Source: Proteus vulgaris
GTDB lineage: Bacteria; Pseudomonadota; Gammaproteobacteria; Enterobacterales; Enterobacteriaceae
Assembly (NCBI GenBank): GCA_901472505.1
Contig: LR590468.1
Location: 3,075,501 to 3,139,500 of the forward strand
Reading direction: 5' to 3'
Length of the DNA stretch: 64,000 nucleotides
Part shown: in pieces, positions 1 through 64,000 of the stretch
How positions within the stretch are numbered: position 1 is the first letter of the stretch
Layout: each line of letters starts with the position of its first letter
Notes under the pieces: generated by a model
Seen by the model: only the letters and a program-made list of their open reading frames with translations
The model's database searches: none
Told to the model about the DNA's origin: nothing
Program-made: the position numbers and the translations under genes

Positions 1-261
1 CCTAATTATCAAGTACCATTTGCTCAGGCTATTTATAACGAAACACAACTGCCGGTTATCGCTGTCGGACTTATTACAGAGCCAGAACAAGCTGAGGCTA
101 TTTTATTAACAGAGCAAGCTGACTTTATCGCATTAGGGCGAGGGATTTTATATGATCCTCGTTGGCCTTGGCATGCTGCGGAAAAACTTAAGCAGACTAT
201 AAAAGTTGCACCTCAATATTTACGTTGTGCGCCTCATGGTAGTAAAGACTTTTTTAAATAG
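1..261 (+). CDS. Old Yellow Enzyme family NADH:flavin oxidoreductase, C-terminal part
   Basis: The frame is open from base 1 to a TAG at 259-261, giving the last 86 residues; the start lies left of the window. The visible part has AVGLITEPEQAE followed by DFIALGRGILYDPRWP, which is the end of the TIM barrel of OYE-like flavoproteins, where the GRG loop contacts the FMN phosphate. The protein ends with LRCAPHG, similar to YqjM or xenobiotic reductases. Such enzymes reduce activated alkenes with NAD(P)H in the cytoplasm; the substrate cannot be told from this fragment. A strong terminator follows directly, so it closes its transcription unit. Confidence 0.85.
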   Translation, partial: PNYQVPFAQAIYNETQLPVIAVGLITEPEQAEAILLTEQADFIALGRGILYDPRWPWHAAEKLKQTIKVAPQYLRCAPHGSKDFFK

Positions 262-272
262 TTATTTTTAAG

Positions 273-318
273 CCATGGATAATTATAAAGTGTTATGTTA
301 ATTATCCATGGTTTTTTT
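273..318 (+). terminator. Rho-independent terminator after the OYE gene
   Basis: A perfect 13-bp stem (273-285 with 299-311, CCATGGATAATTA and its complement) closes a 13-nt loop and is followed by seven T at 312-318. Confidence 0.9.
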
Positions 319-514
319 GAGCATATTTATGATAATACAAATAATAGTGAGTATAAATTTATTGAATGGGGAACGTGGATCGTAGAATGAAATGAAAATA
401 AATCCTTTATTGTTTCAACCTAGGATTGCTTAAGGTGATGTGTTTTGAATGCGCACACATCATCAGAGAATTAAGCATTCTTTGATGACTCATTTATTTA
501 TAGCGAGTCATATT

Positions 515-1145
515 ATGAAAAATAAACATTGGTCGCGTGTAGAATATCTGCATGAAACAGTAAAAAATAAAAATATTATCATCAAAGGACAACACAGTTA
601 TTACAGTGATTGTTGGGATGAGGGGTTTGAAGCTTCAGTTGTGCGCTATCTTCATGGTGATGAAATTAGCCTGCAATGGGAGCCACTATGGGAAATTGAT
701 AAATTATATATTGGTGATTATGTCTGTATCGGTGCACAAGCCATCATATTAATGGGGGGAAATCATACTCATCGTATGGATTGGTTCTCTCTTTATCCTT
801 TTATGGATAAAATTGAAGAGGCTTATATAGGTAAGGGAGATACCCATATTCAAGATGGCGTATGGATAGGAATGCGTGCAATGATAATGCCTGGGGGTCA
901 CTATTGGTGAAGGAGCTATTGTTGCTGCTAATAGTGTTGTTTCTAAAGATGTGGAACCTTATAGTATTATCGGTGGAACACCAGCGAAACACATTAAGTA
1001 CCGTTTTGAGCCCAATGTGATTGAGCAACTTTTATCGTTAAAAATTTATCAATGGTCAGAGAAAAAATTTGAAGCTCTCAGGCCTTATTTATGTCAATCA
1101 TCAATTGATAAATTATTAATCGCGGAAGAAAAATTTATTGAATAA
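515..1145 (+). CDS. CatB-type xenobiotic acetyltransferase, frame broken at 893-897
   Basis: Left-handed beta-helix (hexapeptide) acetyltransferase of the CatB/Vat family, which transfers acetyl from acetyl-CoA to chloramphenicol or streptogramin-type hydroxyls. Visible family motifs are [30 protein letters not shown] with the catalytic-type His, [13 protein letters not shown], and after the break [19 protein letters not shown]. The frame is lost in a G5 run at 893-897. Reading four G instead restores [23 protein letters not shown] without a stop. With that correction, the ATG at 515 gives 209 residues, close to the usual CatB length, so I prefer it over in-frame starts further upstream (449, 485). 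No clear Shine-Dalgarno is seen. The break may be real or a homopolymer sequencing error. Confidence 0.75.
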
Positions 1146-1151
1146 ACTGAT

Positions 1152-1184
1152 CCCCTAAACATAAATATGTTTAGGGGCTTTTAC
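1152..1184 (+). terminator. Rho-independent terminator after the CatB-like gene
   Basis: Perfect 10-bp stem CCCCTAAACA (1152-1161) with TGTTTAGGGG (1169-1178), 7-nt loop, then CTTTTA. It lies 6 bases past the acetyltransferase stop, which supports reading the broken gene through to 1145. Confidence 0.85.
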
Positions 1185-1185
1185 T

Positions 1186-1551
1186 TAGATATTGTTGTAA
1201 TATAAATTTATAATATTATCAAAGCATAAAAATAATGTTGTTTTTTTATATGATCCTTATCTCAAATTTAAAAAGTTTTAATTTTATAAAAAAATTACTT
1301 TTTTAAAAATTAATGTTTGTTCTTGTTTTTTGTTATTTCTGTTTTTTTTCTTTAGTGATTGATTTTATTTTGAAAATAAAATGCTGTGATTTGTTTTTTT
1401 TATTGACTTTATAATTATAAAATAATGTTATTATTTATTTTTAATAGAGTTTTTGAAGGGTATTAAATTATTTTATAAAATATATAATGTGTAAAAAATA
1501 AAATACATATTACTCTATATATGAGTTTATTAATTATGGAGTAATATAGGT
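1186..1551. other. AT-rich gene-free stretch upstream of the trimeric autotransporter
   Basis: About 365 bases of very AT-rich sequence with several poly-T and poly-A tracts (for example T8 near 1342) and no supportable ORF. It must hold the adhesin promoter. Its composition matches the AT-rich adhesin rather than the flanking housekeeping genes and fits H-NS-type silencing, which is inference. Confidence 0.5.
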
Positions 1552-3294
1552 ATGATTCGAAATATAAATTTCAAGATAAAACTATTGGTTATTATATTAT
1601 TTTCATCTACGTTTTCTTATGCCAATAATACCACGTTGTTAGGTGGAAATAGTAAAGCAGATGGTAATGAATCGACAGCTGTTGGATATAATACATGGGC
1701 ACATTCTGATCAATCAACAGCGATTGGCGCTAATGCAGGTGCTGAAGGTGAAAATGCAACTGCAATAGGCCATAAAAGTACAGCAATAGGAGACAATGCA
1801 TTGTCATTGGGAAGTGGTGCAATGGCCATTGGTGAAGGTTCACTTTCTATTGGTTCTCAAGCTTATAGTGAAAGTAAGGATGCAATTAGTATTGGTAAAG
1901 GTGCAATAAATAATGCTGAAAATGGAGTTATATTAGGTAGCGGAAGCAATCTCGCTGATAGCGCTGATAATTCGGTTATTATTGGTAGTAAGTCATCTGG
2001 AACAGCAAGTAATGCTATTATATTAGGTGATAAAAGTAGTAATAATCGTGATAATACTTTATCAATAGGTAGTGACAAAAACCAGCGACAAATTATTAAT
2101 GTTGCAGCAGGAACTGAAGATACAGATGCGGTTAATGTTTCTCAATTGAAAGAAGAAAAAAATAATATTCTTACTGAAACGGATAAGCATATTAGTGATA
2201 ATAATGTCGTTATTTACGATAAGATTGAGCAGGAAAAAAGTACTCTTATTAAAGAAACAACAACTCAAATAAATGAAAATAATAAGTTAATACAAGAAGA
2301 TATCTCAAAAGCAAATGAAGCTGTATTAAAACAGAGTGAATCTAAGGCGAAAGCATTAGCTGAAGATTCAAATAAAAAATCAAATCACTATACCGACAGT
2401 AAACTAAACGAACATCAAGATAATATTGTTAATTATATCAATGAAGAAAAAAAAGAATTTTATCTTTATACCGAAGATAAGTTTTTAGAAATGAAAGAAG
2501 GTATTGAATCTTATACTGATAATAAAGTTAATGATATAAAGGAAGGAATAGAAGAACATACTAATAATAAAATCCTTGAATCTGAAAGTAATATTAAAGA
2601 TTATACAAGTAATAAATTTATTGAAATTGAAAATAGTGGCAAAGAATATACTGATTTAAAAGTTAATGAACATGATAAAAAAATAGTTGAACATGTTAGT
2701 AATATAAGAGATGAAATTACAAATTCAACAGAAGGAAAAGTAAAAGCGTCAGAAAAAAAAGCGAATAGTTATACTGATATAGAAATTAGTAAAATTACTT
2801 CTGGGGTGAATGGGCTTATTGGTAAAAATAATGAAAAAATAATAAAAGAACGTGAGAAGTATATTACTCAAAAGGGAAGCGAGTATATTAATATCACTAA
2901 TAATATTATTAATGATAGAGATGAATCATTGAAGGAATATATAGAGAATGCGAAACATGATTCTATTTCTATTGCTAACGAATATACCAATAATAAAATT
3001 AAGAATATTTTTATTGATAACGATATCGCACTTAAAAATATGGATAATAAAATCGATAAAGTAGATAAAAGAGCAAGCGCGGGTATAGCCTCTGTCGCAG
3101 CAATGGCAAATATTCCCTATGTGACTAACCATACTTTTAGTTTAGGTGTGGGGGTTGGTAATTATCGTGATGCTAATGCGTTTGCAACAGGTGCTCAATA
3201 TCAAATCACAGAGAGTGCAATTATTCGTGTTTCAGCTTCATGGAATACAGAAGATCGTGGTGTTGTGGGAGGTGGTGTCTCTTATGGTTGGTAA
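1552..3294 (+). CDS. YadA-like trimeric autotransporter adhesin (type Vc)
   Basis: 580 residues with the full trimeric-autotransporter layout. Residues 1-24 are a Sec signal peptide ending SYA. Residues about 25-180 are a YadA-like head with repeated SxAIGxxA-type strands (STAVGYN, STAIGAN, ATAIGHK, LSIGS). A neck motif follows (RQIINVAAGTEDTDAVNVSQL region, about 178-197). Residues about 200-505 form a long Lys/Glu/Asn-rich coiled-coil stalk, and the last 75 residues are the four-strand YadA anchor (ASAGIASVAAMANIPY, then SLGVGVGNYRDANAFATGAQYQ, ending in Trp). It should form a surface trimer used for adhesion or autoaggregation. TATGGAGTAATATAGGT precedes the ATG. Lysine- and Asn-rich, AT-rich codon use differs from its neighbours and suggests acquisition. 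Proteus mirabilis is known to carry such proteins (AipA, TaaP); I cannot assign this one to either. Confidence 0.9.
   Translation: MIRNINFKIKLLVIILFSSTFSYANNTTLLGGNSKADGNESTAVGYNTWAHSDQSTAIGANAGAEGENATAIGHKSTAIGDNALSLGSGAMAIGEGSLSIGSQAYSESKDAISIGKGAINNAENGVILGSGSNLADSADNSVIIGSKSSGTASNAIILGDKSSNNRDNTLSIGSDKNQRQIINVAAGTEDTDAVNVSQLKEEKNNILTETDKHISDNNVVIYDKIEQEKSTLIKETTTQINENNKLIQEDISKANEAVLKQSESKAKALAEDSNKKSNHYTDSKLNEHQDNIVNYINEEKKEFYLYTEDKFLEMKEGIESYTDNKVNDIKEGIEEHTNNKILESESNIKDYTSNKFIEIENSGKEYTDLKVNEHDKKIVEHVSNIRDEITNSTEGKVKASEKKANSYTDIEISKITSGVNGLIGKNNEKIIKEREKYITQKGSEYINITNNIINDRDESLKEYIENAKHDSISIANEYTNNKIKNIFIDNDIALKNMDNKIDKVDKRASAGIASVAAMANIPYVTNHTFSLGVGVGNYRDANAFATGAQYQITESAIIRVSASWNTEDRGVVGGGVSYGW
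2389..2814 (+). repeat. 15/11-residue coiled-coil repeat array in the adhesin stalk
   Basis: Within the stalk the motif (Y/H)T(D/N/E)xK recurs at exact 45-base steps from 2467 to 2692 (2467, 2512, 2557, 2602, 2647, 2692). One 15-residue unit precedes at 2389 followed by an 11-residue unit at 2434, and another 11-residue unit at 2737 precedes YTDIE at 2770. Periods of 15 and 11 residues are those of right-handed coiled coils; 15-residue repeats are known from the YadA stalk. Confidence 0.75.
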
Positions 3295-3428
3295 ATATTT
3301 ATTGTATTACGTTGTTTAGAATAAAATGAGAAATAGGGTCGTTGTCTTTTTTATATAATTGAGTGGCTTTTATGCCACCAATTTGAATAATAAGGGTAAC
3401 GACCTTTGTTCTTTATGATGAGTAAATT

Positions 3429-3746
3429 ATGATCTATCTCTATTCAGGTGGTGGGTGTTTTGAAAAGCAAGTAAGAGTAAATCAAGCGACAATAGATAAA
3501 GCGACAGAAATTGCCAAAAATAAAATGAAGAAAATCATTCAAATAAGATCGCTTGCTGATATTTCTGTTGATATTGAGGATATTGGTGCAATATTGCTAA
3601 TTGAACCTACTATTGAATTAGCCCTTGAAGTGGGGCGACGATATTCACACTCTGTTGATATTGTTATTGCCGAAAGTGCAAAAATAGGAATGAAATTAAC
3701 GGTTTGTCAGATTGAATTTTCAGCTAGCAAGATCTGTGTTCTCTGA
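3429..3746 (+). CDS. Hypothetical 105-residue protein
   Basis: Not recognised. The predicted product is a mixed alpha/beta sequence with a Lys-rich helix (KATEIAKNKMKKIIQ) and alternating hydrophobic stretches (IEDIGAILLIEPTIELALEVG), and no signal peptide or membrane segment. No convincing Shine-Dalgarno is seen before the ATG. A small hairpin (GTGGC ... GCCAC, about 3362-3377) lies upstream and the inverted DnaA-box pair lies just downstream. It could be a real small gene or a fragment. Confidence 0.4.
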   Translation: MIYLYSGGGCFEKQVRVNQATIDKATEIAKNKMKKIIQIRSLADISVDIEDIGAILLIEPTIELALEVGRRYSHSVDIVIAESAKIGMKLTVCQIEFSASKICVL

Positions 3747-3761
3747 TCCTCTATTGTATAC

Positions 3762-3788
3762 AGTTATCCACATTAACTGTGGATAACT
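3762..3788. repeat. Inverted pair of perfect DnaA-box sequences
   Basis: An 11-bp perfect inverted repeat (AGTTATCCACA at 3762-3772, TGTGGATAACT at 3778-3788) around a 5-base centre. Each arm contains TTATCCACA, the strong R1-type DnaA box. It could alternatively be a transcription stop hairpin for the preceding ORF, although no T-run follows. Confidence 0.55.
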
Positions 3789-3977
3789 CTTGTCTTACGT
3801 GTTAGTAATCTTATTACCATTTGATTTTATTGAATATTTATCGTTGATTGAAAAATACCCATTTAAATTAATTATTTTAATGTCTTGTTATTACTCAGAA
3901 TAATTTACCACGTAATAAAAACTATGTGTTTTTTAATTAAGGCGGGCCAAAAGAGAGATTGTACACGTTATAAGAGA

Positions 3978-4388
3978 TTATTTATCAAATAATGGAGTCG
4001 GTTTACCGGCATTATCGACGGCCACAAAATTAAATTGACCATGGATCACTTCTTCACGTCCTTCAGCGTACATGTCTTCAAGGAAAATAGAGACATTGAC
4101 GGTTAAACTGGTGCGCCCAACCCGAATAACTTCACCGACTAGTTCAATAATTGTGCCTGATGGAATAGGGTGATTAAAATTAATTTTTTCAGTTGAAACG
4201 GTGACGAGACGTTTACGGCTAAAGCGTGTTGCGGTGATAAATGAGACTTCGTCCATCCAAGCTAATGCAGTGCCACCAAAGAGTGTTGAGTGATGATTTG
4301 TTGTGGTTGGAAAGATAACTTTAGAAACACGAGTAACTGAATTTTTAATTTTATCTTGTAGTTCAGGAGATAACTCAGAGATAGACAT
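3978..4388 (-). CDS. Hotdog-fold acyl-CoA thioesterase (YciA/YkhA type)
   Basis: 136 residues, a single hotdog domain. Family signatures are TTTNHHSTLFGGTALAWMDE near residues 28-47, where the long helix and its acidic residue sit in acyl-CoA hydrolases, then TVSTEKINFNHPIPSG and VGEVIRVGRTSLTVNVSIF for the central strands. Such enzymes hydrolyse acyl-CoA to free acid and CoA in the cytoplasm. The YciA/acyl-CoA hydrolase group is clear from NHHSTLFGG; the exact orthologue is not. The ATG follows an AAGG element about 10 bases upstream. It lies downstream of the PhzF-like gene on the same strand. Confidence 0.85.
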   Translation of the reverse strand: MSISELSPELQDKIKNSVTRVSKVIFPTTTNHHSTLFGGTALAWMDEVSFITATRFSRKRLVTVSTEKINFNHPIPSGTIIELVGEVIRVGRTSLTVNVSIFLEDMYAEGREEVIHGQFNFVAVDNAGKPTPLFDK

Positions 4389-4412
4389 AACAATTAAGCC
4401 TTCTTCTTTTTG

Positions 4413-4439
4413 ATACTGTAGGGAAATTCCCCACAGTAT
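4413..4439. other. Hairpin between the PhzF-like and thioesterase genes
   Basis: Stem of 11 pairs with one mismatch (ATACTGT/ACAGTAT, then GGGA/TCCC) around a 3-base loop. No T-run follows on either strand, so it may act as a weak transcription stop or an RNA processing site rather than a classic terminator. Confidence 0.4.
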
Positions 4440-4494
4440 AAAATAGAGTAAATTGAAAGCAAAGTAGATGAATAGCTGATTATGCCGTCAGTAA

Positions 4495-5274
4495 TTAAAA
4501 GGTAATTTTACCGGTTAGAAAAAGAGTAGCATCACCTGTCAGTAAAAGACGATTATTTTTTAATTCGCAGTTGATATTTCCACCTCGTTTTGAGACTTGT
4601 CTTGCATATAACTGTGTTTTATTGAGTTTGTTACCCCAAATGGGCGCTAATACACAATGTGATGTGCCTGTAACGGGATCTTCATTCACACCTTTTACGG
4701 GGGCAAAGAAGCGAGAAATAAAGTCAAAAGGAGCATGACCGTTAGCGGTAATAATAACGCCAGGTAAAGGCAACTGTGCAATCTGAGTGAAATCCGGTTG
4801 GTAGTTAATGACAGTCTCTGGATCAGACAAAAAGCAAACATAACGATCATGCGCTTGCCAAACTTCATCTATTTGTAAGGCTAATTTTTCTTCAAGCGAT
4901 GGTTTTATATCGTTATTTAATGTTGCAGGAATGGTTGGAAAATTAAGTGTAAAGAATGTGTCTTGGCAAGAGACCGTGAGCTCACCTGAAAGCGAATGAA
5001 ATTTAAAGAGATTATCTGGGGCGTGTTTGACCGTCTTTAATACAAATGCAGTGGCTAATGTGGCATGTCCACACAGAGGTACTTCAATTTTTGGGGTAAA
5101 CCAACGAATGTGATCACCAACTAAAAACGCAGTTTCGGGTAAATTAATCTCATTAGCGAGAGTAATTAAGGTGGTATCGTCTAACCATTCCTCTAACAAA
5201 ACGACGGCTGCAGGATTTCCTGAAAAAGGTGTAGAGGAAAAGGCATTAACATAATAAATGGGAAGAACAGTCAT
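4495..5274 (-). CDS. PhzF-family epimerase/isomerase
   Basis: 259 residues with the two-fold diaminopimelate-epimerase-like fold of the PhzF family. Visible signatures are VNAFSSTPFSGNPAAVVLL at the N-terminus, NLPETAFL carrying the conserved catalytic-type Glu, WFTPKIEVPLCGHATLATA, and in the second half EDPVTGTSHCVLAPIW. No phenazine cluster surrounds it, so it is one of the many orphan PhzF proteins whose substrate is unknown; phenazine synthesis should not be inferred. The ATG at 5272-5274 begins the usual MTVLPIYYVNAFSS start. Confidence 0.88.
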   Translation of the reverse strand: MTVLPIYYVNAFSSTPFSGNPAAVVLLEEWLDDTTLITLANEINLPETAFLVGDHIRWFTPKIEVPLCGHATLATAFVLKTVKHAPDNLFKFHSLSGELTVSCQDTFFTLNFPTIPATLNNDIKPSLEEKLALQIDEVWQAHDRYVCFLSDPETVINYQPDFTQIAQLPLPGVIITANGHAPFDFISRFFAPVKGVNEDPVTGTSHCVLAPIWGNKLNKTQLYARQVSKRGGNINCELKNNRLLLTGDATLFLTGKITF

Positions 5275-5378
5275 CGCATTACCTTAATGATAAACTATCA
5301 ATAAATCGAAGATAATCAGATTAAGTGTTTTAAATTCTAGGTGCAATACATAAAAATTCCTTTTAAATAACAAAGACA

Positions 5379-5418
5379 AAAAACAAAAAGCCATGCCTAA
5401 ATGAATGAGGCATGGCTT
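5379..5418 (-). terminator. Rho-independent terminator of the peptide transporter gene
   Basis: Read on the minus strand, AGCCATGCCT (5408-5417) and AGGCATGGCT (5389-5398) form a perfect 10-bp stem with a 9-base loop, followed by a T-rich tail (plus-strand A-run 5379-5389). It lies directly after the transporter stop. Confidence 0.85.
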
Positions 5419-5437
5419 CAATAATGAACGCGTAAAA

Positions 5438-6973
5438 TTAAGCTTGTGCTTTTTCTTTGTTATCTGCGCTTTGTAAAATCTTACGAACAGGAATAATTAG
5501 TGCAGCCAGAACAACAGCACAAATAACCAGAGCGATAGAAACATGAGAGAAGAAATCAGGCATTACATCAAGTTTATCAGGGCGAATATTTCCTCCCATT
5601 AAACCTGCTGCTAAATTACCTAACGCACTTGCACAGAACCATAATCCCATGACCTGGCCACGCATTCTTGCTGGGGCTAAAATAGTCATTGTCGCAAGCC
5701 CTATTGGGCTTAAGCATAATTCACCTAATGTCAGTAATAAGATGCTACCAATTAACCAAAGTGGTGAAACACCTTGTCCTGTTGCGATAACGCTTTCAGA
5801 AGCAAACATCATGACCGTGAAGCCACCTGCGGCAAATAAAATGCCAATTACAAACTTAGTCATACTGCTTAAGTTTATATTCTTACGTGCCATCATTGGC
5901 CATAACCAACTAAAGACCGGTGCAAGAATAATAATAAACAGGGCGTTAACGGACTGGAACCAAACCGCTGGGATCTCAAAGCCCATAAAGTTTAAGTCTG
6001 TATAGTCATTCGCAAATAAGTTAAATGATGTCGGTTTTTGTTCGAATGCAGACCAGAAAAGGGCTGCTGAAACCAATAATAGGAAACAAACAAATAAGCG
6101 AGAACGGTCACTACTACTTAATCCAGCAAATAGGAATAAATAGATAAAATATGCGATAACACTCCCTGAGATCACATAAACCATAAAGTTAGCAACCATA
6201 ACCGGGTTAAATGGAATAACGCCTGAAATGATAAGACTAACAATCGCAATAAGAACAACGGATAAAGCTAAAATCCATTGACCGACATTACGACGAACAA
6301 CCGTAGGGCGATCCCAGCTTGAATCTAACCCAACTTCACTATCAAAACGACGCATTGTGGGTACTGCATAGAAGCGAAAGATCAGTAACGCAACAAGCAT
6401 ACCAATACCACCAATACCGAAGCCCCAGTGCCAACCGTAATCACGAACTAAGAAGCCTGTGATGAGTGGTGCAATAAATGAGCCCATATTTATGCCCATA
6501 TAAAATAAGGAGAATCCGCCATCACGGCGAGTATCATCCCTTTTATATAAGGTTCCTACCATCACAGTGACACATGTCTTAAATAGCCCTGTACCTAAGA
6601 CAATCAGCAGTAGGCCGATAAAGAATAGGTTTTGTGACCAAAAAGCAGAAAGTGCAATAGAAAGATGCCCTAAGGCGATAAAGATAGATCCATACCATAC
6701 TGCTAGGCGTTGACCTAACCAGTTATCAGCGAGCCAACCTCCTGGTAACGATGTTAAATACACACCGCCCGCGAAAATCCCCACAATAGCAGATGCCTGC
6801 TCTCTGGGGATTTCCATGCCACCTTCATAAACGGTAGCTGCCATAAATAAGATTAATAATGGGCGAATACCGTAGAAAGAAAAGCGTTCCCACATTTCAG
6901 TAAAGAAAAGGGAGCTTAATGGATAGGGGTGGCCAAAGAAAGTTCGGCTAGATTTTGAGTGAGTAGATTGCAT
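5438..6973 (-). CDS. POT/PTR-family proton-coupled peptide transporter
   Basis: 511 residues, about 12-14 transmembrane helices. The N-terminal FFTEMWERFSFYGIRPLL is the POT-family ExxER-type helix-1 motif used for proton coupling; KTCVTVMVGTLY, then GGFSLFYMGINMGSF in the next helices, is the PTR signature region. It imports di- and tripeptides with protons across the inner membrane. The long central segment RRFDSEVGLDSSWDRP is a cytoplasmic linker. Sequence around helix 1 differs from DtpA/DtpB of E. coli, so I do not give a dtp symbol. I chose the ATG at 6973; the longer frame to 7012 uses a TTG with a Cys/Trp-rich leader and no better ribosome site. Confidence 0.85.
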   Translation of the reverse strand: MQSTHSKSSRTFFGHPYPLSSLFFTEMWERFSFYGIRPLLILFMAATVYEGGMEIPREQASAIVGIFAGGVYLTSLPGGWLADNWLGQRLAVWYGSIFIALGHLSIALSAFWSQNLFFIGLLLIVLGTGLFKTCVTVMVGTLYKRDDTRRDGGFSLFYMGINMGSFIAPLITGFLVRDYGWHWGFGIGGIGMLVALLIFRFYAVPTMRRFDSEVGLDSSWDRPTVVRRNVGQWILALSVVLIAIVSLIISGVIPFNPVMVANFMVYVISGSVIAYFIYLFLFAGLSSSDRSRLFVCFLLLVSAALFWSAFEQKPTSFNLFANDYTDLNFMGFEIPAVWFQSVNALFIIILAPVFSWLWPMMARKNINLSSMTKFVIGILFAAGGFTVMMFASESVIATGQGVSPLWLIGSILLLTLGELCLSPIGLATMTILAPARMRGQVMGLWFCASALGNLAAGLMGGNIRPDKLDVMPDFFSHVSIALVICAVVLAALIIPVRKILQSADNKEKAQA

Positions 6974-7393
6974 CTTAAATTCCCAAAAAAAACCTCTACA
7001 GGTCGTTTGCAAGTAAAAAGAACAAAATAGTAGCAGGTGGCTAAACAGAGGTGTTTCATTCTGTTATCATTTTCCACTGCATTTAATTAATATATTTTTA
7101 ACATACTTTTGTCAGGATTTAGTGACTAAAAGCATATTTCATACTTTATAAACCATTTTTTGGTGCAAAAGTCGATAAAAATCTCATTTTACAATAGTTA
7201 ACCTTGCATTTTTTTGAAAAAATAGGACAAGTAAATTTTACTAGACTTAACAAATGGGTGTTGGGAATATTCTTAATAAACAGTGAATTACAAAAAATAG
7301 AATAAAAAAAATAACAATTAGGCCTTTAAATGTAAAAGTGTAATTTTTTGAAGAAAAAAAACTATTAACTGATCTTATTTGTGGATTTTTTGA
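6974..7393. other. Gene-free AT-rich spacer upstream of the peptide transporter
   Basis: About 420 bases between the transporter start and the mdtG stop with no supportable ORF. It should contain the transporter promoter. I saw no convincing operator or RNA element. Confidence 0.4.
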
Positions 7394-8604
7394 CTACTTT
7401 TCTTGTGGCGTTCTAAAGCTTAACCAAGAATAAATGAGATTAAAAAAGACAACCGCGGCGGTGAAATAAAAAACAGCTCTAAATCCATAACTTGCTGCAA
7501 CAAAAGCCCCCATTAACGGTCCTGTAACATTACCCACATCCCTTAATGCTTGGTTATAGCTAAAAATTCGTCCTGCAATTGCTGGGGTAATATTGTACAA
7601 AATAAGGGTTTTGTACCGCAGGTAGCATGGCCGCATTTACGGCACCTAATAAAAATCGTAATGCACCTAATTCCCAATAATTGCTGACAAGTGCCATCGG
7701 AATTAGCATAAAAATAGAAAGCCCAAGCGTAAAAATAAGGACTTTATCGGGGCCAATTCTGTCACCTAATTTACCGAAGCGAGGGGCGCTAATGAGGGCT
7801 GCAATACCAGGTACTGACGCAATAACACCACTGATAAAAGCAAGATTGCTAATAGAGCCCGCTAACTCGCGGATATAAAGTGTCAAAATAGGTGTGACAG
7901 AGCCTGTTGCAACTTGAATAATCATGGTGGTAAAAAATAAGCAAACAACCAGCCTTTTGTTTTTTAGTGATGAAAACACTTGTTTTGTCGTTAGTGCATC
8001 TTTTTTAGAGACAGGTGTAAAGTTTTCACTCACAAAAAAAGAGGGTAACTAAAAAGCAAATAAATAAAACGGCAGAAGTAATAAAGAAGACGGGACGTAA
8101 CCCATAGAGATCAGCAAGCATTCCTCCAATTAAAGGGCCAATTAATGCACCACTCACCGCGCCTGTTGAAAGCGTTCCTAATGCCCAACCACTTTTTTTC
8201 ACTGGAACTTGTGTAGCGATTAATGCATTCGCATTAGGAACAAAACCACCTAATACACCCAATAAGGCGCGTAACACTAATAACTGCCATATATTTTGTG
8301 CAAAACCAATTAATACCATAACAATTGCCATGCCCAGTGCAGAGCGCAATAGCATTAATTTACGGCCTTTTCTATCTGATAGTTTTCCCCAAAAAGGGGC
8401 GGCAATTGCGGAAAAAAGGAAAGTAATACTAAAAGCGACACCTGTCCAAAGATTAAGCTCTTCATGGTCTGTTATGCCGAGTTCTTCTACATATAAAGGG
8501 AGGAACGGCATAATTAAACTAAAACCGGCGCCGGTGAGAAAACAGCCAAACCAGACAATATAAAGATTTCGTTTCCAAGAGTTATTTCGGGGCTTGAGAT
8601 CCAT
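7394..8604 (-). CDS. mdtG: MdtG-like MFS drug efflux transporter, two frame breaks
   Basis: Read through, the product aligns along its length with E. coli MdtG (YceE), a 12-helix major facilitator linked to fosfomycin and deoxycholate resistance: [71 protein letters not shown], then [20 protein letters not shown]. The frame breaks twice. One base too many in the A7 at 8034-8040 cuts the first part after LVTLFF; one base too many in the T4 at 7609-7612 breaks LPAVQTLILYN. Removing both gives 402 residues, near the usual 408. It sits next to lpxL, as in E. coli, which supports the assignment. Both breaks are homopolymer insertions and may be sequencing errors. Confidence 0.82.
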
Positions 8605-8843
8605 GTTACTCCTTTAGCCGAGAAAGAGAGAGTAAACCAAGAAAATAGATTAAATATAACCGTAACGATGTTGACAGCGACAACAGCGAGTCGGTTTTCT
8701 TCTTTTTATAGAGAATAAGAATATAGCCATGATACAGAATAAGTGCGATAGGTCTTGCTCTTATAATGTGTTTTGCAGGAGTCTACAGCTTATGCTGTTA
8801 TTTATTGGTATTATTATTTTTTATATTGTTTAATGCGTAGTGT

Positions 8844-8870
8844 GTGGCTGTTTATGGTTAAAACAGCCAC
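8844..8870 (-). terminator. Hairpin downstream of lpxL
   Basis: Perfect 10-bp stem GTGGCTGTTT (8844-8853) with AAACAGCCAC (8861-8870), 7-base loop, 8 bases beyond the lpxL stop. The tail is not T-rich, so termination is probable rather than sure. Confidence 0.55.
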
Positions 8871-8877
8871 TTGGTTA

Positions 8878-9819
8878 TCAATGTACTTTTTTTATCTCGT
8901 TATATAAAGACGGTTCACCTTCAGGACGAGTTTTAAAACGACGATGTAGCCACATATATTGGTCAGGAGCACGTAAAATTTCTTGCTCTATCACTTTATT
9001 CATTGCATTAGCGGCATTTTCTTCACTATCAAGTGGAAAGTCAGCTACAGCCGGTGAAATGATCAATTCATACCCTTTGGCTTCTGGTAATCGCTTAGGG
9101 GTAAATGGAATTAAAGCCGGGTTTCCTGTTTTTGCTAGAATATAGGTACCTGTTGTTGTGGCTGCTTTATCAACAGCAAATAATGGAACAAAAACACTTT
9201 TACGCGGGCCATAGTCATGATCTGGTGCATACCAAAGGATTTCACCAGCCTTGAGATTGCGGATCATTCCTTTTAGATCTTTTCTATCAAGCATAAATTT
9301 GTTGGAGCGTAACCGGCCCCAAGTCTGTAGCCAATCCATAACAGGATTATCATTTGGACGATAAACACCAATACCAGGATTTAACATACCAAAAATACGT
9401 GCGCCTAATTCTAAAGTCAGAAAGTGGATCCCAACAACAATAATTCCTTGGCCTGTTTCTTGTACTTTTTGGATATTCTCTCTACCACTGACTTTAAACC
9501 AGCGTCTTACACGCCAATCCGGCCAAAACCAAGCCATGCCTGTCTCAAATACCCCCATCCCCACAGACTCGAAGTTTTTATTTACTAAAGCTTCGCGTTC
9601 GCTTTTTGGCATTTGTGGAAAACAAAGTTCGAGATTACGTTCTGCTATTTGGACGCGTTTTTTGAGAAAAACTTTAGATAAACGACCTAGTCGTGTGCCT
9701 AGCCAATAAATGACAGGATAAGGAAGTAGAACCAGAATATAGAGTAATCCGATCCCAAACCAAGTCAGCCAATATTTAGGCTGCAAAAATGATTTTTTAA
9801 ATGGAGGTGACTTTATCAT
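8878..9819 (-). CDS. lpxL: Lipid A biosynthesis lauroyl acyltransferase
   Basis: 313 residues, closely like E. coli LpxL (HtrB): [17 protein letters not shown] as the N-terminal membrane anchor, then [23 protein letters not shown] with the HX4E catalytic dyad of this family, [37 protein letters not shown] and [15 protein letters not shown] at the C-terminus. It adds the first secondary acyl chain (laurate in E. coli) to Kdo2-lipid IVA at the inner membrane. The length matches the family (306 in E. coli). Its partner upstream in the window, mdtG, is also its neighbour in E. coli. Confidence 0.93.
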
Positions 9820-9893
9820 AAGCCTATCTATTTACTATTTTTCCAATGAATATCTTATATTGTGACACTTTTTGGTGCAGATAAGAAATTTTG

Positions 9894-10496
9894 TCATAAA
9901 TTAGGTGAAATTATTTCAATGCCTTGTAAAGCAGTCACTAATTCAGCAATATTTTTAACGGCCATCTTATCCATCACTTTGGCTCGATGAACTTCAACAG
10001 TTCTTATTGAAACGCAAGCAACTTCAGCAATTTCGCGATTCATTAAACCTTGAATAACATAATAAGCAATATCTTTCTCTCTTGGGGTTAATGAAGCATA
10101 ACGACGGCGAATATCATGAGCTGTAAAACGGGCCTTTGTTTCAATAAATGCTGTATCTAAAGCGGATAACAGCGCATTGCTATCAACGGGTTTTTGTAAA
10201 AAATCAATAGCGCCTTTTTTGATTTCTTCAACGGCCATCGGAATATCACCATGGCCGGTTAAAAAAATCACAGAAAGTGTACTGTGTTTATCAATTAAAT
10301 GCTGGTGGACTTGCCTACCATCGGGGTTTGGCATACGCATATCTAATAATACAACCCCTTGTTGATAGAGATTGACATTATTGATAAAGAATTCGCTATC
10401 ATTCCAAACATGGGCTGAATAACCTAAACTTTCTAATAAAAACTGACAAGCATCAGTGACAGCAAGGTCATCATCAACAAGATGAATCGTGGGCAT
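9894..10496 (-). CDS. ttrR: Tetrathionate response regulator TtrR
   Basis: 200 residues. A FixJ/NarL-type receiver occupies residues 1-120, with acidic pocket VDDD and phospho-acceptor Asp52 in VVLLDMRMPN, conserved Thr in FLTGHGD and Lys in FLQKPV. A LuxR-type helix-turn-helix follows (LTPREKDIAYYVIQG ... VSIRTVEVHRAKVMDKM). It lies 10 bases after ttrS and opposite ttrBCA, the same order as the Salmonella ttrRSBCA locus, so it most likely activates ttrBCA when tetrathionate is sensed. ATG preceded by AATGGAGAAAAA. Confidence 0.92.
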   Translation of the reverse strand: MPTIHLVDDDLAVTDACQFLLESLGYSAHVWNDSEFFINNVNLYQQGVVLLDMRMPNPDGRQVHQHLIDKHSTLSVIFLTGHGDIPMAVEEIKKGAIDFLQKPVDSNALLSALDTAFIETKARFTAHDIRRRYASLTPREKDIAYYVIQGLMNREIAEVACVSIRTVEVHRAKVMDKMAVKNIAELVTALQGIEIISPNL

Positions 10497-10506
10497 TTTT
10501 TCTCCA

Positions 10507-12270
10507 TTATTTATTTTTATTAGGGAAAATAAGCGTGATTTTTAATCCAACGTTATTTTGCTCGTTTTGTTGATTTTCAATATGAATATCCGCACCTTGA
10601 GAATGCAATAATCTCTGGCAAATTACTAAGCCTAATCCAAGCCCTTCTGTTTTGGTTGTTTGGAAGGGGGAAAAAGGGTGTTCAAGCTGATTATGACTCA
10701 TTCCTCCAGCATCATCTTCAATCACCACAAGCAATCTATCAGGTGCTTTATGTGTACTTATTTTCAGGTTTTTCGCACCCGCTTGCAGGCTATTAGTAAT
10801 TAAGTTTGATAAAATTTGCTCTAATAAGGTTTCAGGTAAATACAGGCTATCATGCTCATTAATCTCAGTTTTTAGTGAAACATGAGGGTATTTATCTTCT
10901 ACGCGTAATAGTTTCCAAATATGTTGGATACATTCCGCAATATTTTGATGAGAAAGCGAAATAATATCTGTGTTAGGTGTTTGTTTTCCAACCCATAAGC
11001 GTAGATTTCTAATGATATCAGCCCCTCGTTGTGCTTGCTTGTCTATTTGTTGCAATGCGGGTAACAGGGGGTGTGACTCATTTTCTTTTTTAAGGCGAAT
11101 AACACTGCCTTGTGCGTAACTTTTAATGGCAGAAAGAGGCTGGTTAAGTTCATGAGCAAATCCAGACGCCATTTCTCCCAATATATTTAAGCGTTGAGCA
11201 TGTTCTAATTCTTCTTTTTGCTGTCTTAATCGATTATGTGCATGCTCTAATTGTCGACTGCGACGCCTCACTAAATAGCTTATCCACACTTGGTTTAAAA
11301 TAAGGAAAAGAATCGCCATCAATGAAAGGCCAATTATAAATTGATGCTGAATCGCCCAACTTTTTGCATCTTGCCAAAGTTGTCTTTGTCGAGGATGTTG
11401 GTTGACTTCTCTGAGTAAGTTTTCAACCTGCGTATGTGATGCAGGTGCTCCCCATTTCATCGGTTTGCTATCATCAGTGAGTAAAATACGAGTGACTTTA
11501 TCAACTAACTCATCAGGGACGGTATCTAGTGCTGCAAATGACCAATTAGGGTAAAGCGGTGTACTGGTTAAACAAGGTGTATTGGTTTGATAGGAAATCA
11601 CCGGTCGGTAATCACTCTTTTTTATTAATCCTTCACTGTCCATATTTTCCAACAAACAGACGGGGATAATTGCGGCATTAATATCTCCATCTCGTAAAAG
11701 ATAAAGCAAAGCATCAGCCGGAAAACCAGTGAAACGTAGTGTGAAATCTTTATCTGGATCGATACCTTCTTCGCGCAACGCTTTATAACCTAAAAGATAG
11801 CCACCAAAAGCATCGGGTGCTATGGCGCCCACTCTTTTTCCTATTAACGCTTGAACGGATGTAATCGGGCTGTCATTACGAACTAAAATCAAGCTACCAA
11901 TCACATTTCGTGTTGTGTTATCAGGCTCATAGCCAGAGTGTAAAGAGAGTAACCAACGTAATGGGAATGCATTATCTAATTGAATAAATTGCGCAGGATT
12001 TGTCAGTAAGAAATCAACGTTTTTTTTTGCTACTGCTAATTTCATTTCTTCAAGATTTAAAGGAACTAATACAAAGTTTTCTGTCGGGAGATGTTTATTC
12101 AATGTATCAACAAGTGGGGACCAATGCCTTTGAGTTGATGCATCTCCTCGTAGTGCTAAAACGCCGATCGTCCACACTTTTGCTGTGGCTTGTAAAGGAA
12201 GCATAAAAAAGAGCAGTAATAACCCGATGTTTACTGCTTGTTTTATCCCAATTGTCTGTTTTATCGTCAT
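10507..12270 (-). CDS. ttrS: Tetrathionate sensor histidine kinase TtrS
   Basis: 587 residues. An N-terminal membrane segment or signal (about 9-30) leads into a periplasmic phosphonate-binding-like domain (about 30-280: TIGVLALRGDASTQRHWSPL, FLLTNPAQF, GKRVGAIAPDAFGGYLLGY). A transmembrane helix follows at about 308-330, then a coiled linker and a HisKA domain with the phospho-acceptor in FAHELNQPLSAIKSYAQG, and an HATPase with N-box LITNSLQAGA and G-boxes DDAGGM and GLGLGL. It senses tetrathionate outside and phosphorylates TtrR. Divergent from ttrB with a 178-base shared control region. Confidence 0.92.
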   Translation of the reverse strand: MTIKQTIGIKQAVNIGLLLLFFMLPLQATAKVWTIGVLALRGDASTQRHWSPLVDTLNKHLPTENFVLVPLNLEEMKLAVAKKNVDFLLTNPAQFIQLDNAFPLRWLLSLHSGYEPDNTTRNVIGSLILVRNDSPITSVQALIGKRVGAIAPDAFGGYLLGYKALREEGIDPDKDFTLRFTGFPADALLYLLRDGDINAAIIPVCLLENMDSEGLIKKSDYRPVISYQTNTPCLTSTPLYPNWSFAALDTVPDELVDKVTRILLTDDSKPMKWGAPASHTQVENLLREVNQHPRQRQLWQDAKSWAIQHQFIIGLSLMAILFLILNQVWISYLVRRRSRQLEHAHNRLRQQKEELEHAQRLNILGEMASGFAHELNQPLSAIKSYAQGSVIRLKKENESHPLLPALQQIDKQAQRGADIIRNLRLWVGKQTPNTDIISLSHQNIAECIQHIWKLLRVEDKYPHVSLKTEINEHDSLYLPETLLEQILSNLITNSLQAGAKNLKISTHKAPDRLLVVIEDDAGGMSHNQLEHPFSPFQTTKTEGLGLGLVICQRLLHSQGADIHIENQQNEQNNVGLKITLIFPNKNK

Positions 12271-12448
12271 AAATATCTAATGTTAAATATTGTTTTGGAT
12301 CAAGTTCACACTGGGTATGTGGTAAACCACAATAGGTGTCGTCTTCAGTAATTTTTACAATGCCCTTATAACAAAACACATACTTTTTACTTTCTATTTC
12401 CTTCACTCATTGTGGAGATTGGGTTATTGAGTGATACTGGAGACAAAT

Positions 12449-13192
12449 ATGGATCTTGGAAAACGAAAATTTTTACAACAATTAGGGGTCCTTACTGCAG
12501 GTGCTTCACTAGTTCCTTTAGCGGAAGCAGGCATTAAATTATCACCTGAGCGTCGTGAAGGCTCGGAGGATAAACGCTATGGCATGCTGATTGATTTACG
12601 TCGTTGTGTAGGATGCCAGTCCTGTACTGTGAGCTGTAATATTGAAAATCAAACACCTCAAGGGCAATTTAGGACGACAGTAAACCAATATCAGGTTGCT
12701 ATCAAGGGGCAAGAAGGGATAACCAACGTCTTACTGCCTAGACTATGTAATCATTGTGATGAGCCACCATGTGTTCCAGTTTGTCCTGTTCAAGCGACTT
12801 TTCAACGTAAAGACGGCATTGTTGTTGTTGATAATGAACGTTGCGTAGGTTGTGCTTACTGTGTTCAAGCATGCCCTTACGATGCACGTTTTATTAATCA
12901 TTCGACTCAAACTGCGGATAAATGTACTTTCTGCGCACATCGTCTTGAAGTCGGTTTATTGCCTGCTTGTGTCGAATCTTGTGTTGGTGGTGCACGTATT
13001 ATTGGTGATATGAAAGATCCAAATAGCACTATCAGCAAAATGCTACGTACCCATGAAAAAGAGCTGAAAGTATTAAAACCTGAAAGTGGTACGTTGCCAC
13101 AAGTTTTCTATCTCGGCTTAGATGATGCATTTGTACAACCATTAGTTGGTCAGGGGCAACCCGCATTATGGCAGCAGGAGGTTCACTCATGA
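12449..13192 (+). CDS. ttrB: Tetrathionate reductase iron-sulfur subunit TtrB
   Basis: 247 residues. The N-terminus MDLGKRKFLQQLGVLTAGAS is a Tat-type signal with Lys-Arg instead of Arg-Arg; TtrB of Salmonella is the known natural example of this exception. Four ferredoxin-type Cys groups follow: CVGCQSCTVSC, CNHCDEPPCVPVC, CVGCAYCVQAC and the CTFC/CVESC pair, binding four [4Fe-4S] clusters that pass electrons from TtrC to TtrA. I chose the ATG at 12449, 6-7 bases after GGAG, over an in-frame GTG at 12431, because it gives the Salmonella-like start. It overlaps ttrC by 4 bases (ATGA). Confidence 0.94.
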   Translation: MDLGKRKFLQQLGVLTAGASLVPLAEAGIKLSPERREGSEDKRYGMLIDLRRCVGCQSCTVSCNIENQTPQGQFRTTVNQYQVAIKGQEGITNVLLPRLCNHCDEPPCVPVCPVQATFQRKDGIVVVDNERCVGCAYCVQACPYDARFINHSTQTADKCTFCAHRLEVGLLPACVESCVGGARIIGDMKDPNSTISKMLRTHEKELKVLKPESGTLPQVFYLGLDDAFVQPLVGQGQPALWQQEVHS

Positions 13193-14217
13193 TCCCGCAA
13201 GTTTCTCAAATTCAAGAAATCATGGCGATCCCGCAAGAATATTTTTGGTTACCTTGGGCTGTACAGTACTTTTTTTTCATTGGTATTGCTTGCAGTGCAA
13301 CACTTTATGCATGTTGGCAGTGTTGGAAAGGTCGTTCAGGTAATCAACGTTTAGAAGCTGTTGCGGTATTTATTGCTGTGACAGCAGGGATCACGGCGCC
13401 TCTTGCTTTAACGGCTGATTTACATCAAACAGCACGTGTGTGGCATTTCTATGCTTACCCAACACCATGGTCATGGATGGCATGGGGCTCATTATTATTA
13501 CCACTATTTTCAGTCTTTAGCATGCTTTACTTTGTGGCAATGGTTGTTCGCTTAGTCTGGAAACGTGAATATAAATTAACGCGCTGGGTTGCATTAGCGT
13601 GTTCATTAACTGCGATAGGTCTGCTGTTATACACAGGGCGCGAAGCTTCTATTTTGAAAGCCAGACCGGTGTTGTACACATATTGGCTACCCATCTTGCT
13701 GTTCTTTAGTGCAATGCAAGTTTTACCAACATTGTTGGCGTTAGGAACGCGTCGTGAACCCGCTCACCAACGCGAACTGGCGATGTGGTTTGTTAGCTCC
13801 TTGATACTATTGGCAGTATGTACCGGTTTTTGGCTTGCTGGTAATACGATTTCAGGCCAAGCAATTCGTCAACAACTTGCAATAGGAAGTCTTGGCTGGT
13901 GGAGTGCTATGGGGGTAATTATTCTGTGGATCATCTCTGTTGTCATGGGACTTTTGATGGCAAAACAGGCACGTTCAGTGGCATTTATTACCATTATGGC
14001 ATTTGTATCAATGGGACTTGCATGGGTATTACGTTGGTTAATGTTGATAGGTGCCCAATACATTCCAAAATATAACATAATTACAAACCCTTATGAGTTT
14101 ACGCTCGGTAATGATGGGCTGATGGCAATTGTTGGTACATTTGGATTGTGGATAGCATTAACCATTATATTTAGAGAAAGTATTCGTTGGGTTGTCAGGA
14201 GAGTGCAGCATGGCTAA
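13189..14217 (+). CDS. ttrC: Tetrathionate reductase membrane subunit TtrC (NrfD family)
   Basis: 342 residues with about nine hydrophobic helices, an NrfD/PsrC-type integral membrane quinol oxidase subunit that feeds electrons to TtrB. The conserved polar spot TADLHQTARVWHFY lies near the helix 2-3 loop. The ATG at 13189 follows AGGAGG by 8 bases and overlaps the ttrB stop. The longer frame from 13168 would put the ribosome site inside the gene. The 3' end overlaps ttrA by 8 bases, so ttrBCA is translationally coupled. Confidence 0.92.
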   Translation: MIPQVSQIQEIMAIPQEYFWLPWAVQYFFFIGIACSATLYACWQCWKGRSGNQRLEAVAVFIAVTAGITAPLALTADLHQTARVWHFYAYPTPWSWMAWGSLLLPLFSVFSMLYFVAMVVRLVWKREYKLTRWVALACSLTAIGLLLYTGREASILKARPVLYTYWLPILLFFSAMQVLPTLLALGTRREPAHQRELAMWFVSSLILLAVCTGFWLAGNTISGQAIRQQLAIGSLGWWSAMGVIILWIISVVMGLLMAKQARSVAFITIMAFVSMGLAWVLRWLMLIGAQYIPKYNIITNPYEFTLGNDGLMAIVGTFGLWIALTIIFRESIRWVVRRVQHG

Positions 14218-17200
14218 GTTTACAAGACGTCAATGGCTTAAAGGTGGGTTAGTTATCGGTGGTATTGCCGCATTTGCTGCCAGCTACCGTGATGTTGCTA
14301 AACGTGCCGTAGATGGCTTAGTTGATGGCACATCAGGCAAAGTGACACTTGATAGGATCAATGGCAATTCATTATTACCTGAAGGTAAGGTTGTAAAAGA
14401 GGCCAAATGGCAAGCGAATACCGCCCAATCTGTTTGTATGACGCAATGTTTTGGTTGCTGGACACAATGCGGTGTTCGTGCTCGTGTTGATAGAGCAAAC
14501 AATAAAGTATTACGTATTGCAGGTAATCCTTATCATCCCCTTTCTCATGATCATCACTTTGGCTACAACATGCCAATTAAAGAAGCATTTGAAAAAATGG
14601 GAGGAGAAAGTGGGTTAGAAAATCGTTCTACAGCTTGTGCTCGTGGAGCAACCATGATGGAAAGCCTTGATAGTCCAACACGTATTCTTGAACCAATGAA
14701 ACGTGTAGGTAAACGTGGTGAAGGCAAATGGAAACGCATCAGTTTTGAACAATTGATCCAAGAAATTGTTGAAGGTGGTGATTTATTTGGTGAAGGTCAT
14801 GTCGATGGTTTACGTGCTATTCGTGATTTAGACACGCTGATTGACCCAAAACAACCTGCATTAGGCCCTAAAGCTAATCAGTTATTAATGACAAATGCGG
14901 GTGATGATGGACGTGATACTTTTATTCGTCGTTTCGCTCAAAATTCATTTGGTAGCAAAAATTTTGGTGCTCATGGATCTTATTGTGGATTAGCATACCG
15001 TGCTGGCTCTGGTGCGTTAATGAATGATTTAGATAAAAATGCCCACGTTAAACCAGATTGGGATTATGTTGAATTTGCTTTGTTCTTAGGAACTTCGCCA
15101 GCACAATCAGGTAACCCATTTAAACGCCAAGGTCGCCAACTAGCTAATGCGCGTATTCGTGATTCATTTAACTATGTTGTTGTAGCGCCTGCATTACCGT
15201 TAACCACTACACTAGCGAACGATCATGGTCATTGGGTTCCTGTTCAGCCTGGAACAGATGCCGCTTTAGTCATGGGAATGATCCGCTGGATCATTGAAAA
15301 CAAACGCTACAATGCAGACTATCTGTCTGTACCTAGCGAAGTTTCAATGAAAAATGTTGGCGAAAAAAGTTGGACAAATGCAACGCATCTTGTGATCAGC
15401 GATGAAAATCATCCACTTTCAGGACAAATGCTCACAACGGCACACTTTAATGATGTTGCTGAAGGGGAAGCGCAAAATTTAGTGTTATCACAAGGTGGTG
15501 AATTAGTTCCTGCAACACAAGTTGATAAAGCACAATTATTTGCTACGTATAAAGTCACTTTAAAAACGGGCGCAGAAGTCACTGTGAAATCAAGTTTTCA
15601 ATTACTTGATGAAGCTGCTAAACGTATGACATTGGCAGAATATAGTGAGCGTTGTAAAGTACCAGAAACGACCATTGTCGCATTAGGTCGTGAATTTACC
15701 GCGTATGGACGAAAAGCTGCGGTTATCTCTCATGGCGGTATGATGGGAGGAAATGGGTTCTATACAGCGTGGAGCGTTGTTATGCTCAATGCACTAATCG
15801 GTAACTTAAACCTTAAAGGTGGGGTATCTGTTGGTGGGGGTAAATTTAATGGTGCAACTGATGGTCCATGTTACAAAATGGAGAGCTTTAAAGGTAAAGT
15901 GAAGCCAAAAGGCATGGTGTTATCACGTAGCAAAGCTGCATATGAGAAATCTGATGAATACCGAGAGCGTGTTGAAAAAGGAGAGTCACCATATCCTGCA
16001 AAAGCACCTTGGTATCCGTTTGCTGCCGGGCAGCTAACTGAGCAATTAGGATCTGCATTAGCAGGTTATCCTTATCCATTAAAAGCATGGATCACGAATA
16101 TGACCAATCCTGTTTATGGGATTGCGGGGATTCGTCAAGTGATGGAAGAGCGTCTTAAAGATCCGAAGCATCTACCTTTAATTATTGGTATTGATGCCTT
16201 TATGAATGAGACAACGGCACTGGCAGATTATATTGTTCCTGATACACATAATTTTGAAAGTTGGGGATTTAGTGCACCTTGGTCTGGTGTTCAAGTCAAA
16301 GCCAGTACTGCACGTTGGCCGATTATTGAACCTCGTGTTGCTAAAACAGCAGAAGGCCAACCTATCTCAATGGAAACATTCTGTATTGCTGTGGCAAAAG
16401 CCTTAGATTTACCAGGTTTTGGTAATAAAGCGATTGAAGATATGGATGGGAATTTCTATCCAATTAACTGTGCAGAAGATTACTATTTACGCGTTGCGGC
16501 TAATATGGCATTTATGGGGGAAAAACCTGTTTCACCTGCGACTAATGAAGATATTTTGTTGAGTGGGGTGGATAGAATTCTACCAGCAATGACTTCTACG
16601 TTAAAACATGAAGAAGTACTGCGGGTTGCATATATTTATACCCGAGGCGGTCGTTTTGCGCCTTATGATAAAGCATGGAATGGCAATGAGACTGGGCCTC
16701 AGTGGAAAAAACCATTACAAATTTGGAATGAAGAAGTTGCGAAAAACCATCATGCGATAACGGGTGAACGTTATAGTGGTTGTCCAACTTATTATCCACC
16801 ACGTCTCTCAGATGGTAGTGATATTCATCAGTACTACCCTGAAAATCAATGGCCATTAAAACTAATGTCCTTTAAGTCTCATGTGGTGAGCAGTTCAACC
16901 GGTATGATCCAACGATTGAGAATGGTGAAACCGAGTAACTTGGTCGCAATTAACCCGCAAGATGGTAAAAAATGGGGTGTGAGCCATGGTGATAGGGTTC
17001 GTATTGTAACACCGGGAGGGCAAGTCGAAGCTGAGATTAGTTTACTTGATGGTGTTATGCCTGGTGTTTTAGCCATTGAACATGGTTATGGCCATCAAGA
17101 ATTAGGCTCTCGCCAACATTACTTAGATGAACAACCTTTGCCGATGGACAAAAGCATTGGCAAGGGTATCAACCTGAATGATTTGGGATTTGCGGATCCA

Positions 17201-17290
17201 ACAAGGGAGATAACTAATACTTGGTTAGACTGGGTATCTGGCGCTTCTGTTCGGCAAGGTTTGCCCGCTAAAATTGAACGTATTGCCTAA
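14210..17290 (+). CDS. ttrA: Tetrathionate reductase molybdopterin subunit TtrA
   Basis: 1026 residues, near the usual TtrA size. A classic Tat signal, FTRRQWLKGGLVIGG, starts the protein. The [4Fe-4S] region is CMTQCFGCWTQCGVRARVDR with a fourth Cys in STACARG. Cys259 in HGSYCGLAYR is the likely Mo ligand. Molybdopterin-oxidoreductase signatures include AVISHGGMMGGNGFYTAW, NLNLKGGVSVGGG, ETTALADYIVPDTHNFE and a C-terminal dinucleotide-binding domain. It reduces tetrathionate to thiosulfate in the periplasm during anaerobic respiration. ATG at 14210 has AGGAGA 7-8 bases upstream. No maturation chaperone gene lies in the cluster. Confidence 0.95.
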   Translation: MAKFTRRQWLKGGLVIGGIAAFAASYRDVAKRAVDGLVDGTSGKVTLDRINGNSLLPEGKVVKEAKWQANTAQSVCMTQCFGCWTQCGVRARVDRANNKVLRIAGNPYHPLSHDHHFGYNMPIKEAFEKMGGESGLENRSTACARGATMMESLDSPTRILEPMKRVGKRGEGKWKRISFEQLIQEIVEGGDLFGEGHVDGLRAIRDLDTLIDPKQPALGPKANQLLMTNAGDDGRDTFIRRFAQNSFGSKNFGAHGSYCGLAYRAGSGALMNDLDKNAHVKPDWDYVEFALFLGTSPAQSGNPFKRQGRQLANARIRDSFNYVVVAPALPLTTTLANDHGHWVPVQPGTDAALVMGMIRWIIENKRYNADYLSVPSEVSMKNVGEKSWTNATHLVISDENHPLSGQMLTTAHFNDVAEGEAQNLVLSQGGELVPATQVDKAQLFATYKVTLKTGAEVTVKSSFQLLDEAAKRMTLAEYSERCKVPETTIVALGREFTAYGRKAAVISHGGMMGGNGFYTAWSVVMLNALIGNLNLKGGVSVGGGKFNGATDGPCYKMESFKGKVKPKGMVLSRSKAAYEKSDEYRERVEKGESPYPAKAPWYPFAAGQLTEQLGSALAGYPYPLKAWITNMTNPVYGIAGIRQVMEERLKDPKHLPLIIGIDAFMNETTALADYIVPDTHNFESWGFSAPWSGVQVKASTARWPIIEPRVAKTAEGQPISMETFCIAVAKALDLPGFGNKAIEDMDGNFYPINCAEDYYLRVAANMAFMGEKPVSPATNEDILLSGVDRILPAMTSTLKHEEVLRVAYIYTRGGRFAPYDKAWNGNETGPQWKKPLQIWNEEVAKNHHAITGERYSGCPTYYPPRLSDGSDIHQYYPENQWPLKLMSFKSHVVSSSTGMIQRLRMVKPSNLVAINPQDGKKWGVSHGDRVRIVTPGGQVEAEISLLDGVMPGVLAIEHGYGHQELGSRQHYLDEQPLPMDKSIGKGINLNDLGFADPTREITNTWLDWVSGASVRQGLPAKIERIA

Positions 17291-17312
17291 TTATTGACCT
17301 CCAGTTTTAAAG

Positions 17313-17349
17313 CATTACTTCACTCTTCAAAATGGAGAGTGAAGTAATG
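17313..17349 (+). other. Hairpin at the end of ttrBCA
   Basis: A perfect 14-bp stem (17313-17326 with 17336-17349) with a 9-base loop lies 22 bases after the ttrA stop. No T-run follows at once, so it may stabilise the mRNA end or help a factor-dependent stop. Confidence 0.6.
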
Positions 17350-17424
17350 ACATAATAAATAAGCTGTTTTTATATTATAAAATAGATACAAGATTAGTTT
17401 AATTATTTTAATATCATATGTACC

Positions 17425-18153
17425 CTACCTACATAATATTATAATAAATTTAAGGTGACAAACACGCCTATTAGTCACCATATTTACAGAGAGTAATAAT
17501 AGGAATCGGACTCCTTTTTCTTTTTTTATTTTATAATGTAAAGATATTAGACTACTTTTCATATATGTATTTAAAATGTTATATATGAAAAATAATTCAA
17601 TTCTATTTTTTACGTTAATTTTTTCAGTAATATGCCTTTTATGTGAATATACTGTACTGCTACTGATACATAGTTTTTTAGCTATTTGGTGGTTTGGTAA
17701 TTCATTCATCCAGTAATTAATGATTTTTTGCTCTTGTGTACTGAAAATAGAACACAAAGAGTGTTTATAGGTTGGAAAAAAAACTTGGCATCGCGAGGTA
17801 AATAAAGCAGTTTTTTCTAGCACCCACGGAAGTATTCTCTTTGGGAGAATAAAACAGTTATTTGTCAATGCGATAGGCCTTTCTTTATCGGGGTAGTTCG
17901 CATCAAGATAAAGATAAAGTCGGCAATTTTTTGTTGAAATGAAAAATAATTGTAAATGTTGGCAGTGTGCTATTTCTCGGCAATATCGGGTAAGGTCAAT
18001 GAATATAATATCAGGCATAGAATGATTAATATAATTATTTGCTTCTTGTATAGATGATATATCAATAATTTCATGTCTTATATTTCTTTTGGCAAAATAA
18101 TGTTTTATACCATTACGAGTAAAGAAACACTCATCAATAATTAATACTTTCAC
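17425..18153 (-). CDS. LuxR/FixJ-type regulator resembling RcsA
   Basis: 242 residues. The N-terminal half is a degenerate receiver-like domain (MKVLIIDECFFTRNGIKHYF, then PDIIFIDLTRY). A LuxR helix-turn-helix follows at about 135-200 (STQEQKIINYWMNELPNHQIAKKLCISSSTVYSHKRHITEKI). The arrangement and size recall the auxiliary regulators RcsA, BglJ and FimZ; RcsA partners RcsB at RcsAB boxes. The similarity is moderate and I give no symbol. The last 40 residues (after NTYMKSS) are Lys-rich and then hydrophobic, unlike the family; they might be a read-through past a lost stop in the A-runs near 17515-17530. It stands alone, with a 160-base AT-rich gap to bssS. Confidence 0.7.
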   Translation of the reverse strand: MKVLIIDECFFTRNGIKHYFAKRNIRHEIIDISSIQEANNYINHSMPDIIFIDLTRYCREIAHCQHLQLFFISTKNCRLYLYLDANYPDKERPIALTNNCFILPKRILPWVLEKTALFTSRCQVFFPTYKHSLCSIFSTQEQKIINYWMNELPNHQIAKKLCISSSTVYSHKRHITEKINVKNRIELFFIYNILNTYMKSSLISLHYKIKKEKGVRFLLLLSVNMVTNRRVCHLKFIIILCR

Positions 18154-18383
18154 AAATAACTTCCTTGTTTGCCATTATTTTATTAATTTATTAAGTTAAA
18201 GATAACTTGATTATGTGTCAATTCGGCTTATATATTGTTTTTTTTAAGATATATCGAATAAAATCATCATTATTGCTCTTGTATTAAATAATGTTTTACT
18301 TATTAATATAATTAATTATTTTTCATGATATGAGTTTGGCAAATGGATAAAATTAAAATATTGTATGGAGTTATAAAAGAGAA

Positions 18384-18404
18384 CAGGAGTACATTGTACT
18401 CCTG
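18384..18404 (-). terminator. Terminator of bssS
   Basis: Ten-base arms CAGGAGTACA (18384-18393) and TGTACTCCTG (18395-18404) form a tight hairpin, followed on the minus strand by TTCTCTTTTAT. It lies inside the apparent C-terminal extension of the uncorrected bssS frame, which argues that the extension is not real. Confidence 0.7.
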
Positions 18405-18437
18405 CTTTGCGTTCGCTATCTTTTGTCGATCTTTTTA

Positions 18438-18693
18438 TTAATGCTTGGTGTTGTCTGAAAACAAGATCTTCAGATGATTCAATTTTATCAATACCAGCTT
18501 GAAGAATATGAATCAGCTGTTTAGCTATATCTGTTGTTAGCCAAAGTGTTTTATCTACAACGGCGTTTTCAGGATGATGCTCATTTTCAGGAAGATAATG
18601 TAAACGCAGCATCATAGCATCGTAGATATCAACAGTACTGATGTCCCAGCCTACAACAGGGTGTGTCTGAATAACTTCATTTTTTCTACTCAT
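18438..18693 (-). CDS. bssS: Biofilm regulator BssS, frame broken near its end
   Basis: Strong match to E. coli BssS (YceP): NEVIQTHPVVGWDISTVD, YDAMMLRLHY, TLWLTTDIAKQLIHILQAGI. BssS is a small cytoplasmic protein affecting biofilm formation and indole/AI-2 signalling. As written, the frame runs on to 18316 with 40 odd residues after EDLVF. One base too many in the A4 at 18458-18461 explains this: removing it gives EDLVSDNTKH and a stop at 18438, exactly 84 residues as in E. coli, with the terminator just beyond. bssS lies close to pyrC in E. coli too. Confidence 0.85.
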
Positions 18694-18839
18694 AATACCT
18701 CCTAATCATACAACCGGTTTTGACTAAGAGAGAAGTTCCCACACAATGTGGTTACTTTTCAGTATACGAGATTTATCGTGATTAAAAAGATAAATTTTTG
18801 TTGTAACAAAAAAATGTGTACTAGCTCTGATAAAAGAGT

Positions 18840-18880
18840 AATGCACCATTAACAGTCGAACAAGTGTTATATGGTGCATT
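18840..18880 (-). terminator. Hairpin between bssS and pyrC
   Basis: Perfect 10-bp stem AATGCACCAT (18840-18849) with ATGGTGCATT (18871-18880), 21-base loop. T-rich sequence follows on both strands, so it could end pyrC transcripts on the minus strand. Confidence 0.55.
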
Positions 18881-18903
18881 TTAGATAAAAATCAAGGGCG
18901 AGA

Positions 18904-19956
18904 TTAATCAACAGTAATATCCCAGTGAATATCTTCATTGGCTAAGAACGGGATAAGCGCTTCATTGCCACAAAGAATTTGAGCCGGTGCTTCAACCGTT
19001 TTTTCTGTTAGTGTAATAGTACCTTCATTTATAGGTAATCCATAAAAACGTGGCCCATTGAGTGAACAGAATGCTTCAAAGTGCGCTAATGCATTAAGTT
19101 CTTTAAAAACAGTTGCATAGGCTGCTAATGCTGTAGGGGCGTTAAATACACCCGCGCAACCACAAGAGGACTCTTTTCGATGTTGTAAATGTGGTGCAGA
19201 GTCTGTCCCTAAGAAAAAGCGAGAATTGCCTGATGCGACAGCTTGTCTTAAGGCATCTTGATGAACATTACGCTTAAGAATGGGGAGGCAATAGAGGTGA
19301 GGTTTAACACCTCCGACTAACATATGATTGCGGTTAAACATCAAATGTTGTGGAGTAATGGTGGCACCGAGAAATTCATTTCCTTCTAACACATACTGAG
19401 CGGCTTCTTTGGTTGTGATATGTTCAAAAACTATTTTTAGCTCAGGAAATTGTTTGCGTACAGGAGACATAACGCCATCAATGAAACGCGCCTCTCTATC
19501 AAAAATATCAATATGTGAAGCAGTCACTTCGCCGTGAATAAGCAATGGCATGCCGATTTTTTCCATCACACTTAAGATAGGATAAATCTTTGTAATATCA
19601 GATACACCATGGCTTGAGTTTGTTGTTGCATTTGCAGGATAAAGTTTACAAGCAGTGAAAACACCTTGTAAAAAACCTTGTTCTACTTCTGAAGGCAGTG
19701 TGCTATCCGTTAAATAGCAAGTCATTAAAGGGTCGAATTTATCCCCAGCGGGGATAGCCGCTTTTATACGATCACGATAAGCGCGAGCAGCGTCAATGGT
19801 TGTAACTGGTGGGACAAGGTTTGGCATAACAATAGCTCTGCCAAAATAACGACTGGTATAAGGAACAACAGTTTTTAGCATGTCATCATCACGAAAGTGA
19901 ACATGCCAATCATCAGGACGGCGAATAGTGAGGGTGATAGGTTGTGCAGTGGTCAT
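18904..19956 (-). CDS. pyrC: Dihydroorotase (class II)
   Basis: 350 residues, the length of E. coli PyrC (348). [16 protein letters not shown] holds the two metal-binding His; [15 protein letters not shown] has the Lys that is carboxylated to bridge the two zinc ions; [15 protein letters not shown] and LGTDSAPH supply the remaining metal ligands and the catalytic Asp. It converts carbamoyl aspartate to dihydroorotate in pyrimidine synthesis in the cytoplasm. A CGGAGCCGG element stands before the ATG. In E. coli pyrC is controlled by start-site switching and a leader hairpin; I cannot confirm that here. Confidence 0.95.
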
Positions 19957-20042
19957 ATACCGGCTCCGTGTGTCTTAGGAAAATCGAAAGATCAAGGATT
20001 GGATTGGACTAAATAGTCAAGCCGGAAACGAATGCTAATACG

Positions 20043-20080
20043 AAAACGATTAAATAGCTACCATTTAATCGCATTTTTTT
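20043..20080. terminator. Bidirectional terminator between pyrC and the tRNA-Asn array
   Basis: Perfect 9-bp stem CGATTAAAT (20047-20055) with ATTTAATCG (20063-20071) followed on the plus strand by T7 at 20074-20080 and on the minus strand by four T. On the minus strand it would end the first tRNA transcript before pyrC. Confidence 0.7.
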
Positions 20081-20155
20081 ATTATGTATTAAAGAGTGGT
20101 GTAAGGGAAAACAGAGAATAAAATCAAATGGTTACGAGGGTGACACAAATAGAAA

Positions 20156-20231
20156 TGGCTCCTCCAACTGGACTCGAACCAGTGACATACGGATTAACAG
20201 TCCGCCGTTCTACCAACTGAACTATGGAGGA
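20156..20231 (-). tRNA. tRNA-Asn(GTT), copy 1
   Basis: 76 bases on the minus strand from the acceptor TCCTCCA to an encoded CCA, with anticodon loop CTGTTAATC (GTT) and T-arm CACTGGTTCGAGTCCAGTT. The D-loop reads TTGG where copies 2 and 3 have TCGG. Confidence 0.96.
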
Positions 20232-20482
20232 ATAACACTAAGTGGCGTGTATCATATAGCGGTCGTTTTGAGATGTCAAAGGACAATCTGCGATATTTGT
20301 TTAAGTGCGTAGATAAGCAACATTTTGTGTATTTCTAAAACAGATGCTCTAATAAAGCGGTGAGATTTTTAGCAATAAGGAATAAAAATAAAGAGACAAC
20401 ACATTTAATAAAAAAGTGGAGATCTTAAAAAAGACAAATTAACGAAAAAAGAGCGATGTGAATCATACAGAGTAGAGAAAGC

Positions 20483-20510
20483 AAAAATCCCGCACTGTAA
20501 TAGCGCGGGC
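20483..20510 (-). terminator. Terminator of tRNA-Asn copy 2
   Basis: On the minus strand a G/C-rich stem (GCGGG with CCCGC) is followed by TTTTTGC. The same unit recurs after copies 3 and 4. Confidence 0.8.
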
Positions 20511-20521
20511 TTTTCTAAATT

Positions 20522-20597
20522 TGGCTCCTCCAACTGGACTTGAACCAGTGACATACGGATTAACAGTCCGCCGTTCTACCGACTGAACTATGGAGGA
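20522..20597 (-). tRNA. tRNA-Asn(GTT), copy 2
   Basis: 76 bases, encoded CCA, GTT anticodon. It differs from copy 1 by single bases in the D-loop and in the T-arm (TTCAAGTCC). It shares its upstream flank (GCGAGTTCTCGTGAGAACG) with copy 3, showing that the duplicated unit includes flanking sequence. Confidence 0.96.
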
Positions 20598-20890
20598 AGC
20601 GAGTTCTCGTGAGAACGGGGAGAATAATAGCGAGAGTGATGAACTTTGTAAAGTAAAAAAAGTGAAAAAACAGTTTAAGTGGCTAAAAAATAACTAATTT
20701 ATAGGCTTAAAATTAAATCAGACACTTCAAATTGAAAAATTATTTAATAAATCATATTGGGTAAAATAAAATACGTAAAAATTGGCCTTGAGATTGATGA
20801 CAGAGTTATGAAAAGTTTTTGATAAAACTCAGAGAAAAAGGCAAATAAAAATAAAGAGAAATACCGCAGGAGAACAAAAGACTAGAAAGC

Positions 20891-20920
20891 AAAAAGCCCG
20901 CACTGTAATAGTGTGGGCTT
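20891..20920 (-). terminator. Terminator of tRNA-Asn copy 3
   Basis: AAGCCCGCAC (20894-20903) pairs with GTGTGGGCTT (20911-20920), with one G-U, followed on the minus strand by a T-run. Confidence 0.85.
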
Positions 20921-20929
20921 TTCTAAATT

Positions 20930-21005
20930 TGGCTCCTCCAACTGGACTTGAACCAGTGACATACGGATTAACAGTCCGCCGTTCTACCGACTGAACTATG
21001 GAGGA
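20930..21005 (-). tRNA. tRNA-Asn(GTT), copy 3
   Basis: 76 bases, identical in sequence to copy 2 including the encoded CCA. A terminator lies 10 bases downstream on the minus strand. Confidence 0.96.
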
Positions 21006-21303
21006 AGCGAGTTCTCGTGAGAACGAGGCGAATAATAGCTATCCTCGCTCACCTTGTAAAGTAAAAAAATGAAAAAAAACACCGTTTGCTCAAGAGTGCA
21101 TCAAGTTGTTTCTTTTTTGATGAAAATGTATAAAAAATAAATAGTTATCAGGAGATATTATGCTTCAATAGGACATTTCTATTATGCGGTGTAATTCTAA
21201 AGTCGATAAGAAGCAATAAGAGGTCTTTTCAAAAGAAAGTTTTTCATACTATTTAATAATACAATGTAAGGAATGCAGAGGTTAAATAGAAGATCCAGAG
21301 ATA

Positions 21304-22245
21304 ATGAACACTACCGATTTATCAACGCCGATTTTAATTGAGTTCGATGAATTTAAAAAAACGCTCCTTTCCCATACGAAAGATAAAGAAGGAGGTTGGG
21401 ATACGGCTGTTTCTGGATTAGCGCTGTGTCACTATACAACAACGACAGAATCAGAAGGGTGGATGTATGAGCCAAGTTTGGCTATTGCTGCTCAAGGTGC
21501 AAAACAAATAACAATAGGTTTAGAAACAAATTGTTATCGCCCCTTGAATATGCTTTTGACATCGTCTGACATACCTACTTTTGCTAAAGTATGTGAAGCA
21601 TCTAAAGAGGCACCATTTTTAGCTATCTTACTTAAATTAGATCTCTCTTTATTACCTGAGTTGTTAGCTGAGAATAAATTTGAATTATTGCAAGAAAGTA
21701 ATCAATATAGAGCTCAACAAGTCGTTCCCGCCACTGCACCAATATTACAAGCAGTCACTAGACTTATTAAACTGATTGATACACCAGAAGATGTGCCTTT
21801 TATTGCTCCTTTGATCCAAAAAGAGATCCTTTATTACTTATTACGATCAAATGATGGGGCAAGGCAGCAGTTATTGGCATCGCAACATCCTCAATGTCGC
21901 CAAATTAATCATGCTCTTGATTGGGTTAAGCTGCATTATCGAAACACTATTCGTATTGAAGATTTGACCACGTTAGTAGGAATGAGTACCTCTTCATTTC
22001 ATTTCCACTTTAAAAATCGAACGGGGATGACACCATTACAATATCAAAAATGGCTACGTCTTAATGAAGCCCGACGCATTATGTTAATTGAAATGGCAGA
22101 CGTTTCTGAAGCTGCATTTAGAGTGGGATATGAAAGTCCATCACAATTTAGTCGTGAATATCATCGATTATTTGGCTTTGCCCCTTTAAAAGATATCCAA
22201 CGATTAAAAGAATCTGACACTGAAAGGGTATCTTTGGATAATTAG
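21304..22245 (+). CDS. AraC-family transcriptional regulator
   Basis: 313 residues. An N-terminal AraC_N-type domain (YqhC-like; SGLALCHYTTTTESEGWMYEP, then GAKQITIGLETNCYRP) is followed by two helix-turn-helix motifs at about 205-300 (IRIEDLTTLVGMSTSSFHFHF and VSEAAFRVGYESPSQFSREY). It lies 89 bases before an mdaB-like quinone reductase on the same strand and likely controls it in response to redox or electrophile stress, as YqhC does for its own neighbour; that role is inference. The pair lies between tRNA-Asn copies 3 and 4 and is transcribed against the tRNAs. Confidence 0.88.
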   Translation: MNTTDLSTPILIEFDEFKKTLLSHTKDKEGGWDTAVSGLALCHYTTTTESEGWMYEPSLAIAAQGAKQITIGLETNCYRPLNMLLTSSDIPTFAKVCEASKEAPFLAILLKLDLSLLPELLAENKFELLQESNQYRAQQVVPATAPILQAVTRLIKLIDTPEDVPFIAPLIQKEILYYLLRSNDGARQQLLASQHPQCRQINHALDWVKLHYRNTIRIEDLTTLVGMSTSSFHFHFKNRTGMTPLQYQKWLRLNEARRIMLIEMADVSEAAFRVGYESPSQFSREYHRLFGFAPLKDIQRLKESDTERVSLDN

Positions 22246-22334
22246 GCAAGAATAATGGAGAAATGAGTTAAAGCAATAATGAGTCATTGAGTTACAGTCA
22301 AGCTATTAGATATCTGTATATAAAGGAGTTTGAC

Positions 22335-22928
22335 GTGGCTAATGTATTTATTATTAATGCCTCAAAAGAATTTGATGGCTCTGAAGGAAAACTCAACGAT
22401 TATTTAACGCAAGTTGCTACCACTTTGCTGTCTTCACATCAGATAAATGTGCAATCAACTCGTATTGATGATGGCTACGACAATGATGACGAAGTTGATA
22501 AATATTTATGGGCTGACGTTATTATCTATCAAATGCCAGCTTGGTGGATGGAAGGGCCTTGGATCTTAAAAAAATATATTGATGATGTCTTTAGTGCAGG
22601 CCACGGAAAATTATTCATAGATGATGGTCGTACACGAAAAGATCCTTCAAAAAAATATGGCTCGGGTGGGTTGCTACAAGGTAAAAAATATTTACTCTCC
22701 GTGACTTGGAATGCACCCTTTGAATCTTTTGAAGAACAAGAACAGTTCTTTGATGGGAAGGGGATTGATGCCGTGTATTTTCCATTCCATAAGGCAAATC
22801 AGTTTTTAGGGATGGAGGGATTAAAAACCTTCGGAATGTTTGATGTAGTGAAACAACCTCAAATTGAAAAAGATATTGGGGCATATAAAAAACACTTAGA
22901 ACAAGAAATTGTGGTTTTGCATCGCTAA
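22335..22928 (+). CDS. mdaB: MdaB-like NAD(P)H:quinone oxidoreductase
   Basis: 197 residues of flavodoxin-like fold, near E. coli MdaB (193): NVFIINASKEF, LWADVIIYQMPAWWM, PWILKKYIDDVF, DGRTRKDPSKKYGSGG, KKYLLSVTWNAPFE and YFPFHKANQFLGME. It is a cytoplasmic FAD enzyme that reduces quinones by two electrons, protecting against oxidative stress. I chose the GTG at 22335, 7 bases after AAGGAG; the longer TTG frame from 22287 would place that ribosome site inside the gene. Confidence 0.88.
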   Translation: MANVFIINASKEFDGSEGKLNDYLTQVATTLLSSHQINVQSTRIDDGYDNDDEVDKYLWADVIIYQMPAWWMEGPWILKKYIDDVFSAGHGKLFIDDGRTRKDPSKKYGSGGLLQGKKYLLSVTWNAPFESFEEQEQFFDGKGIDAVYFPFHKANQFLGMEGLKTFGMFDVVKQPQIEKDIGAYKKHLEQEIVVLHR

Positions 22929-22951
22929 TTTTAATAGGGAAATATAATAGC

Positions 22952-22983
22952 AAAAAGCCCGCACTGTAATAGCGCGGGCTTTT
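22952..22983 (-). terminator. Terminator of tRNA-Asn copy 4
   Basis: AAGCCCGC with GCGGGCTT stem, followed by a T-run on the minus strand. On the plus strand it also ends in CTTTTCT, so it may stop mdaB transcripts too. Confidence 0.8.
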
Positions 22984-22990
22984 CTAAATT

Positions 22991-23067
22991 TGGCTCCTCC
23001 AACTGGACTCGAACCAGTGACATACGGATTAACAGTCCGCCGTTCTACCGGACTGAACTATGGAGGA
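22991..23067 (-). tRNA. tRNA-Asn(GTT), copy 4, one extra base in the D-loop
   Basis: 77 bases. It matches the other copies except for one additional G (plus strand, 23050-23051), which makes the D-loop CAGTCCGGTAG instead of CAGTCGGTAG. D-loop length can vary, so it may still work, but the extra base is likely a sequencing error given the other one-base insertions in this window. Confidence 0.92.
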
Positions 23068-23224
23068 AACGTGTTCTTCTTGAGAACGAGGCGCATAATA
23101 ACGATGATATATCAGAGTGTCAACGCTAAAAGTGGATTTAATCTCTATTTGGTTGGTTTATCGACAAAGTGGTTAAATAATAGAAGTTATTCTCCGTGTT
23201 TTTGTCATCAACACGGAGAATGAA

Positions 23225-23731
23225 TCAGGCTTGGGGGGATAATTGTGACGCTGAAATCGATTGTTGGACAGGATCGAACGCCATTAAATACACATCATAA
23301 AAATGTATTTCTTGTTTTTTGCTAATAATCTCACGAATGTCTTCTTTTATTTGTGGTGAGATTGCGGGGTGTTGCTGAATTTCATTTACTGCTTCATCAG
23401 AAAGTTTTTCGAAGGTATACCATTCACCGTTATAGCAAACTCTTAAATCAAGTACGCCAATATCTTCAAATTTATAGATAGGTTTAATATCAAATAGCAA
23501 TACACCAGCCATAACAAGGAACATTACAGTGAAAAGAACCAGTGAAATAATGCCAAAATAAGGAGAGTAGATGAGTAATGCTGCAAGCAATATATAAGAA
23601 AGAATCATGCTGATGCATAACCAGATATGGTTTTTTAAAAATTGACTATTAAAATGTGGTTTTCCGTCTCTTTTTTCCGCTTTATTGATCCGGTCTAAAT
23701 CACGCTCTAAGATTTCTTTTAATACATTCAT
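23225..23731 (-). CDS. ylaC: YlaC-family inner membrane protein
   Basis: 168 residues. Two hydrophobic helices (about 37-57 and 62-84) separate a charged N-terminus from a soluble C-terminal domain. It resembles E. coli YlaC in KRDGKPHFNSQFLKNH, FEDIGVLDLRVCYNGEWY and IHFYDVYLMA. The function is not known. I chose the ATG at 23731, which has TAAGG about 9 bases upstream; the longer frame to 23761 begins with TTG and lacks a ribosome site. Confidence 0.75.
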   Translation of the reverse strand: MNVLKEILERDLDRINKAEKRDGKPHFNSQFLKNHIWLCISMILSYILLAALLIYSPYFGIISLVLFTVMFLVMAGVLLFDIKPIYKFEDIGVLDLRVCYNGEWYTFEKLSDEAVNEIQQHPAISPQIKEDIREIISKKQEIHFYDVYLMAFDPVQQSISASQLSPQA

Positions 23732-24187
23732 TGTAAACACCTTAAGAGATGAATGTTGCAAACTTGTTTCTTGTTACTAGATTATCACGGAGGCGAGATA
23801 AGCAGGTAGAACAGTTTTTTTTAAATTCGGGCATTAACTGTTATTGTGATGCCATTAAGACTATTCTTAGTTGCTGTTAATAATAGAGATAAAATATCAA
23901 ATAAATTTTATACACAGTGATGAAAATAGAGGAAGAATTGTATTTTTAATGTGCAATTCGCATTTTTTTAATCTTTAGATGCATAAAACTATTGCTATTA
24001 AACTTGTCTCATGCGTTAATGAGTAAGGCCTCAATACAGACCTGATTTATGATTGACATTCTAAGTTAATGAGTTTTAAACAGCATCGCTTTTTGACCGT
24101 TTTCTTCATGTGTGCCCATAAGTTATAGGTAGTTCAGGCCAGTAGATGCCGAGAAGGCAACGTTTTATTGATATATAGGAAAGTCAC
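23732..24187. other. Divergent control region of ylaC and the csp gene
   Basis: About 455 bases without an ORF. The plus-strand part just before the cold-shock gene (about 24040-24187) is less AT-rich and may be a long untranslated leader, common for cold-shock genes. I did not find a recognisable cold-box sequence. Confidence 0.4.
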
Positions 24188-24400
24188 ATGTCTGACAAAA
24201 TGAAAGGTCAAGTTAAGTGGTTCAACGAGTCTAAAGGCTTTGGTTTTATTACTCCAGCAGACGGAAGCAAAGACGTATTCGTTCACTTTTCTGCCATTCA
24301 AGGTAACGGTTTCAAAACTCTGGCTGAAGGTCAGAACGTAGAATTCACAATTGAAAACGGTGCAAAAGGTCCAGCAGCAGCTAACGTAACAGCTCTGTAA
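24188..24400 (+). CDS. CspE/CspC-like cold-shock-domain protein
   Basis: 70 residues, a single cold-shock domain with both RNA-binding motifs ([14 protein letters not shown] and VFVHFSAI) and [11 protein letters not shown] at the end. It is nearest to E. coli CspE, a constitutive RNA chaperone and transcription antiterminator; which csp paralogue this is cannot be settled from one copy. AGGA lies 8 bases before the ATG. A strong terminator follows 26 bases after the stop, so it is transcribed alone. Confidence 0.92.
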
Positions 24401-24426
24401 TTTAAAGCCTTTTAAAAATTTTCTTC

Positions 24427-24458
24427 AAGCCTGTCACCTTATGGTGGCAGGCTTTTTC
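24427..24458 (+). terminator. Terminator of the csp gene
   Basis: Stem AAGCCTGTCACC with GGTGGCAGGCTT (12 pairs, one G-U) around TTAT, then TTTCTT. Confidence 0.9.
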
Positions 24459-24510
24459 TTTATGGGTAAAATAAATAAAAAGAGAATGATAATATTTATC
24501 AGGAGAAAAG

Positions 24511-24705
24511 ATGCAGATTAATGATAGGGTTGTTGTGAAGACGGATGGTATTGATGATCGTGAAGGGATCATCCTGCTTATTGAAGAATTTCATGAAGGT
24601 ATTATGTATTTAGTATCACTTCCCGAGTATCCAAAAGGAATTTGGTTTTTTAATGAAAAAGAGGGCGGAGAAGGTACATTTGTTAGACCAATACAACAAA
24701 AGTGA
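24511..24705 (+). CDS. Small protein, 64 residues, possibly SH3/KOW-like
   Basis: Not recognised by name. It begins [19 protein letters not shown] and has alternating hydrophobic strands ([30 protein letters not shown]), like small SH3-barrel proteins with an early DRVVVK-type strand. TCAGGAGAAAAG just before the ATG is a strong ribosome site, so it is likely translated. It stands alone between the csp terminator and the mgtC leader. Confidence 0.65.
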
Positions 24706-24876
24706 TTTGTGTTTAGGTTCGGTTCATTTACATTTTTAAACTGGCTACTTATACTTTTGCTAAATTTTAGTGGGGAGAAGTCATTTTGGATACGCAAAGT
24801 TGTCGGTTAACAACAAATCAGTTAACTCAAAATAAATTTATTCCAATCAGTAGGTAGGCTGCTTTTCTTCAGTAAA

Positions 24877-24902
24877 ACTGCTTACCACTTTTGGTGGGCA
24901 GT
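24877..24902 (+). ncRNA. Hairpin in the mgtC leader
   Basis: ACTGCTTACCA (24877-24887) pairs completely with TGGTGGGCAGT (24892-24902) with two G-U pairs and a CTTT loop. It lies about 84 bases before the leader ORF. Its role is unknown; it marks a structured 5' region. Confidence 0.5.
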
Positions 24903-24985
24903 GCATCGTAATATTCCTTTCTTATATATTTCTGTTTTGCACTCACCCAAAAACCCTTTATGTAACTAACAAAAAAGGTATAGGT

Positions 24986-25036
24986 ATGTGCTACATTTTT
25001 TTCTCCTTATTTCCTCCTCCTAGGTCGATACGTTAA
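24986..25036 (+). CDS. Candidate leader peptide with a Pro-Pro-Pro run, upstream of mgtC
   Basis: ATG to TAA, product MCYIFFSLFPPPRSIR. AAAGG (24974-24978) lies 7 bases before the ATG, a good ribosome site. Three consecutive CCT codons occupy 25013-25021. Proline-codon leader ORFs control Mg transport and mgtC genes in Salmonella (mgtL, mgtP), and Pro-Pro-Pro stalls ribosomes when EF-P is limiting. Its 70-base distance to mgtC and its overlap with the predicted anti-ribosome-site segment fit a leader role. That it is translated is inference. Confidence 0.55.
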   Translation: MCYIFFSLFPPPRSIR

Positions 25037-25104
25037 TTTCAATACTCTGAACTTTTAGAAAGTATTTTTCAGATTTATTTTTAATCATCATGTAGAGGAA
25101 ATAA
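25007..25104 (+). promoter_or_regulatory. Predicted pairing that hides the mgtC ribosome site
   Basis: TTATTTCCTC (25007-25016) is the exact complement of GAGGAAATAA (25095-25104), which contains the mgtC Shine-Dalgarno. The upstream arm lies inside the leader ORF and includes its first proline codon and part of the second. A ribosome paused on the proline codons would cover this arm and free the mgtC site. Confidence 0.5.
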
Positions 25105-25106
25105 AC

Positions 25107-25805
25107 ATGACGATGACACCTTATATTTTAAATTTGGTAATTGCCATGTGTCTTGGTGCATTGATTGGTGCCGAACGTCAGTGGCGACAGAGGATGGCTG
25201 GTTTAAGGACGAATGCATTAGTTGCCACTGGAGCCGCTGTTTTTATCTTAAGTTCAATCGAGACTTCACCGGATAGTCCTGGCCGAATAGCCGCTCAAGT
25301 GGTTTCGGGGATAGGGTTTCTTGGCGCAGGTGTAATTATGCGAGAAGGAATGAATATTCGAGGACTGAATACAGCGGCAACACTTTGGTGTTCAGCAGGA
25401 ATTGGCGTGTTGTGTGGTTTAGGGCTGTATCAATTGGCGACGATAGCAACACTTCTTATTCTTTGTGCCAATATTTTATTACGAGAAGCCGCTCAGCGCA
25501 TTAATGCTCAACCACAATCTCAAGCAATAGATATTGAGCAACGTTACTCTATTCGAATTATTTGTGATGCTGAAGATGAGGTTTTAGTCAGAACTCTTAT
25601 TTTGCAAGCAATAAATGGTTTACATGTTCGATTACAATCTTTGAGTAGTGCTGATACATTAATGCCTAGCCAATTAGAAGTTTGTGCTGAGTTGCTTGCA
25701 ACGCCTATTGAACAAAAAGAGATAGAAGCCATTGTCTGCCGAGTTAGTTTAGAGAAAAGTGTAAGTGCTATCAATTGGAAAATTGCATCTGAGCACCCAG
25801 CCTAA
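25107..25805 (+). CDS. mgtC: MgtC/SapB-family membrane protein
   Basis: 232 residues. The N-terminal half has about four to five hydrophobic helices with the family signature: CLGALIGAERQWRQRMAGLR, then TNALVATGAA, VVSGIGFLGAGVIMREG and GLNTAATLWCSAGIGVLCG. The C-terminal 85 residues are a soluble ACT-like domain. MgtC supports growth in low Mg and survival in macrophages and modulates the F1Fo ATPase in Salmonella. GAGG lies 8 bases before the ATG at 25107. No mgtB-type Mg ATPase follows; a terminator stands 37 bases after the stop. Confidence 0.9.
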   Translation: MTMTPYILNLVIAMCLGALIGAERQWRQRMAGLRTNALVATGAAVFILSSIETSPDSPGRIAAQVVSGIGFLGAGVIMREGMNIRGLNTAATLWCSAGIGVLCGLGLYQLATIATLLILCANILLREAAQRINAQPQSQAIDIEQRYSIRIICDAEDEVLVRTLILQAINGLHVRLQSLSSADTLMPSQLEVCAELLATPIEQKEIEAIVCRVSLEKSVSAINWKIASEHPA

Positions 25806-25842
25806 CTAACAATAGTTTGAATTAAATACACTTCTTAAGATT

Positions 25843-25873
25843 ACTCTCTATATTCTATATAGGGAGTTTTTTT
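25843..25873 (+). terminator. Terminator of mgtC
   Basis: ACTCTCTATA (25843-25852) pairs with TATAGGGAGT (25858-25867) with one G-U, followed by T7 (25867-25873). Confidence 0.88.
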
Positions 25874-28800
25874 GTCATTGTCATACTGGAGAGATATTAA
25901 ATACCCAAAATTAGCTTAAAAAGAATATGAATATTAAAGAAAGTTATAAGCGATATAGTCTTATCGTTTGTGAGCAAATAAACGTAGTGGCTGATTTTAA
26001 AACTCAGTGTCTCATTGCTGATAGTGAGATCTGCATCATATATTAAGTATTATTACTAACATATAGAAATAAAGTATTTTGTTATCGTAATTATTATTTT
26101 TGTAACTATTACTTTATGGAATAAAAATAGGGATTTTATTCATAGTGAACCAATTAAAAATACACAAGAAAGGCGGAATTGATTTTCGTTTTATTTTAAA
26201 CAACCATTTTTACGTAATTTGATTAATATGCAATTATTTGTATTGTGGTTAACCCGTATATTGTGAGCTCAGAGTGGAAATGACTGAATAGAGTTTAAGC
26301 ATATTTGATATGGTTTCTCTTTTTTATTCATTATTGCTTTCAGATTGTTTTGACTTACTGCTGTTTATTTTGAATAAACGATGAACATTAAAATCAAGTG
26401 AGCATTGGCCATGAGGCGTTTACTTATTAAATGAGGTGCTTAGGTGTATTGTAGGGCAAAAAGTCGTTATTAAGGGGCTTAGTGTAGTATAGAATTTTGT
26501 GGCATAAAGCGTGTTTTCTATTGATTATAATAGCATTTTTTTTAATATCTAAATTATACTCTCAAATTATTTCAATGTATTTGGTGAAATATATATCAAT
26601 ATTTTTCATCTGGTTTCGTTTAAGTGTTAATTTTTGAGTAATATTTTTAATTTAACCAAATGAGTGCCCAGAAAAAGAGAAGCAAGTGTAGTGAAATAGC
26701 AAGTTTAGTCCGCTACAGTAAAGCTGATGAATGGTTGACGAATGTTGTTTGTCATTGTTCATCCGTGATGTGCAAAAAAAATTGAAAAAATGTAATATTT
26801 TTTGTAAAAATCATGTAGAAAAAATGATACTAATAAGTAATCTTACAATGAGAATAGAAAAATCATACCAAGCATTTCTTTGTATAAAATAATAATTTCA
26901 TGATTATATTATTTATAACTTTGTCAAGGATGTAAATCTGACTTATTACAGAAAGAGAATTATCTTAGTATGAAATAGGTATGCCATTACCATTTATCCT
27001 GAAAATAAATATAAAGGATAATTGTGATATTGACCTTTTTTGATTAACTTAAAAAGATAAAAACAAGCTCATACAACCATTAATTAAAAAAGTATACCAT
27101 CAGAAAAAGACGACAAACATTTCACGATAGCTAGCTCAAAAAAGAGAGCGCTCATTTCAATAGAACTGAAAGCAATACACAAAGTATTTGTATTCACGCC
27201 ATGAATAGTCTCAATTATTCTCGACTTAAAAAATACAGTTACAATATTTTTCCGATCCTTCTTTTTAGAAAAAACAGAACACTTTGGAAACGTAAAGTAT
27301 GAAACCCAGTTATTACTTTTTAAGCATAATCTAATAAATGAGATATAGATCTAAATTGCTTAGATATATCAATATTTTTATTACTCTTTTATGGAGAGGA
27401 AATGTCTTTTTAAGCTCAGAATGACTCAAAAAAAGGGTAATAATACGGACTAAATCAGTGATAAGAAGAGAGGAATATTTAGATATGTATTTTTTAGTTA
27501 TCTAAATAAAAATATAACGATATTTAAATCTTTGTCTGTGGCCCATCCCGTCAATATCAACTTTTGTTAAGCAATGGTGTTACTAAAAGTCAGCATCTTG
27601 GGTTCTGTAATACTTTGAGACTTGTGTTAACTAGGTTGAAATGAAGTAACTGAATATTGAAGGGGAAGAAAAGTGAAACAATGCTCATGATTTGTAGCTG
27701 TAAAACAAATCACGATAAAAATTAGTTTCGTTGATAAAAAGTAACATATGATATTTTATGGTTTGTGTTGATGCTAATAAAGTAATCAATAAGATGTTAT
27801 TTTGATCATATTTATTTTTCTTTGTTTACATTAAGGTAGTGAGAGTATACAAGTGTTAAGTGTTGCTCAGGGTGTTAGTCTGCTCGGAAGCTTTTGGTGT
27901 TCAATAGCAATCAAAAGTAGAAAAAACAGAATTTATATTCAATCTTGTTTTTTTATGAATTAATTACTTTATATTGAGGGATCTCTAAATTTTTTTTTAG
28001 AAAATTGAAATTAATATTTCAATTTTAGCCTATTATTTTATAGTAAATGAAGTTGGTTTTATACTTTAAAAATTTAAAATTAACTCGATTTTTTTATTTG
28101 TTTCATTAAAGATAATATCTATAATTAATTTAAATGTATTTTATCAATATGGATAATTATTTTTTATTTCTTCATTTTTTAACTGTTCTTTTTTATTTTT
28201 TATTAAATGAGGCTAAATTTTATAAATTAATTCTTTGTTTTTTATATTTTACTTAAGCTAAATGTTGTATTATGTTTATATTCTGAATGATTATTAATAG
28301 TGAGTTTAAAGTTATTGGTTATTAATTTTATTTTTTCTTTTATTTATCTTTAATATTAAAAAATAAATTAATACAAATATTTACTGTTCATAAAATGGAC
28401 TATAATTCATAAATAAAACTTATTTATATGAGTATATTATTTAGTGGTGATTAATTTACAGTCAATAAAATTCCTATTAAGAGTTCTGTAATTTAAGTGT
28501 TAAAAGCACATCCTAAATCATAAGTATATTTTTATTATTACGAAAGAAACTTTAATGCTGTTGAAAAAAATATTCAATAATTTAAGGGAGAAGATGCATA
28601 ACTCAGAATTTAATTTTAGATGACTTATCTTTATGATACATAAGTGAGTGTTTGTATCATTATGATTTTAAAGAAAAAATTATTCTTTAAATCATGATAA
28701 AAAAAGTAATAACTATAAATAATTATAATAGTCTATTTATTGAACAAATTGTAAATAAAAAGTGATCATTTCTGAGGTTTTAAGTAAATGATGAAAAAAA

Positions 28801-29084
28801 TAATATCTATAGAAATATTTATTAAACAGAAAGGGATTGTTTAGATAAAGATGAGGAGTAGATATAGCAATATATGTTACTGTGATCAAAAAAATCTTCA
28901 ATTTTAGATTTGTCAATTTTTTATGCTGTATTTTTAGGTTTATAAGTTTAATAGATCGTATAAAATAAAAAATTATCATTAATATTTTAATTTGGGTAGA
29001 TTAGCTTATTAATTTACACCAAGTTTTATTACTTTTATCACTTGAATAGTTAATGAACTAATTCCATAATAATGATTATCTTTT

Positions 29085-29100
29085 TGTGATGTGACTCACA
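29085..29100 (+). promoter_or_regulatory. CRP-binding palindrome upstream of flhDC
   Basis: TGTGATGTGACTCACA matches TGTGA-N6-TCACA exactly. In E. coli flhDC is activated by CRP from an upstream site, so this is likely the equivalent. Centre at about 29092, about 310 bases before flhD. Confidence 0.8.
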
Positions 29101-29165
29101 TAGTATTTAAATTAGACTACTTTATCCGTTGAATAACTTAATAGTTAAGGAGTAAAGTTGTTGCG

Positions 29166-29180
29166 TTAGGATTATTCTTA
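29166..29180 (-). promoter_or_regulatory. RcsAB box in the flhDC leader
   Basis: Read on the minus strand, TAAGAATAATCCTA differs from the RcsAB consensus TAAGAATATTCCTA at one of 14 positions. It lies about 70 bases past the CRP site, just downstream of the expected start of transcription, the position of the repressive RcsAB box of E. coli flhDC. Confidence 0.75.
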
Positions 29181-29198
29181 ACGAACTATATTGGCGAG

Positions 29199-29233
29199 CA
29201 TTTAAAGTTTACTTTTAATTTAAATGTTTTTTT
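29199..29233 (+). terminator. Weak terminator-like hairpin in the flhDC leader
   Basis: CATTTAAA (29199-29206) pairs with TTTAAATG (29219-29226), and seven T follow at 29227-29233. The stem is almost all A-T, so it could attenuate rather than stop transcription. Confidence 0.4.
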
Positions 29234-29401
29234 CGCTACTTTTGAAAATGACCGTATCAAAGTAATACAAGGTAGTGTTACTACGCGTCATGTTCATAAA
29301 ATGGGGCCTGGAGATTTAATATTACATTTATATTAATTTCCTCGGGATCTTTCATTAGGAAGATCCTCTTTGTTCAATATAATCGGACGGGATGTAAAGA
29401 G

Positions 29402-29752
29402 ATGAGTACGGTTGAATTGCTTAAGCATATTTATGACATAAATTTATCGTATTTGCTTTTGGCGCAAAGGTTAATTAACCAAGAAAAGGCTTCAGCAATG
29501 TTTAGGCTTGGTATTAGTGATTCCATGGCTGATGCTCTTGCAGAGCTTACATTGCCTCAATTGGTTAAGTTGGCTGAAACAAACCAACTAATCTGTAATT
29601 TCCGGTTTGAAGACAGCGAAACAATAGAACAACTCACTAAAGAATCTAGAGTGGATGATTTGCAACAGATCCATACAGGTATTCTTCTTTCTTCAAACTT
29701 GTTTCGTCAGTTAGCGGAACAAGATACATCTGCAACAAAGAAACGGGCATAA
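29402..29752 (+). CDS. flhD: Flagellar master regulator subunit FlhD
   Basis: 116 residues, the usual FlhD length, with the helical dimer core [21 protein letters not shown] and [20 protein letters not shown]. FlhD4C2 binds class 2 flagellar promoters and recruits sigma-70 RNA polymerase; in Proteus it is the swarming switch. It is followed after 2 bases by flhC. A hairpin GGATCTT/AAGATCC stands about 45 bases before the ATG in the untranslated leader. CRP and RcsAB sites upstream indicate the usual many-input control. Confidence 0.96.
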
Positions 29753-29754
29753 CA

Positions 29755-30336
29755 ATGAGTGAGAAAAGTATCGTTCGAGAAGCGAAAGATATTCGCTTAG
29801 CAATGGAATTAATCACCTTGGGTGCCCGCTTACAAATGCTTGAAAGTGAAACTCAATTAAGTCGGGGGCGTTTAATTAAATTATACAAAGAATTAAGAGG
29901 GAGCCCCCCTCCAAAAAGGAATGTTACCTTTTTCAACGGATTGGTTTATGACATGGGAACAAAATATCCATTCCTCAATGTTCTATAACGCTTACCGTTT
30001 TTTATTGAAAAATGGGGGTTGTGTAGGGGTTGAGGCAGTTGTTAAAGCTTATCGTTTATACCTAGAACAATGTCCACCTGTTAAAGATCAAGAACCCATT
30101 TTAGCACTAACAAGAGCATGGACATTAGTACGCTTTGTTGAAAGTGGTATGTTACAACTTTCAGTTTGTACCAAATGTAATGGTTCATTTATTACACACG
30201 CCACCAACCTGCTAGCAATTATGTTTGCAGTCTTTGCCAGCCTCCTTCTCGCGCAATAAAAAAACGTAAACTTTCCGCCAATCCTGCCGATATTAACTTA
30301 CAACTGTTGGATGGTCTTGAACAGTTTGCAATGTGA
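29755..30336 (+). CDS. flhC: Flagellar master regulator subunit FlhC, two frame breaks
   Basis: FlhC in pieces. The start [20 protein letters not shown] is in frame to SPPPK. One base too many in the A5 at 29913-29917 shifts the frame; the next part ([20 protein letters not shown] to [12 protein letters not shown]) is in another frame. One C too few at 30201-30202 shifts it back to [20 protein letters not shown] and a TGA at 30334. With both repaired the protein has 193 residues (192 in E. coli) and all four zinc Cys (CTKC, CSLC). The two errors cancel, so the overall length is preserved, which suggests consensus errors; a truly broken flhC would mean a non-motile strain. Confidence 0.9.
30267..30293 (+). 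promoter_or_regulatory. Sigma-28 promoter for motAB-cheAW inside flhC
   Basis: TAAACTTT, 11 bases, GCCGATAT: each element differs from the sigma-28 consensus (TAAAGTTT-N11-GCCGATAA) at one position. It lies in the last codons of flhC, about 180 bases before motA. Confidence 0.75.
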
Positions 30337-30357
30337 TTCGAGATTGAAAGTTAAATA

Positions 30358-30390
30358 TCAGGTTATAGAGCTTAGTTATCTATAACCTGA
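30358..30390 (+). other. Hairpin between flhC and motA
   Basis: Perfect 11-bp stem TCAGGTTATAG (30358-30368) with CTATAACCTGA (30380-30390) and an 11-base loop, 22 bases after the flhC stop. A pyrimidine-rich but not T-run tail follows. It may end flhDC transcripts or be a processing site. Confidence 0.6.
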
Positions 30391-30470
30391 GCCGTTTCCT
30401 CTCCCCCTCCTATCTCTTGCTGCTATGTTCGCCATTCTCTCTATAACGAAATTAGCTAAAGGGATATCGC

Positions 30471-31364
30471 GTGTTAGTACTCTTAGGATATATCGTGGTT
30501 ATGAGCGCCGTCATCGGGGGATATCTTCTCGTCGGTGGTAGTTTAGGCGCCTTGTACCAGCCAGCCGAATTTATAATCATTTTTGGTGCCGGTATCGGTG
30601 CTTTTATTGTGGGTAATAATGGTAGAGCAATTGTATCAACAATGAAGATCCTACCGAAATTACTTCGTAGTACAAATTACAATAAAGCGATGTACATGGA
30701 TTTGATGGCTCTCATGTTTCGTTTATTGTCAAAAGCACGTCAAAACGGAATGTTGGCATTAGAGAGAGATATCGAAAATCCACAGCAAAGTGATATTTTT
30801 TCCCAGTATCCTCGCATTATGAAAGATGTCTATATGCTCAGTTTTATTACGGATTATATGCGTCTCATGGTGACTGGGAATATGAATCCTTATGAAATTG
30901 AATCTTTGATGGATGAAGAGATTGCGACTTTTGAGGAAGAGAGTGAAGTTCCCGCTACAGGGTTATCTGCCATGGGTGATTCTTTACCCGCGTTTGGTAT
31001 TGTAGCTGCTGTGATGGGCGTTGTTAATGCGTTAGGTGCGGCGGATAGACCTGCTGGTGAAATGGGGGTTCTCATTGGACACGCAATGGTCGGAACTTTT
31101 TTAGGTATTTTATTAGCGTATGGTTTTATTTCACCATTAGCTTCCCGACTCAGACAACGCTCTAGTCAACAAATGAAAATGATGGAGTGTATCAAAACAA
31201 CACTGTTATCTAGCATGAATGGATATGCGCCACAGATAGCGGTTGAATTTGGACGTAAAACCCTCTTTCTGGCAGACAGACCTTCTTTTATTGAATTGGA
31301 AGAACATGTACGTCAGGTACGGACACCGATGCAGGCAAATCCTGATGCAATGAAAGAAGAGTAA
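30471..31364 (+). CDS. motA: Flagellar motor stator protein MotA
   Basis: 297 residues (295 in E. coli) with four membrane helices and the large cytoplasmic loop between helices 2 and 3. Conserved blocks are [55 protein letters not shown] with the Pro of the proton path, and AYGFISPLA. MotA and MotB form the proton-driven stator. GTG start at 30471 with AAAGGGA upstream. It leads an operon with motB, cheA and cheW. Confidence 0.95.
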
Positions 31365-31366
31365 TT

Positions 31367-32413
31367 ATGAAGAGTAATTCACAAATCATTCGAGTTAAAA
31401 AGCGAGGGAGAAAGCAACATTACGCTCACGGTGGTGCATGGAAGATAGCTTATGCTGACTTTATGACTGCAATGATGGCTTTCTTTCTGGTGATGTGGTT
31501 ACTTTCAATCTCTAGCCCACAAGAATTAACTCGTGTAGCAGAATATTTCCGTACGCCGTTAAAAGTCGCAATTGAAAAAGGGCGATTTAGTGGAGATGCA
31601 ACAAATCCTATTCCCGGAGGAGGACGTGATCCTGTCTATAATGAAGGGGATATTTTGCCAAAAGGCGAGGAAGATAAACAGCTTAATGAAAAGCAACAAT
31701 TCCGCCGTTTAAAAGATAATTTAGAACAAGTCATTTTAAATGATCCTAGATTAAAAGATCTGAAGCCTCATTTATTAATCGACATGATGGATGAGGGTTT
31801 ACGAATTCAAATTATCGATAAAGCAAATCGACCTATGTTTAGAGTCGGTAGTGCCACCGTTGAACCTTATATGAAGGATATTTTAACGGCTATTGCACCT
31901 ATTTTAAACGATACACCATACAAAATTAGTTTATCGGGTCATACCGATGATATTCCTTATGCAAGTGGTGCTTTTAAATATAGTAACTGGGAATTGTCTA
32001 CAGATCGTGCTAATGCCTCTCGCCGTGAGTTAATTGGTGCAGGATTAAGGGAATGGAAAGTACTTCGTGTCGTAGGTATGGCATCAACGGTTCATCTCGT
32101 TAAAGAAGATGGTTTTGCAGCGGCTAACCGACGGATCAGTATTCTAGTCTTAACGAAGCAAGCAGAACAAAAAATTGTACAAGAAAATGAGCGGGTTGCA
32201 CCGACAGTAACTGAGGCTATTGAAATAGAGCCTCTACTTTCAGGGCAAGAAACCCCACAAGAAAAAGCAGGAAATACACAGACGGGTTCGTCTGTGTCTT
32301 CTGCATCTGAGCTTCCCGAATCAAAAAAGGAAAATGTTGAAACAGGAGTTTCTGGGGAAAGTTTGCCATCACAATCGACAAATATTACTACAAAACAGGG
32401 AACAGCCCCCTAA
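31367..32413 (+). CDS. motB: Flagellar motor stator protein MotB
   Basis: 348 residues, a little longer than the E. coli protein (308) because of an acidic, Ser/Thr-rich tail after about residue 270. The single membrane helix [17 protein letters not shown] carries the essential proton-carrying Asp31; the OmpA-type peptidoglycan-binding domain (about 150-265) contains [15 protein letters not shown]. It anchors the stator to the cell wall. Two-base spacing from motA and a following cheA indicate one operon. Confidence 0.95.
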
Positions 32414-32448
32414 TTTGTTAGTAATCGCGTAAAGGTGAATGAGTAACG

Positions 32449-34611
32449 ATGGATATTACTGAGTTTTATCAAACATTTTTTGATGAAGCAGATGAGTTGT
32501 TAGCTGATATGGAACAGCATTTACTGTTACTTGATCCAGAAAATCCAGATCAGGAACAGATGAATGCGATTTTCCGTAGTGCACACTCCATAAAAGGAGG
32601 AGCTGCAACATTTGGCTTCGTTAAACTTCAACAGACCACTCATGTGCTTGAAAACTTGCTCGATAGTGCAAGACGTCATGAGATGGCGCTCACCGACGAC
32701 ATTATTAACCTGTTTCTGGAAGCGAAAGATATTATGCAACAGCAATTGGATGCACATAAAAACTCACAAGAACCTGATGAGGAAACATTTAACTATATTT
32801 GTGAGAAGTTGCGTCAGCTGGCTCTCGATGTAAAAGAAGAACAATCAGCTCCTAATGTTGAGGCCGTTGCTGGGCCTGAAGCTTCCGTTTCACACGTTAT
32901 TGAGACTGAAACTTCTGTTCCATCATCTGATGCTGAAAATGTGCAAAATGACGCCACTGTAGAAGAGATATCGAAAATGGCGACTGATGGACATTATTAC
33001 CATCACATTATTTTGTCTGATCTTAAAGAGACTGATATTGATTTAATGCTTGATGAATTAAAACATCTTGGTGATGTGAGCCAAGTTGAAAAACAACATC
33101 ATGGCCTTGAAGCAATATTAAAAACAACCGCGACAGAAGAAGATATTAGTGCGGTACTCTGTTTTGTGATTGAGCCTGAACAGATCTCATTTAGACAAAA
33201 TACGGCTACAGAAAAACGGATGGCACAAGAAGAGAGTAAACCCTCTATTGATGATACTCATACTGAAAGCCAAGCAGAACAATCAGCACCTACTCAATCT
33301 GTTGTCGCTGAAAATGCACCGTTATCAGAACCAGCAAAAGCACCCGTTGCGACGGTATCAACACCGACCAAAAGACCTGCTACTGCTCCAGCGCCTAAAA
33401 CAGAATCAACCAGTATTCGTGTTGCCGTTGAAAAAGTTGATCAACTCATCAACTTAGTCGGTGAATTGGTTATCACACAATCTATGTTAGCTCAACATAG
33501 CGATAGTCTAGAACCGTCTATATACAGTGATTTATTAAGTTGTATTGCACAACTACAACGTAATTCACGTGATCTGCAAGAATCTGTTATGTCGATTCGT
33601 ATGATGCCGATGGAATATGTATTTAGTCGATTCCCTCGAGTTGTGCGCGATTTAGCAGGTAAAATGAATAAAAAAGTTGAGCTTAATATGATTGGTAGCT
33701 CGACTGAACTTGATAAAAGTTTAATTGAAAAAATTATCGATCCGCTGACTCACTTAGTTCGAAACAGCCTTGATCATGGTATTGAAATGCCAGCAGATCG
33801 CGTTGCTGTTGGTAAGCCTGAAGCCGGGCAATTGACATTATCTGCAGAACATCAAGGTGGCAATATTTGTATTGAAGTGACTGATGATGGTGCAGGATTA
33901 AATCGTGAACGAATTTTGAAAAAAGCCATTTCTTCAGGACTTTCAGTTTCTGAGAATATGAGTAATGAAGAAGTTGCTATGCTTATTTTTGCTCCTGGAT
34001 TCTCAACTGCAGAAGTCGTGACTGATGTGTCTGGACGTGGTGTGGGTATGGATGTTGTGAAACGAAATATCCAAGAAATGGGGGGACAAATTCAAATTAG
34101 TTTTGAAGTGGGTAAAGGGACTCGCATTCGTATTTTACTCCCACTCACGTTAGCTATTTTGGATGGCATGTCAGTTAAAGTACAAGATGAAGTCTTTATT
34201 TTACCATTAGGTACAGTGGTCAGCTCTTTACAACCTGAAGAGGATGATATTTATCCATTAGCGGGTGATGAGAAATTATTGCAAGTCAGAGGAGAATATT
34301 TACCTCTCATTGAATTGCATCGTACTTTTAATATTGAAGGTGCTCAAACCGATATTACTCAAGCTATTGCGGTTATCGTACAAAGTGCCGGACGTCGTTA
34401 TGCTTTATTAGTGGATAAATTAGTTGGCCAGCATCAAGTTGTTGTTAAAAATATAGAAAGCAATTACCGAAAAGTACCAGGTATTTCTGCCGCAACAATT
34501 ATGGGCGATGGTAGTGTGGCTTTAATTCTTGATGTACCAGAATTACAACGTTTAAGTCATACACAAATGACAAATAAGAAAAAGACTACAACTGCAAGCG
34601 CAGTCATTTAA
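32449..34611 (+). CDS. cheA: Chemotaxis histidine kinase CheA
   Basis: 720 residues. The HPt domain has the phospho-acceptor His46 in AHSIKGGAATFGF. A CheY/CheB-binding P2 region follows (about 170-260), then a Ser/Pro/Ala linker, the P3 dimer helices (VDQLINLVGELVITQSML), the P4 kinase with N-box HLVRNSLDHGIE and G-boxes DDGAGL and GRGVGMDVV, and the CheW-like P5. It phosphorylates CheY and CheB on receptor signals. It lies in the motAB-cheAW operon. Confidence 0.96.
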   Translation: MDITEFYQTFFDEADELLADMEQHLLLLDPENPDQEQMNAIFRSAHSIKGGAATFGFVKLQQTTHVLENLLDSARRHEMALTDDIINLFLEAKDIMQQQLDAHKNSQEPDEETFNYICEKLRQLALDVKEEQSAPNVEAVAGPEASVSHVIETETSVPSSDAENVQNDATVEEISKMATDGHYYHHIILSDLKETDIDLMLDELKHLGDVSQVEKQHHGLEAILKTTATEEDISAVLCFVIEPEQISFRQNTATEKRMAQEESKPSIDDTHTESQAEQSAPTQSVVAENAPLSEPAKAPVATVSTPTKRPATAPAPKTESTSIRVAVEKVDQLINLVGELVITQSMLAQHSDSLEPSIYSDLLSCIAQLQRNSRDLQESVMSIRMMPMEYVFSRFPRVVRDLAGKMNKKVELNMIGSSTELDKSLIEKIIDPLTHLVRNSLDHGIEMPADRVAVGKPEAGQLTLSAEHQGGNICIEVTDDGAGLNRERILKKAISSGLSVSENMSNEEVAMLIFAPGFSTAEVVTDVSGRGVGMDVVKRNIQEMGGQIQISFEVGKGTRIRILLPLTLAILDGMSVKVQDEVFILPLGTVVSSLQPEEDDIYPLAGDEKLLQVRGEYLPLIELHRTFNIEGAQTDITQAIAVIVQSAGRRYALLVDKLVGQHQVVVKNIESNYRKVPGISAATIMGDGSVALILDVPELQRLSHTQMTNKKKTTTASAVI

Positions 34612-34632
34612 TAGTGAGGATAAAATAAGATT

Positions 34633-35133
34633 ATGGCTTCGGAACATTTCGAGAAATTATCCGGTGAAACTGTTGGACAAGGATTTCTAATTTTTACGCT
34701 GGGCGACGAAGAATATGGAATTGACATTTTAAAGGTTCAAGAAATTCGTGGATATGATCAAGTTACTCGTATTGCTAATTCACCTAGCTTTATTAAAGGG
34801 GTAACAAATTTACGGGGCGTTATTGTTCCCATAGTTGATCTGCGTATTAAATTTTCACAAGAAAGTGTAACTTATAATGACAATACTGTTGTTATTGTGG
34901 TTAACTTATTAAATAGAATTGTGGGAATTGTTGTCGATGGCGTTTCTGACGTTCTTACGTTAAAGCCAGAACAAATCTGCCCTGCGCCAGAGTTTGCAGT
35001 TACAATGTCTACAGAGTATTTAACGGGGTTAGGTACTTTAGATGAAAGAATGCTTATTCTTGTTGATATTGAAAAATTACTCAACAGTGAAGAAATGGAA
35101 TTAGTTGATAGCGCAACAATTCAAGCTAAATAA
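34633..35133 (+). CDS. cheW: Chemotaxis coupling protein CheW
   Basis: 166 residues, a single CheW SH3-like double barrel: [39 protein letters not shown] and [13 protein letters not shown]. It couples receptors to CheA. It lies 21 bases after cheA with GTGAGGATAAAATAAG before the ATG. A possible short hairpin TTCCGG/CCGGAA (35167-35186) downstream may end the operon. Confidence 0.95.
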
Positions 35134-35517
35134 GTTTTTATTTTTTAAAAAATAATATAAATACTGTTCCGGTACATTTGCCGGAATAGCTATTTCTGTC
35201 TTTTTTATTTTATTAATGAGTGCTAAAGCATTAAATTAACTTTAAGGTAAATTTAAAAATAAAAAAGAACTAATAATTTGAGTTAAGTTCTATTTTATTA
35301 TTTATTACTTTATAAGTAGCTATCAACAAGTTGTAATATTTTTCTAGTGACGGAAATAACTATAAAGTTTTTTATACTTATAATTTTAATTAAAAACAGT
35401 ATTACCACCGCTTTTTAATGGGGCAAAAAACATGACTAAGATGAAATGAAACCTATAAAGTTTCTCTTAAGTCTGCCGATAACTTGCTCATTACCATTTA
35501 TTATAAAAAGGGAAACT
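35134..35517. other. cheW to chemoreceptor intergenic region
   Basis: About 380 AT-rich bases. It holds the weak hairpin after cheW and, at its end, a perfect sigma-28 promoter (35456-35482, listed separately). Nothing else is supported. Confidence 0.6.
35456..35482 (+). promoter_or_regulatory. Perfect sigma-28 promoter of the chemoreceptor-cheRBYZ operon
   Basis: TAAAGTTT, 11 bases, GCCGATAA: exact consensus in both elements and spacing. It begins 36 bases before the ATG at 35518 by the end of the -10 and rules out the longer upstream frame start at 35446 for the receptor. Confidence 0.9.
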
Positions 35518-37224
35518 ATGTTTAGCCGAATGAAAATAGTGACTGGATTATTATCCATTCTTCTGTTGTTTGGTGTTTTGCAATTTATCTCTGGGGGTGT
35601 TTTTTACTCAAATATTGTTGAGACAAGAAATGACCTGAATAAAACACTTACAATACAGGATCAACGTGAACGCCTAGACGAAAGCTGGGCTAACTTACTT
35701 CAAGCTCGTAATAATATTAATCGTGCTGCGATTAGTTTTCTATTACAAGATAAAAACTTAAATGTGGATGGCTCTCTGTCTGTGGATTATCTTACGGGTC
35801 TTGCTCGTAAAAATATGTCTCGTGCAGATGAGAAGTTTAAAGAGTTTGAAAAGAATATTACCGCTTATCAAGTTCACTCCGAAGATGATGTTCGTAGCCT
35901 AAAAGGGCGTTTTATCGAATATTTCTCTGCATTAAATCAATTAGAAATTCTACTTCAAGATAGAAATTTAAAAGACTTTTTTGAGCAACCAACTACGGGT
36001 TATCAAGATGCTTTTTATAAAGAATATCTTGCCTACGTTATGCGTAATGAGAAGTTTAATCATGAATTAAATGTAGCATTAGAAGCTTCTCACCAACGTA
36101 CTGTCATCACCATGGTTGTTTTAGCCATTATCGTTATCTCTGCATTAATTTTATGCTGGTTTGCGTTACGTAATGCCTTGATTAGACCATTAAATTCGCT
36201 TCTATTAAGCATTAAAACTTTCTCTGAAGGGGATTTACGCCCCAATATTGAAGTCAATGGCCGTAATGAAATGAGCTTGTTAGCAAATGGCTTAAAGCAT
36301 ATGCAACAAGAGCTTATTCAAACCGTTCGTGGGGTCTATCAGAGCACAGAAAATATTTATAACAGCACAAGTGAAATAGCTGCTGGAAATAATGATCTGT
36401 CCGCACGTACAGAAGAGCAAGTAGCTTCCTTGGAAGAAACTGCCGCCAGTATGGAACAGTTAACTGCAACTGTAAAACAAAACGCAGATAACGCACGTCA
36501 AGCGAGTAACCTTGCTAATGACGCCTCAGATATCGCCCGCCAAGGCGGAAAAGTTGTTGCTAATGTGGTGCAAACAATGCACGACATAGCCGGAAGTTCT
36601 CAGAAAATCACCGATATTACTGCGGTTATCGATGGTATTGCATTTCAGACCAATATTTTGGCACTGAATGCAGCCGTGGAAGCTGCAAGAGCCGGTGAGC
36701 ATGGTCGCGGATTTGCGGTAGTTGCCGGTGAAGTTCGTAACCTTGCGCAGAGAAGTGCAGAAGCTGCTAAAGAAATAAAAACACTGATTGAAGATTCTGT
36801 AAGCCGTACTGAAACGGGCTCTGTGCTTGTTGAAAGTGCAGGAGAGACGATGACGCGTATTGTGGACTCAGTAACGCGAGTTACTGATATCATGGGCGAA
36901 ATCGCTTCTGCATCAGATGAGCAAAGCCGAGGTATCTCACAAGTTGGCCTTGCGGTTTCTGAAATGGATCGTGTCACTCAGCAAAATGCCTCTTTAGTAG
37001 AACAATCTGCAGCCGCGGCTGCTGGTCTTGAAGATCAAGCAGTTGCATTAACCCGCTTAGTTTCAATCTTCAAATTACCGGGTCAGGAAGAAAAAACGCT
37101 AGAAAGAAAGGAATCGGATGCAACCCCTGTAGTTAAAGCCGCTGCTCCACTTATAAAACCAGGAACCTCAGAAAAGAAAAAGAGCAGCAGTGTTGAAGAT
37201 CCCGCTAATTGGGAAACTTTCTAA
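35518..37224 (+). CDS. Methyl-accepting chemotaxis protein with NWETF tail
   Basis: 568 residues of the Tsr/Tar type: a first membrane helix (about 7-30), a four-helix periplasmic ligand domain (about 32-195), a second helix (about 197-217), HAMP, and a signalling domain whose tip reads [20 protein letters not shown]. The protein ends in NWETF, the pentapeptide that tethers CheR and CheB. The ligand is not predictable. The ATG at 35518 follows AAAAGGGAAACT and the sigma-28 promoter; it heads an operon running through cheZ. Confidence 0.93.
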
Positions 37225-37242
37225 CAACAACAAGTGGCTGAC

Positions 37243-37268
37243 AAGCGGTGGCTTTTTTACCACCGCTT
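37243..37268 (+). other. Stem-loop between the two chemoreceptor genes
   Basis: Perfect 9-bp stem AAGCGGTGG with CCACCGCTT around an 8-base T-rich loop, between the two receptor genes. It may reduce read-through or set relative mRNA levels. Confidence 0.55.
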
Positions 37269-37284
37269 TAAACGAGGTGAAGGC

Positions 37285-38931
37285 ATGTTTAGGTTTCGCA
37301 AATTAAAGATATCCACCAGTCTCTATTTATTACTGATGATGTTTTGCGTTATGCAGATGATTTCTAGTGGTATTTCGCTAGGGATTGTCCATTTGAATAA
37401 CGAACAGATCACCAGAGTTGATTTAGATACATCTAAGCGAGATGAGTTAGGATTAAGTTGGGCATCTTTAATACAAACACGCAATGCGATTAATCGTGTT
37501 GCTATCGCAGTGAAAACTGAACAGTCAACGGATTATATTCAATCTATTGAATCAATTGCACTTTCACGCTTGGAAACAGCGAATACTCATTTTCAAAATT
37601 TCCTTGCTGAAATAAATAAAGAGGCAATACCGACAGAAGAAAAAGAAATCGTTGAAACGGTGAAAAATAATTATCACGTTTTATATGGTGCCTTAACTGA
37701 ATTACATAGCATGTTAAAAAATGATAATTTCCAAGGTTTTTTAGACCAACCAACGGAACGTTATCAAACGGCAATGGAAAATTCATTTAACACTTATATG
37801 AATTACGTGCAGACAGAAATAACAGAATCTATAGAGCAAGGACATCGCTCTTATACTATTGCTATCTTGATGTTTATCGGTGCAATAGCAATGGTTATTG
37901 TTGTGTCAATCGCAGCTCACCGTTGGCTAAATTTTAATATCATTAAACCTTTTGCGAGTTTAAGTCGTTATTTTAATGATGTTGCAACCGGTAAATTAAA
38001 TCGTGAAATTCTTGTTTTTACGGATGATGAAATAGGGGATGTATTTAGACAATTACGAGATATGCGGGGTGAGCTTGCTCGTTCTATTCGTATTGTTCGA
38101 GATAACAGTCACGCTATGTATTCTGGTATTCAAGAAATTTCAAAAGGAAATACGGATTTATCCTCAAGAACTGAACAACAAGCTGCTTCATTAGAAGAAA
38201 CTGCGGCAAGCATGGAAGAGTTAACGGCAACAGTAAAACAAAATGCTGATAACGCTTTACAAGCAAGTAAGCTTGCGGAATCTGCTTCTGAAACAGCCAT
38301 GCGTGGTGGCCAAATTACGCATAGTGTTGTTGAAACCATGGATGCGATTACACAAAGTTCTCAAAAGATAGGGGCTATTATCAGTGTGATTGATGGTATT
38401 GCGTTCCAAACCAATATATTAGCACTTAACGCGGCGGTTGAGGCTGCGCGTGCCGGTGAACAAGGACGAGGATTCTCTGTTGTTGCTGGAGAAGTTCGTA
38501 ACCTTGCTCAGCGTAGTGCTGATGCTGCTAAAGAAATCAAATTATTGATTGATGAATCTGTTTTACGCGTCTCTCAAGGTTCTCAACTCGTTAATAATGC
38601 AGGGCAGACAATGGAGGAACTCGTTACATCAGTAAACAAAGCCACTGAACTAATGGCAGAAATTGCCTCTGCTTCTGATGAACAAAGTCGAGGTATTCAC
38701 CAAGTCGCTGATGCAGTCAGTCAGATGGATCAGGTGACACAGCAAAACGCTGCTTTGGTGGAGCAATCAGCATCTGCTGCCGCAGCATTGGAAGATCAGG
38801 CTAATAACCTTGTTGATGCTGTATCGGCATTCGAGTTGCCTGATACGGATGAGAGTAATACCTCTTCATCCCTAGAAGGTAATGGGTTGAAAAAAGCAGA
38901 TAAAAAATCATTTTTTAAAAAGACCCATTAA
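37285..38931 (+). CDS. Methyl-accepting chemotaxis protein without the pentapeptide
   Basis: 548 residues with the same layout as the preceding receptor: membrane helix, periplasmic helical sensor, second helix near 195-215, HAMP and the tip [21 protein letters not shown]. It ends KKADKKSFFKKTH and lacks NWETF, like E. coli Tap and Trg, so adaptation would depend on the neighbouring receptor. I chose the ATG at 37285, preceded by CGAGGTGAAGGC, over the GTG at 37234, which lies before the stem-loop. Confidence 0.92.
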   Translation: MFRFRKLKISTSLYLLLMMFCVMQMISSGISLGIVHLNNEQITRVDLDTSKRDELGLSWASLIQTRNAINRVAIAVKTEQSTDYIQSIESIALSRLETANTHFQNFLAEINKEAIPTEEKEIVETVKNNYHVLYGALTELHSMLKNDNFQGFLDQPTERYQTAMENSFNTYMNYVQTEITESIEQGHRSYTIAILMFIGAIAMVIVVSIAAHRWLNFNIIKPFASLSRYFNDVATGKLNREILVFTDDEIGDVFRQLRDMRGELARSIRIVRDNSHAMYSGIQEISKGNTDLSSRTEQQAASLEETAASMEELTATVKQNADNALQASKLAESASETAMRGGQITHSVVETMDAITQSSQKIGAIISVIDGIAFQTNILALNAAVEAARAGEQGRGFSVVAGEVRNLAQRSADAAKEIKLLIDESVLRVSQGSQLVNNAGQTMEELVTSVNKATELMAEIASASDEQSRGIHQVADAVSQMDQVTQQNAALVEQSASAAAALEDQANNLVDAVSAFELPDTDESNTSSSLEGNGLKKADKKSFFKKTH

Positions 38932-38937
38932 AAAACA

Positions 38938-39828
38938 ATGAAACGTAATGTTACTGAAGTCTTATCAGATATCGCTACTCAACCGTTGGATATTTTTACT
39001 CAACGGTTCATGTTGTCCGATGATCAGTTCCAATCTATATGCCAATTGATTTATCAAAAGGCCGGTATTGTGCTGACTAACAACAAAAGGGAGATGGTGT
39101 ATAACCGTCTCACGAGGAGGTTACGTGAATTACGGATGAATAACTTTGGTGACTATCTTGCGTTTCTTAAAAGTGATGTACGCAACCCTGAATGGCAAGA
39201 GTTTGTTAATGCACTAACAACCAATCTCACGGCATTTTTCAGGGAAGCGCATCATTTTCCTATTTTGGCAAAACATGCCAGAAAAAGAGCAGGAGGTGTC
39301 TACCGAGTATGGTGTGCAGCAGCATCGACTGGAGAAGAACCTTATTCAATTGCGATGACTTTACGCGATGTTTTTGGGAATAACCCTTATAAAACCAAAA
39401 TTATTGCCAGCGATATCGATACAAATGTGTTGGATAAAGCACGAAAGGGTGTTTACCGACAAGAAGAGCTTAAAACATTAAATGATGAATATTTGAAAAA
39501 ATATTTTCTCAAAGGTGTCGGCGATTTTGAAGGATACGTGAAAATTAGACAGCAAATTAGCGAGATGGTCTCTTTTCAGTATTTGAATCTACTCGACAAG
39601 CAATGGGATTTAGAAGGTAGTTTTGATGCAATATTTTGTCGTAATGTGATGATTTATTTTGACAAAGCAACACAACAAACTTTACTTAATCGCTTTATCT
39701 CATTACTTAAACCAGACGGAATGCTGTTTGTTGGGCATTCCGAAAATGTAAGCCAGCTTAGCAAGGATTTCTACTTGCATGGGCATACCGTTTACGGGCT
39801 GACACCAGCAAGGAGAGGTTATGAATAA
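38938..39828 (+). CDS. cheR: Chemotaxis protein methyltransferase CheR
   Basis: 296 residues. An N-terminal helical CheR domain (about 20-85) precedes an S-adenosylmethionine-binding Rossmann domain with [17 protein letters not shown] and [11 protein letters not shown], then [19 protein letters not shown]. It methylates receptor glutamates. Nearly abuts the second receptor and overlaps cheB by 8 bases. Confidence 0.95.
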
Positions 39829-40873
39829 AATAACGGTACTCTGTGTTGATGATTCGGCGCTAATGCGTCAAATCATGCGAGAAATCATCAACAGTCATAG
39901 TGATATGGAAGTTGTTGATTGTGCACCAGATCCTATAGTGGCTCGTGACTTGATAAAAAAGTACAACCCACAGGTATTAACGTTAGACGTTGAAATGCCA
40001 CGTATGGATGGTATTGATTTCTTGGAAAAATTGATGCGATTAAGACCAATGCCTGTCGTTATGGTCTCATCACTAACTGCAAAAGGTTCAGAAGTCACGC
40101 TAAAAGCGCTAGAACTGGGTGCGGTTGATTTTGTGACTAAACCTCAGCTTGGTTTGCGTGAAGGTATGCTTGCTTATAGTGAACTGATTGCAGAGAAAAT
40201 TCGTGCGGCTGCTCTTGCACGGATTAGTCGGCGTGAAGTTCAAGTCGTACCTTCTAAATCATTGTCATTTACACCGATGATTTCGAGTGAAAAGTTGATT
40301 GTAGTTGGTGCATCAACAGGTGGCACAGAGGCTATTCGTAATTTTCTAGAACCATTACCCGTTACCAGCCCAGCGGTGTTGATCACACAACATATGCCAG
40401 CAGGGTTTACACACTCATTTGCAGAACGTTTAAATCGTTTATGTCAAATCAGTGTAAAAGAAGCTGAAGATGGAGAACGTGTATTACCTGGGCACGCTTA
40501 TGTTGCTCCCGGTGATTATCATATGGAGCTTCGTCGGAATGGTGCTAACTACCAAATACACATTAATAAAGAGCCTGCTGTAAACCGCCATCGTCCTTCT
40601 GTCGATGTATTATTTCGGTCAGTCGCAAAATATGCGGGACGTAATGCCATTGGCGTTATTTTAACCGGAATGGGAAGTGATGGTGCTGCGGGGTTATTAG
40701 AAATGCGTCAAGCAGGAAGTTATACCTTTGCACAAGATGAAGCGAGTTGTGTCGTCTTTGGTATGCCTCGTGCTGCGGTTGAAATAGGCGCAGTTGATGA
40801 GGTGAAAAGCATAAGCTCAATGAGCAAAGCGGTACTGATGAAAATCAGTAGCACGCAATCATTGCGTATCTGA
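39821..40873 (+). CDS. cheB: Chemotaxis response regulator methylesterase CheB
   Basis: 350 residues (349 in E. coli). Receiver domain with [10 protein letters not shown] and phospho-acceptor Asp56 in [13 protein letters not shown]-terminal methylesterase with catalytic Ser in [10 protein letters not shown], His in [10 protein letters not shown] and Asp in LTGMGSDGA. It removes methyl groups from receptors when phosphorylated by CheA. Confidence 0.96.
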
Positions 40874-40932
40874 TTAAGTTCAGTTTAAAAAGCAACACAG
40901 TAATTTGCCGATATATTTTGAAGGAGTTTTCA

Positions 40933-41322
40933 ATGGCAAGTAAGGATCTGAAATTTTTAGTGGTTGATGATTTTTCAACAATGCGCCGCATAGTTCGTAA
41001 TTTGCTAAAGGAATTAGGATTTACGAATGTAGAAGAAGCAGAAGATGGTGCTGACGCGTTAGCTAAATTACGCAATTCGGCAATTGATTTTGTGATAACA
41101 GACTGGAACATGCCAAACATGGATGGTCTAGAGCTTCTTAAAAATATTCGTAGTGATGCGGGATTTGCAGCAACACCTGTATTAATGGTGACCGCTGAAG
41201 CTAAAAAAGAAAATATCATTGCAGCAGCGCAAGCTGGTGCAAGTGGGTATGTTGTTAAACCTTTTACAGCAGCAATTCTTGAAGAAAAACTAAATAAAAT
41301 TTTTGAAAAACTGGGCATCTAA
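40933..41322 (+). CDS. cheY: Chemotaxis response regulator CheY
   Basis: 129 residues, the standard length. Asp12 and Asp13 ([11 protein letters not shown]), phospho-acceptor Asp57 in [12 protein letters not shown], conserved Thr in [10 protein letters not shown] and Lys in VVKPFT. Phospho-CheY binds FliM and the motor switch. The ATG at 40933 lies 6 bases after AAGGAG; a longer frame would start upstream of that site. Confidence 0.97.
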
Positions 41323-41331
41323 GGAGTCGCA

Positions 41332-41988
41332 ATGAGTGGGAATCCAATTATGCCGAAAGATAATATTGAAATGACATCTGATATTATCAGCCGGATCGGA
41401 CAATTGACGCGGATGTTACGCGACAGTTTGCGAGAATTAGGATTGGATAAAGCAATAGCCGAAGCAGCAGAAGCCATCCCTGACGCTAGGGAACGATTGG
41501 ATTATGTTGCTCAGATGACCGCTCAGGCAGCTGAGCGTACATTGAACTGCGTCGAAGCTGCGCAACCTAAACAGGATGCGTTAAGTGCCGATGCGACTAA
41601 GCTTACTGAACGTTGGGACCAATGGTTTGAACAGCCAGAAGAGCTGAAAGATGTACGCTCTCTTGTAACCGATACCCGCAATTATTTGCGGGATATCCCT
41701 GAGAGTACGGCTTTTACTAACAGTCAGTTATTGGAAATTATGATGGCACAGGATTTCCAAGATCTGACCGGTCAGGTAATTAAACGTATGATGAGTGTGG
41801 TTCAAGAAATTGAGAAACAACTTGTCATGGTATTAATGGAAAACCTGCCACCAGAGCAACTTGAAAAGTCTAATGTGAAAAAAGAGACTGATTCTTTATT
41901 AAATGGTCCACAAGTGAATAAAAACAGTGCTGGCGTGATCAAAAATCAAGATCAAGTTGATGATTTACTAGAAAGTTTAGGATTCTAA
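41332..41988 (+). CDS. cheZ: CheY-phosphate phosphatase CheZ
   Basis: 218 residues (214 in E. coli), a long helical hairpin with the catalytic region [18 protein letters not shown] and a C-terminal CheY-binding tail [11 protein letters not shown]. It removes phosphate from CheY. AAGGAGTCGCA precedes the ATG. It ends the operon. Confidence 0.96.
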
Positions 41989-42409
41989 CCTTCTAATGAG
42001 TTTTAGGGCGATAAGGACGTTGAGATATGCAGGACGCATTCGCTCTATGCTCTGCTCTTTTAGGATGGTGTACTTTATGGATAAAAAATTACGTAATAAT
42101 ACTTTGATAGCTCACGCTATCGAAGAAAATGTAAGCCGCTTTTTTTAAGCGGCTTTCGAAGTTGCTTAAATCAGCATCAATATGAAAGGTGTATGATTTG
42201 CTGTTAACTTCGCTGATTTCTTTATAGTTGGCGTCAAGATCACTTTTATTCTTATTTTTATCATTAGGTTGGTTTCTAAGCACCGACTGTCATAGCCCAA
42301 AAAGCCCCGTAAATTTGCGATTGTTCAGCCCATCAATTTCCTCTGAATTTGTCATGCTTAGAGTCATTTCATTCATGCTTTTAATCTCATTATCTAAATC
42401 GGACAGACT
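41989..42409. other. cheZ-flhB intergenic region with a possible decayed minus-strand ORF
   Basis: About 420 bases. A terminator-like hairpin stands at 42133-42156. On the minus strand, 42089-42378 reads as one frame interrupted by a single TGA near 42314-42316: MTNSEEIDGLNNRKFTG before the stop and QPNDKNKNKSDLDANYKEIS then SKSYTFHIDADLSNFESRL after it. Codon choice looks coding-like, but no family is recognised and the frame crosses the hairpin. The class 2 promoter of flhBA must also lie here. Confidence 0.3.
42133..42156 (+). terminator. Terminator after cheZ
   Basis: AAGCCGCTT (42133-42141) pairs with AAGCGGCTT (42147-42155) around five T; only a short T tail follows, so strength is uncertain. 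Confidence 0.6.
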
Positions 42410-43558
42410 GTGGCTGAAGATAGCGATCTCGAAAAAACAGAGGAACCCACACCCCATAAACGGGAAAAAGCTAAAAAGGATGGGCAAATTGTCCGTTCTA
42501 AAGAGCTTTCATCCGTTTTAATGGTCTTAGGTGGTGTGAGTTTACTGTGGATGAGTGGTGGATTTATCACTCGTGGGTTACATGCCATGTTAACGGAAGG
42601 ATTTACATTTAATCATCACCTGATTGGTAATGAGAATTTGTTGATCCCTCGATTTGGTAGCTTGATTAAGCAAGCTGTTTTTGCGTTATCGCCAGTGTTC
42701 TTTGGATTAGTGCTGGTGGCAATAGGTGGCTCGGCGTTATTAGGTGGGATCAATTTTAGTAGTAAATCAATTAAATTTGATGCAAAAAAATGGAATCCCA
42801 TCTCTGGGCTAAAGCGTATTTTTTCAATGAATGCGTTGGCTGAATTATTTAAAGCGATACTAAAATCGACCTTTGTGGGACTGGCGGCAACCATTTTCTT
42901 ATGGCACAACTGGAACGATATTCTTCATTTGATCACGCTTCCACCACTGAATGCGCTTGCTAATGCGATGCAATTGTTGATTTTTGCCGTCTACATCACG
43001 GTTTTTATGCTGATCCCCATGGTGGCCTTTGACATTATTTTCCAAATTCGTAGTCACCTGAAAAAACTACGTATGACGCGCCAAGAAATTAAAGACGAAT
43101 TTAAACAGCAAGAAGGTGATCCTCAACTTAAAGCACGTATTCGTCAGCAACAACATGCGATGTCTCGCCGTCGAATGATGGCGGATGTACCGAAGGCTGA
43201 CGTCATTGTTACGAACCCAACACACTATGCTGTCGCATTGCAATATAACGACAAAATGACCGCACCAAAAGTGTTAGCGAAAGGTGCAGGTGCTATTGCG
43301 TTAAAAATTAAAGAAATTGGTGCAGAACATCGAATTCCGCTTCTAGAAGCGCCACCGCTTGCTAGGGCGTTATATCGTCACAGTGAAATAGGTCATGCAA
43401 TACCTTCAACCCTCTACGCTGCGGTTGCAGAAGTACTTGCGTGGGTTTATCAACTGAAACGATGGAAAACCGAAGGTGGTTTAAAACCTAAACAACCTAT
43501 GAACTTGCCAGTGCCTCCCGCACTGGACTTTGCTGGAGAAGATAATCGTCATGGCTAA
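42410..43558 (+). CDS. flhB: Flagellar export switch protein FlhB
   Basis: 382 residues (E. coli 382). Four membrane helices, then the cytoplasmic domain with the autocleavage site NPTH in VIVTNPTHYAVAL. FlhB switches export from rod/hook to filament substrates. GTG start at 42410 gives AEDSDLEKTEEPTPHKREKA, the family N-terminus. It overlaps flhA by 8 bases. Confidence 0.95.
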   Translation: MAEDSDLEKTEEPTPHKREKAKKDGQIVRSKELSSVLMVLGGVSLLWMSGGFITRGLHAMLTEGFTFNHHLIGNENLLIPRFGSLIKQAVFALSPVFFGLVLVAIGGSALLGGINFSSKSIKFDAKKWNPISGLKRIFSMNALAELFKAILKSTFVGLAATIFLWHNWNDILHLITLPPLNALANAMQLLIFAVYITVFMLIPMVAFDIIFQIRSHLKKLRMTRQEIKDEFKQQEGDPQLKARIRQQQHAMSRRRMMADVPKADVIVTNPTHYAVALQYNDKMTAPKVLAKGAGAIALKIKEIGAEHRIPLLEAPPLARALYRHSEIGHAIPSTLYAAVAEVLAWVYQLKRWKTEGGLKPKQPMNLPVPPALDFAGEDNRHG

Positions 43559-45641
43559 TTTGGCCTCATTACTCCGCTTGCCGGGAAATTGGAAAAGTTC
43601 TCAGTGGCAGATACTGGCAGGGCCAGTGCTTATCTTGTTGATACTGTCAATGATGGTATTGCCATTGCCACCTTTTCTATTGGATTTATTATTTACCTTT
43701 AATATCGCACTTTCCATTATGGTGCTGTTAGTAGCAATGTTTACAAAGCGTACTTTGGACTTTGCTGCGTTTCCGACTATTTTGCTATTTACCACGTTGT
43801 TACGTTTATCATTAAACGTTGCTTCAACGCGTATCATCTTAATGGAAGGGCATACAGGATCAGCGGCTGCAGGGCGTGTTGTTGAAGCCTTTGGTCATTT
43901 CCTTGTTGGCGGTAACTTTGCGATTGGTATTGTGGTCTTTATCATCCTTGTATTGATTAACTTTATGGTTATCACTAAAGGGGCAGGACGTATTGCTGAA
44001 GTCGGTGCACGTTTTGTGTTAGATGGTATGCCAGGTAAACAGATGGCCATCGATGCTGATCTTAACGCCGGTATTATCAACGAAGATGAAGCAAAAAAAC
44101 GCCGTAAAGAAGTCTCATTAGAATCTGATTTTTATGGTTCTATGGACGGTGCGAGTAAATTCGTTCGTGGTGATGCCATCGCAGGCTTAATGATCCTCGT
44201 GATTAACGTAGTGGGGGGCTTAATTGTCGGTGTTGCTCAACACGGTATGCCACTGAATGATGCCGCGAGCACTTATACCCTATTAACTATCGGTGATGGC
44301 CTGGTTGCTCAAATCCCAGCATTGATTATCTCAACGGCTGCGGGGGTTATTGTGACTCGTGTCGCGACCGATGAAGATGTTGGGCAACAAATGGTGACCC
44401 AACTCTTTGATAACCCTCGTGTATTGATGCTAACAGCTGGTGTATTAGGCCTGTTAGGTTTAGTACCAGGCATGCCAAATTTTGTTTTCCTTTTCTTCAC
44501 CGCAGCATTAGGCGGATTAGGGTGGTATATCTTACGACGTAACGCCAACCCGCAAGTGCAACAACAAAAAGAGATGGAAGAAGTTGAGAAGCAAAATCGT
44601 GTTGTCGAAGCATCATGGGAAGATGTGCAACTGGAAGATCCTCTTGCTATGGAAGTGGGATATCGCTTAATTCCAATGGTAGATAACCGCCAAAATGGTG
44701 AGTTATTGGGGAGAATTAGCGGTATTCGTAAGAAATTTGCTCAAGAGACAGGATATCTCCCACCTGTTGTTCATATTCGTGACAATATGGAGTTAAGACC
44801 TTCTTCTTATCGTATTCTTATGAAAGGGGTTGAAATTGGTCATGGAGAAGCGCATCCGGGTCGTTGGTTAGCGATTAATCCAGGGAATGCGGTGGGTTCT
44901 TTAGAAGGCGATATCACGCAAGAGCCTGCCTTTGGTTTACCTGCGGTTTGGATTGATGACAGTTTAAGAGAACAGGCACAAGTTCAAGGCTATACCGTGG
45001 TTGCTGCGAGTACAGTAATTGCAACACACTTTAACCATGCATTAGCAAAATACGCATCAGAATTATTTGGTCGTCAAGAAGCGCAAATGTTGTTTGATAG
45101 GGTGAGTAAAGAGCTCCCTAAAATGACAGAAAATATGATCCCAGATATGCTGTCACTCACTGTATTGCACAAAGTATTGCAAAATCTGCTGTCTGAACAG
45201 GTGCCTATTCGTGATATGAGAACCATATTAGAAGCTTTAGCCGAGCATGCGCCAGAGCAAAAAGATCCTGCTGAATTAACAGCTGTCGTTCGTGTTGCAC
45301 TTCGTCGTGCGATTACACAACACTGGTTTGGTGATCAAGATGAAATCCAAGTCATTGGGTTGGATGCAAGCTTAGAGCGTATTCTTGTTCAAGCAATGCA
45401 AAGTGGTGGTGGATTAGAGCCAGGGCTTGCTGAAAATATTGAACAACAAGCCTCTGATGCCGTACGTCACCAAGAAATATCAGGTGGGGCACCTGTATTA
45501 TTAGTCAATCATACTTTACGTTCATTATTATCACGTTTCTTACGCCGTAGCCTGCCACAATTAGCCGTATTATCAAATATGGAAATTAGCGAAGGTCGTC
45601 GTATCCGAATGACATCGATGATAGGTGGGCAACCTCATTAA
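43551..45641 (+). CDS. flhA: Flagellar export gate protein FlhA
   Basis: 696 residues (692 in E. coli). Eight membrane helices in the first 330 residues with the FHIPEP-type block GKQMAIDADLNAGIINEDEA and RKEVSLESDFYGSMDGASKF, then the cytoplasmic platform that binds chaperone-substrate pairs. The ATG at 43551 overlaps the flhB stop, with CTGGAG upstream. No flhE follows; a terminator ends the operon. Confidence 0.95.
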   Translation: MANLASLLRLPGNWKSSQWQILAGPVLILLILSMMVLPLPPFLLDLLFTFNIALSIMVLLVAMFTKRTLDFAAFPTILLFTTLLRLSLNVASTRIILMEGHTGSAAAGRVVEAFGHFLVGGNFAIGIVVFIILVLINFMVITKGAGRIAEVGARFVLDGMPGKQMAIDADLNAGIINEDEAKKRRKEVSLESDFYGSMDGASKFVRGDAIAGLMILVINVVGGLIVGVAQHGMPLNDAASTYTLLTIGDGLVAQIPALIISTAAGVIVTRVATDEDVGQQMVTQLFDNPRVLMLTAGVLGLLGLVPGMPNFVFLFFTAALGGLGWYILRRNANPQVQQQKEMEEVEKQNRVVEASWEDVQLEDPLAMEVGYRLIPMVDNRQNGELLGRISGIRKKFAQETGYLPPVVHIRDNMELRPSSYRILMKGVEIGHGEAHPGRWLAINPGNAVGSLEGDITQEPAFGLPAVWIDDSLREQAQVQGYTVVAASTVIATHFNHALAKYASELFGRQEAQMLFDRVSKELPKMTENMIPDMLSLTVLHKVLQNLLSEQVPIRDMRTILEALAEHAPEQKDPAELTAVVRVALRRAITQHWFGDQDEIQVIGLDASLERILVQAMQSGGGLEPGLAENIEQQASDAVRHQEISGGAPVLLVNHTLRSLLSRFLRRSLPQLAVLSNMEISEGRRIRMTSMIGGQPH

Positions 45642-45673
45642 TCATTCTTGTTGATATGCCCTCATCTAGAGTT

Positions 45674-45701
45674 AAGGCCACTGTATTAAGTGGCCTTTTT
45701 T
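45674..45701 (+). terminator. Terminator of flhBA
   Basis: Perfect 9-bp stem AAGGCCACT with AGTGGCCTT around a 6-base loop, ending in TTTTTT. Confidence 0.9.
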
Positions 45702-45968
45702 ATGTTTATAGCATAGGAAAAGAGATAGGAGCGTCTAGTCATTTACTCTGTTTGATAAGCACAGAAGGCATCAGAAAGTGCAATTGTCTATTGATGAAAA
45801 AAGTGAAAAAAGAATGATAAATAAAGCCCTAGATATAATGAAAGGTGCATGCTGATAACGTGATAAGTCAGAGAAATAAAGTAAAGAGAACGTTTAAGGT
45901 GAGAGAGAGTCAGAGTACTCGATGTATATTTATATTGTCGAAAACGAGGTGTTACTTGTGTTTAATCG
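45702..45968. other. Gene-free spacer between flhA and flgN
   Basis: About 270 bases between two convergent terminators. I see no ORF; in Salmonella and E. coli flhE sits in this position after flhA. Confidence 0.5.
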
Positions 45969-46000
45969 GAAAAACAAAACGCCATCATGATTGATGGCGT
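45969..46000 (-). terminator. Terminator of flgAMN
   Basis: ACGCCATCA (45979-45987) pairs with TGATGGCGT (45992-46000) around four bases; on the minus strand a T-rich tail follows (plus-strand A-run 45970-45978). Confidence 0.85.
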
Positions 46001-46034
46001 ATCGTGAGAATTTAGGGCTTACTACTCAGAAAAG

Positions 46035-46481
46035 CTAAACCTGAATTTTACGTCCAGCCAGTGTTGAACGCTGAGCTTGCCCATCAGAACCATAAAGCGT
46101 TGGGCTGTGATTCTTCTGTAAAAAACGGATAGCATCACTATTACGAGAAATATGTTGCTCTAATAGTAATCCGTTATGCTGATTAAGGTGTTTTAGCTCC
46201 GCCGTAATATCTATTATCTGTATCCATAAATCAGATAAGAATGCTAGACCTGTATAAGGTTTTTCTATACCAGCTTGTAAGCTTAGCGTATGACGCTGTT
46301 GGTCTGTATGACCTAAAGCCGATAAGACAAAATTCTTCTGTTCAGTAACTTCGTGAAGTGCATTGATATCAATGTTGCCTGCACACAATAACTGCTGTTC
46401 AGCGCGTAGAATACCTGCAATGGTATTGAGCTGTGATAATTGAAGATCTAAAGTCTGGCGGAGTTCTTCCATCATAATCAT
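46035..46481 (-). CDS. flgN: Flagella synthesis chaperone FlgN
   Basis: 148 residues (138 in E. coli), predicted all helical: EELRQTLDLQLSQLNTIAGI, then LRAEQQLLCAGNIDINALHE and TEQKNFVLSALG. FlgN is the export chaperone of FlgK and FlgL. It follows flgM by 7 bases in the flgAMN order. Confidence 0.9.
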   Translation of the reverse strand: MIMMEELRQTLDLQLSQLNTIAGILRAEQQLLCAGNIDINALHEVTEQKNFVLSALGHTDQQRHTLSLQAGIEKPYTGLAFLSDLWIQIIDITAELKHLNQHNGLLLEQHISRNSDAIRFLQKNHSPTLYGSDGQAQRSTLAGRKIQV

Positions 46482-46488
46482 TAAAATA

Positions 46489-46788
46489 TTATTGAGTTAT
46501 GCTTTCAGCAGCTTCACGGAAAAGAGCATCCGCAATTTTACCGCTGTCCATGGTTAATGTTCCGTTGGCAATTGCTTCTTTTAGGCGAGCAACTTTCTCA
46601 ACGTTAATGTCTTTGTTTCCAGGTTGAACAAGTTTTTTCTGTGCTTCACTGAGTTTTACAGAAGTGTCACCTGTCGCTGTTTTTTGTTCAGTTGTTCCCG
46701 ATTTACGTGAGCCCTGCGTGACTTCACCTGGGTTACGTTGTGCAATTGCGTTAATCGGAAGCAGTGGATTTGCGCGTTCAATACTCAT
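46489..46788 (-). CDS. flgM: Anti-sigma-28 factor FlgM
   Basis: 99 residues (97 in E. coli) beginning MSIERANPLLPINAIAQRNP with the helical C-terminus KVARLKEAIANGTLTMDSGKIADALF that binds FliA. It holds sigma-28 inactive until exported through the finished hook. A sigma-28 promoter lies 90 bases upstream. Confidence 0.94.
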   Translation of the reverse strand: MSIERANPLLPINAIAQRNPGEVTQGSRKSGTTEQKTATGDTSVKLSEAQKKLVQPGNKDINVEKVARLKEAIANGTLTMDSGKIADALFREAAESITQ

Positions 46789-46877
46789 AGGAAAATCCTT
46801 TGTTAGGCATCAATTAGTCGTCAGATGAAGCCATTGTAAAACAACCTATGTGTTTTCGCCTATCATCTTGGTTCTTT

Positions 46878-46904
46878 ATATCGGCTGTAGAATCAAAAAC
46901 TTTA
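46878..46904 (-). promoter_or_regulatory. Sigma-28 promoter of flgMN
   Basis: On the minus strand TAAAGTTT, 11 bases, GCCGATAT: perfect -35 and one mismatch in the -10, consensus spacing. Confidence 0.85.
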
Positions 46905-46910
46905 ATCTTA

Positions 46911-47135
46911 GTCGTCATACTTCAAGTTGTAGCGTTGTTAGCTGCATTCACTCTCACTAGTCCCATTACTCGTCATATTTCAAGTCGTAGCGTTGTTGAC
47001 TGCATTCACCCACACTAGTCACATACTTGTGTATGCTTCTAGCGATTCGTTCATTTGTCGCCTAGCTACATCTTGAATTATTTAGAGTATGTATATGGTT
47101 GTATTTTTAATACACCTTGAATTATTTAGAGTAAA
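46911..47135. repeat. Dispersed palindromic intergenic repeat, one full and two partial copies
   Basis: GTCATATTTCAAGTCGTAGC... to ...GCTACATCTTGAATTAT (about 46973-47096) is an imperfect inverted repeat of about 125 bases. Its left part is repeated just before it (46913-46970) and its right end again at about 47110-47135. The pattern (TTCAAGT..., CTGCATTCAC..., ACTAGTC..., TTATTTAGAGTA) is of the kind scattered through Yersinia, Serratia and Proteus intergenic DNA. It lies within the flgA-flgM leader and would fold in the RNA. Confidence 0.65.
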
Positions 47136-47233
47136 AACTGTAGCGCAAGAGAGTTTACCTCTGCTTGCCATAACTGAAACGGGTAACAAGCAATTCAATA
47201 TAGGCTTATTCGGCTTATCAGCTTTTTAATCGG

Positions 47234-47890
47234 TTAAAGAGGGATGCGAACTGCACCATTTTCAAGTGCTTCACCCGTGACGATTTGCCCTGATTTTACT
47301 CTCACTCGAATGGTTTCATTGGCCACGGCGTTGTTTACTGCCTTACCCTCATAACGGATCTGAAAGTGAGGGCCTTGCGCAAATACAGTGACTGTTTGTC
47401 CCGCCAAAATAGCCCAAGGGCGACGAACCATTGTCGAAGTTAAAGGTTTTCCTGCGGATATTTGTCGCATTGCGATCGCATTTTTAATGAATATCGGATC
47501 GCGTAATACATCATAAGGTAATTTTTCTAATTCGCCCGTTGCCATGCTAACGGCAGAAGTTTCAATAATGTCATCACGATTAATGTCTTTTTTCGCAATT
47601 AAGTATTTGCCCTTCACGCTAACATCAACTTGAATAAAACGGCGTTGTTTATCACATTGAATGGGAATCGAAAGGCGCCCCCAATTGCGAGAGCCTGCAT
47701 GGCGTTGGATCTTTTGTATTTGGCACACAGGCCATTTCTCTTCAGGTGTTAAAACGGTCACAGTGACTTTATCGCCTGGTTGATGAAGTGCAACAAAGAA
47801 ATCTTGTAGTTCTTCAGGGAGTGATTTAGCTAGACTCACATTCACCATAAAGAAAAAAGAAAATAGACCGATAAGAGTTTTAACTAACAT
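47234..47890 (-). CDS. flgA: Flagellar P-ring assembly chaperone FlgA
   Basis: 218 residues (219 in E. coli). Signal peptide about 1-21 (LVKTLIGLFSFFFMVNVSLA), then the SAF domain with YLIAKKDINRDDIIE and GKPLTSTMVRRPWAILAGQTV. FlgA acts in the periplasm for P-ring formation by FlgI. I chose the ATG at 47890; a GTG 12 bases upstream lies too close to its ribosome site. Divergent from flgB. Confidence 0.92.
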   Translation of the reverse strand: MLVKTLIGLFSFFFMVNVSLAKSLPEELQDFFVALHQPGDKVTVTVLTPEEKWPVCQIQKIQRHAGSRNWGRLSIPIQCDKQRRFIQVDVSVKGKYLIAKKDINRDDIIETSAVSMATGELEKLPYDVLRDPIFIKNAIAMRQISAGKPLTSTMVRRPWAILAGQTVTVFAQGPHFQIRYEGKAVNNAVANETIRVRVKSGQIVTGEALENGAVRIPL

Positions 47891-48099
47891 AGTTTGTACC
47901 ACCTTACAGCGTTGATGCTAATTGTGCATTTGTACTTATTTAGCCAGCACAGTGTACATCGCCTTTACACGCCTTAAACGCATAAATAGCAATCCAATTT
48001 ACGCCTATTCCTCCAATCATCTTTTTTTTGAGCGTTTATTCTGTCAACTGAAATTGTTTTATCAGCTGAGGTAAGTGGCTTAGCCACCAAGGATAGAAG

Positions 48100-48510
48100 A
48101 TGCTCGATAAATTAGAAAATACGTTTCATTTTCAACAAGAAGCGCTCTCAATACGTAATAAACGCCAAGAAATTCTTGCTGCGAATATCGCTAATGCAGA
48201 TACCCCAGGCTTTCAGGCTCGTGATATTGATTTTGCTTCTGAATTGAAAAAAACCATTGAAAACGGACGCACTGGCAGTCATGGCATGCAATTAGCAATG
48301 ACATCAGAGCGCCATATCCCAATTAAACCCGGTTACCGCTTAGAAGCGGACTTGTTGTATCGCGTACCTCATCAGACCGCGATGGATGGTAATACCGTGG
48401 ATATGGATATGGAACGTAGTAATTTTGCTGACAATAGCCTTAAGTATCAGGCTGATGTGACATTTATTAACTCGCAAGTTAAAAGCATGATGGCTGTATT
48501 GCAACAGTAA
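48100..48510 (+). CDS. flgB: Flagellar proximal rod protein FlgB
   Basis: 136 residues (138 in E. coli). The rod-family N-terminal motif [20 protein letters not shown] and the C-terminal helix MSSNSLKYQ-like [16 protein letters not shown] are present. It heads the flgBCDEFGHIJKL operon; the AAGGATAGAAG ribosome site precedes the ATG. The FlhDC-dependent promoter is expected in the 210-base gap to flgA. Confidence 0.95.
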
Positions 48511-48520
48511 GGTAAAGAGC

Positions 48521-48925
48521 ATGTCTTTATTTAGTATTTTCGATATTTCAAGTTCAGCACTTTCAGCGCAATCACAACGCTTAAATGTGAGTGCCAGCAA
48601 TATGGCAAACGCCGACAGTGTTGCGGGTCCAGATGGCGACCCTTATCGTGCAAAACAGGTTGTTTTTCAGGTAAATGCACCTGCTGGCCAAGAAATTGGC
48701 GGTGTGCGTGTTACTGAAGTTGTTGATGATCCTGCCCCATTTCGTATGGAATATCAGCCAGGACATCCTTTTGCCGATGAAAAAGGTTATGTACGTATGC
48801 CGAATGTTGATGTCGTGGGTGAAATGATTAATACCATCTCTGCTTCTCGTAGCTATCAAGCTAATGTTGAAGTGATGAACACGGCAAAAACGCTGATGCA
48901 AAAAACACTGATGATAGGTCAATAG
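48521..48925 (+). CDS. flgC: Flagellar proximal rod protein FlgC
   Basis: 134 residues, the family length. Rod signature [16 protein letters not shown] at the N-terminus and [18 protein letters not shown] at the C-terminus. Ten bases after flgB. Confidence 0.95.
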
Positions 48926-48937
48926 GGAGAATAAATT

Positions 48938-49768
48938 GTGGGTATTTCCGCCTCAATGAATGAACCTTATGATAATACCATTATCGGGGATGCACCTTCT
49001 TCATACCATACGAAAAAGAGTGGTAGTGAAGATATTAAAGGGAATTTTCTGACACTTCTCATCACCCAGATGAAAAATCAAGACCCAACAAATCCAATGC
49101 AAAATAATGAGTTAACGTCTCAGTTAGCTCAGATTTCAACCGTTGAAGGTATCGAAACACTGAATAAAACAGTGAATAACATTGTTGGGCAAATTGACCA
49201 AAGTCAGGCGTTAAAAGCCTCTTCATTGGTTGGTCGTGGAGTTATGGTCTCTGGGAATAAAATCGTTGTCTTTCAGCCAACCGACGGTAAAGGTGAGGCT
49301 GAAAAACCCGGTGATGGGAGTGATACCATGCCAACACCCGACACTCAAAATGAAAAAACACGTCAGCAAATGGGGGCGTATAAAGCAGATGATGCCGACC
49401 CAAATACCTCTGGCGATGAACACCTTTTTTCAACACCTTTTGGTTTTGAATTACTCAGTCCAACCGATTCTCTTACGATAAACATCACTAATGGCAGTGG
49501 TGTCACCGTTCGTACAATCAAAATGGACAAAAAGATGCTACCGGATGTTTATAACTTCTCTTGGGATTGCACTGATGAAGATGACAATCCCGTTCCAACG
49601 GGAAGCTATAAATTCACCGTTAACGCCACGCTTAATGATGCTCAGGTCCCTGTTAAGACACTGAATTATGCGCTGGTGAATAGTGTGTCCATGGTGGATG
49701 GTGGTGCCCGCCTTGATGTTGGCTTAGGTAATACCGTTTCATTGGATGAAATTCGTCAGGTTCTTTAA
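48938..49768 (+). CDS. flgD: Hook-capping scaffold protein FlgD with a long insertion
   Basis: 276 residues against 231 in E. coli. The N-terminal core FLTLLITQMKNQDPTNPMQN and LTSQLAQISTVEGIE and the C-terminal FlgD Ig/TIG domains are present. The extra length is an Asp/Pro/Thr-rich segment (about residues 115-157, encoded near 49280-49410) inserted between GRGVMVSGNKIV and STPFGFEL. FlgD caps the growing hook and is lost later. GTG start. Confidence 0.93.
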   Translation: MGISASMNEPYDNTIIGDAPSSYHTKKSGSEDIKGNFLTLLITQMKNQDPTNPMQNNELTSQLAQISTVEGIETLNKTVNNIVGQIDQSQALKASSLVGRGVMVSGNKIVVFQPTDGKGEAEKPGDGSDTMPTPDTQNEKTRQQMGAYKADDADPNTSGDEHLFSTPFGFELLSPTDSLTINITNGSGVTVRTIKMDKKMLPDVYNFSWDCTDEDDNPVPTGSYKFTVNATLNDAQVPVKTLNYALVNSVSMVDGGARLDVGLGNTVSLDEIRQVL

Positions 49769-49795
49769 CTAACACATATTCAACTTGGAGGGCGC

Positions 49796-51022
49796 ATGTC
49801 CTTTTCACAAGCAGTAAGTGGTTTAAACGCAGCAGCCGCTAACTTAGATACTATCGGTAACAATATTTCTAACTCCGCAACCTACGGTTTTAAAGGTGCA
49901 AACGTCTCTTTTGCTGATGTTTTCGCCGGTTCAGGCGCAGGTTTGGGCGTTAAAGTGGCCGGTATCAGCCAAAACTTTAAAGACGGTAGTATTACCACAA
50001 CTAACCGTCCAACAGACGTGGCGATTTCTGGCGGCGGTTTTTTCCGTATTGAAGATCAAAACGGTGGTGTTTTTTATTCACGTAATGGTGAGTTTGGTAA
50101 AAATAAAGATGGTTTCCTGACTAATATGCAAGGTATGCGTGTAACAGGTTATCCAGTACAAGTTGTTGATGGTAAAAACGTTGTTCAAAAAGGGGCGACA
50201 CCAACACCTATCGTTATTCCTACCGATATGATGAATGCCAGTGCAACAGACAAAATCAATATGGCGGTTAACCTGAATTCAGGTGAAGAGAAACCCGCTA
50301 AAGCGCCATTTAATGCTAAAGATGGTGATACTTATAACTTCAGTACTAACGTTACCACTTATGATAGTTTAGGTAATGAACATAATCTGAACTTATTCTT
50401 TGTAAAGGCGAATGACAATGAATGGAAAGTTTATGGGCAAGATACTTCAACTAAAACTGCGGGTGGTGCGCCAACGCCTCATCAAGATTTAGGTACTTTA
50501 AAATACACCAATGCAGGGGTGCTAGAGAGTTATACAAAGACCGATATGAATATTGCCTCTTTGAATGGCTCTGCTGCGGGTACTATCGAATTGGATTTCA
50601 CCGGTAGCACTCAGCAAAAAGTCTCTGAATCCAGCGTATCTAAATTAGCGCAGAACGGTTACCAAGCGGGCGAATTTACTAACTTCCGTATCGAGCAAGA
50701 TGGCTCAATTATGGCGACGTACTCAAACCAACAAAGCCAAGTTGTCGGCCAAATCGCATTAGCTAACTTTGCAAACGCGGGCGGTTTAAGCTCACAAGGT
50801 GACAATATGTGGTCTGAAACAAACGCGTCAGGCTCACCTATCGTGGGTGTTGCAGGCGCAGGCGTGTTCGGTAAATTAACCAATAACGCATTAGAAGCGT
50901 CTAACGTAGATATGAGCCAAGAGTTAGTCAACATGATCGTTGCTCAACGTAACTATCAATCAAACGCACAAACCATCAAGACTCAGGATCAGATCCTGCA
51001 GACTCTGGTTAGCTTGCGCTAA
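49796..51022 (+). CDS. flgE: Flagellar hook protein FlgE
   Basis: 408 residues (E. coli 402). Starts FSQAVSGLNAAAANLDTIGN with NNISNSATYGFKGANV; ends VDMSQELVNMIVAQRNYQSN and TQDQILQTLVSLR, the coiled-coil ends of the rod/hook family. Polymerises into the hook under FlgD and FliK control. Confidence 0.96.
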   Translation: MSFSQAVSGLNAAAANLDTIGNNISNSATYGFKGANVSFADVFAGSGAGLGVKVAGISQNFKDGSITTTNRPTDVAISGGGFFRIEDQNGGVFYSRNGEFGKNKDGFLTNMQGMRVTGYPVQVVDGKNVVQKGATPTPIVIPTDMMNASATDKINMAVNLNSGEEKPAKAPFNAKDGDTYNFSTNVTTYDSLGNEHNLNLFFVKANDNEWKVYGQDTSTKTAGGAPTPHQDLGTLKYTNAGVLESYTKTDMNIASLNGSAAGTIELDFTGSTQQKVSESSVSKLAQNGYQAGEFTNFRIEQDGSIMATYSNQQSQVVGQIALANFANAGGLSSQGDNMWSETNASGSPIVGVAGAGVFGKLTNNALEASNVDMSQELVNMIVAQRNYQSNAQTIKTQDQILQTLVSLR

Positions 51023-51043
51023 TAACGCTGGAAATAATCTGTT

Positions 51044-51799
51044 ATGGATCATGTGATTTATACCGCGATGGGCGGCGCCAGACACTCGATGGAAAATCAA
51101 GCTGTCGTGGCGAATAACTTAGCAAACGCATCAACGCCGGGATTCAAAGCGCAGCTTAGTGCAATGCGAGCCGTACCTGTCAATGGCGATACCTTACCGA
51201 CTCGTACATTAACGGTAGCTTCAACGCCTGGTAGCGATCAGAGTCAAGGAACGATGAACTATACCGGCAGATCAATGGACGTTGCGTTAAGTGATAACGG
51301 CTATTTGGCTGTTCAGCTTGATGATGGCACTGAAGCGTATACCCGAAACGGAAATATCCAACGTAACGCAGATGGCATGTTGATGGTACAAGGGCGTTTG
51401 TTAATGGGGGATAACGGTGCGATTGAAGTACCTCCTCAAGCAAATGTCAGTATTGCCAATAACGGTATTGTGACAGCGCATGTGCCGACTGATCCGCCAA
51501 AAATGTTGGGGCAGATTGGTCGTTTGAAAATGGTAAAACCAGAGCCAAACGACTTAGTTCGTGGTGATGATGGTTTATTCCATTTATCCCCTAAAGGGAC
51601 AGCACGTGCTGGTGAGGAATTACCTGCGGATGATAGCGTGAAGGTGTTAGCTGGTGTGTTAGAAGGCAGTAATGTTAATCCAGCAGAAGCCATGGTCGAT
51701 ATGATAGCAAACGCAAGACGTTTTGAAATGCAAATGAAGGTTATTCATAGCGCTGACGATAATGCGCAACGAGCTAACCAATTGCTATCACTGAGTTAA
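51044..51799 (+). CDS. flgF: Flagellar proximal rod protein FlgF
   Basis: 251 residues, same as E. coli. MDHVIYTAMGGARHSMENQ, VVANNLANASTPGFKAQLSA and the C-terminal NVNPAEAMVDMIANARRFEM. One of the rod subunits. Confidence 0.95.
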   Translation: MDHVIYTAMGGARHSMENQAVVANNLANASTPGFKAQLSAMRAVPVNGDTLPTRTLTVASTPGSDQSQGTMNYTGRSMDVALSDNGYLAVQLDDGTEAYTRNGNIQRNADGMLMVQGRLLMGDNGAIEVPPQANVSIANNGIVTAHVPTDPPKMLGQIGRLKMVKPEPNDLVRGDDGLFHLSPKGTARAGEELPADDSVKVLAGVLEGSNVNPAEAMVDMIANARRFEMQMKVIHSADDNAQRANQLLSLS

Positions 51800-51818
51800 A
51801 TAGTGTAAGGGGAAAACC

Positions 51819-52601
51819 ATGATCCGTTCTTTATGGATTGCTAAAACTGGGTTGGATGCACAACAGACAAACATGGATGTGATTTCCAACAACCTCGCGA
51901 ACGTCAGCACTAATGGTTTTAAACGCCAACGTGCGGTTTTCGAAGATTTACTGTATCAAACAATTCGCCAGCCTGGTGCGATGACGTCTGAACAGACTAA
52001 TGCACCTTCAGGTCTACAAATTGGTACAGGGGTTCGTCCGGTTGCGACTGAGCGTCTACATAGCCAAGGTAATTTGGCTCAAACGAATGGCACTCGTGAT
52101 GTGGCTATCAAAGGACAGGGTTTTTTCCATGTCCAGTTACCTGATGGTACAGACGCTTATACCCGTGATGGTTCTTTTCAAATGGATCAAAATGGGCAAT
52201 TAGTCACCACCAGTGGTTTCCAAGTTGTGCCTGCAATTATTCTTCCTGAAACGGCGAAAAAGGTCATGATTGGTCGTGATGGTACTGTTAGTGTTGAGAT
52301 TGAAGGTTCTCCTGCGCCACAACAAGTAGGTCAATTAACACTAACTACCTTTATTAATGATAGCGGATTAGAAAGTGTGGGTGAAAACTTGTACTTAGAA
52401 ACGGCAAGCTCTGGTGCACCTACTGAAAATGCCCCTGGTATCAACGGCGCAGGCTTGTTGTATCAGGGATATGTTGAAACCTCTAACGTTAACGTCGCAG
52501 AAGAGCTGGTTAATATGATCCAGACTCAACGTGCTTATGAAATTAACAGTAAAGCGATTTCAACATCTGATCAGATGTTACAGAAACTAACGCAACTCTA
52601 A
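51819..52601 (+). CDS. flgG: Flagellar distal rod protein FlgG
   Basis: 260 residues, same as E. coli. [39 protein letters not shown], and [20 protein letters not shown] at the end. Forms the distal rod. TAAGGGGAAAACC before the ATG. Confidence 0.96.
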
Positions 52602-52664
52602 TTTCGTTTGTTCATTAGCCTGACAGGGTTTCCTGTCAGGCGTATTACTAAAAGAGTATCGAAG

Positions 52665-53409
52665 ATGGATACAAAGGTCATTACTGACAATTCTGGGGCA
52701 AGAACGCTTAGTGTCAGATGGCGTCGTCATCAACGTTTAGGTACCGCCCTGTTGGTACTGACACTGACCGGATGCGCATATATACCCAAAAAACCGTTAG
52801 TAGAAGGTAATACCACTGCGGTTCCAACGGCACCAACAGCACCTGCACCTAATGGCTCTATTTTTCAGTCCACTCAGCCTGTTTATTTTGGCTATCAACC
52901 TTTATTTGAAGATAGACGTCCTCGAAATATCGGCGATACGCTGACGATTACATTGCAAGAGAATGTCAGTGCAAGCAAAAAACTCATCTGCAAATGCCAG
53001 CCGTAATGGTAAAGCAGGCTTCCTTGCTGCGATTACGCCGGGATTCTTAGAAGGGATATTTGGTAATAAACGTACAGATATGAGTATGGAAGGAAACAGT
53101 GACTTTGGCGGTAAAGGTGGCGCAAATGCGAACAATACCTTTAAAGGCACCATTACAGTTACCGTCGATCAGCTCCTTGCCAATGGAAACCTGCATGTTA
53201 TTGGCGAAAAGCAAATTGCTATCAATCAAGGTACTGAATTTATCCGTTTTTCAGGTGTGGTGAATCCAAGAACAATTAGTGGAGCTAATACTGTAAATTC
53301 AACCCAAGTTGCTGATGCTCGTATTGAATATATCGGAGACGGTTATATTAATGAAGCGCAGTCTATGGGATGGCTACAACGCTTCTTCTTAAATGTGTCA
53401 CCTTTTTAA
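52665..53409 (+). CDS. flgH: Flagellar L-ring lipoprotein FlgH, one frame break
   Basis: 247 residues after correction. The signal ends in a lipobox, [11 protein letters not shown], so it is an outer-membrane lipoprotein. [20 protein letters not shown] marks the first conserved block. One base too many in the A6 at 52977-52982 breaks [19 protein letters not shown]; after it the frame continues through [20 protein letters not shown] to [10 protein letters not shown]. FlgH forms the L ring. The upstream frame from 52608 is ignored; ATG at 52665 gives a proper lipoprotein signal. Confidence 0.92.
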
Positions 53410-53423
53410 TGAGTAGGATCCAG

Positions 53424-54530
53424 ATGAAAAAAATAGCGATGAGCCTTTTCTTTATCGTGATGACATGTGTCGGTTTTTCCGCCCATGCCGAACGGATCAG
53501 AGATCTCACCTCTGTCGAAGGGGTAAGAGAAAATGCGCTGATTGGTTATGGTTTAGTGGTGGGATTAGACGGAACGGGCGACCAAACAATGCAAACCCCG
53601 TTTACCACGCAAAGTCTGAATAACATGCTCTCACAATTGGGGATCACCGTACCACCCGGCACCAATATGCAATTGAAAAACGTTGCTGCGGTGATGGTAA
53701 CAGCAAAATTACCGCCTTTTGGTCGTACAGGGCAATCAATCGACGTCGTTGTTTCATCATTAGGTAATGCAAAAAGCTTACGTGGTGGTACGTTGCTGAT
53801 GACTCCACTTAAAGGGGTTGATAACCAAATTTATGCATTAGCACAAGGCAATATTGTGGTTGGCGGAGCGGGTGCTTCTGCGGGCGGAAATAGTGTCAAA
53901 GTCAATCAATTAGCCGGTGGGCGTATTAGTAGTGGCGCGATTATTGAACGTGAATTACCGTCTCAATTTGGTCAAACAGGCCTATTAAACTTACAACTGA
54001 ATGAAGAAAACTTCACGTTGGCACAACACATTTCAGATGCAGTTAATAAATTACGCGGTGTGGGAACAGCCATTCCATTAGATGCACGTACGGTTCAATT
54101 GCGCGTTCCTATTGGTAAAAGCGAACAAGTGCGTTTCTTGGCAGAAGTTCAAAACCTTGATATTAAGCGCGTTGTTGCTGATGCAAAAGTGATTATTAAT
54201 GCAAGAACAGGTTCAGTTGTTATGAATCGGGATGTGACATTAGGAAGTTGTGCTATTGCACAAGGTAACCTCTCTGTCACGGTTGATAGCCAAGTTAATG
54301 TGAGCCAGCCTAATACCCCATTTGCTGGAGGAAGTACGGTTGTAACGCGTAACACCAGTGTGAATATGAGTGAACAAGGTGGTTCATTACAACAAGTGAA
54401 TGCAAGTGCTAGCCTAAATGAGGTTATTCGTACATTAAATGCTCTTGGTGCAACACCAACAGATTTAATGTCAATTTTGCAGGCAATGGAAAGCGCGGGT
54501 TGCTTACGTGCGAGATTGGAGATTATCTGA
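53424..54530 (+). CDS. flgI: Flagellar P-ring protein FlgI
   Basis: 368 residues (365 in E. coli). Signal peptide [22 protein letters not shown] is cleaved before [24 protein letters not shown] start; [20 protein letters not shown] and [20 protein letters not shown] follow. Forms the periplasmic P ring. The frame before 53424 is open, but ATG 53424 begins the signal peptide and follows GTAGGATCC. It overlaps flgJ by one base. Confidence 0.95.
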
Positions 54531-55516
54531 TGAAAGATTTATCTCTGCTTTCTTCAATGCCGACAATATCAACACCGGCATATGACAGTAATGCATTGAA
54601 TAAACTTAAATATCAGGTTGGACAAAACGCTGATCAGCAAGGGCTGCGCCAAGTGGCGCAGCAGCTTGAAGGTGTTTTTGTTCAAATGATGTTAAAGAGC
54701 ATGCGTGAAGCGATTCCTCAAGAGGGCATGTTTAACTCAGAAAGTACCAAGATGTACACCTCTCTTTATGATCAACAAATCGCTCAAGACTTATCACAAA
54801 AAGGCTTGGGCTTTGCTGACATGATAGAAAAACAACTTTCTGCCAAGGTAACAATGGAGCCTAGTGAGATGGCAGGAAAAACACCAATGCCATTAGATGG
54901 CAGCGATATTTTTCAATCCATGCCAACGCAAGCATTGGGGCAAATTTATCGTGCTATGCAGCCGTATCAAAATGCAGTTGAAAGTACGATAGGCAAGCTT
55001 AAAGGTTTATCTGAAAGTAGTGCTACTTTTGCATCAAAATTGTTAGGGCCAGCGAAAAAAGCGACAGAAGGTACAGGTGTACATCACCTATTAGTTGTTG
55101 CTCAAGCTGCGCTTGAATCAGGCTGGGGAAAACGTGAAATCCTAACAGGTGACGGCAAGCCAAGTTATAACCTCTTTGGTATTAAAGCAGGAAGTAGTTG
55201 GAAAGGGCCTGTTACGAATATCATGACCACAGAGGTTATCGAGGGTAAGTCAATTAAGATGCGTGATAATTTCCGTGTTTATGGCTCATATGTTGAAGCT
55301 ATTCAGGATTACCTCAGACTGATTACTGAAAGTCCTCGTTATGCGAAAGTACCTCAAGCTCAAACCCCAGAACAAGCCGCTTACCGTATCCAAGAAGCGG
55401 GTTATGCCACTGATCCCGGGTATGCGAAAAAATTGGTTTCAATTATTGGTCAATTAAAAGGAAGCGGTGAGCAAGTTGCTAAAACTTATACTCACGATTT
55501 AAGCGATTTATTTTAA
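54530..55516 (+). CDS. flgJ: Flagellar rod-assembly muramidase FlgJ
   Basis: 328 residues (313 in E. coli). N-terminal rod-capping domain (about 20-130: QQLEGVFVQMMLKSMREAIP) and C-terminal glucosaminidase-like domain (about 170-320) with VVAQAALESGWGKREI carrying the catalytic Glu and YNLFGIKAGSSWKG. It opens the peptidoglycan for the rod in the periplasm. ATG at 54530 overlaps the flgI TGA. Confidence 0.95.
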   Translation: MKDLSLLSSMPTISTPAYDSNALNKLKYQVGQNADQQGLRQVAQQLEGVFVQMMLKSMREAIPQEGMFNSESTKMYTSLYDQQIAQDLSQKGLGFADMIEKQLSAKVTMEPSEMAGKTPMPLDGSDIFQSMPTQALGQIYRAMQPYQNAVESTIGKLKGLSESSATFASKLLGPAKKATEGTGVHHLLVVAQAALESGWGKREILTGDGKPSYNLFGIKAGSSWKGPVTNIMTTEVIEGKSIKMRDNFRVYGSYVEAIQDYLRLITESPRYAKVPQAQTPEQAAYRIQEAGYATDPGYAKKLVSIIGQLKGSGEQVAKTYTHDLSDLF

Positions 55517-55527
55517 TTATTTTCCCC

Positions 55528-55554
55528 TCAAGTTTAGAGGGGAAGAACCGATAA
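55528..55554 (+). promoter_or_regulatory. Sigma-28 promoter of flgKL
   Basis: TCAAGTTT, 11 bases, ACCGATAA: one mismatch per element, consensus spacing. The element overlaps a CCCCT/AGGGG hairpin after flgJ (about 55524-55542). It lies about 80 bases before flgK, matching the late-class control of hook-associated proteins. Confidence 0.8.
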
Positions 55555-55634
55555 TAAAGACCAGAGCATTCATATCAATTGCCCAGTTATGCTCCGTACA
55601 TACGGGAGATGACTAAACGTAAAAGGATAGACAA

Positions 55635-57278
55635 ATGTCCAATAGTTTAATTAATACAGCGATGAGCGGACTTAATGCGGCACAAGCTGCGATGAGCACT
55701 ATCAGTAATAACATCGCTAATCAGAAAGTTAGTTGGTATAACCGTCAAATGACAGTATTTAATGAAAACGGGGGTACGATGACCGGTAATGGCTATATCG
55801 GTAATGGCGTAAACGTCAGTCGTATTCATCGTGAGTACAATGAATTCCTGGCTGGTCAATTGAATCGTGCCGTGACTAAACAAAGCGCCCTAAATAGCTA
55901 TACTAAAAACATCTCACAAATTAATGATTTGTTAGCAGATAAAGGGAATGATGTTTCGAGTGCAATTGACGAATTCTTTACTAGCTTACCAAACGTAACA
56001 AATAATGCAGAAGATAATCCTGCACGTACGACAGTTATTGGTAAAGCAGAAGCCATGGTTAATATGTTTGCAAAAGCAGACCAATCATTGCGTGATCTGG
56101 AAAAAGATATCAATAGTCAGGTAACGAATACCTCTAAAAACATCAATGAATACACAAAGCAGATCGCCAAATTAAATAACGAAATTAGTCGTTCTAAAGG
56201 CTTTAATGGTGCTGATCCGAATGACTTATTAGACCAACGTGATCGTTTAGTTCAAGAATTGAATACATTAGTGGATGTTCAAGTTACACAACAAGACGGT
56301 GGTTTTGTTAACGTGACATTTGCTAATGGTTTACCGTTAGTTTCTGGTACACGCGCTTATGAAGTGTCCGCTATTCCATCAAACAAAAACAGTGAACGCC
56401 TTGTTATCGGTTATAGCAATGGTATTGATGAAGTTCGTGAAGTGGATGCAAAACGCATTAAAGGCGGTGAACTTGGCGGTGCATACCGTAGCCGTAACGA
56501 AGTATTAGATCCAAGCCGTAATCAATTGAATCAATTAGCATTAGTGTTGGGTGATCAATTTAATAAACAACACAAAGAAGGCTATGATTTAAATGGTGAC
56601 AAAGGTGAGGATTTCTTTAAGTTAGGTGGTGCTCATGTAATGACGAACGGTAAAAACAAAGGTGATGCTACCTTTGATGTGAAATATACCGATTCTAAAG
56701 AAGTGAAAGCTGCTGACTATACCGTTACATATGAGGGTGGCAAATGGAATGTCACAGTAGAACCTGGTGAACGTAAATTTCAAGCCACACCTGATACGAC
56801 AACGGGCGAATTAAAATTCGAAGGTATGAGTATCAAAGTTAATGGCACACCACAAGAAGGTGATTCTATTGTGGTTCAATCTGTGGGTAATGTGATTGCA
56901 GGTATGGAAGTAGCTGTGACGGATCCAAGTAAGATTGCGGCTGCTGGCTCTAAAGATACAGGCCCAAGCGATAACGAAAATATGAAAAAATTGTTTGAGT
57001 TACCTGATGAAAAAATTATTGATGGTAAAACAACAATTGCTGGTGGGTATGGCTCATTGATTAGTATGGTGGGTAATAAAGTCAATACAGCACAAGTTGA
57101 TTTTGATGCACAGACCTCAATCACCAAAAGTATTCAGTCTCAGCAACAATCTGTTTCTGGTGTGAACTTGGATGAAGAATACGGTGAAATGTATCGTATC
57201 CAAGAATATTACATGGCAAATGCTAAAGTTATCCAAACAGCAAATACCATGTTTGATGCGATTATGCAGGTTTTATAA
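55635..57278 (+). CDS. flgK: Hook-associated protein 1 FlgK
   Basis: 547 residues (E. coli 547). SLINTAMSGLNAAQAAMSTI and SNNIANQKVSWYNRQM at the start; GVNLDEEYGEMYRIQEYYMA and NTMFDAIMQVL at the end, the D0 helices of HAP1. Joins hook to filament. AAAAGGATAGACA before the ATG. Confidence 0.95.
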   Translation: MSNSLINTAMSGLNAAQAAMSTISNNIANQKVSWYNRQMTVFNENGGTMTGNGYIGNGVNVSRIHREYNEFLAGQLNRAVTKQSALNSYTKNISQINDLLADKGNDVSSAIDEFFTSLPNVTNNAEDNPARTTVIGKAEAMVNMFAKADQSLRDLEKDINSQVTNTSKNINEYTKQIAKLNNEISRSKGFNGADPNDLLDQRDRLVQELNTLVDVQVTQQDGGFVNVTFANGLPLVSGTRAYEVSAIPSNKNSERLVIGYSNGIDEVREVDAKRIKGGELGGAYRSRNEVLDPSRNQLNQLALVLGDQFNKQHKEGYDLNGDKGEDFFKLGGAHVMTNGKNKGDATFDVKYTDSKEVKAADYTVTYEGGKWNVTVEPGERKFQATPDTTTGELKFEGMSIKVNGTPQEGDSIVVQSVGNVIAGMEVAVTDPSKIAAAGSKDTGPSDNENMKKLFELPDEKIIDGKTTIAGGYGSLISMVGNKVNTAQVDFDAQTSITKSIQSQQQSVSGVNLDEEYGEMYRIQEYYMANAKVIQTANTMFDAIMQVL

Positions 57279-57302
57279 GCCTCACGAATTAAGGAATAAA
57301 TT

Positions 57303-58247
57303 GTGCGCTTAAGTTCAAATCAAATATTTTCCCAGCGAATGGATAATATCACCAGTTCGCAAAGCAAATGGATGACTGAAGGAAATAAAATCTCCAGTGG
57401 TCGTCGTGTTGAAAAACCATCAGATGATCCAATGGCGGCTTCTCAAGCCGTTATGGTTAAGCAATCTGAATCACGTAACCAGCAATATGCAACAGCGCGT
57501 GGGTTTGCAAAAAACAGTATGTCTTTGCAAATGAGTTTAGCCAGTCAAATGGTTAATATTACAACTAAAATTCAAGAAACGCTGGTTGCTGCGGGTAATG
57601 ATGCAACATTAAGTGATGAAGACCGTTCATCTCTTGCTGATCAATTACAAGGTTTAAAAGATCAGCTAGTGGGTATTGGTAATACAAAAGATGGTGTGGG
57701 TCGCTATATTTTTGCTGGTTTCCAATCAGATAAACCGCCTTTTGTGGCTGATGCAACAGGCAAAATCACCTACCAAGGTGGTGATAAACAAATTACCCAA
57801 AAAGTAGATAGTAATATTGAAATGGTCACTAACTTCACTGGGATTGAAACATTACAATCTTCAGGGAGTAAAGGAACAGCACCGGATATTTTTGAAGCAT
57901 TAGATGGTGCTATTACTGCATTACGTGAACCGTTAACAGGTAAACCACAAGCAGATCGTGATGCAGCATTAGAAAAAATTGATGCTGCAAACCGTGTTAA
58001 CCGTGCAACCTTAAATAATATTTCAAGTGTTGAGGCCAAGTTAGGTTTACAACTTCAAGAACTTGATAATTTGGATGATTTAGGGGCAGATACGTCGTTA
58101 AGAAACGCAAAACGTTTAAGTGAATTACGCGATTTAGACTGGACGCAAGCCATTTCTGATTATTACCAAGAAGAGTCTGTATTACAGGCTTCTTATAAAG
58201 TCTTTAATGATATGAAAGACATGTCGATGTTCAAAATGTATCGCTAA
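57303..58247 (+). CDS. flgL: Hook-associated protein 3 FlgL
   Basis: 314 residues (317 in E. coli). MRLSSNQIFSQRMDNITSSQ with KISSGRRVEKPSDDPMAASQ, the flagellin-like N-terminal D0; ends SDYYQEESVLQASYKVFNDM. Second junction protein. TTG or GTG start (GTG at 57303). A terminator follows. Confidence 0.95.
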   Translation: MRLSSNQIFSQRMDNITSSQSKWMTEGNKISSGRRVEKPSDDPMAASQAVMVKQSESRNQQYATARGFAKNSMSLQMSLASQMVNITTKIQETLVAAGNDATLSDEDRSSLADQLQGLKDQLVGIGNTKDGVGRYIFAGFQSDKPPFVADATGKITYQGGDKQITQKVDSNIEMVTNFTGIETLQSSGSKGTAPDIFEALDGAITALREPLTGKPQADRDAALEKIDAANRVNRATLNNISSVEAKLGLQLQELDNLDDLGADTSLRNAKRLSELRDLDWTQAISDYYQEESVLQASYKVFNDMKDMSMFKMYR

Positions 58248-58277
58248 TTATTTAGTACTGTTTTAAGATATTTTGAT

Positions 58278-58313
58278 ATCACCCCTGGTATTTATTTATC
58301 AGGGGATTTTTTT
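58278..58313 (+). terminator. Terminator of the flg operon
   Basis: CCCCTG (58282-58287) pairs with CAGGGG (58300-58305), with outer ATC/GAT, then T7. Confidence 0.88.
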
Positions 58314-58392
58314 ATTTAATGTAAGCACCAGCCATAACATTATGCTTTTTTTCTAGCTGAGTATCTGCATCCCAGTTGGGACGATTAGAATT

Positions 58393-58655
58393 TTATTTAT
58401 TTGATTCAGTTATTTTTTGCTTAATTTTACTAGGTGTAATATTGCGTAATTGAGCTACTAAAATATATTTTCTTGCTACACTTTCAATCGTTTCTTTTGC
58501 CACTCTGTTAAGGCAATACCATTATCTTCACTCTTTTATAAGTTAGCTTTGATCATGAAATCAATAATTTCTTCATATTCACTTTGGATTGATGCTTGAT
58601 GCATAACGGTTAATAGTTGTTCGTGTGGAGATGTGTTTGAGCTTTTGTTTTTATA
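58393..58655 (-). pseudogene. Remnant of a small protein gene, ankyrin-like
   Basis: Minus-strand frames 3' of fliR carry protein-like text broken by a stop and a frameshift. SPHEQLLTVMHQASIQSEYE-type sequence (ending IDFMIKANL then TAA), followed by KSEDNGIALTEWQ and, in another frame, KETIESVARKYILVAQLRNI ending at TAA 58393-58395. The first part resembles the end of an ankyrin-type helical repeat. It lacks a start and is probably the decayed 3' end of a transferred or duplicated gene. The stop codon is not explained by an indel alone. Confidence 0.4.
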
Positions 58656-58704
58656 GTGCTTAGTATTTATATATTATACAAGAATAGGTAACTTGATTTA
58701 AATC

Positions 58705-59487
58705 TCAAGAAATCAACTGGTGTAATATTAAAGTGATGCGATTAAACGTATCGCTAAAGACGCGCTCTGTAAATACAGGTAATGCGGGCATAATCATCGA
58801 TAATGCTAACATGCCTATGGTGAGGGTAAGCGGAAAACCAACCACAAAGACAGATAGTTGTGGTGTCATACGGTTTAGAATACCTAATGAAAGATTAAGA
58901 ACAAGGAGTAGGGTGATTAATGGCATGGCTAGCATCATACCGTTAATAAAGATTGTGCCTCCACTTTGAACTAAAGTGAGAATGCCGATTGAGTTAAATG
59001 TTTGATTTCCAATAGGAACGACATAAAATGTATCTACTAATATTGATATTAACCATAAATGTCCGTCAAACACTAAAAATAGTAACATCGTCAACATATT
59101 AAAGATACGTGCCAAAATAGGCATGTTAGGGCCACCCGATGGATCGACGAAGGTAGCAAATGAAAGCCCCATTTGTAAACCAATCACTTCACCGGCATGA
59201 CGAACAGAAGCGAATGCCAACTGCATCGATAGCCCTAGAATTGTACCAATCAAAATTTGCTGCAACAGAACCCAAAAGGCAATAAGCGAGAATAAAGGCA
59301 CATTACTTTGTGGTAAGCCAGGTGCGACTAATGCTGTAATTAAAAAAGCGAGTGCAATACGGAATTTCTTCGGTGTCTGCTTTTCACTAAATAGTGGCGC
59401 AGTACTAAAAAGTGCAAGAATACGCACAAATGGCCAGAAAAAATCACTCATGTAGCCGTTAAGCATTTCACTGGTCAGAGTTATCAT
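58705..59487 (-). CDS. fliR: Flagellar export protein FliR
   Basis: 260 residues (261 in E. coli), about six membrane helices: FFWPFVRILALFSTAPLFSE, LQMGLSFATFVDPSGGPN, VVGFPLTLTIGMLALSMIMP. Part of the FliPQR export pore. It is the last gene of a minus-strand operon. Confidence 0.94.
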   Translation of the reverse strand: MITLTSEMLNGYMSDFFWPFVRILALFSTAPLFSEKQTPKKFRIALAFLITALVAPGLPQSNVPLFSLIAFWVLLQQILIGTILGLSMQLAFASVRHAGEVIGLQMGLSFATFVDPSGGPNMPILARIFNMLTMLLFLVFDGHLWLISILVDTFYVVPIGNQTFNSIGILTLVQSGGTIFINGMMLAMPLITLLLVLNLSLGILNRMTPQLSVFVVGFPLTLTIGMLALSMIMPALPVFTERVFSDTFNRITLILHQLIS

Positions 59488-59492
59488 TGCAA

Positions 59493-59762
59493 TTAACCAA
59501 TCATTCCAGGAATGCCTGTAAATAAGTTATGCATATAATCAATAAGCAAGCTTAACATCCAAGGTCCTGCGACTAAAATAGCCACTAATACCGCAAGAAT
59601 TTTAGGGATAAACGATAATGTCATTTCGTTTATCTGCGTTGCTGCTTGAAGCATACTGATCACAAGACCCGTCACAAGTGCTGACAATAAAAGAGGGCCA
59701 GCGAGAGATAAAGCGATTTTCATCGCTTCTGTACCTAGTGCTAAGACAGATTCTGGTGTCAT
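59493..59762 (-). CDS. fliQ: Flagellar export protein FliQ
   Basis: 89 residues, exactly the E. coli length, two membrane helices: MTPESVLALGTEAMKIAL and SMLQAATQINEMTLSFIPKI. FliPQR pore subunit. Confidence 0.95.
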   Translation of the reverse strand: MTPESVLALGTEAMKIALSLAGPLLLSALVTGLVISMLQAATQINEMTLSFIPKILAVLVAILVAGPWMLSLLIDYMHNLFTGIPGMIG

Positions 59763-59776
59763 GGATTACCTCTGCG

Positions 59777-60547
59777 CTAATTAAAAAAGCTTTGTGCGAG
59801 CGAGCCTAGTATTAATTGCCAACCGTCAACTAACACAAAAAGCATGAGTTTAAAAGGCAATGAGACTGTTGCAGGAGGCACCATCATCATACCAAGGGCC
59901 ATTAAGACACTAGCAACGACTAAGTCAATGATAAGAAAAGGAATAAAAATCATAAAACCGATTTGGAAGGCGGTTTTTAGTTCACTCGTAATATAAGCAG
60001 GCACCAAAATACGCATGGGCACACTTTCGCGAGTTTCAAACGCAGGTGCATCAGCAAGACGAGCAAATAGCGCTAAGTCAGTTTCACGTGTTTGTTGCAT
60101 CATAAACTGGCGCAAAGGTTTAGAACCATTCTCTAATGCTTGCTCAAAGGTAATTTGATCTTCAGTAAATGGCATATAGGCATCTTGATAAATTTTATCA
60201 AATACAGGCGCCATAATGAAAAAGGTCATAAATAACGCCAAACCAAGAACCACTTGGTTTGGTGGTGCTGATGGCGTTCCTAATGCATTACGTAATAATC
60301 CTAATACAATGATAATCCTAGTAAAACTTGTCATCATCAGCAAAACAGCAGGGATAAAACCTAATGCTGTAATGAAAATCAAGGTTTGTACTGGCAATGA
60401 CCAACTTTGGCCACCACCCGGTAAAGGTTGTGTAATAACACTTGGAAACTGAGCAAACGCACTGGTCGGGAACAAGATTAAAACCAGCACACTAGCGAAG
60501 AGACGCCAACGCGTTAATGCGTTAAAAAAAGTGACACACTGATGCAT
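59777..60547 (-). CDS. fliP: Flagellar export protein FliP
   Basis: 256 residues. Signal-like first helix ending PTSAFAQ, then [20 protein letters not shown] and [40 protein letters not shown], and [20 protein letters not shown]. Main pore subunit. Overlaps fliO by one base. Confidence 0.95.
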
Positions 60548-60993
60548 TATGAGTTGCCTTTATCTCGCTTTAGCGTTTTTTGTAATAATTGAGTAAACAA
60601 TGGCGATGTAGATGATGTTGTCGCTTCCTGCGAGGCTTTTTCAGGGATAGGTAACTTATGCAACAGGTTTATCTGTGATGGTGTTACCCCTAACACAAGC
60701 CATTCCTGTTCAATTTCAACCACCACCACACGTTCTTTTGTACCCAATGAACAACTTGCCTTAACGTTAAGCTGTGTTGTTGTGCCTTTTAATGAGCCAC
60801 GGGCAAAACCAAAGCGACGAAATAACCACATAGCAACAATAATAAGAACGATGATGCCTGCAAGCGCCGTGCTGACTTGAGCAAGACTTTGACTGACAGG
60901 CAAGGGTTGTGTAGTGGGTTGAACGGTCTGTGTTATAGCGGGCGCGGTAGTATTTACCGCACCTTGGCTGGAAAAGGAAGGAAGCTGTTCCAT
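60547..60993 (-). CDS. fliO: Flagellar export protein FliO
   Basis: 148 residues (121 in E. coli) with one membrane helix (about 40-62: [20 protein letters not shown]) and a small cytoplasmic domain with [20 protein letters not shown]. The Thr/Gln/Pro-rich N-terminus makes it longer than usual. Needed for FliP assembly. Confidence 0.9.
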
Positions 60994-60996
60994 AGA

Positions 60997-61407
60997 TTAA
61001 CGACTCAGACGACGCATACGTTCTGATGGTGTAATAATATCGGTAATACGAATACCGTATTTATCAGAAACAACGACAACTTCACCTTGAGCGATTAAAT
61101 AGCCATTAATAAGAATATCAAGAGGCTCACCAGCTAAACCATCCAGTGAAACGACAGAACCTTGAGATAGGCTGAGTAATTTTTTAATGGTCATTTTGGT
61201 GCGGCCTAATTCTACCGTTAATTTGACTGGAATATCCATGATCAAATTGATATCGGATAGGTGATTAAGCGTATCGTCTTCAGGTAAAAGATGTTCAAAT
61301 AAATCGGAACTATTATCCTGGCTTTTCCCAGTTTGCTGTTCCATTGCATCAGCCCACATATCCTCAGCCGATTGTGAATTATCAGTTGGGCGATTTGCAT
61401 CACTCAT
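60997..61407 (-). CDS. fliN: Flagellar motor switch protein FliN
   Basis: 136 residues (137 in E. coli). Acidic variable N-terminus, then the SpoA domain NLIMDIPVKLTVELGRTKMT and LSQGSVVSLDGLAGEPLDIL. C-ring subunit. ATG at 61407, after GAGGAACAAACCA, overlaps fliM by 8 bases; the longer frame to 61422 would start without a ribosome site. Confidence 0.95.
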   Translation of the reverse strand: MSDANRPTDNSQSAEDMWADAMEQQTGKSQDNSSDLFEHLLPEDDTLNHLSDINLIMDIPVKLTVELGRTKMTIKKLLSLSQGSVVSLDGLAGEPLDILINGYLIAQGEVVVVSDKYGIRITDIITPSERMRRLSR

Positions 61408-62431
61408 TGGTTTGTTCCTCATCCAGAGCGTTTAAAACAGGGTTAATTAGGTGTTCAACACGAAGGGCATATTGCCCATTTACTGTACCGTATTGGCTTG
61501 TTAATACGGGCACACCATCAACATGTGCAATCAATCTTTCTGGTTTATCAATAGGGATAACATCCCCTTCTTTAAGTGTAAGCACTTTTGATAAACGCAG
61601 TGGGATGTCAGTAAAGTTTGCGACCAGTTCAAGTTCTGAATGCTGAACCTGGTTGACTAAACTATCTAACCAAACCCCATCTTCTTGACGAACATTTTCA
61701 ATTGGTGGATTAATCAGTCGTTCACGTAATGGTTCAATCATGGCAAATGGAATACAAATGCTAAATTCCCCGACCATTGAACCGATCTCTACCTGAAAAG
61801 GTGTCGTAACAACAATGTCATTCGGTGATGAGGTGATATTGGTAAACTTCACTTGCATCTCAGAACGAACATATTCAACTTGAATTTTGAAAATGGAATC
61901 CCAAGCATCACGGTAGGCATCCAGTGCCAACTTCAACATTTTGTTGATGATCCGTTGCTCTGTGTTGGTAAATTCACGTCCTTCCACAGGGATTGGAAAA
62001 CGGCCATCACCACCAAACAGGTTATCTACCGCGATATAAACCAGATTCGGTTCAAAGGTAAATAACGCGGTGCCTCGTAATGGTTTTAAATGCACCAAGT
62101 TAAGATTTGTTGGTACAGGTAAATTACGAGCAAAGTCGTGATAAGGGTGGATTTTAACACCACCAACAGTAATATCAGGGCTCCGGCGGAGCATGTTAAA
62201 CAGCCCCATACGGAATTGACGCGCAAAGCGTTCGTTAATGATTTCTAACGACTGTAAACGTTCTCGAACCACACGGCGTTGCGTGTTGGGGTCATAAGGC
62301 TGAATATCCGGTTCATTCGGATCCTTCGCTATCGCAGGTTCCCTGTTCGCGCTTTTTTTGGCGTCGTCACCTGATGTGTCATCATTCAACAGAGCATCAA
62401 TCTCTGCCTGTGAAAGGATATTATCGCTCAT
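61400..62431 (-). CDS. fliM: Flagellar motor switch protein FliM
   Basis: 343 residues (334 in E. coli). MSDNILSQAEIDALLNDD is the CheY-binding EIDALL motif; the central CheC-like domain and the C-terminal SpoA domain (IPLRLSKVLTLKEGDVIPID) follow. It receives CheY-phosphate and sets rotation direction. Confidence 0.96.
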   Translation of the reverse strand: MSDNILSQAEIDALLNDDTSGDDAKKSANREPAIAKDPNEPDIQPYDPNTQRRVVRERLQSLEIINERFARQFRMGLFNMLRRSPDITVGGVKIHPYHDFARNLPVPTNLNLVHLKPLRGTALFTFEPNLVYIAVDNLFGGDGRFPIPVEGREFTNTEQRIINKMLKLALDAYRDAWDSIFKIQVEYVRSEMQVKFTNITSSPNDIVVTTPFQVEIGSMVGEFSICIPFAMIEPLRERLINPPIENVRQEDGVWLDSLVNQVQHSELELVANFTDIPLRLSKVLTLKEGDVIPIDKPERLIAHVDGVPVLTSQYGTVNGQYALRVEHLINPVLNALDEEQTNE

Positions 62432-62436
62432 AATGA

Positions 62437-62919
62437 TTATCGCAGAATAAACGTGGTAAACAGTACATCGGAGAGGATCTGTTCAGATTCTCCCGGTACG
62501 AGAGTCGGTCTCAGCGTTTCTTTTACATCCGTCATTAGCTGGAGTTTTCCATTGTCTGTCGCAAGCTTATTAGCCTGTTGACGAGAAAGCAGTAATAACA
62601 AGCGACTACGAACTTCAGGTAAATAATCATGTAGACGCTTACGAGTGTCTTCATTATGTAATCTTAATGTGATCCCTATGTAGAGCACTCTGTCTAAGTG
62701 TTCTTCGTCATCAATTAGATTTACCGTAAAGGGTTCTAATGACATAAAAACGGGTGCTGGTATAACTTTTTGCTGACTAGTGCCCGCTGAACCTGATTTA
62801 GCATGCTTCAATGCCCACCAACTATATCCACCGAATGCCGCTGCAATAATGGCGATCACCAGTAATACGATGATCAGAATTAAGCTATAGCTTTTACGTT
62901 CATTGCTGTAATTAGACAT
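62437..62919 (-). CDS. fliL: Flagellar basal-body protein FliL
   Basis: 160 residues (154 in E. coli). One membrane helix (about 12-34: LILIIVLLVIAIIAAAFGGY) and a periplasmic stomatin-like domain with LEPFTVNLIDDEEHLDRVLY. It surrounds and supports stators; in Proteus mirabilis loss of FliL is known to alter surface sensing and swarmer control. Confidence 0.94.
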   Translation of the reverse strand: MSNYSNERKSYSLILIIVLLVIAIIAAAFGGYSWWALKHAKSGSAGTSQQKVIPAPVFMSLEPFTVNLIDDEEHLDRVLYIGITLRLHNEDTRKRLHDYLPEVRSRLLLLLSRQQANKLATDNGKLQLMTDVKETLRPTLVPGESEQILSDVLFTTFILR

Positions 62920-63096
62920 GGACAGTTAAATTCCTGTTTTGTAGTGGATACGTGTTCACTGTTGTGGACTTCCATATCCATCTAAATCAACCTTAATTAT
63001 CCCGCTATTTCTGTTTTTTAATGGCAGAAACAGATAGGGAAAAAACCATTAACTCTTACGTTTATTGACATAGTGTGTCTTCCCAATACATTTGTA

Positions 63097-64000
63097 TTAG
63101 GCAAAAATATCAACACCACCACGAGCAGATGCTAATTCTTGAGGCGTAAGAGTTATCTTTTGTAGTGCCGGTTCAGAGGTTAATTGCATTGAATTACCCT
63201 CGCTTCCTTGATGATTATCGGCACCATCTCCACTAAATTGAGAGGAATCTGACATATTTTGTTGTTGCCAACTGTCATTAGTGTCGCTAGACACCTGACT
63301 TTGCGTGAGCTGGATCCCGTTTTCAGAGAGTGCTTGACGCAATTGGTGCATGGCATTTTCTAATACAGAACGAACTTGACCGCTTTGTGACGCAAGGTGT
63401 AACTGAGCCTGTCCATCTTCTATTTTCATGCGAATATGCAATGAACCTAGCTCTTCAGGATGTAAACGTAACTCCGCTTTCTGTAAGCCATTACGGCTAA
63501 ACATCACAATTTGCTGATTAAGCTGTTGTTGCCACTCAGGTGTGCCCACTTGTGCATTTAATACTTGTGTTGCCATTGGTGAAAATTGCATTTGTGGTTG
63601 TGTTGATGAGTGAGCATGACCTGTAACGCCTTGTGAAGCAAAAGAAGATGAGGTAGGCAGTGTGTTGTGAAGTTCGCTTTCTGCAACACGGTTACCGGTC
63701 ACCATTTGTTGAGCAACATTGTCCGTTAATTTTGCAGTGGCAACTTGCTTATCCCCATTTAGCAATGCATTCACTTTTTCTGCAGTTGGCGTTAAAAGGG
63801 TTGCGATGCTATCAACTTTTTTGGCAGAAGGTTTTTCTGTTTGATTAGCACCAGCAAGTGTACTTTCTGTTGCTAATGTCGCTGTCTCTGGACGTAGCTG
63901 GGTTAACAAGGACTTTTCATCTGATTTTGATAGATTAAGCTTGTCGGTAAGGTTGAAGTCCGACAACTCGGTATCTTTTGAAAGTGCGTGTGTTAACGAA
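63097..64000 (-). CDS. fliK: Flagellar hook-length control protein FliK, N-terminus outside the window
   Basis: The frame stays open to the right edge, so at least 300 residues are visible and the true start lies beyond. The C-terminal substrate-switch domain reads LRLHPEELGSLHIRMKIEDG and GQAQLHLASQSGQVRSVLEN, then LRQALSENGIQLTQSQVSSD, followed by a Gln/Ser-rich tail. FliK measures hook length and triggers FlhB switching. It heads, or follows in, the fliKLMNOPQR operon, 177 bases before fliL. Confidence 0.92.
   Translation of the reverse strand, partial: SLTHALSKDTELSDFNLTDKLNLSKSDEKSLLTQLRPETATLATESTLAGANQTEKPSAKKVDSIATLLTPTAEKVNALLNGDKQVATAKLTDNVAQQMVTGNRVAESELHNTLPTSSSFASQGVTGHAHSSTQPQMQFSPMATQVLNAQVGTPEWQQQLNQQIVMFSRNGLQKAELRLHPEELGSLHIRMKIEDGQAQLHLASQSGQVRSVLENAMHQLRQALSENGIQLTQSQVSSDTNDSWQQQNMSDSSQFSGDGADNHQGSEGNSMQLTSEPALQKITLTPQELASARGGVDIFA

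What the first reader, a model, noticed from the sequence alone, without database searches (positions are those of the whole stretch)
24974..25112. Proline-run leader ORF overlapping an anti-ribosome-site element ahead of mgtC
A 16-codon ORF with a good ribosome site (AAAGG, 7 bases before ATG 24986) encodes three consecutive prolines just before its end. The segment TTATTTCCTC (25007-25016), which includes the first proline codon and part of the second, is exactly complementary to GAGGAAATAA (25095-25104), the mgtC ribosome site. A ribosome held at the prolines would cover that arm and free mgtC; a fast-moving one would leave it able to pair. Salmonella mgtL and mgtP are known proline-codon leaders of Mg genes and respond to proline charging and EF-P, but this peptide and its direct overlap with an anti-Shine-Dalgarno arm look different. 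This would be a compact, perhaps undescribed, Proteus form of MgtC control.
Basis: partly seen in the sequence, partly recalled or inferred. Interest (0 to 1): 0.78.

Follow-up and report, generated by a model that had tools for sequence, protein, structure and literature searches.

The report
Proteus mgtP proline leader before mgtC
The short proline-rich reading frame ahead of the magnesium-stress gene mgtC is the Proteus copy of a known Salmonella control element (mgtP), but in Proteus its proline codons also seem to be the RNA arm that hides the mgtC ribosome site, a rewiring that is predicted from sequence and not yet tested.

Summary
It is not an undescribed peptide. It is mgtP: prolines at codons 10-12 as in Salmonella, and the 2012 mgtP paper names Proteus mirabilis in its alignment (PMC3641672). 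Such an ORF precedes mgtC in 105 of 106 enterobacterial loci examined.

What may be new is the wiring. In Salmonella the mgtC ribosome site is described in stem-loop D. In 20 of 20 distinct Proteus leaders no local hairpin holds it in silico; it pairs with the Leu-Phe-Pro-Pro codons. Masking a stalled-ribosome footprint leaves it mostly free in 18 of 20 Proteus leaders and 2 of 77 others. Against: no compensatory changes, codon choice near Proteus usage, own-versus-cross pairing between genera at chance level, unremarkable folding energy; the 2012 paper reports the stem-loop layout as conserved. The first proline codon is CCT in 97 of 97 distinct leaders, an RNA- or tRNA-level constraint not limited to Proteus. 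Nothing was measured in Proteus.

The parts
24710..24726 (+). PhoP-box-like repeat TGTTTA-N5-GGTTCA
   Evidence: Sequence; GTTTAG and GTTCATTTACA invariant in 20 of 20 distinct Proteus leaders. The PhoP consensus is recalled, not from a call.
24727..24755 (+). sigma-70-like promoter TTTACA-17-TATACT; transcript start inferred near 24762
   Evidence: 10 of 12 matches; 2 sites found in the stretch against a mean of 2.9 in shuffles, so weak alone; TATACT invariant in 20 of 20 Proteus leaders
24786..24857 (+). first short ORF (23 codons, TTG start) in the place of Salmonella mgtM
   Evidence: ORF of 13-23 codons at this place in 20 of 20 Proteus leaders, start TTG (16), GTG (2) or ATG (2); stop inside GGTA(A/G)G in 19, while L124 has a frame-changing deletion and stops 4 bases earlier
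24853..24886 (+). hairpin GGTAGGC/GCTTACC overlapping the end of the first ORF
   Evidence: 140 of 140 cells paired in 20 Proteus leaders
24878..24901 (+). mutually exclusive alternative hairpin CTGCTTACC/GGTGGGCAG
   Evidence: 180 of 180 cells paired, almost invariant, so no covariation
24974..24978 (+). ribosome site of mgtP (AAAGG)
24986..25036 (+). mgtP, 16-codon leader ORF MCYIFFSLFPPPRSIR
   Evidence: Pro codons 10-12 as in Salmonella mgtP
25007..25016 (+). anti-ribosome-site arm TTATTTCCTC inside mgtP
25013..25021 (+). three consecutive proline codons CCT CCT CCT (codons 10-12)
   Evidence: first Pro codon CCT in 97 of 97 distinct leaders
25095..25104 (+). mgtC ribosome site and spacer GAGGAAATAA, complement of the arm
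25107..25805 (+). mgtC (232 aa)

Best explanation
The segment is the second, proline-sensing attenuator (mgtP) of a PhoP-type mgtC leader of about 345 bases. In Proteus the mgtC ribosome site is hidden not by a local hairpin but by pairing with the Leu-Phe-Pro-Pro codons of mgtP. When ribosomes pause at the proline run (poor proline charging or low EF-P), they cover 25007-25021, the site is released and mgtC is translated; when mgtP is untranslated or read quickly the pairing can re-form. Shown: sequence, orthology, conservation. Predicted: pairing and release. Inferred from Salmonella: pausing, proline/EF-P and Mg response. Transcription attenuation upstream probably also operates.
For: mgtP orthology: position, length, prolines at 10-12, Proteus mirabilis named in the published alignment; x(F/L)PP ORF in 105 of 106 loci. 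Pairing: mgtC site paired to the mgtP core with mean probability >0.5 in 20 of 20 distinct Proteus leaders and locally >0.5 in 0 of 20; by contrast locally in 22 of 25 Yersinia-group, 4 of 4 Serratia-group and 7 of 7 leaders of an unnamed group that I take for Enterobacteriaceae proper. Footprint masking at the first proline raises site accessibility in the window from 0.00 to 0.77, and to above 0.5 in 18 of 20 Proteus leaders against 2 of 77 others. 175 of 180 cells of the 9-bp helix pair. EF-P gene present. Salmonella mgtP responds to proline and EF-P (passages).
Against: No pair of the helix shows changes on both sides. Own core and own ribosome site do not pair better than cross-group combinations (6802 of 20000 permutations as good); inside Proteus the advantage is slight (p 0.021), Providencia 0.15, Yersinia and Morganella about 0.93. 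TTA-TTT-CCT is expected in 14% of draws from the window's codon usage. With 30 more bases upstream in the fold, the site is already more than half free without a ribosome in 2 of 20 Proteus leaders, and L128 stays at 0.21 under the footprint. Both arms are constrained for other reasons (Leu-Phe-Pro-Pro; Shine-Dalgarno). PMC3641672 states that the place of mgtP relative to its stem-loops is conserved in mgtC homologues (its Fig. S1, unseen), and its transcriptional lac fusions already respond. Nothing was measured in Proteus.
Confidence: 0.55

Rival explanations
1. Plain mgtP transcription attenuator, as in Salmonella: ribosome position on mgtP decides whether a terminating (Rho-accessible) or a permissive fold forms downstream; the complementarity with the mgtC ribosome site is a by-product of a Shine-Dalgarno sequence facing CCU-CC proline codons.
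For: Orthology and published Salmonella genetics, where a lac transcriptional fusion responds to mgtP translation (a gfp translational fusion responds too); no covariation; codon choice near usage; CCT invariance also in groups with a local hairpin; mgtCBR leader reported as Rho-controlled (review passage); stem-loop layout stated to be conserved in homologues.
Against: A local hairpin holding the mgtC site is predicted in 0 of 20 Proteus leaders and the long-range helix in 20 of 20; 8-9 pairs are kept in the three divergent Proteus leaders L083, L126 and L128.
Confidence: 0.35
2. The CCT-CC invariance reflects translation itself, for example choice of the proline tRNA isoacceptor or codon-dependent pausing strength, and not RNA pairing.
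For: CCT at the first proline in 97 of 97 distinct leaders against 17 of 97 at the second, also in groups where the ribosome site is held locally; no single upstream partner of CCTCC emerged.
Against: It leaves the matching Proteus ribosome site and spacer unexplained, though chance could suffice.
Confidence: 0.3
3. The mgtC message used in Proteus starts downstream of mgtP, so the leader ORF is not in the mRNA.
For: None found; the promoter scan of 24400-25120 is weak evidence either way.
Against: PhoP-box-like site, -10, first ORF, hairpins and mgtP all conserved over 20 of 20 Proteus leaders.
Confidence: 0.04

Closest known systems
mgtP of the Salmonella mgtCBR leader (PMC3641672)
   Same: Short ORF ahead of mgtC, three consecutive proline codons at 10-12, similar length, ribosome site a few bases upstream, second of two short ORFs; Proteus mirabilis is named in the legend of the published peptide alignment
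   Different: In Salmonella the mgtC ribosome site is described in stem-loop D and the last four mgtP codons in stem-loop C (figure unseen); in Proteus the site is predicted to pair with the proline codons themselves. No MgtA/MgtB-type ATPase over cut-off in this genome
mgtQ of the Salmonella mgtC-mgtB intergenic region (PMC8092293, passages)
   Same: Short ORF whose occupying ribosome releases a ribosome site at the level of translation; Mg-related operon
   Different: Lies ahead of mgtB, 8 codons, acts through acidic residues and alternative stems 1:2/3:4 versus 2:3
mgtL of the mgtA leader (name recalled)
   Same: Proline-codon leader ORF of a Mg gene; PMC3641672 passages mention its four proline codons
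   Different: Described there as unrelated to mgtP; not ahead of mgtC; not compared by sequence here
MifM, SecM and VemP arrest peptides (recalled; MifM seen only as an abstract in a search listing)
   Same: A ribosome held inside a leader ORF opens a stem that masks the ribosome site of the next gene (recalled)
   Different: Arrest by specific nascent peptides sensing protein export, not by a proline run (recalled)

Membership tests
mgtP leader ORFs of mgtC | Short ORF with its own ribosome site upstream of mgtC | tested here: met
mgtP leader ORFs of mgtC | Consecutive proline codons at positions 10-11 (12) | tested here: met
   sequence against the positions given in PMC3641672
mgtP leader ORFs of mgtC | Conserved in relatives | tested here: met
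   ATG ORF with x(F/L)PP in 105 of 106 loci chosen for MgtC at 60% identity or more; none found in L009. Outside that set, L108-L110 had no LFPP or LLPP ORF and L011 none with LFPP; L012-L080 apart from L024 were not examined
mgtP leader ORFs of mgtC | Translated; induction by low proline or low EF-P | not testable with these tools
   shown for Salmonella only
Salmonella-type C/D/E attenuator | mgtC ribosome site in a hairpin downstream of mgtP (stem-loop D) | tested here: not met
   in silico only: local pairing >0.5 in 0 of 20 distinct Proteus leaders, against 7 of 7 in the unnamed Enterobacteriaceae-like group
[quoted passage not shown]
   not part of the consensus fold of 20 leaders; a partial match was seen by eye in a part of the Proteus leaders, not in the window, and was not counted
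Tandem mgtM/mgtP leader | First short ORF with mutually exclusive hairpins upstream | tested here: met
   (ORF 20 of 20; both hairpins paired in all cells). ATP response not testable; mgtM letters were not compared
Translational arrest switch (MifM/SecM kind) | Held ribosome frees a masked downstream ribosome site | tested here: inconclusive
   predicted by masked folding in 18 of 20 Proteus leaders; no experiment

The most novel reading that the evidence does not exclude
In the genus Proteus the proline-sensing codons and the arm that masks the mgtC ribosome site are the same nucleotides, so that mgtP acts as a direct translational on-switch: the sensor is the repressor, and the intermediate C/D/E refolding of Salmonella is not needed. 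The CCU-CC core is kept in every mgtP examined because it once was, or transiently still is, an anti-Shine-Dalgarno arm across Enterobacterales.
Probability: 0.35. Interest if true: 0.55.

Novelty: new variant of a known kind. Interest (0 to 1): 0.4.

Why it matters
If true, one lineage has rewired a well-studied bacterial attenuator so that the codons that sense proline also do the masking, which would show how a leader attenuator can move its output from transcription to translation while the sensing peptide stays the same. The wobble invariance of mgtP (CCT in 97 of 97 distinct leaders) is a sharp comparative fact that an amino-acid view of mgtP does not explain and that simple reporters can test.

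Tried and rejected
Rejected: that the ORF is a new peptide (it is mgtP). Rejected: that Rfam already holds this leader (no family matches between 24458 and 25804 even at E up to 1; none at gathering score there). Tried and negative: compensatory changes in the helix; own-versus-cross duplex test between groups; a shared upstream partner for CCTCC (none consistent). Considered and not pursued: the tRNA isoacceptor explanation; a formal test of stem-loops C and E; the longer mgtP-mgtC distance in some relatives. Absence from print: searches listed no paper whose title or shown abstract treats an anti-ribosome-site role of mgtP proline codons, or Proteus mgtP, beyond PMC3641672; the library lacks most subscription journals, figures were not seen, and supplementary Fig. 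S1 of that paper, on the leaders of mgtC homologues, was not available and may already show a Proteus fold.

Papers: PMC3641672 passages and sections 5, 6 and 11; PMC6908480, PMC5299641, PMC8092293, PMC7858274 and PMC5234074 passages only; all others as search listings or recalled.

Full report
Observation. The ORF 24986-25036 encodes MCYIFFSLFPPPRSIR behind AAAGG with a 7-base spacer. TTATTTCCTC 25007-25016 is the exact complement of GAGGAAATAA 25095-25104, two bases before the ATG of a true mgtC (25107-25805). An exact complement of 10 or more between the leader and the ribosome region occurs in 18 of 1000 shuffles. The region as a whole folds no better than shuffles (z 0.03).

Identity. This is mgtP. 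Lee and Groisman 2012 (PMC3641672; passages and sections 5, 6 and 11 seen) describe mgtP as a 17-codon ORF of the Salmonella mgtCBR leader with proline codons at 10, 11 and 12, and the legend of their Fig. 1B lists Proteus mirabilis among the aligned mgtP peptides. The figure itself was not available. Here the prolines are at 10-12. I examined 106 mgtC loci, chosen for MgtC proteins at 60% identity or more to the window's; 105 have a short ATG ORF with xFPP (xLPP in L087) within 450 bases upstream, and none was found in L009. They reduce to 97 distinct leaders, 20 of them Proteus. In an earlier pass over 59 loci, L108-L110, with more distant MgtC proteins, also had no LFPP/LLPP ORF. The window lies in or near the genus of Proteus cibi by MgtC (98%); the species was not established.

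Rest of the leader. The 20 distinct Proteus leaders align along the whole region. Conserved are a PhoP-box-like repeat 24710-24726, TATACT, a first short ORF (24786-24857 in the window) whose start codon is TTG in 16, GTG in 2 and ATG in 2 of 20 leaders, and two mutually exclusive hairpins at its end, all cells paired in both (140 of 140 and 180 of 180). This is the layout of the Salmonella tandem attenuator mgtM-mgtP. The promoter scan is weak alone (2 sites against a mean of 2.9 in shuffles).

Wiring. In Salmonella the mgtC ribosome site and start are described in stem-loop D, and the paper itself remarks that mgtP might therefore also affect mgtC translation. I computed pairing of the mgtC ribosome site in the mgtP-to-mgtC RNA of all 97 distinct leaders. 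With the mgtP core at >0.5: Proteus 20 of 20, Morganella 6 of 6, Providencia 17 of 23, Erwinia/Pantoea-like 4 of 5, Yersinia group 2 of 25, and 0 of 18 in the rest. With a local partner at >0.5: Proteus 0 of 20, Morganella 0 of 6, Providencia 3 of 23, Erwinia/Pantoea-like 0 of 5, Yersinia group 22 of 25, Serratia group 4 of 4, Budvicia group 2 of 2, Xenorhabdus/Photorhabdus-like 3 of 4, g128 1 of 1, and 7 of 7 in an unnamed group that I take for Enterobacteriaceae proper. The last agrees with a stem-loop D; Salmonella itself was not identified among the loci.

Release. Bases under a ribosome with its P site on the first proline codon were forbidden to pair, in RNAs with 30 more bases upstream. 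In the window the accessibility of the mgtC site rises from 0.00 to 0.77; with a ribosome at the mgtP stop it is 0.24. Above 0.5 under the stalled footprint: Proteus 18 of 20 (L128 stays at 0.21), Providencia 0 of 23, Morganella 1 of 6, Yersinia group 0 of 25, Erwinia/Pantoea-like 1 of 5, the other five groups 0 of 18. So Morganella and Providencia pair with the mgtP core but are mostly not freed. In 2 of 20 Proteus leaders the site is already more than half free without a ribosome. In the window the helix is predicted with each of five 5' ends and at 30 and 37 C. This is equilibrium folding; cotranscriptional and kinetic effects are not modelled.

Evidence against the direct switch. The 9-bp helix is kept in 175 of 180 cells, but no pair shows a change on both sides. 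Leu-to-CTA changes in 5 of 20 leaders break the outermost, tenth pair. Own-versus-cross duplex energies show no coevolution across groups (6802 of 20000 permutations as good); inside Proteus p is 0.021, Providencia 0.15, Yersinia and Morganella about 0.93. TTA-TTT-CCT has a 14% chance from the window's codon usage. So the pairing could follow from an AT-rich genome writing Leu-Phe-Pro-Pro opposite a Shine-Dalgarno site. The 2012 paper states that the place of mgtP relative to stem-loops C, D and E is conserved in predicted leaders of mgtC homologues; whether its unseen Fig. S1 includes Proteus is unknown to me.

An unexpected regularity. The first of the two constant prolines is encoded by CCT in 97 of 97 distinct leaders, while the second is CCA 48, CCG 22, CCT 17, CCC 10. 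CCT is 23% of proline codons in mgtC of the Morganella group and 11% in the Erwinia/Pantoea-like group; one draw per group from these usages gives a joint chance of 4.6e-5, a rough figure because groups are related and mgtC samples are small (7 to 174 codons). In proline pairs of other long ORFs of the same loci and the window CCT comes first in 14 of 56 (six-frame ORFs, some spurious). The invariant string is therefore CCTCC, the core of the anti-Shine-Dalgarno sequence (recalled). It is also invariant where the ribosome site is held locally, so the Proteus pairing cannot be its only reason. No common upstream partner was found.

Physiology. The genome has EF-P over cut-off and a second EF-P-like gene below cut-off, and no MgtA/MgtB-type ATPase over the family cut-off, so this leader probably governs MgtC alone (inference). 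Downstream lie 3.6 kb with one ORF of 60 aa or more (80 aa, minus strand), then flhD.

Verdict. A known element, correctly seen but misjudged as undescribed, with a plausible lineage-specific rewiring that is predicted, conserved in the genus, and unproven.

Noticed in passing
25013-25015 and mgtP of 97 distinct leaders: The first proline codon of mgtP is CCT in 97 of 97 distinct leaders while the second varies; an RNA- or tRNA-level constraint not explained by the peptide.
   Followed up: partly
24786-24857: First short ORF of the leader with interchange of TTG, GTG and ATG starts among 20 Proteus leaders, which suggests that it is translated; the counterpart of mgtM by position.
   Followed up: partly
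24954-24979 (window); columns 224-249 of alignment A3: The ribosome site of mgtP itself can pair with an upstream CCCTT/CCTTT; two-sided changes that keep the pair in 3 and 1 of 20 Proteus leaders at columns 226-247 and 227-246, though 4 and 1 leaders break these pairs. mgtP initiation may be regulated too.
   Followed up: no
25806-29401: About 3.6 kb between mgtC and flhD with only one ORF of 60 aa or more (80 aa, minus strand); AT-rich region upstream of flhD.
   Followed up: no
L004, L007, L008, L024, L091, L149, L158, L188, L193: mgtP starts 230-311 bases ahead of mgtC instead of 116-174 in the other distinct leaders, in several genera, which suggests separate insertions between the two.
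   Followed up: no
G000 whole genome: No MgtA/MgtB-type Mg2+ ATPase reaches the family cut-off, so mgtC stands without its Salmonella partner gene.
   Followed up: partly
24047-24457: A cspA-type RNA thermoregulator ahead of and over a cold-shock gene, upstream of dsrB and mgtC.
   Followed up: no
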